From positions 1-23,130 of IMG/VR virus record IMGVR_UViG_3300036945_000253: DNA of 23,130 nucleotides, one strand, 5' to 3'. The notes below the pieces were generated by a model. It did not search any database. It was given only the letters and a program-made list of their open reading frames with translations, and was not told the DNA's origin. This stretch comes from a virus. Shown here one piece after another: positions 1 to 23,130 of the stretch. How positions within the stretch are numbered: the first letter of the stretch is position 1; each line of letters opens with the position of its first letter. Both the position numbers and the translations under genes were made by a program.

Positions 1-592
1 GTAACTCGTAAGTAACTAGGTGTGAGGCAATTCTGTGTGAGTGTCCTCGAATCAAGGAAACTTGCAGGTCTTCCATGTCTTTTCTGACAGCACCTGTGGC
101 TGATACTGAGAGACCGTGGTGTACGTGAATGTCTCCAAAGCGGCGCTTAGGAAGTTCATTGTAATAGATATACTCATACCCCAAAGAATCCAATGACCAT
201 AGAGACTCTGGTGTTACGTCGTTTGCGTAGTCTGGAAGCTTCTTGTCAACATAATCAAAGATACGGATATCATGGTTTCCTAGCGCAGAGAATAACTGTG
301 CGTTTGGAAGCATCTCTCTTGTCTTTGTATAGAAATCTCGTGCACCCTTTGACTCATGGCGCATGAGTGGAACAATTAAATCCTTACTGTCATTCTTGTG
401 GTGCTCTAAAAATTCTGCTGAACGGCCTTCTGTATATTTACTATAGCATGCCTGATCATCCGTATCTCCAAGATAATCAACTACGTCTGGCTTAAACCAC
501 TTCATTACTTTAAACCATAGCTCAATCATCTTATCATCTTGGTATGGAAACTGCTGGTCGGATGAAAGCATCCACTTTAAATCGTTGCTCAT
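1..592 (-). CDS. Metallophosphoesterase (calcineurin-like), 3' end outside window
   Basis: The first 197 codons are open and run off the window edge, so the C-terminus is missing. The motifs of the calcineurin-like phosphoesterase fold appear in order: S-D-Q-Q at residues 11-14 (the D-x-H position, here D-x-Q), G-D at 42-43, G-N-H-D at 105-108, H-H-G at 158-160 and G-H-S-H at 183-186. These residues bind two metal ions in the family, which cleaves phosphate mono- or diesters. The substrate cannot be read from sequence; phage members include phosphatases and nucleases. The ATG at 592 follows an AAAGG Shine-Dalgarno by about 7 bases. It lies only 50 bases after the HNH gene, but a near-consensus promoter (618-646) sits in the gap, so it probably starts a separate transcription unit. 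It is the first gene here that is not an evident virion component. Confidence 0.9.
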   Translation of the reverse strand, partial: MSNDLKWMLSSDQQFPYQDDKMIELWFKVMKWFKPDVVDYLGDTDDQACYSKYTEGRSAEFLEHHKNDSKDLIVPLMRHESKGARDFYTKTREMLPNAQLFSALGNHDIRIFDYVDKKLPDYANDVTPESLWSLDSLGYEYIYYNELPKRRFGDIHVHHGLSVSATGAVRKDMEDLQVSLIRGHSHRIASHLVTYEL

Positions 593-617
593 TAAAAGCC
601 TTTCTCGCTCTTATACA

Positions 618-646
618 ATAATACTCTTGCCCTGACTAACTGTCAA
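618..646 (-). promoter_or_regulatory. Sigma-70-type promoter for the metallophosphoesterase gene
   Basis: On the minus strand a perfect TTGACA -35 (641-646) is followed by a 17-base spacer and TATTAT (618-623), one base from the -10 consensus. The likely start point is near 610-612, leaving a leader of about 20 bases before the ATG at 592. The -35 overlaps the stop codon of the HNH gene. Spacing and both hexamers are close to ideal; activity is inferred. Confidence 0.72.
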
Positions 647-906
647 GTGTTTTTATGGGCATATCTATGTTCTCTTTCTGTACATGGAAAGAGATTACTT
701 ATTGAGTTGTTTTCTGTATCGCCATCTATGTGATGAACTGTTTCCCAAGCTTTGAGAACTCTACCTATAGATCTTTCTACAGATAGTCTATGTTCATAGT
801 ACCACCCGCCATCAAATGACTTCGGATGTTCTGGTACCCAGATGACTACATATTTATTTAGTTTTTTATTCTTACGACTTGACCAATTTAAAATTGGTTC
901 GTACAT
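643..906 (-). CDS. HNH endonuclease, small free-standing type
   Basis: An 87-residue protein with the hallmarks of the HNH-3 family found in phage genomes: Y-E-H-R-L near residues 37-41, E-T-V-H-H-I-D-G-D near 55-63, N-N at 66-67, N-L at 71-72 and a final E-R-E-H-R at 77-81. The H-H-I-D-G-D core carries the metal-binding and general-base histidines, and the N-N/N-L part matches the family. Such proteins nick or cut DNA and often act as homing endonucleases; some assist packaging. The gene starts at 906 in a TGATG overlap with the 195-residue virion gene and has no strong Shine-Dalgarno, so it probably relies on coupled translation. It lies at the end of the tail operon, away from any terminase genes in the window, which favours a homing or selfish role. 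No intron is apparent in the neighbouring genes. Confidence 0.88.
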   Translation of the reverse strand: MYEPILNWSSRKNKKLNKYVVIWVPEHPKSFDGGWYYEHRLSVERSIGRVLKAWETVHHIDGDTENNSISNLFPCTEREHRYAHKNT

Positions 907-1493
907 CAGTATGTAACTTTAATGTCCAAGCCTAGATTTACGTACAGTCTACCGTACATACCTGTAGATGTACTACTTGGGCCAGTGCTGCCAGAAGTAT
1001 ACTTTCCAGTTACTGGCTTTGGTGTGTATGAAAGCTGATTACTGCTTACCTGAAGTCCAGATAGCTGTGCTCCAGTTGCAGAACGAAGAGTTCCTTCTTG
1101 TGCCCCTGACGGGATAAACATAAGGCTCTTAACATTAACTCCAACACATTGGAATGATTTAATTGTTTTTCCTCCAAGTGCCGACTGAACCATCTCAGTA
1201 GTAATATTTTTCTTTGTAAGAGTCTGTTGATTAAATCTTGCAATATAGCTTAGGTTAATAGAAAGATCTGTGATTGGTGCATAAGCATCTGCTGGATTAG
1301 TTTGAGTAGTTGTTGACCCAGAAGTTCCTCCAGTTGCACCAGCATTTGTTACTGTAGGTGCTTGTGGAGCAGGAAGCTTGTATATCTGAGCTATTTGACT
1401 AGCAAGGAAATTGACATTCTGAATGACCTTATTAAGGACTTCTATGTCTATAGGCTCCCCTGGTTCAAACTGCTTCAGATAATTTATTGTCAA
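906..1493 (-). CDS. Putative virion or tail accessory protein, 195 residues
   Basis: Begins with TTG at 1493, in a TTGA overlap with the previous stop; a GGGGAG Shine-Dalgarno 8 bases upstream supports the TTG start. Residues 1-40 form an acidic and helical segment (F-E-P-G-E-P-I-D then V-L-N-K-V-I-Q-N-V-N-F), a layout common at the N-terminus of small tail-attached proteins. Residues 45-70 are a Thr/Ser/Gly/Ala-rich linker, followed by a beta-rich C-terminal part with a second Ser/Thr/Gly stretch near 165-180. No catalytic motif is visible. Its place after the fibre genes suggests a virion decoration or fibre accessory, but this is inference and I do not recognise the family. Confidence 0.72.
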   Translation of the reverse strand: MTINYLKQFEPGEPIDIEVLNKVIQNVNFLASQIAQIYKLPAPQAPTVTNAGATGGTSGSTTTQTNPADAYAPITDLSINLSYIARFNQQTLTKKNITTEMVQSALGGKTIKSFQCVGVNVKSLMFIPSGAQEGTLRSATGAQLSGLQVSSNQLSYTPKPVTGKYTSGSTGPSSTSTGMYGRLYVNLGLDIKVTY

Positions 1494-1900
1494 TTTATAG
1501 ACTCCCCGTTTTTATGTAAATCAGCTTCTTTAGCACTAACCTCGATAATATATCCAGGATCTATACCAAACTTGGTAAAGAAATCTGGTGTAGTTATATG
1601 CTGTTTTAAACCGTTTACCACTAAGTATATTTTACCATTTGAGACGTCCTTGATCACACTACCGTCCCTAAAGGCTAGAATGCCCCCTAGAACGATCTTT
1701 GAGAGTGATTCTGGACTTCCATACCAAACCTTGAATCCCCAGCTCTGTAGAGCCCTGTCAGAGATAATCCTATACTTTTTATTATTCTTAATAAAATAAG
1801 TATTGGTACCATCAAAAACGGCAACTCCGCTAGGATATGCCGTAGGAACTAATGGTGGTTTTATTTCAGCCTTGGGCTGTTCCTTCTTCTTTCTTAGCAT
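1490..1900 (-). CDS. Protein with two surface-protein-type beta repeats, 136 residues
   Basis: I choose the ATG at 1900, preceded by GAGAAGG, over an in-frame TTG at 1915 that has no Shine-Dalgarno. The first 20 residues are basic then proline-rich. Two copies of one motif follow: residues 33-56 (Y-F-I-K-N-N-K-K-Y-R-I ... W-G-F) and 91-112 (Y-L-V-V-N-G-L-K-Q-H-I ... F-G-I). The pattern is Y-[FL]-[IV]-x-N-x-x-K-x-x-I, about 10 residues, then a G followed by a hydrophobic residue. Similar repeats with a Y-L-I-x-x-G-K-x-x-x-I core occur, from memory, in secreted and cell-wall-associated bacterial proteins, often near peptidoglycan-binding parts. There is no signal peptide or membrane segment. 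It overlaps the 53-residue gene by 35 bases and ends in a TTGA overlap with the next gene. A virion or cell-wall-contact role is plausible but unproven. Confidence 0.72.
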   Translation of the reverse strand: MLRKKKEQPKAEIKPPLVPTAYPSGVAVFDGTNTYFIKNNKKYRIISDRALQSWGFKVWYGSPESLSKIVLGGILAFRDGSVIKDVSNGKIYLVVNGLKQHITTPDFFTKFGIDPGYIIEVSAKEADLHKNGESIN

Positions 1901-2027
1901 TTTCCTTCTCTTCAATAAGTTGAGTTATCTCTGCTCTAAGAACAGCTACCTGTGTTTCATAGTTTACTACAATTTCACCAATGCGTTGCTGTAGTGCAGT
2001 AAGCACTAGTTCTACTTTGTCAGACAT
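1866..2027 (-). CDS. Small helical protein, 53 residues
   Basis: A short gene starting with ATG at 2027 inside a TAATG overlap with the stop of the 98-residue gene. AGGAG lies 5 bases upstream, an excellent Shine-Dalgarno. The product begins M-S-D-K-V-E-L-V-L and is predicted to be one long amphipathic helix with heptad-like hydrophobic residues up to about residue 38 (E-I-T-Q-L-I-E-E), ending in a charged tail rich in Lys and Glu. It has no Cys and no membrane segment. The same overlap style as its neighbours and the strong ribosome site make it a credible gene despite its length. Function unknown; a coiled-coil accessory of the tail region is the most that can be said. Confidence 0.72.
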   Translation of the reverse strand: MSDKVELVLTALQQRIGEIVVNYETQVAVLRAEITQLIEEKENAKKEEGTAQG

Positions 2028-2323
2028 TATTCTCCTAATGTAATTGCGTCGATAATACGGTCAAATGTGCTTAGCTTAGCAAGAGCCATATTAATCTCTT
2101 GGCCTACCTCGTAGTCGCCAGAGTCAATCTTTGTATCTACCTGTGTCATTAAAGACTTTAGGTCTTCTGACATTGCCTGGAGGATCCCGTCCATTAATGG
2201 CTTTGTTTCTGGGTTGCCTATAGCATCCTTAAATGGGACAGGAATTTCTCCCACAAGGACGTCGGTATCGTCAAAGATTCTTTTGACTACCAGATTACCC
2301 ATTGTTTCATAGGCTATTCTCAT
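2027..2323 (-). CDS. Hypothetical protein, 98 residues
   Basis: Starts at ATG 2323 in a TAATG overlap with the previous gene, with GAGG about 8 bases upstream. The N-terminal 35 residues look beta-rich (I-A-Y-E-T-M-G-N-L-V-V-K-R-I-F), followed by an acidic, mostly helical part (residues 40-98) with regularly spaced Leu, Ile and Met. There is no membrane segment, Cys pair or catalytic signature. I do not recognise the family. It belongs to a run of four small genes between the fibre genes and the surface-repeat gene, all joined by overlaps or short gaps, so it is very probably co-translated with them. Confidence 0.65.
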   Translation of the reverse strand: MRIAYETMGNLVVKRIFDDTDVLVGEIPVPFKDAIGNPETKPLMDGILQAMSEDLKSLMTQVDTKIDSGDYEVGQEINMALAKLSTFDRIIDAITLGE

Positions 2324-2547
2324 TATTCAGCCTCTACAGTAGCAAGTTCTGCCTTGATTGCATCGATCTGTGTTTGCTTTTCAGCAATTTCAGTAGTAAG
2401 TCCAGATAGCTTTTCGGCATCTGGAGCAACTCTAGCCTGCTCGGCAATTTTATTTACTTCTAAAGAAAACTGTGAATACTCAAGGTTTCTTAGCTGCCCC
2501 TCTAGAATATTTACTTTTTCGTCTTTTGATAAGTATTGATATGTCAT
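2323..2547 (-). CDS. Small coiled-coil protein, 74 residues
   Basis: An upstream in-frame ATG at 2580 would add 11 residues, but a near-perfect AAGGAGG Shine-Dalgarno lies just before the ATG at 2547 and would be buried inside the longer version, so 2547 is the likely start. The product (M-T-Y-Q-Y-L-S-K-D-E-K...) is highly charged, with heptad-like Leu/Ile/Ala positions from about residue 14 to the end (K-V-N-I-L-E, then L-T-T-E-I-A-E-K-Q-T-Q-I-D-A-I-K), typical of a coiled coil. The Ala/Glu-rich C-terminus overlaps the next start codon. No enzymatic motif. Function unknown. Confidence 0.68.
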   Translation of the reverse strand: MTYQYLSKDEKVNILEGQLRNLEYSQFSLEVNKIAEQARVAPDAEKLSGLTTEIAEKQTQIDAIKAELATVEAE

Positions 2548-2572
2548 TATTTCCTCCTTTTCTATTATAGCA

Positions 2573-2776
2573 TTAAGCATTCAACTCGTCTAGGATATTC
2601 TCCAGAGACATAATAATGTTTGAATAATCAATTATATCTTGATTGTTCATATCTATCTTTATCTGATCCCCGTGACTCTCAAGGGTACCGACTGAATTGT
2701 TGCTCTCCTGAAGTCTTTCTCTCCAGAAATCTATCTTATAATTTATTAAATAAACTTTATCTTCTTTTGTTATCAT
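2573..2776 (-). CDS. Hypothetical protein, 67 residues
   Basis: ATG at 2776 is preceded by AGGA at 5 bases and begins 7 bases after the stop of the 693-residue fibre gene, so it continues the tail operon. The product is acidic and probably helical (Y-L-I-N-Y-K-I-D-F-W-R-E-R-L near residues 9-22, then S-N-I-I-M-S-L-E-N-I-L near 52-62). No membrane segment or conserved motif is recognised. It may be a chaperone or accessory of the preceding fibre, as small genes directly after a fibre gene often are, but nothing in the sequence proves this. Confidence 0.6.
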   Translation of the reverse strand: MITKEDKVYLINYKIDFWRERLQESNNSVGTLESHGDQIKIDMNNQDIIDYSNIIMSLENILDELNA

Positions 2777-2783
2777 ATTTATC

Positions 2784-4865
2784 CTAAGTCATATAAGTAG
2801 TTTGGCTTGAGACTACGCTACTTCCAGAGGCATTTCTTGCAGAAACGTATAGAGTATAGTTTCCAGCCCCCTGCCAACCACTTCCATCGTATCCTGGCCT
2901 AAAGCTTGTTCCCGTATATGTATATTGATTATTTGTTGTATACACAGATCCAGTAGGTCCTTGGCAAAATATTGAGTATGCCGTAGGAGAATTTGTATAG
3001 CTCCAAGTAAAGGTTCCACCTAGAGGCAGAGAGTTGTTTCCAGTAAGACTTGATAGAACTGGGGCAGACCCTCCTCCGCCGCCGCCTGATGTAATTGGGC
3101 CAAGCTCCTGTCCCGCAGTTAAGCCAGAAGAGCCTCCTGCATTTGTAGCTGAAGCATAAGTTCTAAAGTATCTCTGACCGCTATCGTAATCTGCTTGCGT
3201 AATCGTATAGGTACTGCTTGTTGTATTTCCAGCATTTTTTGATAAAGTCTCTCCACTAGAAACAAACTGGGTTCCACGATATAGTCTTAAATCATAGCTT
3301 GTAGGGCTTCCACTCCATGATCCCACCCCAAAAGTAAAGGTAGATCCTACGGAGAGCCCACCACTAAGTGTAGGCTGACTTGTATTTGATGGAGCTGCAA
3401 CTGGAGTATTAACCGTAAAACTAGTTTCTGCTGTTGCATTTGGCAATGTTCCATTTGAAGCGGTAACAACACACTTCCATCCATAGTTTGGATAAAGTGT
3501 ATTTATATTTGATGCAGGGCTAAATGTTGTTCCAGTTGTATACTGAACCCAGCTAAAACTGCTACTGCTAAAATATTGCCAGGAATAAGAGTATGATATT
3601 GGTGCAGTTCCGTTCCAACCACTAGCAGATGCCGTATAAGTTGTAGACCCAGCTGTACCAGTTGATGGACTTACTGTTACAGATCCGCCACTTGGGGCAA
3701 CAGAAGGGGCTGGAATTGGACCAACTTCTTGGCCTGCAACAATAGAAGACGATCCTCCAGAATTTGTAGCAATAGCAAATGCTCTAAAATATCTTTGTCC
3801 GCTATCGTAGTCTGCTTGGGTAATTGTATAACTTGTTTCAGTTGTTTCGGCATACACTGTAGCGCTTGCAACCAGAGTCTCAGAAGTTGCAACGTTTGCA
3901 GTTCCTCTATAAATATAAACTGTATAGCTTGTTGGTGAATTTGACCAAGAGCCTGGTTTTGCTTTTATGACTCCTCCGACAGATACAGTTCCAGTTAAAG
4001 TTGGCTGTGAAGTATTTGCTGGAATTGGTACGACCACGCCAGTAGCTATAGAGGTTACGACATAAGGAGTCCAGGTAGTTCCATCTGATGAGGCAGAAAC
4101 CATATAATATTGTGGACCTCTTCCAGATGGAACATATCCATTTTTATCTGGGTCTGATGGACCCCAGGCCCAAGAACCGCTTGTTGATGTTATAGTTGAT
4201 CCATTCACAATTTTTTCTTCATCCCAATAATCTGCTGCAGAGCCAGGAACAACTCCATTAAGATTCCAATAAATTCTATATCTACCTGCATTAGCTGCTC
4301 CAGACCATGATACAGTTACTGTTGTTTGGCTTCCATTATTAGAAGCTGTAACTGAAGTTGGAGCCGTTGCAGCTTGAATCTGAGTAATAAGGCTTGGACT
4401 GTATACTGTGGTTGATCCTCTTTGGTTTGTTGCAGTCACTGAGCATCTAATAGTTGCTTCTTCTTGAGGCGTGTACGTATCAGTAGTTGCACCATCGCCA
4501 GACAAGTTTGCCCAGTAGTATATGTTTGGCCCAGGAATATAGGTATACTTTTGCCACTGATAATCATAAGTATTGCTAGTGTAGTCATAATTTTCTCCAG
4601 CAGTCCATACAGCACTTACTGTTACTGGGCTTCCTACGTAAGCTTTGTAAACACCGCTAAAATAAGTTGCTCCTGAAGAGTAGTAAGGCTCTACTGATAT
4701 TTTAGGAAAGTCTGGGTACGACATCTTAAAATAAGATCCATCATGCACGTACACCTTACTAACATAATTAAAAATACCGTTATTATATAGACGAATCTTT
4801 GTAGCCTCGCCAAATGCCGCTGTGTCGCTAAATGGGTTATAGCTTGTGACTACTTTAATTGTCAT
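2784..4865 (-). CDS. Tail fibre or tail-tip protein built of Ig-like/FN3-like modules
   Basis: A 693-residue beta-sandwich chain. Approximate layout: N-terminal cap 1-65; Ig-like module 70-165 (Y-Q-W-Q ... C-S-V-T-A-T-N); FN3-like module 167-278 (P-T-S-V-T-A-S ... V-S-W-S); module A 283-384; second Ig-like module 386-487 (Y-S-W-Q-Y ... C-V-V-T-A-S-N, the same pattern as 70-165); module B 492-591, a near-copy of module A; Gly-rich hinge 593-599; C-terminal Ig-like domain 600-693. Ser, Thr, Gly and Tyr are very frequent and Lys rare, as in virion surface proteins. Phage Ig and FN3 modules are thought to bind weakly to host surface sugars or to space out receptor-binding parts. The ATG at 4865 lies one base after the stop of the 1016-residue gene. 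Receptor binding is inferred from place and composition. Confidence 0.78.
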   Translation of the reverse strand: MTIKVVTSYNPFSDTAAFGEATKIRLYNNGIFNYVSKVYVHDGSYFKMSYPDFPKISVEPYYSSGATYFSGVYKAYVGSPVTVSAVWTAGENYDYTSNTYDYQWQKYTYIPGPNIYYWANLSGDGATTDTYTPQEEATIRCSVTATNQRGSTTVYSPSLITQIQAATAPTSVTASNNGSQTTVTVSWSGAANAGRYRIYWNLNGVVPGSAADYWDEEKIVNGSTITSTSGSWAWGPSDPDKNGYVPSGRGPQYYMVSASSDGTTWTPYVVTSIATGVVVPIPANTSQPTLTGTVSVGGVIKAKPGSWSNSPTSYTVYIYRGTANVATSETLVASATVYAETTETSYTITQADYDSGQRYFRAFAIATNSGGSSSIVAGQEVGPIPAPSVAPSGGSVTVSPSTGTAGSTTYTASASGWNGTAPISYSYSWQYFSSSSFSWVQYTTGTTFSPASNINTLYPNYGWKCVVTASNGTLPNATAETSFTVNTPVAAPSNTSQPTLSGGLSVGSTFTFGVGSWSGSPTSYDLRLYRGTQFVSSGETLSKNAGNTTSSTYTITQADYDSGQRYFRTYASATNAGGSSGLTAGQELGPITSGGGGGGSAPVLSSLTGNNSLPLGGTFTWSYTNSPTAYSIFCQGPTGSVYTTNNQYTYTGTSFRPGYDGSGWQGAGNYTLYVSARNASGSSVVSSQTTYMT
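3093..3389 (-). repeat. Fibre module B (copy of module A)
   Basis: Residues 493-591 of the 693-residue fibre. It begins N-T-S-Q-P-T-L-S-G and ends G-Q-E-L-G-P-I, with the 16-residue core Y-T-I-T-Q-A-D-Y-D-S-G-Q-R-Y-F-R identical to module A. The DNA of the core is also similar, with differences mainly at third codon positions, which indicates duplication rather than convergence. Confidence 0.85.
3714..4019 (-). repeat. Fibre module A (copy of module B)
   Basis: Residues 283-384 of the 693-residue fibre, beginning A-N-T-S-Q-P-T-L-T-G and ending G-Q-E-V-G-P-I. It shares the S-P-T-S-Y, Y-R-G-T, S-E-T-L or G-E-T-L and T-Q-A-D-Y-D-S-G-Q-R-Y-F-R landmarks with module B. The copies are separated by a different Ig-like module of about 100 residues, so the repeat is an alternating rather than head-to-tail arrangement. 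Confidence 0.85.
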
Positions 4866-4866
4866 A

Positions 4867-7800
4867 TCAATATACTATCCAAAGATCTCCAGCTTGGAAT
4901 GATGCCGTTGGTTGAACTCCAGTGGTATAGAATATTTTATTAGATGTTGACGAACCAGTTCCGTTTGTGTATCCGCCAGATGTTCCACCTGTTCCATTTG
5001 AGGCTGATGTAATTCTTCCGTAATCATCTACTGTAATTGTTGGGTTTGTATATGTACTAGCAATTACTGCTGTTTGTGCAAGATCTATATCATTAGCATT
5101 AACAACAATTCTTCCCGTGTCTGCTGTTGCTACGTTAAGTGTTACAGTGCCAGTTGTTCCTCCGCCTGTTAATCCTGCGCCAGCGGTAACTCCAAGAATG
5201 TCTCCCGTGCCAGATGCGCTAGAGCTTCCTAGGCTTACGTATCCAGATGAGTCAACTCTTAAGTTAGAGTATGTTCCTGCTCCAGATTTAAATCCATCAA
5301 GTCTTATGTTTGTAGCTTTTAGTCTTAGCAGCCCCATGCTTAAAGATCCGCTTCTAGGACCAATAGTCATAGTTGCATCCCCTGGTGTTGCCATCCAAAT
5401 TCTAGTATTGCCACCGTAGTCAATCCCATTTGCTACTTCGTTTGCTCTTTCTATATGGAGTCTAAATGGACCAAATAAGTTAGCTCCGTACGATCCTCCA
5501 CCGTGATACCCATTCCATCTCATAACTTCTATACCATTTTGAAGTGGCCATAGCTGCTCTGTATTATAATTATCTACGTCTGTTCTTACAGAAACTGTTG
5601 GTCCATAAACAGATTCTCCAGACTGTGCATCGCTAGCATTATTGCTGCTTACCAAAATATAAGAGGAGTCTGTAGAGCTAGTAAACGTTCCACCCATAAT
5701 CTGGAGAGTGTTAGCATCTCTTGCAACAATAGATGATGTCTCTCCATTTAGATATATTCCACTGAGACCGTTAGCTGAGAATATCTTCATGCTGCTTCCG
5801 ATTGCTACTCCATGGGAAAGGGTTCCCGACTCTGCGTAAATATCACCTTGCATAAATAGGTCGCCAGAAGTATTAATTCTAAATCTCTTAGCAGTAATCG
5901 CTCCAGTATCCAGATTAATAGATGTGCCTGATGTTGAAAATGCTGAGCCATCTGTTGCACTAGCATATCCAGAAGACTTTATAACTCCAGTGGATATAAC
6001 ACCTCCAACAATACTTGTTGAGTTTGTCGATCCCGCCGAAGAGTTAATCTTTGCGATAGCAGAGCTGCTCGCAACATTCCCAAGAGTTGCGTCTGCTTTG
6101 CCTGCAAGATCTCCAGTTGTTGCATATCCATTTAAATCATCTTGCTGAACTATATTAGAGCCAGTGCCTATAATATTTAATGTGCCGCTTACTGTAACCG
6201 ATCCATCTGTTCCAACGCTAAAGTTTGGACCCATGTAGATACTGCCATCTGAATAAAATCCAACTAATTCATTATTAGAGTTTGTCGCTGTCAGAGATCC
6301 TGGTTGAATATTCCATCCACCGATTGTTCCACCAATTGCATAAAGCTGACCAGTACTAGAGTAAATAGCAGCCTGAAGAGTTCCTCCAGTTGTTGCATTG
6401 TATCCAAATACTCCGCCCGAACCTATCTCTACACGACCAACATTTCCAGTAGCACGTATTGCTCCACCATTTAGAAGAATGTCTCCACCGCTATTTAATG
6501 TTACGTTTGCGCCAAAGGTAGACGCCTGAGTTACATTGAGAGAGCCTTTAACTGTTAGCGCTGCTCCGTCCCACGAAAGCTGATCTTTTAAGCTAAACTT
6601 ACCAAGAGCATCAAAGTAAAATGGGGTGTTAGTGTTGTTATATGTTCCAGCCCCATAGTAAACTGCTGGTACTGATGCTGTTCCATCAATAGTAATCTTA
6701 TTTGTGCCTTCGTCATCACCAACGAAAAGCTTTCCTACGATACCTGTATTTGTCTTAAGTCTATCTGCATCGATTGTATTTGCAACAACCTTATCTCCAA
6801 CAATAGTGTTTGCTGCTATAAGATTGCCTACAATAGTTCCCGAAGTAATAGAAGTCTCTGCGTTAATAGTTCCAGGTGTTGCAGATACTCCAGCCGTCCA
6901 GGTTCCCTGGTTGCCGCTTGAGTCGATAGCACGGACTCTTACATAGTAGGTTGTGTTAGTGGTAAGCCCAGTAAATGTTGCAACTGTTCCAGTAACAACT
7001 CTATCCTGTATTGGGCTAGAGAAATCAGAGTTATCATCTATCTGGAACTGATATGTTCCTCTTCCAAGGTCTACGTCGTTCTCAGAGTTTCTATTCCAGT
7101 ATGCGACTACATTATTAAATCCCGCCACTGCTACTAAGCCAGTTGGAGCTGCTGGGACTGTTGTGTCTCCAGGAATCAATACCGAAACTGGGGTAGCTGG
7201 TGTGTAGCCAGTTGGGTTACTTCCATCAGTAGCATTTACTTGGAAGTAGTATGTAGTACCTGATCTTAATCCAAAAATTCTTGTTGTTACTTGTGGGTGC
7301 TGGATAAACATGTAAGCATCCCATGTTGTAGTGCTTCTTCCGTATCTAACATAATATCCAAGTGCGTCTGTTGATGAAGATCCAGTCCAGCTTACATCAG
7401 CATAGCCAGTTGAGCCAGATGGGTCAGCTGAATCATTTGCAGCGGTAACCGATAGGCCAGAAGGTGGTGCTGGTGGAGTTGTATCAATATCCAAACTTCC
7501 TGCGCTTACAGAATCTGAAGCTTCAGAAAACGCTGATACGTTATTTGATCTATCTACTCCAGTAAACTTGAAAGTAAATGGTCCAGTTCCAAGTGTTGAA
7601 ACATATGTGATTGTTGCACCCTTAGATGCTATTGAGCCAAACTTAGTATATGTAGTTCCGTTAGTAGATACGTGTACATCTACTCTATTGAAGTCTAGTG
7701 GCTCTACATATCCAGCGTCTGACCACTTTACCGATACCCCGCCTACAACAGAAGTTACTTGTGGCTTAGATGGAACTGGTGGTGGAGTTTGATCTCCAGT

Positions 7801-7917
7801 AACCGTATAGTTAAAGAATGCAGACCATGGACCAGTTTGTCCCTGATCATTGCTTGCTCTAAACCTAAAGGTCCAAGTTCCTGGGACTAAGCCCTGTATC
7901 GTCTTCTTATAGGCCAT
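4867..7917 (-). CDS. Minor tail/central fibre protein with FN3 domains
   Basis: A 1016-residue structural protein. Residues 1-40 look like the second half of an FN3 domain (G-L-V-P-G-T-W-T-F-R-F-R-A-S-N); three FN3 domains follow at about 46-137, 148-248 and 254-348, each with the Y-x-V-R or F-x-F-x-G strand and a proline-rich linker (T-P-P-P-V-P, T-T-P-P-A-P, T-T-V-P-A-A-P). Residues 350-400 (T-I-N-A-E-T-S-I-T-S-G-T-I-V-G ...) resemble the region after the FN3 domains in lambda J-like central fibre proteins. Residues 400-920 are a long Gly/Ser/Thr-rich beta region with I-G-G-W-N-I-type repeats, and the C-terminus (920-1016) is low in charge with T-G-G-G-T-T-G-T-V-T-L. Likely role: fibre at the tail tip and host contact. 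It starts in a TAATG overlap with the gene before. The receptor-binding end is probably C-terminal. Confidence 0.82.
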   Translation of the reverse strand: MAYKKTIQGLVPGTWTFRFRASNDQGQTGPWSAFFNYTVTGDQTPPPVPSKPQVTSVVGGVSVKWSDAGYVEPLDFNRVDVHVSTNGTTYTKFGSIASKGATITYVSTLGTGPFTFKFTGVDRSNNVSAFSEASDSVSAGSLDIDTTPPAPPSGLSVTAANDSADPSGSTGYADVSWTGSSSTDALGYYVRYGRSTTTWDAYMFIQHPQVTTRIFGLRSGTTYYFQVNATDGSNPTGYTPATPVSVLIPGDTTVPAAPTGLVAVAGFNNVVAYWNRNSENDVDLGRGTYQFQIDDNSDFSSPIQDRVVTGTVATFTGLTTNTTYYVRVRAIDSSGNQGTWTAGVSATPGTINAETSITSGTIVGNLIAANTIVGDKVVANTIDADRLKTNTGIVGKLFVGDDEGTNKITIDGTASVPAVYYGAGTYNNTNTPFYFDALGKFSLKDQLSWDGAALTVKGSLNVTQASTFGANVTLNSGGDILLNGGAIRATGNVGRVEIGSGGVFGYNATTGGTLQAAIYSSTGQLYAIGGTIGGWNIQPGSLTATNSNNELVGFYSDGSIYMGPNFSVGTDGSVTVSGTLNIIGTGSNIVQQDDLNGYATTGDLAGKADATLGNVASSSAIAKINSSAGSTNSTSIVGGVISTGVIKSSGYASATDGSAFSTSGTSINLDTGAITAKRFRINTSGDLFMQGDIYAESGTLSHGVAIGSSMKIFSANGLSGIYLNGETSSIVARDANTLQIMGGTFTSSTDSSYILVSSNNASDAQSGESVYGPTVSVRTDVDNYNTEQLWPLQNGIEVMRWNGYHGGGSYGANLFGPFRLHIERANEVANGIDYGGNTRIWMATPGDATMTIGPRSGSLSMGLLRLKATNIRLDGFKSGAGTYSNLRVDSSGYVSLGSSSASGTGDILGVTAGAGLTGGGTTGTVTLNVATADTGRIVVNANDIDLAQTAVIASTYTNPTITVDDYGRITSASNGTGGTSGGYTNGTGSSTSNKIFYTTGVQPTASFQAGDLWIVY

Positions 7918-8870
7918 TACAAATTAAATCCTAATCTGTATTCAATATCAAATGGGTATCCGCCTTCAACTACTAACGGTGTTGCAAGTAGTGATCTGCT
8001 GACTAGTGTCGCTTTATCAAGATCAGAGTACTCATCAAATCTAATACCATCCATTGTAACTACAGAAGAGGATGAACTTGCTACTGATACTGAAATGCTT
8101 GTTGTGTTTTGGATAAGCGGTGCTCCAGTTACAGTCATAGAAGAAAAATCAATTGTTTTAACGTTATAGCCTAAAGCCATATTAGCTGCAGGGATTGTAG
8201 CTGTATAGTAGTTTGAAGAATCATTTGCAAACTTAATCGATACAGATGTAGGTACAGATGAAGCAACATTAAATGCCACCTTCATTTTATCTCCAGCAGT
8301 ATAGCTTCCAACGTAAGAAGATATGTTGTCATATGTAGAAGTTGTAGTTCCGCCAGAAGCAGTAATCTGTAGTCCAGAATCACCAATTCTAAGTAGCGGT
8401 GTGCCCTCAAGATCATTAGAAACAAATACTACATTTGCTGGTGTTGACCAAGCTTCGTAGGTATCATCAAATACTGCTATCAAATCATTGTTATCGTTGA
8501 TATCGCTAATGCCGCCAAGCAGAACTCCACCTATTGAGGCAAGTCCTGCTTCTGTGATAACGCCCTTAAACACTGCTGGGAGAGTTGCTCTAAATACAAT
8601 TTGGGTTGGAGTTTGAGTTGCATCGACAGTCTTGAACTGTACTGGAACTGGGAAGATTTCAAATCCCATGAACTCGTCAGTAACAGCTGGAGTGCCTGTG
8701 CCTACTCCTAAAGTAATCTTAGTAGCATACTCATATGATTGCTTAGATAAGTAAGCAATTACTGAATCCTTACCCTTTGTGGTAATAATGTTTTTAGAAC
8801 GGTATACTTCAACACCGTTCTTATAGAATACATATTCTCCCTTAAGAGATTCTGTAGAATTCAACTTCAT
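7917..8870 (-). CDS. Minor tail or fibre protein with C-terminal beta-sandwich
   Basis: A 317-residue protein. Residues 1-90 (G-E-Y-V-F-Y-K-N-G, I-I-T-T-K-G-K-D-S-V-I-A-Y-L, then I-T-L-G-V-G-T-G-T) match the general layout of fibre N-terminal domains, where a helix after K-D is followed by a G-x-G-T-x-P-A strand. Residues about 145-285 look like a galactose-binding-type or carbohydrate-binding jelly roll (V-F-V-S-N-D-L-E-G-T-P-L-L-R ... M-D-G-I-R-F-D-E-Y). ATG at 8870 has GGGAG 9 bases upstream and overlaps the previous gene by 29 bases. Together with its two downstream neighbours it would form the adsorption apparatus. Sugar binding is inferred from fold resemblance only. Confidence 0.74.
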   Translation of the reverse strand: MKLNSTESLKGEYVFYKNGVEVYRSKNIITTKGKDSVIAYLSKQSYEYATKITLGVGTGTPAVTDEFMGFEIFPVPVQFKTVDATQTPTQIVFRATLPAVFKGVITEAGLASIGGVLLGGISDINDNNDLIAVFDDTYEAWSTPANVVFVSNDLEGTPLLRIGDSGLQITASGGTTTSTYDNISSYVGSYTAGDKMKVAFNVASSVPTSVSIKFANDSSNYYTATIPAANMALGYNVKTIDFSSMTVTGAPLIQNTTSISVSVASSSSSVVTMDGIRFDEYSDLDKATLVSRSLLATPLVVEGGYPFDIEYRLGFNL

Positions 8871-9240
8871 AGAAATCCGCTCCCGTCAGATCAGGTAGTG
8901 TAGCAATAACATCTGCCATATATGTACCATCTCCAGTAAATTTTCCAACCTGGCTAAACTCAACAGTAGTAATTACGCCAAGAGGTGTGTTCTCAAGCTC
9001 TTCATCAAATGGCAGCTCGATGTCGTACTCTTCTTTGTCCATTGTTTGATCAACAACGTCAACAGTCTTTCCTTCATACTGCTCTGCAGTATTTACCCCG
9101 CCTTGCTTTACATAGGTATAGCCATAGGGATCTTCTTGATTTTTACCGCCTACTAGGTCTGCGTCTTGGTCACCTGGACCAAATAGGTCTTCAGTGCCTT
9201 TTACTTGCCTATTTGAATAGGTTACTTTAGATTTTGTCAT
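8842..9240 (-). CDS. Hypothetical virion protein, 132 residues
   Basis: Starts at ATG 9240 in an ATGA overlap with the hub gene, with AGGAAG upstream. Residues 1-75 are polar, acidic and probably disordered (many Asp, Gln, Gly). Residues 85-132 look like a small beta domain (G-V-I-T-T-V-E-F-S-Q-V-G-K-F-T-G-D-G-T-Y ... F-Y-E-V-E-F-Y-R-I). There is no catalytic signature. Its position between the hub and the fibre proteins suggests a linker or adaptor in the tail tip. I do not recognise the family. Confidence 0.68.
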   Translation of the reverse strand: MTKSKVTYSNRQVKGTEDLFGPGDQDADLVGGKNQEDPYGYTYVKQGGVNTAEQYEGKTVDVVDQTMDKEEYDIELPFDEELENTPLGVITTVEFSQVGKFTGDGTYMADVIATLPDLTGADFYEVEFYRIS

Positions 9241-12200
9241 GACACTTCCTGTAGCGTTAAACTAGTAGTCAGCCCGTCTTGGAATGACTGGCTAATTCCA
9301 GTCACAATAAACGAGTGCGTTGAAGAAGACAGACCTAAATCTGGATGCTCAACATCTACTGTATCTCCTAATTGTACCAGAGGATTGCTAAATATTTCAA
9401 CATTTACATTAATAACGTCATTAGTTTTACCATTTTTAACCACTGAGGATTTAGACTTAATAAAATCAGCTAACCCCTTGGCCTGATCATAAGACTGAAT
9501 CCACTCTGAGTCTACCTCAAACTTTGCGTCATCTGACCTAGCCTTTGATATAGAAATCTTATACTCCTTGGCATCAAATTTCTTTAATGCATAACCAATT
9601 AGTTTAGGATATTGCGCTGTAGCAGTTCCTGGGAATGAGCTAGATAATGAAGTAGGAAATGTTGACTCATTGATCAAGGCTATCTTGGCTCTGAATGAAT
9701 TAGACGAAAGGATAGTAGCTCCGTATCTAGTTATAGATGCGCCTGCAGCAATTTTAACTGGGGTAGCTGGGAACTTCAAATAATCAAACTCTTCAATTCT
9801 AATCTCTCTAATTACTGGATAGAACTCATAGTAGTCATATGTATTATCTTGGTTAGGCTTATTCACTGCTCCTAGATATCCCGCCGCAACTACCTCTGTT
9901 GTAAATCCTCTGATTGAGTCTGCAAAGAATGCTCCGTCCTGTAGGGATCCAGAATCATTTGCTCCCCAAGCGCCGAACTTTGAGAAGAAGGCTGTGCTGT
10001 CTCCAGCCACAAAAACTCCTGCCTTTGTAGTTCTTGGTAGTGGAGTTGAGTCTTCAACCTGACAAATTAACTGCCCCATGATGTATAAATCTAGGCACAT
10101 CTTTTTGTTTCTTTCTATTCTAAGAACTTGAATATCATAATCTTGAACAGTCTCAAAGGAAACGCTGTCCTTGAATACAGTATTTTCGCTATCTCTCTTG
10201 AACTTATCTTGAACAGAATCTATTGACGCAATATTGGTTCTTACACCAGAAGTAAGCTTATATATATTAATAGTCTTATTTGCATTGGCTTTGCCATAAG
10301 ACTCTACAGTAGCTCCTAGAGCAAACTCTATAAAATATCCGCTGTTATTTGATTCATTGTAGTCTATTGCTATTCCGCCCAGGCTATCTGTATCATTATC
10401 AACTTCAGTAGGCTCTTTTAAGACAATACGCATTGTAGTCTCAAATCTCTTGTAATTATCTTTCTTTAAGGTGACTAGCCCAAGCTGAATATTCTTTCTA
10501 CGCTCTGCTGGCTTAGTTTCCTTAAGTGTACTCTTGCCAGATGTATTATCTGTTGACAAGCGAAGTGCTGAGTTCTCTATGCTAAAGGTTGGATTATTTA
10601 CAAATGTAGAGGAAGCTGTACCTACTTTAGCTGTCCTAATAGACCAGGCCCCATTATCGGGGCTAGCTGCAGAGTGTGCCTTTTCTGTTGTTCCAAACTG
10701 CCCACGCTTAACCCCAGTAAGCTTTCCTGTATGATTAATAAATGCTATGCCAGGATCTGATGCTATTAGTGACTGGTACTCTTCTTTGCTCTGTATCTTT
10801 TTTTCTTCTTGCCCACGTCCATCATTATATTGAACCAAAAACTTTGTACCATCGTAATAAATGATTTCTCCATTTATATATAGGTACCCCTTATAAGAAA
10901 TTATGCCATCTGCAATAACTAGCTTAGGCTCAGAATTTTTTTGAATGATCTGCTGGGTAGAAGGCACCTTTATTTGTATATCAGCTGTGCCCATAGGAAT
11001 AGCATAAGCTAGTCTTGTTGCTCCCAATGTCCACTCTGTTGGAGGCTCCCAGATAGTTGTGGCATAGCTTGCTCCTCTAAATCCTATGACAGCATCCTTA
11101 TTTGTTGAAGACTGTGCAGCATTGTATGTTGTTAGAACATCGTTCTGGACTTCATATCCTCTAGCAGCATACTTGACTACTAGGTTACCTATTCTTGGCT
11201 TTGCACTTTGCTCAAAGTTTAAGATGTTGGGAAGAGTAGTTCCGCTTTTATTATAAGTAAGAAGCTGCTCTGTTGTCTGTGCGTCTAGCACGTTGCCCTT
11301 TGCTTTAAATACTGGTCTTCCAACTTCGTCAAAAAATACAGCTGACTGGTATGAGACGCATAGCTGCTGAAGAGTATCCCAGAATGTTTGCTCATTGCTC
11401 ATCCAGAAAGTTCCTACTGTTTCATTAAGACTATTCTCAACATTGATAATAGCTTCATTAAGTCCTATTGCATCAAATGCAGTTCTCATCGCTTTGCCAA
11501 TTGTATACTTTGGACCAATAACCATATCAGGAGCAGTTGTCTGCTGAAGAATCTTTGCCATATCGTAGCACTCAACTGAAGCAGTTGTGTTTGGGCTTAT
11601 GCTCCAAGAATCCATAAATCCAGTAAATTGAGGAATTACATCTGATCCAATAATAGAATAAATCTTAACCCCAACACGCTTATCTAGTATTCCATAGTAC
11701 TTTGCAGATTCTTTTTCATAGCTAAAATCATTTAGTGTATTATCAAATGCTACAGATGCTGAATTAGAGCTTATCTGTCCTACTGGTAGAACACCGCCAT
11801 CCTCAAAAAGGTTCTTCTGTATGCTCCAAGAAACTACGTCTGCTGAGACATCCGCCTCTAGTCTAGGAGATATTTCAATGATCTCAAGTGGGTAGTAGCC
11901 AACATTGACTGTCTCCACCAAAACCTTTATGCCAGAAATCGTATCTACATTTGTAGATATAGATGGAGACGTATGCTTTGTTGTGCTCCATGTAGTGCCG
12001 TTATAGTAAATTATTAATCCGCCTGCAGTCAGGCCATTAGTATTATCATAAGCAAATAGCTGAGTCCAGGCATTATTCTTAAATCCATAAACCTTAAACT
12101 TTTTAGGAGTTGAGTGTGCTGTTTCAAACTTTACGACAATCTTATTAGTCTTGAATGATCTATCATACTTTGCATATATGGACTTATTAACGGCAGTAGA

Positions 12201-12614
12201 AGACTGTCCTTTTCTAAGTAATGCCCAATACTTATATCCGTCATCTTTTGATACAAAGTAGTTTCTTATAGGATTTGTATATGATGTTGTTACGGCAGAT
12301 ATTGCTCCGTAGATTCCCTTTAGGATCCCGCCAACATATGTTCCATTATGAACAGCATATTCTCCAGGTCTAATAAAGCTAACAACTGAAGTTAGAGGAT
12401 AGACCTCTTCCTTATATCTATCATAATTGGTTGAAGTTTCAATTACTTTAAGGTCGCCAGTTTCTTCATCATAAGAGTAGAGGGCAGAATCATCGATACC
12501 CATTTCAGTAATTCCAGCATGTATATTATAGTTCCACTCAAGCATGACCTTCTGTGAAGTTTGTAAATTATGCTGAGTATCTATAGCTGATTTAGCATTT
12601 GGAAAGCTTAACAT
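9237..12614 (-). CDS. Tail hub/baseplate minor tail protein (Tal-like position) with lectin-like domain
   Basis: A 1125-residue protein starting at 12614 in a TAATG overlap, with a perfect AGGAGG. Apparent parts: residues 1-260 carry a beta-rich region with a discoidin-like stretch (F-K-V-Y-G-F-K-N-N-A-W ... I-E-I-S-P-R-L); 265-520 look like the hub fold of siphovirus tip proteins (V-E-C-Y-D-M-A-K-I-L-Q followed by helices with G-K-A-M-R-T-A-F-D-A-I-G-L); 655-885 form a concanavalin/LamG-type jelly roll (R-F-E-T-T-M-R-I-V-L, G-Y-F-I-E-F, R-I-E-R-N, K-A-G-V-F-V-A-G); 1010-1125 form a final beta domain (V-N-V-E-I-F-S-N-P-L-V-Q-L-G-D-T-V-D-V) common at the end of hub proteins. It follows the distal-tail-like gene, the usual place for the hub that closes the tube and holds the fibres. 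No peptidase or lysozyme motif was seen. Family assignment is by position and pattern. Confidence 0.78.
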   Translation of the reverse strand: MLSFPNAKSAIDTQHNLQTSQKVMLEWNYNIHAGITEMGIDDSALYSYDEETGDLKVIETSTNYDRYKEEVYPLTSVVSFIRPGEYAVHNGTYVGGILKGIYGAISAVTTSYTNPIRNYFVSKDDGYKYWALLRKGQSSTAVNKSIYAKYDRSFKTNKIVVKFETAHSTPKKFKVYGFKNNAWTQLFAYDNTNGLTAGGLIIYYNGTTWSTTKHTSPSISTNVDTISGIKVLVETVNVGYYPLEIIEISPRLEADVSADVVSWSIQKNLFEDGGVLPVGQISSNSASVAFDNTLNDFSYEKESAKYYGILDKRVGVKIYSIIGSDVIPQFTGFMDSWSISPNTTASVECYDMAKILQQTTAPDMVIGPKYTIGKAMRTAFDAIGLNEAIINVENSLNETVGTFWMSNEQTFWDTLQQLCVSYQSAVFFDEVGRPVFKAKGNVLDAQTTEQLLTYNKSGTTLPNILNFEQSAKPRIGNLVVKYAARGYEVQNDVLTTYNAAQSSTNKDAVIGFRGASYATTIWEPPTEWTLGATRLAYAIPMGTADIQIKVPSTQQIIQKNSEPKLVIADGIISYKGYLYINGEIIYYDGTKFLVQYNDGRGQEEKKIQSKEEYQSLIASDPGIAFINHTGKLTGVKRGQFGTTEKAHSAASPDNGAWSIRTAKVGTASSTFVNNPTFSIENSALRLSTDNTSGKSTLKETKPAERRKNIQLGLVTLKKDNYKRFETTMRIVLKEPTEVDNDTDSLGGIAIDYNESNNSGYFIEFALGATVESYGKANANKTINIYKLTSGVRTNIASIDSVQDKFKRDSENTVFKDSVSFETVQDYDIQVLRIERNKKMCLDLYIMGQLICQVEDSTPLPRTTKAGVFVAGDSTAFFSKFGAWGANDSGSLQDGAFFADSIRGFTTEVVAAGYLGAVNKPNQDNTYDYYEFYPVIREIRIEEFDYLKFPATPVKIAAGASITRYGATILSSNSFRAKIALINESTFPTSLSSSFPGTATAQYPKLIGYALKKFDAKEYKISISKARSDDAKFEVDSEWIQSYDQAKGLADFIKSKSSVVKNGKTNDVINVNVEIFSNPLVQLGDTVDVEHPDLGLSSSTHSFIVTGISQSFQDGLTTSLTLQEVS

Positions 12615-13069
12615 TAAACCTCCTCTAGCGCTATTTGAATATTCATCCTCATGTATGGCGTAGTCGCTGACGGATTACGCTTTATTATCTCAAATGAGCA
12701 TGATGAAAAATTAACTAAAAACTCCTGATATGTGTTTGCACCCGTGGTGCTAAATTTTTGAACAACTTTAATATAAAAAGGCTGAGTATTATTTTTGTAA
12801 AATTCGTAGATCTGGCTTCCAGCCCAACCACCGTCTACTGTATATTGAGACATATTTGGGACATCTCTCCAAGAAAGATCAAACTTATGCTTTTGAGCAA
12901 TAACATTTTTTCTCATAGTTCCATTAGCAGTTCTTTGGCTAGTAGATATTTCTTCCATATTTACGCTAAGGGCTGACCTGTTATGATCAGTAATTTTTGT
13001 ATACTCTGTTGCGCCGACACCCTTAATATAAATTAAGGAGTCTTTCAATCCATTAACTAACCATGTCAT
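12614..13069 (-). CDS. Distal tail protein-like minor tail protein
   Basis: A 151-residue protein directly after the tape measure gene, starting at 13069 in an ATGA overlap with it. The sequence is beta-rich (S-L-I-Y-I-K-G, K-F-D-L-S-W-R-D-V-P, Q-P-F-Y-I-K-V-V-Q-K-F, and F-L-V-N-F-S-S-C-S-F-E-I-I-K-R ending in I-Q-I-A-L-E-E). In siphoviruses this slot is normally held by the distal tail protein, a ring that joins the tube to the hub; its usual length is greater, so this would be a compact form containing only the tube-like domain. W-R-D-V-P and the even strand pattern fit a tail-tube-type fold, but no decisive motif is visible. Position is the main evidence. Confidence 0.7.
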   Translation of the reverse strand: MTWLVNGLKDSLIYIKGVGATEYTKITDHNRSALSVNMEEISTSQRTANGTMRKNVIAQKHKFDLSWRDVPNMSQYTVDGGWAGSQIYEFYKNNTQPFYIKVVQKFSTTGANTYQEFLVNFSSCSFEIIKRNPSATTPYMRMNIQIALEEV

Positions 13070-16000
13070 ACGCTCATATACCTCATATCTGTAGTTCTCT
13101 TAACTTCGGCTCCAAGATCCTTCTTAATTTTAGCAATGATTTCATCCGAACTGCATCCTGGCTCTGTAATATTGATATTACCAATGGAAACATTAACGCT
13201 AGAGTCTTTACGACTTCCCGCATCTTGCATGTTTTCAAATACTCTTGGATCAACCTGTCTTCTATTAAGTCTTTCCATATTAGCAACACCATAGTAATTA
13301 ACTGCCCTAGCGCTTTGCATAAATTCTCCTCTAGAGGCTCTTATCAGGTTAGAGTCTGAAACTGAAGTTCCAACCCCACCCATGTACCCCCCGCCTGCAT
13401 AACCCTTAACGCTTCCGCCCATCCAAAGGCCCTGTGCATTTTTTGCTCTTATGAGGTCGTTCTTCTTTTCATCATATCTATACTTTTCTCCAAATATAGT
13501 TATAATTTCATTATCTACAAAAGGCTCTCCTCTTCCAGCTGCAGCTGCAATAATTGCTTTCTTCTGTTCTCCTCCTAGTGCTGAGGCCACGTCGCCCTTG
13601 CCTTCTGCTACTGTTACTCCTGCGATAGCGCCGAGTTCTGTAATATTCTTAGGATTCTTTGCTGTTCCAGCAGGGGCATTTAGTCCAGCGGCTAAACCAG
13701 CCATCTCTGCTTTTATTGAAGAGAATGTGCTCGATAGTGTTGCCATAGCAGCCTTGAGCGCTTCTGGGCTAAGCATTCCCTTAAACTTTGACTCGAACCC
13801 AATATACTCTGGGCTCTTTATAAACTCTTCTAAAGTCATTCCAATCTTGCCACTCTTCTTGAATCCATCAACAAGAGAGGTTATTGCGCCATTAACATTA
13901 TCCTCTAGCAGTTTAGCTTTTCCAGCAGTATTACTCATTGCTGTAGAAGCTCCATCTAGATTCTTTAGCTTATCCTGTAAAGCTTTTTTCTTATCATCGT
14001 TAGCTATGTCTTTTTCAGTTTTAGCCTTGTCCTGCATAAATCTTAATGACTCAGCCTGCATATCCAGCTGAGCTCTTAGTGCGCCTTCCATATCTCCAGA
14101 GCTAAGTGCTCCAAGATAATCTAAAGCAAGGTTTCTTCTCTTCTCTTCGTACTTAAGCTGAAGCTCTTTAATCTTATTGATATTGGCTTCTTTACGAGCA
14201 ATTTCATCAAGTGCGTCAAGCTGTGCCTGTATTGCTTTTTTAGCAGCGTCATTATTTCCTCCGCCACCTCCTGCAAACATATTGCCGATAGAAGACTGAA
14301 GATCTCCCTTTGCCTTAGTTAGAGCTTCGTTTGCCTGGTAGAGCTCAAACTTTGCACGAATCATCATTCCGTCATAACCATTTAGTTCTTCTAGGCTTGT
14401 TATGACTCCCTCAACACGCATCTTCATCGCAAGCAATATGTCAGATGAAGCTACACCATTTCTTTGAAGTCCAGCTAGAACAACCTTGTCTGTCTTAGTA
14501 AGTCCACTAATTGAATTAATGACACCGTTTAAAGCTTCTTCCGTGATGTCTCCTGCTGCTGCAACCTGCTTCATTGAGTCAGCAAATGTCGCCGCATCCT
14601 GGTTTGCCATAGCATTATTTATTGCTTCGATTGCTTGGGCCGTAGCTGTTCCAGATGTAGCTTCTGCTTTTTGTGCTGCAGTAAGCTTTGCGTATGCATC
14701 TGATAGCTCATTAATATATTTAATTTGATCTGCTGTATATCCACCAGACTCAACACCACCTTGTGTTGCTAAACGCATAGCTGACTTAGAATCAAATCCA
14801 TACCTGATTGATTCATCAAGCTTCTTGCCATAGTCAGTATTAGTTACAAATCCTTTACCAATCTTATTCATGTTTATGCCCACGGCTTCTGATGCAGAGG
14901 TTCCAGATAAACCAGTTAACATCATCTTAAGATCTGTGGCAAATCCTTCCTTGCCTGCTGCCTTAAGAATTGCTGCCATCATCTGCTTTGCTGTTTCTTC
15001 TGAAACACCTGCAGCAATATATGAAAGATACTGAGCCCTAAACTCATCCTTGACTTCTGCAAAAGTGTCTGCGCCCTTTGTCTTTTCACGAAGTGCTCCA
15101 GTTGAAGTTGCAGTACTAGCTTCTAAGGCTGCTTTTGCAAGTAGGTCCAAGGCAGAGGCTGCCTCTGCAGACTTTCCAACAATTTGCGTAAGCTGAACAT
15201 CTCCAATAGTTTTAAGATTTACTCCAGCTGCTTTTGCGTACTCTTTATCAATCTGATATTGCTTTACATTTAATGCTGCTATATCTCTTAGTCTGTCTAG
15301 GGTCTTCCAAAGAGCTGTAGCTGCTGGTATTATTGCACCTAGCGCAGCTCCTACTCCAGCTCCAATTGGACCAAACATCATTCCCATAGATGCACCCATC
15401 ATTGCTCCACCAGCAATATTTCCAGCAGTATTGGCTGCGCCACTACCTCCAGTAGGCATCATTGAAGCGCCTAGACCCAATCCCATCATAGCCATAGATG
15501 ATCCCATTCCTGGCTTCATTAATCCCTTAATCCCTTGCTTAGAAAACATTCCCTTAACCTTGGAGAATCTTCCCCCAGCTACAATCTGAGCTCCGCCTGC
15601 TGTACCATTGTCTGCACCCATTACAGCTGATGCACTATTTGCAGCAATTACTGCTTCTTCAATCTCTCTTTGTGTTTCTAATTCTAACTTTTCTTTAGCA
15701 ATCTGAAGTTTTCCTATAGCTGCACGAACCTTTGGATTTTTAGCAGCATCATCTGCGGCTAGCATATTTCCAGCAGAGTCAAATACTTGAGCTACTCCAT
15801 CAACAAACTTAATTGTTACAACGCCTAGTCTCTTTGTCTTTGTGTCGACTACACCAGAAAGACCAGCAACCTGTGACTTGAAGTTTGCTTCTGACTGCTG
15901 AATTGAAGTTGCCAACTGAGTAAAAGCCAGAGCCGAAAGGTTAGCTAAGTTTTGTGCAAGTCCCGTAGCACCGTTACTTTTTGTAAGTAGCCACTTTGAC

Positions 16001-18582
16001 ATCTGTGAGTCTGCAGATAAAAGCTCTACTTCTAGAGTTTCAAATTTTGTTATAAGTGCAGTACTTCTTGACTCTAAATCATTTCCACTATTGTAGGCAG
16101 CTCTTCCTATTTCTGTATAGTTTGCAACCTCTTTATCAAACTGAATTCCTTGTGCTGCCGCTGCACTTCTTATAGCATTTAGTGCTGACTCTGCATCTCC
16201 AGATTGCATTGAGTCTAGCATCTGTGCTCTTAAAGCATTAGCCTGATCTTTATTAAGCCCCTGAAAAGTCTTCCATGTTGCTAGCTGTCTTGATTGAGCC
16301 GATAGGTATGTGTCTAGGCTTGGCATTAATGCTGCAAGCTCCTGCTCGCTTAGCTTATTAAACTCAGCAAGGCTATCAAATTTTGCTGCATATGGCTCCA
16401 TTGCAGCGCTTCTGCTTTCTCCATTTGGAATTAGACCTGGCATATTAGCGCTCATCTTTTCTTGGAAAGGAGCAGCCATTGAGTAGTCTCTTGTTCTTGG
16501 AATATACGCACCCTGAGTCATCATCAATCCAGTTAGTCCAGATCCATATCTAGAAGATAAAGAACTTGAAGTTTGAAGGTGGCTAAAGTCTGCACCTGTT
16601 GTAAGGTCTCCAGCTCTACTTCCAGGTCTTGGAGTAAATCTCATCGCCTCTGTTCCAGACATTGCTGCGCCAGTTGAAGCAGTTTCTTGAGTCTGCATTA
16701 ATCTTTGCATAGACTCAATAAGTCTATCAATTTCCATTCTTGCAACTTCCGTTGCCTTAGCTTGATCATAGAAGCTATCAGACATCTTATCTGTAGATAA
16801 CTTGTTAGCCATAATTCTTTCATTTAGAAGCTCAAAACCTTTTGTGCCTGTAAACAATCTTCCCATAAATCCTGCAGCTTTTGTAAGATATCCAAAAAAG
16901 TTAAGGAATACACCAGACAACATGATAAGCGGACCAGCAAGTCCTACTACTACTCCAAGGATAGTCATAATATTCTTTACTCCGTCTGGGAGCTTATTAA
17001 ATCCTTCTAGTAACTTGTTTAGTACACCTAGTACGCCAGAGAAGATTCCCAGGAATCCTTCTCCAACTCCCGCCATATTTGCCTTAAATGATTCCATCTG
17101 TCTAGCAAACTTTCCAGAAGCAGATTCTGTAAGTACTGCTAATTCTCGATTAGCCACATTAGCAAGCTCTATTGATGAAGCTTTCATAAGGTCCATAACC
17201 TGTAGGGTCTGGCTACCACTTGCCCCAAGGTTATCGAATAGGGCTGACATACGAGCAAACTGGAACTTACCAAATAGCTGTTCAATGGCTTTAGACTTTG
17301 ACAATGGGTCAAGTTTTGATAGGGCTACCTGTAATGCCTGAACAGTTCCAACTAAATCTCCAGCATTATTATTAACAAGTCCTTGAATGTCGATTCCAAA
17401 GTTATTCAACACTTCAGTTGTCTGTTTTGTAGGGTTAATAATAGAAGCGAGACCTGACTTGAGTGCGTTTGCACCTTCTGCTGCGTTAATTCCACCTTCC
17501 TTCATTGCTGTAAGGAATAGTGCTAAGTCTTTTACATCGCCGCCCAAAGACTTTACAACTGGACCAGCTTTTGGAATTGCTGTAACTAGATCATCCAAGC
17601 TTGTTGAAGTTTGGTTTTCAACTGCGTTGAGGAAGTTAATTGATTCGCCAAGCTCTTGCGTTGAAAGATTAAATGCATTTTGTAGTGATAATGTTGCAGA
17701 CATTGCATCTTGTCTATCTACTTCACCAAGAATTGCTAGTCTTGTAGTTTCTGCAACTGACTTAAGCAAGTCATCTCCAGTTTTTCCTGTTGCTGCAATA
17801 TCAGCTGCTAGCCCAATAGTATCTTGAATTGGAGCGCCTAGATCTGCGGCTAGGCTTTTTGCGAGTGCTGTTGTTTGTGATCTGATAGCAGCAATCTCTC
17901 CAGAAGTTGCTCCACCAAGATCTCCGTAAACCTTAGCGAGTCTTGTAAGCTGCTTGTCTACCTCCTTGAACGAAGTTGCCGCTGATGCAGCAAACATTGT
18001 GAGTGGTACTGTTAACCCAACTGTAAGCTGACGACCAGCCCACTGCGTATTCTTACCAAGATTGATGAGCTCAGTAGATACTCCTTGAATAGATTTTCCG
18101 ATAATCTTAAATGTTTCTGACTTAAGAGCCTTCATTGTTGCAGGATCTAGCCCATCTAATCCTGTAGGAGTAGATAGAACATTTCTTGCTTGACCCTGTG
18201 GCCCTACTGTTGTTGTAAGAACTGATCTCTGTAATCTAACTTGCTCTTCAGCAAGCTTTCTGATCATGCCTCTTTGACCCTTAACCTGAGTATTAAACTC
18301 TCTAAAGTAATCCTTGAGCTTTAATCTACCCTGATCTAGGTGCTTTCCAAATTCTCTTGTCTCGTTTGTTACGTCTACAAATGTAGAAGACCACATGCGA
18401 CTGTTCTTCATACCCTCAATAAATTGCTTATTAAGTATGTCTAATGAGCCAAATGATGAGGAGCCAAGTCCTTGCAACTGATTTTGTAGTACGCCAATTT
18501 CTGCATTAGCCCTTTTAATTTCACCGATTAGATCGGAGAAATTGGCATTAGCATTGAAACTAATTACTACTTGTTGCGCCAT
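13066..18582 (-). CDS. Tail tape measure protein
   Basis: The longest gene, 1838 residues. It sets tail length and is ejected ahead of the DNA during infection. Residues about 205-520 match the TP901-type tape measure region (L-T-R-L-A-K-V-Y-G-D-L, A-A-D-I-A-A-T-G-K-T-G, L-A-L-F-L-T-A-M-K-E-G-G-I, N-A-A-E-G-A-N-A-L-K-S-G-L). Hydrophobic membrane-type segments lie at about 535-570 (I-L-G-V-V-V-G-L-A-G-P-L-I-M-L-S-G-V-F-L) and 1015-1085, the latter very rich in Gly, Ala and Met. Helical, coiled-coil-prone stretches lie at 1450-1560. The C-terminus is mostly polar. At about 0.15 nm per residue the tail would be near 275 nm. No lysozyme or peptidase motif was recognised. ATG at 18582 lies 3 bases after the chaperone fusion stop and has only a weak GGGA, so translation is probably coupled to the frameshifted upstream frame. 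Confidence 0.95.
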   Translation of the reverse strand: MAQQVVISFNANANFSDLIGEIKRANAEIGVLQNQLQGLGSSSFGSLDILNKQFIEGMKNSRMWSSTFVDVTNETREFGKHLDQGRLKLKDYFREFNTQVKGQRGMIRKLAEEQVRLQRSVLTTTVGPQGQARNVLSTPTGLDGLDPATMKALKSETFKIIGKSIQGVSTELINLGKNTQWAGRQLTVGLTVPLTMFAASAATSFKEVDKQLTRLAKVYGDLGGATSGEIAAIRSQTTALAKSLAADLGAPIQDTIGLAADIAATGKTGDDLLKSVAETTRLAILGEVDRQDAMSATLSLQNAFNLSTQELGESINFLNAVENQTSTSLDDLVTAIPKAGPVVKSLGGDVKDLALFLTAMKEGGINAAEGANALKSGLASIINPTKQTTEVLNNFGIDIQGLVNNNAGDLVGTVQALQVALSKLDPLSKSKAIEQLFGKFQFARMSALFDNLGASGSQTLQVMDLMKASSIELANVANRELAVLTESASGKFARQMESFKANMAGVGEGFLGIFSGVLGVLNKLLEGFNKLPDGVKNIMTILGVVVGLAGPLIMLSGVFLNFFGYLTKAAGFMGRLFTGTKGFELLNERIMANKLSTDKMSDSFYDQAKATEVARMEIDRLIESMQRLMQTQETASTGAAMSGTEAMRFTPRPGSRAGDLTTGADFSHLQTSSSLSSRYGSGLTGLMMTQGAYIPRTRDYSMAAPFQEKMSANMPGLIPNGESRSAAMEPYAAKFDSLAEFNKLSEQELAALMPSLDTYLSAQSRQLATWKTFQGLNKDQANALRAQMLDSMQSGDAESALNAIRSAAAAQGIQFDKEVANYTEIGRAAYNSGNDLESRSTALITKFETLEVELLSADSQMSKWLLTKSNGATGLAQNLANLSALAFTQLATSIQQSEANFKSQVAGLSGVVDTKTKRLGVVTIKFVDGVAQVFDSAGNMLAADDAAKNPKVRAAIGKLQIAKEKLELETQREIEEAVIAANSASAVMGADNGTAGGAQIVAGGRFSKVKGMFSKQGIKGLMKPGMGSSMAMMGLGLGASMMPTGGSGAANTAGNIAGGAMMGASMGMMFGPIGAGVGAALGAIIPAATALWKTLDRLRDIAALNVKQYQIDKEYAKAAGVNLKTIGDVQLTQIVGKSAEAASALDLLAKAALEASTATSTGALREKTKGADTFAEVKDEFRAQYLSYIAAGVSEETAKQMMAAILKAAGKEGFATDLKMMLTGLSGTSASEAVGINMNKIGKGFVTNTDYGKKLDESIRYGFDSKSAMRLATQGGVESGGYTADQIKYINELSDAYAKLTAAQKAEATSGTATAQAIEAINNAMANQDAATFADSMKQVAAAGDITEEALNGVINSISGLTKTDKVVLAGLQRNGVASSDILLAMKMRVEGVITSLEELNGYDGMMIRAKFELYQANEALTKAKGDLQSSIGNMFAGGGGGNNDAAKKAIQAQLDALDEIARKEANINKIKELQLKYEEKRRNLALDYLGALSSGDMEGALRAQLDMQAESLRFMQDKAKTEKDIANDDKKKALQDKLKNLDGASTAMSNTAGKAKLLEDNVNGAITSLVDGFKKSGKIGMTLEEFIKSPEYIGFESKFKGMLSPEALKAAMATLSSTFSSIKAEMAGLAAGLNAPAGTAKNPKNITELGAIAGVTVAEGKGDVASALGGEQKKAIIAAAAGRGEPFVDNEIITIFGEKYRYDEKKNDLIRAKNAQGLWMGGSVKGYAGGGYMGGVGTSVSDSNLIRASRGEFMQSARAVNYYGVANMERLNRRQVDPRVFENMQDAGSRKDSSVNVSIGNINITEPGCSSDEIIAKIKKDLGAEVKRTTDMRYMSV

Positions 18583-18585
18583 GTG

Positions 18586-19292
18586 TTAATTATCCCAGAT
18601 TTCGTATCCCAGACCCATTCCAATTCCAAATCCTTCTTCTCTCGCTAGAGAGCCTGAAAGGCTTGCTATGTCATTAGTCTCTGGATCGTCTCCTAGGGCT
18701 TCCCTTCTTACATCGTCAAACGATTTGGATTCCCCATTACTATCTGCATCTAGATCAACACCTTGCATGGCTGCGAGGAATCTTTTATCCTCGTAGTCCC
18801 GCTTGTTCATCTCTTCAACAGTAGCAATAAGCTCCGTTAACGATATATTTTCTTCTAGCTCTTGGTAATTTTTCCAAATACCTAAAAGAAAAACTTTTGC
18901 TTCTAAGGCAGCAAGATCAAGATCTTCCCAAGTCTGTGAGGACTTAGTTTTGTTGGTTAGTTCTCCCCAACCATCTTGCTCGCTGCCGCTATCAAATTTG
19001 GGTCACCAAGTTTGATTCCGCCACAAACTTCCATAATCTTCCAAATAGTTGGAACGTCTAGAGAAGCCTCTAGTGCGTCTGGGTCTGAAGCTAAGTCTGG
19101 CAAAGTACCTCTAAGGGCAATAGCGCTTGCTTTTAAAAATATGTCAATGGCTTCGTCTTCTGTCTTAACGTTGTCTAGTCCTGCAACAACACTCATGAAT
19201 TCACGAAGTGCTTTAATTGGGAGCGGCTTTAATATAGCCTTATTCCCGTTTTGTAGTTCAATCTCTACGATATCGTATAGCTTGGTAGCCAA
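18586..19292 (-). CDS. Tail assembly chaperone, -1 frameshift fusion (235 residues)
   Basis: Made by a -1 ribosomal slip inside the 111-residue chaperone gene. Residues 1-100 are shared; the ribosome then slips at CCCAAATTTG (18993-19002) and continues for 135 more residues to the TAA at 18586. The -1 frame is closed by a TGA (19003-19005) touching the slip site on its upstream side and open from there to 18586, so entry can occur only at or after this point. The extension begins D-S-G-S-E-Q-D-G-W-G-E and contains W-E-D-L-D-L-A-A-L-E, then N-K-R-D-Y-E-D-K-R-F-L-A-A-M-Q-G, a style known from frameshifted chaperones of long-tailed phages, and ends G-Y-E-I-W-D-N. Like lambda gpGT, the long form should bring major tail protein subunits to the tape measure. 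An ATG at 18810 is internal and need not be a start. Confidence 0.88.
18957..19292 (-). CDS. Tail assembly chaperone, unshifted short form (111 residues)
   Basis: Product of normal decoding, ending at TAA 18957-18959. It starts with TTG at 19292, 7 bases after a perfect AGGAGG; no in-frame ATG or GTG fits better. The protein is helical with a beta start (K-L-Y-D-I-V-E-I-E-L ... A-I-L-K-P-L-P-I-K-A-L-R-E-F), then acidic helices (T-E-D-E-A-I-D-I-F-L-K-A) and a W-K-I-M-E-V-C-G-G-I near 83-92, matching tail assembly chaperones of the gpG type that follow the major tail gene. It is the first gene of the unit starting from the extended -10 promoter at 19320-19349. The ratio of short to long form is usually about 20 to 1 or more in lambda; here it cannot be estimated. 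Confidence 0.88.
   Translation of the reverse strand: MATKLYDIVEIELQNGNKAILKPLPIKALREFMSVVAGLDNVKTEDEAIDIFLKASAIALRGTLPDLASDPDALEASLDVPTIWKIMEVCGGIKLGDPNLIAAASKMVGEN
18993..19005 (-). promoter_or_regulatory. Programmed -1 frameshift site (slippery CCCAAATTTG)
   Basis: Two overlapping X-XXY-YYZ heptamers are in register with the zero frame: C-CCA-AAT (18996-19002) and A-AAT-TTG (18993-18999). A -1 frame TGA (19003-19005) lies directly before them. Both tRNAs can re-pair after slipping at either heptamer. A 5-base stem (18967-18971 with 18952-18956) begins 21 bases downstream, too far to be a convincing stimulator. The site lies 36 to 45 bases before the zero-frame stop. Confidence 0.85.
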
Positions 19293-19319
19293 TAGATGAC
19301 CTCCTAAATAGTCCTTATT

Positions 19320-19349
19320 ATTATACCAATAAACAGGTTAAAAAGACAA
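19320..19349 (-). promoter_or_regulatory. Extended -10 promoter for chaperones and tape measure
   Basis: Perfect TATAAT (19320-19325) preceded by TG-N (TGG at 19326-19328), with TTGTCT (19344-19349, 4 of 6 matches to TTGACA) 18 bases upstream. A start near 19312-19314 would give a leader of about 20 bases ending in the AGGAGG of the TTG-started chaperone. The -35 lies within the T tract of the terminator, so the two signals share bases. Confidence 0.68.
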
Positions 19350-19369
19350 GGCCCCAGTTTCCTGGGGCC
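19340..19369 (-). terminator. Intrinsic terminator after the major tail gene
   Basis: On the minus strand an 8-bp stem GGCCCCAG / CTGGGGCC (19362-19369 pairing with 19350-19357) encloses a GAAA loop, a GNRA tetraloop. It is followed by TTGTCTTTTT (19340-19349). It begins 26 bases after the major tail stop codon at 19396. Stem strength and T tract are those of a classic rho-independent terminator; read-through would be partial or prevented, depending on the host polymerase. Confidence 0.9.
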
Positions 19370-19395
19370 GAGGCTTTAATTAATATAAAATTAAT

Positions 19396-20040
19396 TTAGT
19401 TCAGACGATCTACGATCTTGCCGTATGCATCTGAGTATGATGGATCTCCCAAGAGACGGAATGTCACTGGGAAAAGGGTTGCTTCATTACGCTTCAATGA
19501 GTGTGATGATGATTCTACTGAAAGCACACGACGTGCATAGTAGATACGCTCACGGTCATTGTTACCTGTTGAAGTTCTAGGAGCGTTACCGACTGCTACT
19601 AGAGCACGTTCAGTAGGCTCTTCGTTCAAAGCACCGATACCAAGAAGAATTGACTCTTCTGCTGTATCTGCGCCAGAATATTGAGACTCCTTAAGACCGA
19701 ACACGATAAGAAGATTTCTTAGGGTTGCTTCGGTAAATGTTGTCTTGAGCATAACTCTCTGTGAAGACTTGAAGAGCTTTGCAACGTCGAGTTGCTGATC
19801 TACTTCTACCTCACCATAGGTTGGCTCGTACATAACTTCTAGACCATCAGATGTAAATCCTACGTTGTTCCACTTTGTGCTATCAAGAGCCTTACCAGCT
19901 GCTGCATTTGCTGCATCGTTGAAAGAACCTGTTGTTGTTACTGCGAATGGATCTGGAATTGTATAGCCAGCTTGAGTTGAATCTGACTTTGTAAGAAAGA
20001 TATTTGCTGCGCCAATAATAATATTACGGGTTGTTGCCAT
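19396..20040 (-). CDS. Major tail (tube) protein
   Basis: A 214-residue protein in the slot between the tail terminator-like protein and the chaperones, typical of the major tube protein. It begins M-A-T-T-R-N-I-I-I-G-A-A-N-I-F-L-T and shows strands such as E-V-M-Y-E-P-T-Y-G-E-V-E-V-D-Q (about 68-82), V-M-L-K-T-T-F-T-E-A-T-L-R-N-L (94-108), which resembles the tube fold core, and R-I-Y-Y-A-R-R-V-L-S-V-E (about 165-176) with V-T-F-R-L-L-G-D near the C-terminus. It is the only gene in the window with a leader of about 80 bases, a strong AGGAGGTG, and a terminator directly after it, so it is set up for high expression, as expected for the most abundant tail subunit. Codons look more regular than in neighbouring genes. 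Assignment is by position and pattern, with no catalytic residues expected. Confidence 0.87.
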   Translation of the reverse strand: MATTRNIIIGAANIFLTKSDSTQAGYTIPDPFAVTTTGSFNDAANAAAGKALDSTKWNNVGFTSDGLEVMYEPTYGEVEVDQQLDVAKLFKSSQRVMLKTTFTEATLRNLLIVFGLKESQYSGADTAEESILLGIGALNEEPTERALVAVGNAPRTSTGNNDRERIYYARRVLSVESSSHSLKRNEATLFPVTFRLLGDPSYSDAYGKIVDRLN

Positions 20041-20049
20041 TTTTTATTT

Positions 20050-20085
20050 TCACCTCCTCCTTTCGGATATTGGGGTTTGCGACAT
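20050..20085 (-). other. Possible leader peptide ORF before the major tail gene
   Basis: In the leader, ATG at 20085 follows GAGGAA and opens 11 codons (M-S-Q-T-P-I-S-E-R-R-R) ending in TGA at 20050. The last three codons are AGG AGG AGG, and these bases are also the Shine-Dalgarno of the major tail gene. Translation of this ORF would cover and then uncover the ribosome site. It is short, so it may be chance. Confidence 0.3.
20051..20058 (-). promoter_or_regulatory. Strong Shine-Dalgarno of the major tail gene
   Basis: AGGAGGTG within a longer AAAGGAGGAGGTG. The core GGAGG ends 12 bases before the ATG at 20040, a little beyond the usual best distance, in an A-rich, unstructured stretch that favours ribosome entry. 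Confidence 0.75.
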
Positions 20086-20098
20086 TTCCTCAAGACCA

Positions 20099-20127
20099 AT
20101 AATACTTGATCTGGGGTTATTACGCAA
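20099..20127 (-). promoter_or_regulatory. Candidate promoter upstream of the major tail gene
   Basis: TATTAT (20099-20104) with TTGCGT (20122-20127, first three bases of TTGACA match) at a 17-base spacing. The 10-mer AGTATTATTG around the -10 recurs at the metallophosphoesterase promoter. The -35 is weak, so function is uncertain. A TCAAG/CTTGA inverted repeat straddles the -10. Confidence 0.42.
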
Positions 20128-20647
20128 ATCTTCCCTCCGTATTTAAATCTCTAGAATAGGAATACATAATCGCTATGTCTGCCTCTAGTCTCCCGTCCAG
20201 TTCCTCGGCTGGATTAGGAGAATTTGCCTCTGTGAGGGCAAAATAATGGTACCTAAACGGACTATCTCCATCTAGGGTTTTAACGTACTTATTTAAGTCC
20301 TTAGCGCTATCATCAAATCTTCTAAATAGGTCAACCATCAAATTAGTGACAGTCAGTACCTTTGAAAACGAATTTGAGTAAATTTTAAATGTTAATCTCT
20401 CTTCACAGATCATCCAGTCTGTGCCATAGCCAACAGTATCCAAGTCATAGACAATGTATGGGAGTGGGTTTTCTCTATTCAGGACAAACTTAGTTTTAAA
20501 TATATCCTGTTCTTGAGTAGGCATAATTGGGACATATTGGACATTTCCATCTCTATAGTCAGACGCAACCATGATGCCTTTATCTTGTAGCTCTTGCCAA
20601 AGCATCTTTCTAATCTCGTATACTGCACCTAATGCGTAATTAGCCAT
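20120..20647 (-). CDS. Tail terminator-like (tail completion) protein
   Basis: A 175-residue protein directly upstream of the major tail gene, the usual place for the tail terminator that caps the tube and docks to the neck. Pattern: N-terminal helix (A-V-Y-E-I-R-K-M-L-W-Q-E-L-Q), a P-Y-I-V-Y-D-L-D strand (about 62-69), E-E-R-L-T-F-K-I-Y-S (82-91), then a helix F-S-K-V-L-T-V-T-N-L-M-V-D-L-F-R-R, and a final strand near D-I-A-I-M-Y-S-Y. This alpha-beta layout matches known terminator proteins such as lambda gpU-like folds. ATG at 20647 has AAGGAG 6 bases upstream and overlaps the preceding stop by 8 bases. Inferred from position and fold pattern. Confidence 0.72.
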   Translation of the reverse strand: MANYALGAVYEIRKMLWQELQDKGIMVASDYRDGNVQYVPIMPTQEQDIFKTKFVLNRENPLPYIVYDLDTVGYGTDWMICEERLTFKIYSNSFSKVLTVTNLMVDLFRRFDDSAKDLNKYVKTLDGDSPFRYHYFALTEANSPNPAEELDGRLEADIAIMYSYSRDLNTEGRFA

Positions 20648-21389
20648 TTACTTCTCCTTCCGCCTTGTACATTCTTGTAACTTGATTAATATGTCTGGCT
20701 GAATTACCTTTTGCCATTTTGATGAATGTTGAAGGAGCTGATCCAGTGGACACCGATGACGGCATGTCCATGCCTGAAGCCTTCTGTGCCAGCTCTAAGC
20801 GCTTTAGAATGCCAGACTGCTGAATATCAGCAAGGAGCCTTGCAGAGCCTTGAAATCGGCGCAGGGTCTTTGCATAGGCACCCTTAACAAACTTTCCACC
20901 TGGGGATTTAATAACTACACTTCTTGATTTAGGGATAAAAACTGGGTCTCCACTTTTTGAGTAAAAGAATAAAGCGTTTGCACTTTTTGCTTTAATTGTT
21001 ACAGGCTTTCCTTTTTCCATGACATCTGCCTTAAAGGTAAACTTATGTCTTTTCTTTGTTCCTGGAGTTAATGGTACATAGGTTCTTGATTGTCTAAAGT
21101 CTGAACTAATAGCAATGACTCCTGGCTTATATGTAGATTCTATCTTCCATAGTCTTCCAGTAGGCTTTCCTAGCTGTCCCCACTCATACACATGGTGCAT
21201 TGATGCTGGGCTAAGTCTAGCCTCTTGATCAATAAATGAAGACAGGGACCTCTTTGCGATACTAGCAAATGCTTTTCCTATTTCGGTATTTATCATTGCA
21301 TCATTTGGGGCTTCTGCGACTCCCTGCATGTAAGCCATAGAGTTATTTATTGCCGCTACTGCATTTGTTTTAATTTTAATTGAGGGCAT
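20640..21389 (-). CDS. Neck/minor tail component, HK97 gp10-like position
   Basis: I choose ATG at 21389 (249 residues), which follows AGAGGAG by 11 bases and overlaps the preceding gene by 14 bases; the longer version from 21446 has no good Shine-Dalgarno and would overlap by 71 bases. The product is basic and starts M-P-S-I-K-I-K-T-N-A-V. An N-terminal helical part (A-F-A-S-I-A-K-R-S-L-S-S-F-I-D) contains H-H-V-Y-E-W near residue 65-70, then comes a beta part with many Lys and Ser (G-T-K-K-R-H-K-F-T-F-K-A-D, V-F-I-P-K-S-R-S-V-V-I-K). The combination of a helix, H-x-Y-E-W and K-P-rich strands is typical of proteins between head closure and tail terminator. It may be the neck or head-tail joining subunit. 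Role inferred from order. Confidence 0.68.
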   Translation of the reverse strand: MPSIKIKTNAVAAINNSMAYMQGVAEAPNDAMINTEIGKAFASIAKRSLSSFIDQEARLSPASMHHVYEWGQLGKPTGRLWKIESTYKPGVIAISSDFRQSRTYVPLTPGTKKRHKFTFKADVMEKGKPVTIKAKSANALFFYSKSGDPVFIPKSRSVVIKSPGGKFVKGAYAKTLRRFQGSARLLADIQQSGILKRLELAQKASGMDMPSSVSTGSAPSTFIKMAKGNSARHINQVTRMYKAEGEVNG

Positions 21390-21807
21390 TCTGAATGTCG
21401 CTCCTCTGAATTGTTGTCTCATATTCAAGTATCTGGCCAAACCCATCGATAATAGGAGTTGATCCTACTATGTCAAAGATGGTGGAGGGATTGCCTGATA
21501 TCTCTGCTTCTTCCCATAGAACAAGTCCGTTTAGATCACGTATGTTACTAATCTTAGAATTACGTGGAAGCTTGACCAAAGTCATAACCTTTAGAATTTC
21601 TTCTACCATATATCTTGAGTCAACAGTTTTATCATTAGATGGACTTCTAACTCCAGAAGATATAATTGATTTAGCTAGACATGAAAGAGTCTCAGTGTAT
21701 ATCCACTTTCTCTTTATCTCTCCACTATTAGTATCTTGATCTATTTGAACTCTATATAAGTCAAGTTGCATAGCGTATTTAGCTTCAACTGAATATGAGC
21801 CTATCAT
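21376..21807 (-). CDS. Head closure-like (head-tail joining) protein
   Basis: A 143-residue protein starting at 21807 in a TAATG overlap with the connector gene. It is beta-rich: Y-A-M-Q-L-D-L-Y-R-V-Q-I-D, R-K-W-I-Y-T-E-T-L-S-C-L-A-K-S-I, then R-Y-M-V-E-E-I-L-K-V-M-T and P-S-T-I-F-D-I-V-G-S-T-P-I-I-D near the end. The Y-x-V-Q-I-D start and the W-x-Y-T/C-L-A strand pattern fit the SH3-like or beta-barrel head closure proteins (Hc1-type) that seal the connector. No enzymatic motif. The assignment rests on order (connector, closure, neck, terminator, tube) and fold pattern. Confidence 0.65.
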   Translation of the reverse strand: MIGSYSVEAKYAMQLDLYRVQIDQDTNSGEIKRKWIYTETLSCLAKSIISSGVRSPSNDKTVDSRYMVEEILKVMTLVKLPRNSKISNIRDLNGLVLWEEAEISGNPSTIFDIVGSTPIIDGFGQILEYETTIQRSDIQNALN

Positions 21808-22736
21808 TAGATTACCGCCATGTTAGTAGACTTGTACTCATCAAGGAGTTTGTCTACGTAGAAATTACCTGTCCCTCTGAAAGCTAGTTTTGAGAACTGC
21901 ATATCTGTATCACCGAATGAAACGCTATTAACGTATCTGGCTCTCCAAATATTATCCTTACCAAAATAATCTTTCATTAGCATAATTACAGCTGCCTGTA
22001 CTTTTTCTGGTACGCTCTTATATCCAAATACGCCTGTTACGTCATATCTATATCCGCCATAAAAGCTTCCAGTAGAAGGATATACGATATCTTTCTTTCC
22101 ACCCTCATTAATGTCATCATCAGAGATGATTCTAAGAGAATGATTTGTGTCTGTAATTTCTACAGAATGACTAAATAGATTAATATTATTTGTTCTATCA
22201 ATAACTACCTTATTATTTTCCTTGATTACGGTATAGGATAGTATTCTTTCCCCCAAGAAAAGGACATCTGCATCCTGCCCATAAGCTGAAACACTTCTTT
22301 CCTTCTTGCCAAAATCTACGCCTGTGTAGTTCTGGACCATAAATCTTGCAAATCTTTCAGCATCTGCTACTTCATGAAACTTTATATAATTAGCTTCACC
22401 TTCATTACGCCCAAGATGAAGCTTGGTATAAGCTTCAGCCAAGGAGATGTATGGAGTTACAACATTGTAGTAGTTTATGCTACTCATAGCATTTCCATCT
22501 ACAGAATAGGTCCATACAGCTTTGATCAACTTATCTGTTAATACATGATTGTCTATGATACGAAATGCGTATTTTCCTTCATCGTCATCCTCTGGAAGAG
22601 CATATCCGCTTGTTAGCAAAACGTCTGTATCGCCATCATAAATGGTAACTGTAGGGTTTAGGTCTGCCAATCTAATTTCATCTTCAACATATATGTCTAG
22701 ATAGATGTCTTGAGTCTGGCCTGTATATAACTCCAT
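21807..22736 (-). CDS. Head-tail connector protein with N-terminal beta domain
   Basis: A 309-residue protein in two parts. Residues 1-93 look like a beta-sandwich (Q-D-I-Y-L-D-I-Y-V-E-D, T-V-T-I-Y-D-G-D-T-D-V, Y-A-F-R-I, A-V-W-T-Y-S-V-D), similar in style to immunoglobulin-like or BppU-type N-terminal domains of phage structural proteins. Residues 94-309 have connector (gp6/Ad1-like) signatures: an S-L-A-E-A-Y helix, A-D-A-E-R-F-A-R-F-M-V-Q-N-Y-T-G near 125-139, strands to about 240, and a C-terminal helix V-P-E-K-V-Q-A-A-V-I-M-L-M-K-D-Y-F. Connectors bind the portal and receive the closure protein. Typical members are shorter, about 100-180 residues, so the N-terminal domain is an addition. 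ATG at 22736 has AAGAG 6 bases upstream. Confidence 0.72.
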   Translation of the reverse strand: MELYTGQTQDIYLDIYVEDEIRLADLNPTVTIYDGDTDVLLTSGYALPEDDDEGKYAFRIIDNHVLTDKLIKAVWTYSVDGNAMSSINYYNVVTPYISLAEAYTKLHLGRNEGEANYIKFHEVADAERFARFMVQNYTGVDFGKKERSVSAYGQDADVLFLGERILSYTVIKENNKVVIDRTNNINLFSHSVEITDTNHSLRIISDDDINEGGKKDIVYPSTGSFYGGYRYDVTGVFGYKSVPEKVQAAVIMLMKDYFGKDNIWRARYVNSVSFGDTDMQFSKLAFRGTGNFYVDKLLDEYKSTNMAVI

Positions 22737-22744
22737 TTATACTC

Positions 22745-23130
22745 TTAGGAGTAGAACTCCTGAGCCTCCTTCGGCGTAGCAAGGCGGAAGCCCTGTTGAG
22801 TATCAAATATTTCTTGTGCCTTCTTCTCGGTCATCACAATAAATGGATTATCCTGAGTAAAAGTAAATTCATTAACATCGTATCTAGGGTTCATTCGTTC
22901 CATCTTTACGAGGACCTGGCCTACCCCTGGAGTCTCTGGAGCTGATTTTGTAACACGCTCATCGACCTCTACATCAGCCTTATCAGCCTCTGTAAACTTA
23001 GCGTACATATCGTAGCTAACACCCTCTTCGGCTAGAAGGGCGATTAAATCTGCTTTATTCTTAGCTGTTTCATGCTCTACGGCAAAGGTCTCAGCTACCT
23101 TACGAAGCTCATCAAGCTTCAAACTACTAA
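22745..23130 (-). CDS. Virion-region protein with possible HeH/SAP-like N-terminus; 5' end outside window
   Basis: The frame is open to the window edge. The first possible start inside is TTG at 23122, which lacks a Shine-Dalgarno, so the real start probably lies upstream. From that codon 125 residues are seen. Residues 1-43 (K-L-D-E-L-R-K-V-A-E ... K-A-D-L-I-A-L-L-A-E-E-G-V) form two short helices in the pattern of HeH, SAP or Rho-N domains, which often bind nucleic acid. Residues 68-125 are a small beta/alpha domain (V-L-V-K-M-E-R-M-N-P-R-Y, F-I-V-M-T-E-K-K-A-Q-E-I-F) ending in A-Q-E-F-Y-S. It lies just upstream of the connector, where capsid accessory genes are usual. It may be a head-completion or capsid-associated protein; the family is not certain. 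Confidence 0.62.
   Translation of the reverse strand, partial: SSLKLDELRKVAETFAVEHETAKNKADLIALLAEEGVSYDMYAKFTEADKADVEVDERVTKSAPETPGVGQVLVKMERMNPRYDVNEFTFTQDNPFIVMTEKKAQEIFDTQQGFRLATPKEAQEFYS

Follow-up and report, generated by a model that had tools for sequence, protein, structure and literature searches.

Comparative evidence for a probable -1 programmed frameshift at overlapping slippery heptamers in a viral tail assembly chaperone gene

In the window, a virus record of 23,130 bases, the tail assembly chaperone gene is very probably (about 95%) read two ways, through a -1 slip of the ribosome at CCCAAATTTG with a structured RNA downstream. A programmed -1 frameshift of the lambda G/GT type, as a sequence-only reading of this DNA had proposed, is strongly supported by comparison with related loci, because the heptamers are conserved, the extension is under purifying selection, an alternative start is lacking and distant relatives have in-frame fusions. 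Slippage of this kind in the tail assembly chaperone, giving a longer second version of the protein, is well known among tailed phages. The tail module of the window was closest to those of Streptomyces phages and of many IMG/VR contigs; the Streptomyces phage records opened were mostly Stanwilliamsviridae, a likeness seen in the tail module only, within a 23-kb fragment. The features of the locus, all on the minus strand, are as follows.

18957..19292, minus strand: 0-frame ORF, 111-aa short product of a lambda gpG-like tail assembly chaperone, assigned from annotated relatives
18586..19002, minus strand: -1 frame extension, T-like domain, running from CCC through 138 sense codons to a stop
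18993..19002, minus strand: slip site CCCAAATTTG with the overlapping heptamers C-CCA-AAT (19002-18996) and A-AAT-TTG (18999-18993)
19003..19005, minus strand: -1 frame TGA immediately before the slip site, at a position that is not conserved
19320..19369, minus strand: terminator hairpin GGCCCCAG-GAAA-CTGGGGCC with a T-tract, then a TTGTCT-18-TATAAT promoter-like site, both from consensus matches only

The codons around the site (19007-18990) are GGT GAC CCA AAT TTG ATA, and TGA-CCCAAATTTG occupies 19005-18993, 15 codons ahead of the stop of the 111-residue ORF. As the sequence-only reading had stated, a -1 frame TGA directly precedes CCC AAA TTT on the minus strand, so that this frame opens at the slippery run. 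Its two in-register heptamers and 235-residue combined product were likewise borne out by codon register and ORF coordinates: CCCAAAT and AAATTTG each lie in 0-frame register, and the product has the same length whichever of them slips. The 0-frame ORF begins with a TTG preceded by AGGAGG and ends at a TAA (18959-18957). The chaperone slot before the tape measure, also claimed earlier, was found with the major tail tube gene (PF25681, E 1.3e-8) upstream and the tape measure gene (PF10145, E 1.8e-26; 1,838 residues) downstream, which is the placement of a G/GT-type gene. It was also observed that an intrinsic-terminator-like hairpin follows the major tail gene and that the TATAAT promoter-like site lies just upstream of the chaperone gene; a similar arrangement upstream of the chaperone in L144, L147, L150 and L151 is apparently kept, as judged by eye.

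The chaperone was identified from annotated homologues and gene order. Identity to annotated tail assembly chaperones was about 40-46%, and the two frames matched families without assigned function (0-frame ORF, phrog_10504, E 1.3e-30; -1 extension, phrog_10474, E 6.7e-17). When the short form was modelled with AlphaFold2 (pLDDT 75.6), the best PDB match was the HK97 tail assembly chaperone 2ob9, a weak one (E 0.57, TM 0.42). Annotated tail assembly chaperones were among the viral structure matches of the model, including A0A6J5QVP5 in BFVD ('Tail assembly chaperone', E 1.5e-6), and a PDB sequence search with the chaperone profile gave no match. The homology to known chaperones, with a weak similarity of fold, is as in a G/GT-type system.

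The short protein, and also an alignment of it, served as queries for gathering relatives, and the comparison set comprised 94 distinct loci carrying the D-P-N/E motif, 80 of which read GAY CCA AAY. An in-frame XXXYYYZ heptamer, CCCAAAY or AAATTTR, was present inside the overlap in 80/80 of the latter (CCCAAAY alone in 63, CCCAAAT plus AAATTTR in 11, AAATTTA alone in 6), counts which are not independent events since the loci are related. Conserved, in-register and within the overlap, these heptamers are placed as in G/GT-type genes. The other genes of the window contained 22 in-frame XXXYYYZ heptamers per 6,357 codon steps, so that about 0.05 would be expected by chance per 14-codon overlap; the site has two overlapping ones. 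GAC was used by 63/63 of the loci with CCCAAAY alone, the Asp codons in these genes being 471 GAC and 408 GAT, and GAT, which breaks CCCAAAT, was confined to six distinct sequences in which AAATTTA is retained. Related as the loci are, the lineages within the window's clade have diverged almost to saturation at synonymous sites (pS about 0.55-0.9 across most of the gene). CCCAAAT had been described as not one of the most familiar phage slip sites; a literature search for slippage at this heptamer turned up no paper on phages, and within this chaperone family CCCAAAY proved to be the usual one.

The remaining 14 of the 94 loci had GAC CCG GAA and no XXXYYYZ heptamer in the overlap; those whose records were opened are Boydwoodruffvirinae. 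In this group (L037, L042, L045, L049-L056, L004) CCCGGAA was accompanied by a conserved -1 extension. The PRFect authors name a non-canonical three-two-two motif (PMC10885494), and CCCGGAA fits that pattern if the name is read as XXXYYZZ. The TGA touching the slip site, which had been put forward as an arrangement to look for in related phages, was present in only 35 of the 94 distinct loci and is incidental. It arises in the window because GGT precedes GAC, is missing in relatives with GGC or AAC (clade members L010 and L017 included), and was rejected as a functional element; its presence depends on the choice between GGT and GGC or between AAT and AAC.

The sequence-only reading saw no good stimulator close downstream; a three-way-junction candidate was found which reaches 18907, beyond where that reading had looked. 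Its predicted parts are as follows.

18907..18987, minus strand: predicted stimulator, three-way-junction RNA, from folding and synonymous constraint
18987-18979 with 18915-18907, minus strand: predicted outer stem
18978-18973 with 18923-18918, minus strand: predicted inner stem
18972-18967 with 18960-18955, minus strand: predicted hairpin, its 3' arm containing the 0-frame TAA
18947-18941 with 18934-18928, minus strand: predicted second hairpin

The outer stem, GGCAGCGAG / CTTGCTGCC, begins 8 nt past CCCAAAT and 5 nt past AAATTTG. The 100 nt after CCCAAAT had an MFE of -36.4 kcal/mol (z -4.24; 0/200 shuffles as low) and ranked first in stability among 2,303 windows of 100 nt along the contig's coding strand; fold windows of 50-60 nt missed the structure because the 3' arm is found only 80-88 nt past CCCAAAT. 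Across 14/14 distinct sequences of the clade z ranged from -2.9 to -6.2, and when the part beyond the 0-frame stop was recoded synonymously in seven clade members, equal stability was reached in 0-7 of 400 trials. The lowest synonymous variation outside the overlap (pS 0.25-0.33) fell in extension codons 20-35, which contain the 3' arm (codons 23-28). The outer stem was 100% paired in the same 14/14 sequences, with 8 pairs common to all, two of which show one-sided compatible changes; inner parts were less paired across the clade, and helices 3 and 4 were broken in some members. No base pair changed on both sides in either the window's clade or the sister CCCAAAC clade, and the stimulator is accordingly argued from energy and synonymous constraint.

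The sister clade has a different, local two-stem element that starts 6 nt after the heptamer. There, in L030 and L070-L137, a conserved GCGGC/GCCGC stem around GGTTCTG/CAGAACT was observed at about 6-46 nt past the heptamer, a distinct stimulator candidate; it was seen in individual folds, the RNAalifold consensus of the clade was weak, and recoding gave little support in most members. The structures in both clades are probable. In G/GT-type frameshifts a stimulatory RNA downstream is frequent without being required. A Shine-Dalgarno-like stimulator upstream was rejected as not conserved (the two codons concerned are GGCGGA in the window; GGAGGN, GGTGGN, GCAGGA and others elsewhere).

Next, we considered which heptamer works. 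The TTR leucine codon of the window's clade makes AAATTTR overlap CCCAAAT, and it may be that the frame changes at AAATTTG only, with CCCAAAT a relic in this clade, a reading to which we give somewhat less than an even chance. In its favour, six distinct sequences from two lineages (L013-L016 and L025/L028) carry TCCAAAT, through GAT, beside an intact AAATTTA, and the distance of 5 nt from AAATTTR to the stem is close to the 6 nt from CCCAAAC to the stem in the sister clade. L010/L017 and L024/L026, close relatives of these two GAT-bearing lineages, have kept GAC. Against it, 11 of the 17 distinct members of the clade still have an unbroken CCCAAAT, and CCCAAAY alone serves 63 other distinct relatives. 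The GAT lineages retaining AAATTTA suggest that AAATTTR can work alone. We tentatively propose, as a history that may well prove otherwise, that the slip site moved by one codon via a two-heptamer intermediate (CCCAAAT to CCCAAATTTR to TCCAAATTTA) under a conserved branched RNA stimulator, that a distant branch swapped the frameshift for gene duplication, and that the window represents the intermediate.

The -1 extension is under purifying selection, judging from substitutions between lineages of the window's clade: pS was 0.57 and pN 0.15 from the 0-frame stop to the window's first ATG, and 0.68 and 0.18 beyond it. This bears on whether the downstream ORF might be translated alone, without fusion, from an internal or re-initiated start. 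The ATG at 18810 does open a frame of 74 codons, and in several GenBank records the second ORF is entered as a gene of its own; the best-conserved block (W..LDLA.LE...LGxWKN), itself under purifying selection, nevertheless precedes that ATG. Among 88 distinct -1 ORFs, none had an ATG, GTG or TTG at least 12 codons ahead of the conserved L-G-x-W block, and 61 had no start codon before or in it; in L010 the -1 ORF has no start codon until codon 128 of 138. With the halves also fused in distant relatives, an independent start is highly improbable.

Those fusions were found in L144, L147, L150 and L151, where both halves lie in one frame of about 226-231 residues. Residues 1-99 of the window's 0-frame product aligned with L144 1-99 (34%, E 1e-18) and the -1 extension with L144 108-227 (49%, E 2e-36), in an uninterrupted L144 frame, so the join falls at the slip site. 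Selection on the extension together with these fusions makes it a selected coding frame joined to the first, as in a G/GT-type system. That the two halves form one gene in distant relatives could also be taken to mean that a sequencing or assembly error split a single gene in the window; this is refuted by recurrence, since dozens of independent contigs, and cultured phages too, change frame at the same codon in the same way.

In the contigs read among the fused-gene relatives, a second, short gene encoding 104-109 residues precedes the tape measure. The fused long gene and separate short copy were observed at L144:1001-2083 and L147:1001-2067 and also in L146, L149, L150 and L151, with duplication in place of frameshifting in these distant relatives. 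In a tree of the short domain, with few columns, long branches around these copies and a root for drawing only, the fused and the short copies formed sister groups (98/89 and 100/90) within one clade (100/98), a pattern as would be expected from one duplication.

Slippage of the transcribing polymerase rather than of the ribosome has next to no probability: no point in its favour was found, the longest homopolymer at the slip site is 3 bases, and the heptamer register and a downstream RNA structure are common to the relatives. Comparison shows selection for two predicted products joined at the slip site; that ribosomes carry out the shift, that the RNA stimulates it and what the two proteins do, we infer. 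In the proposed -1 frameshift, most ribosomes would end at the TAA (18959-18957), giving the 111-residue short form, and a fraction would pause at the structured RNA 3' of the slip site. The tRNAs on CCCAAATTTG would then move back one base, from CCA-AAT to CCC-AAA or from AAT-TTG to AAA-TTT, and the slipped ribosomes would continue in the -1 frame to give the 235-residue long form. Among bacterial shifts, re-pairing of an A-site Asn-tRNA from AAT to AAA does not rank as the strongest, which counts against this mechanism. The protein roles may be as for lambda gpG/gpGT, with the short part coating the tape measure protein and the extension recruiting the tail tube protein.

The site is an ordinary, well-supported further case of a known phenomenon and, given how widely tail chaperones conserve frameshifting, adds little by itself; what is instructive is the series of slip sites in the homologous gene (CCCAAAC, CCCAAAT, CCCAAATTTR, TCCAAATTTA, CCCGGAA and GGGAAAA, plus the relatives with a fused long and a short gene). 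Within this natural series the retention of both products can be read from sequence alone, and one can ask how a slip site moves without loss of the product ratio.

Stanwilliamsviridae Streptomyces phages (TunaTartare, Phredrick, Francob and Annadreamy) have homologous chaperones (about 40-46%) in the same synteny, with the same GAC-CCA-AAT slip at the homologous codon, and some are deposited as joined genes. They differ from the window in having CTT after AAT and hence only CCCAAAT. Joined two-piece chaperones are found in the deposited records of the cultured relatives TunaTartare, Phredrick and Yaboi. In MH536811, MT024865, NC_070781, MN428060 and NC_070783 the second chaperone half stands alone, as a hypothetical or short gene, and a joined frameshift product is missing, probably through incomplete annotation. 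Boydwoodruffvirinae differ in having CCCGGAA at the slip position, and Rhodococcus phage Francesca, whose homologous chaperone (28.6%) is deposited as a joined two-piece gene, in having GGGAAAA further downstream, close to the stop. The slip site of lambda is GGGAAAG; unlike lambda, the window has CCCAAATTTG and a strong predicted branched RNA downstream. As in lambda gpG/gpGT (reviewed in PMC5009743), overlapping frames lie between the major tail and tape measure genes, with a -1 shift late in the first frame and a short and a long chaperone. For some T4-like phages a two-gene solution is reported (quoted in PMC10885494), like the fused long and short genes of L144, L147, L150 and L151, whereas the window keeps the frameshift.
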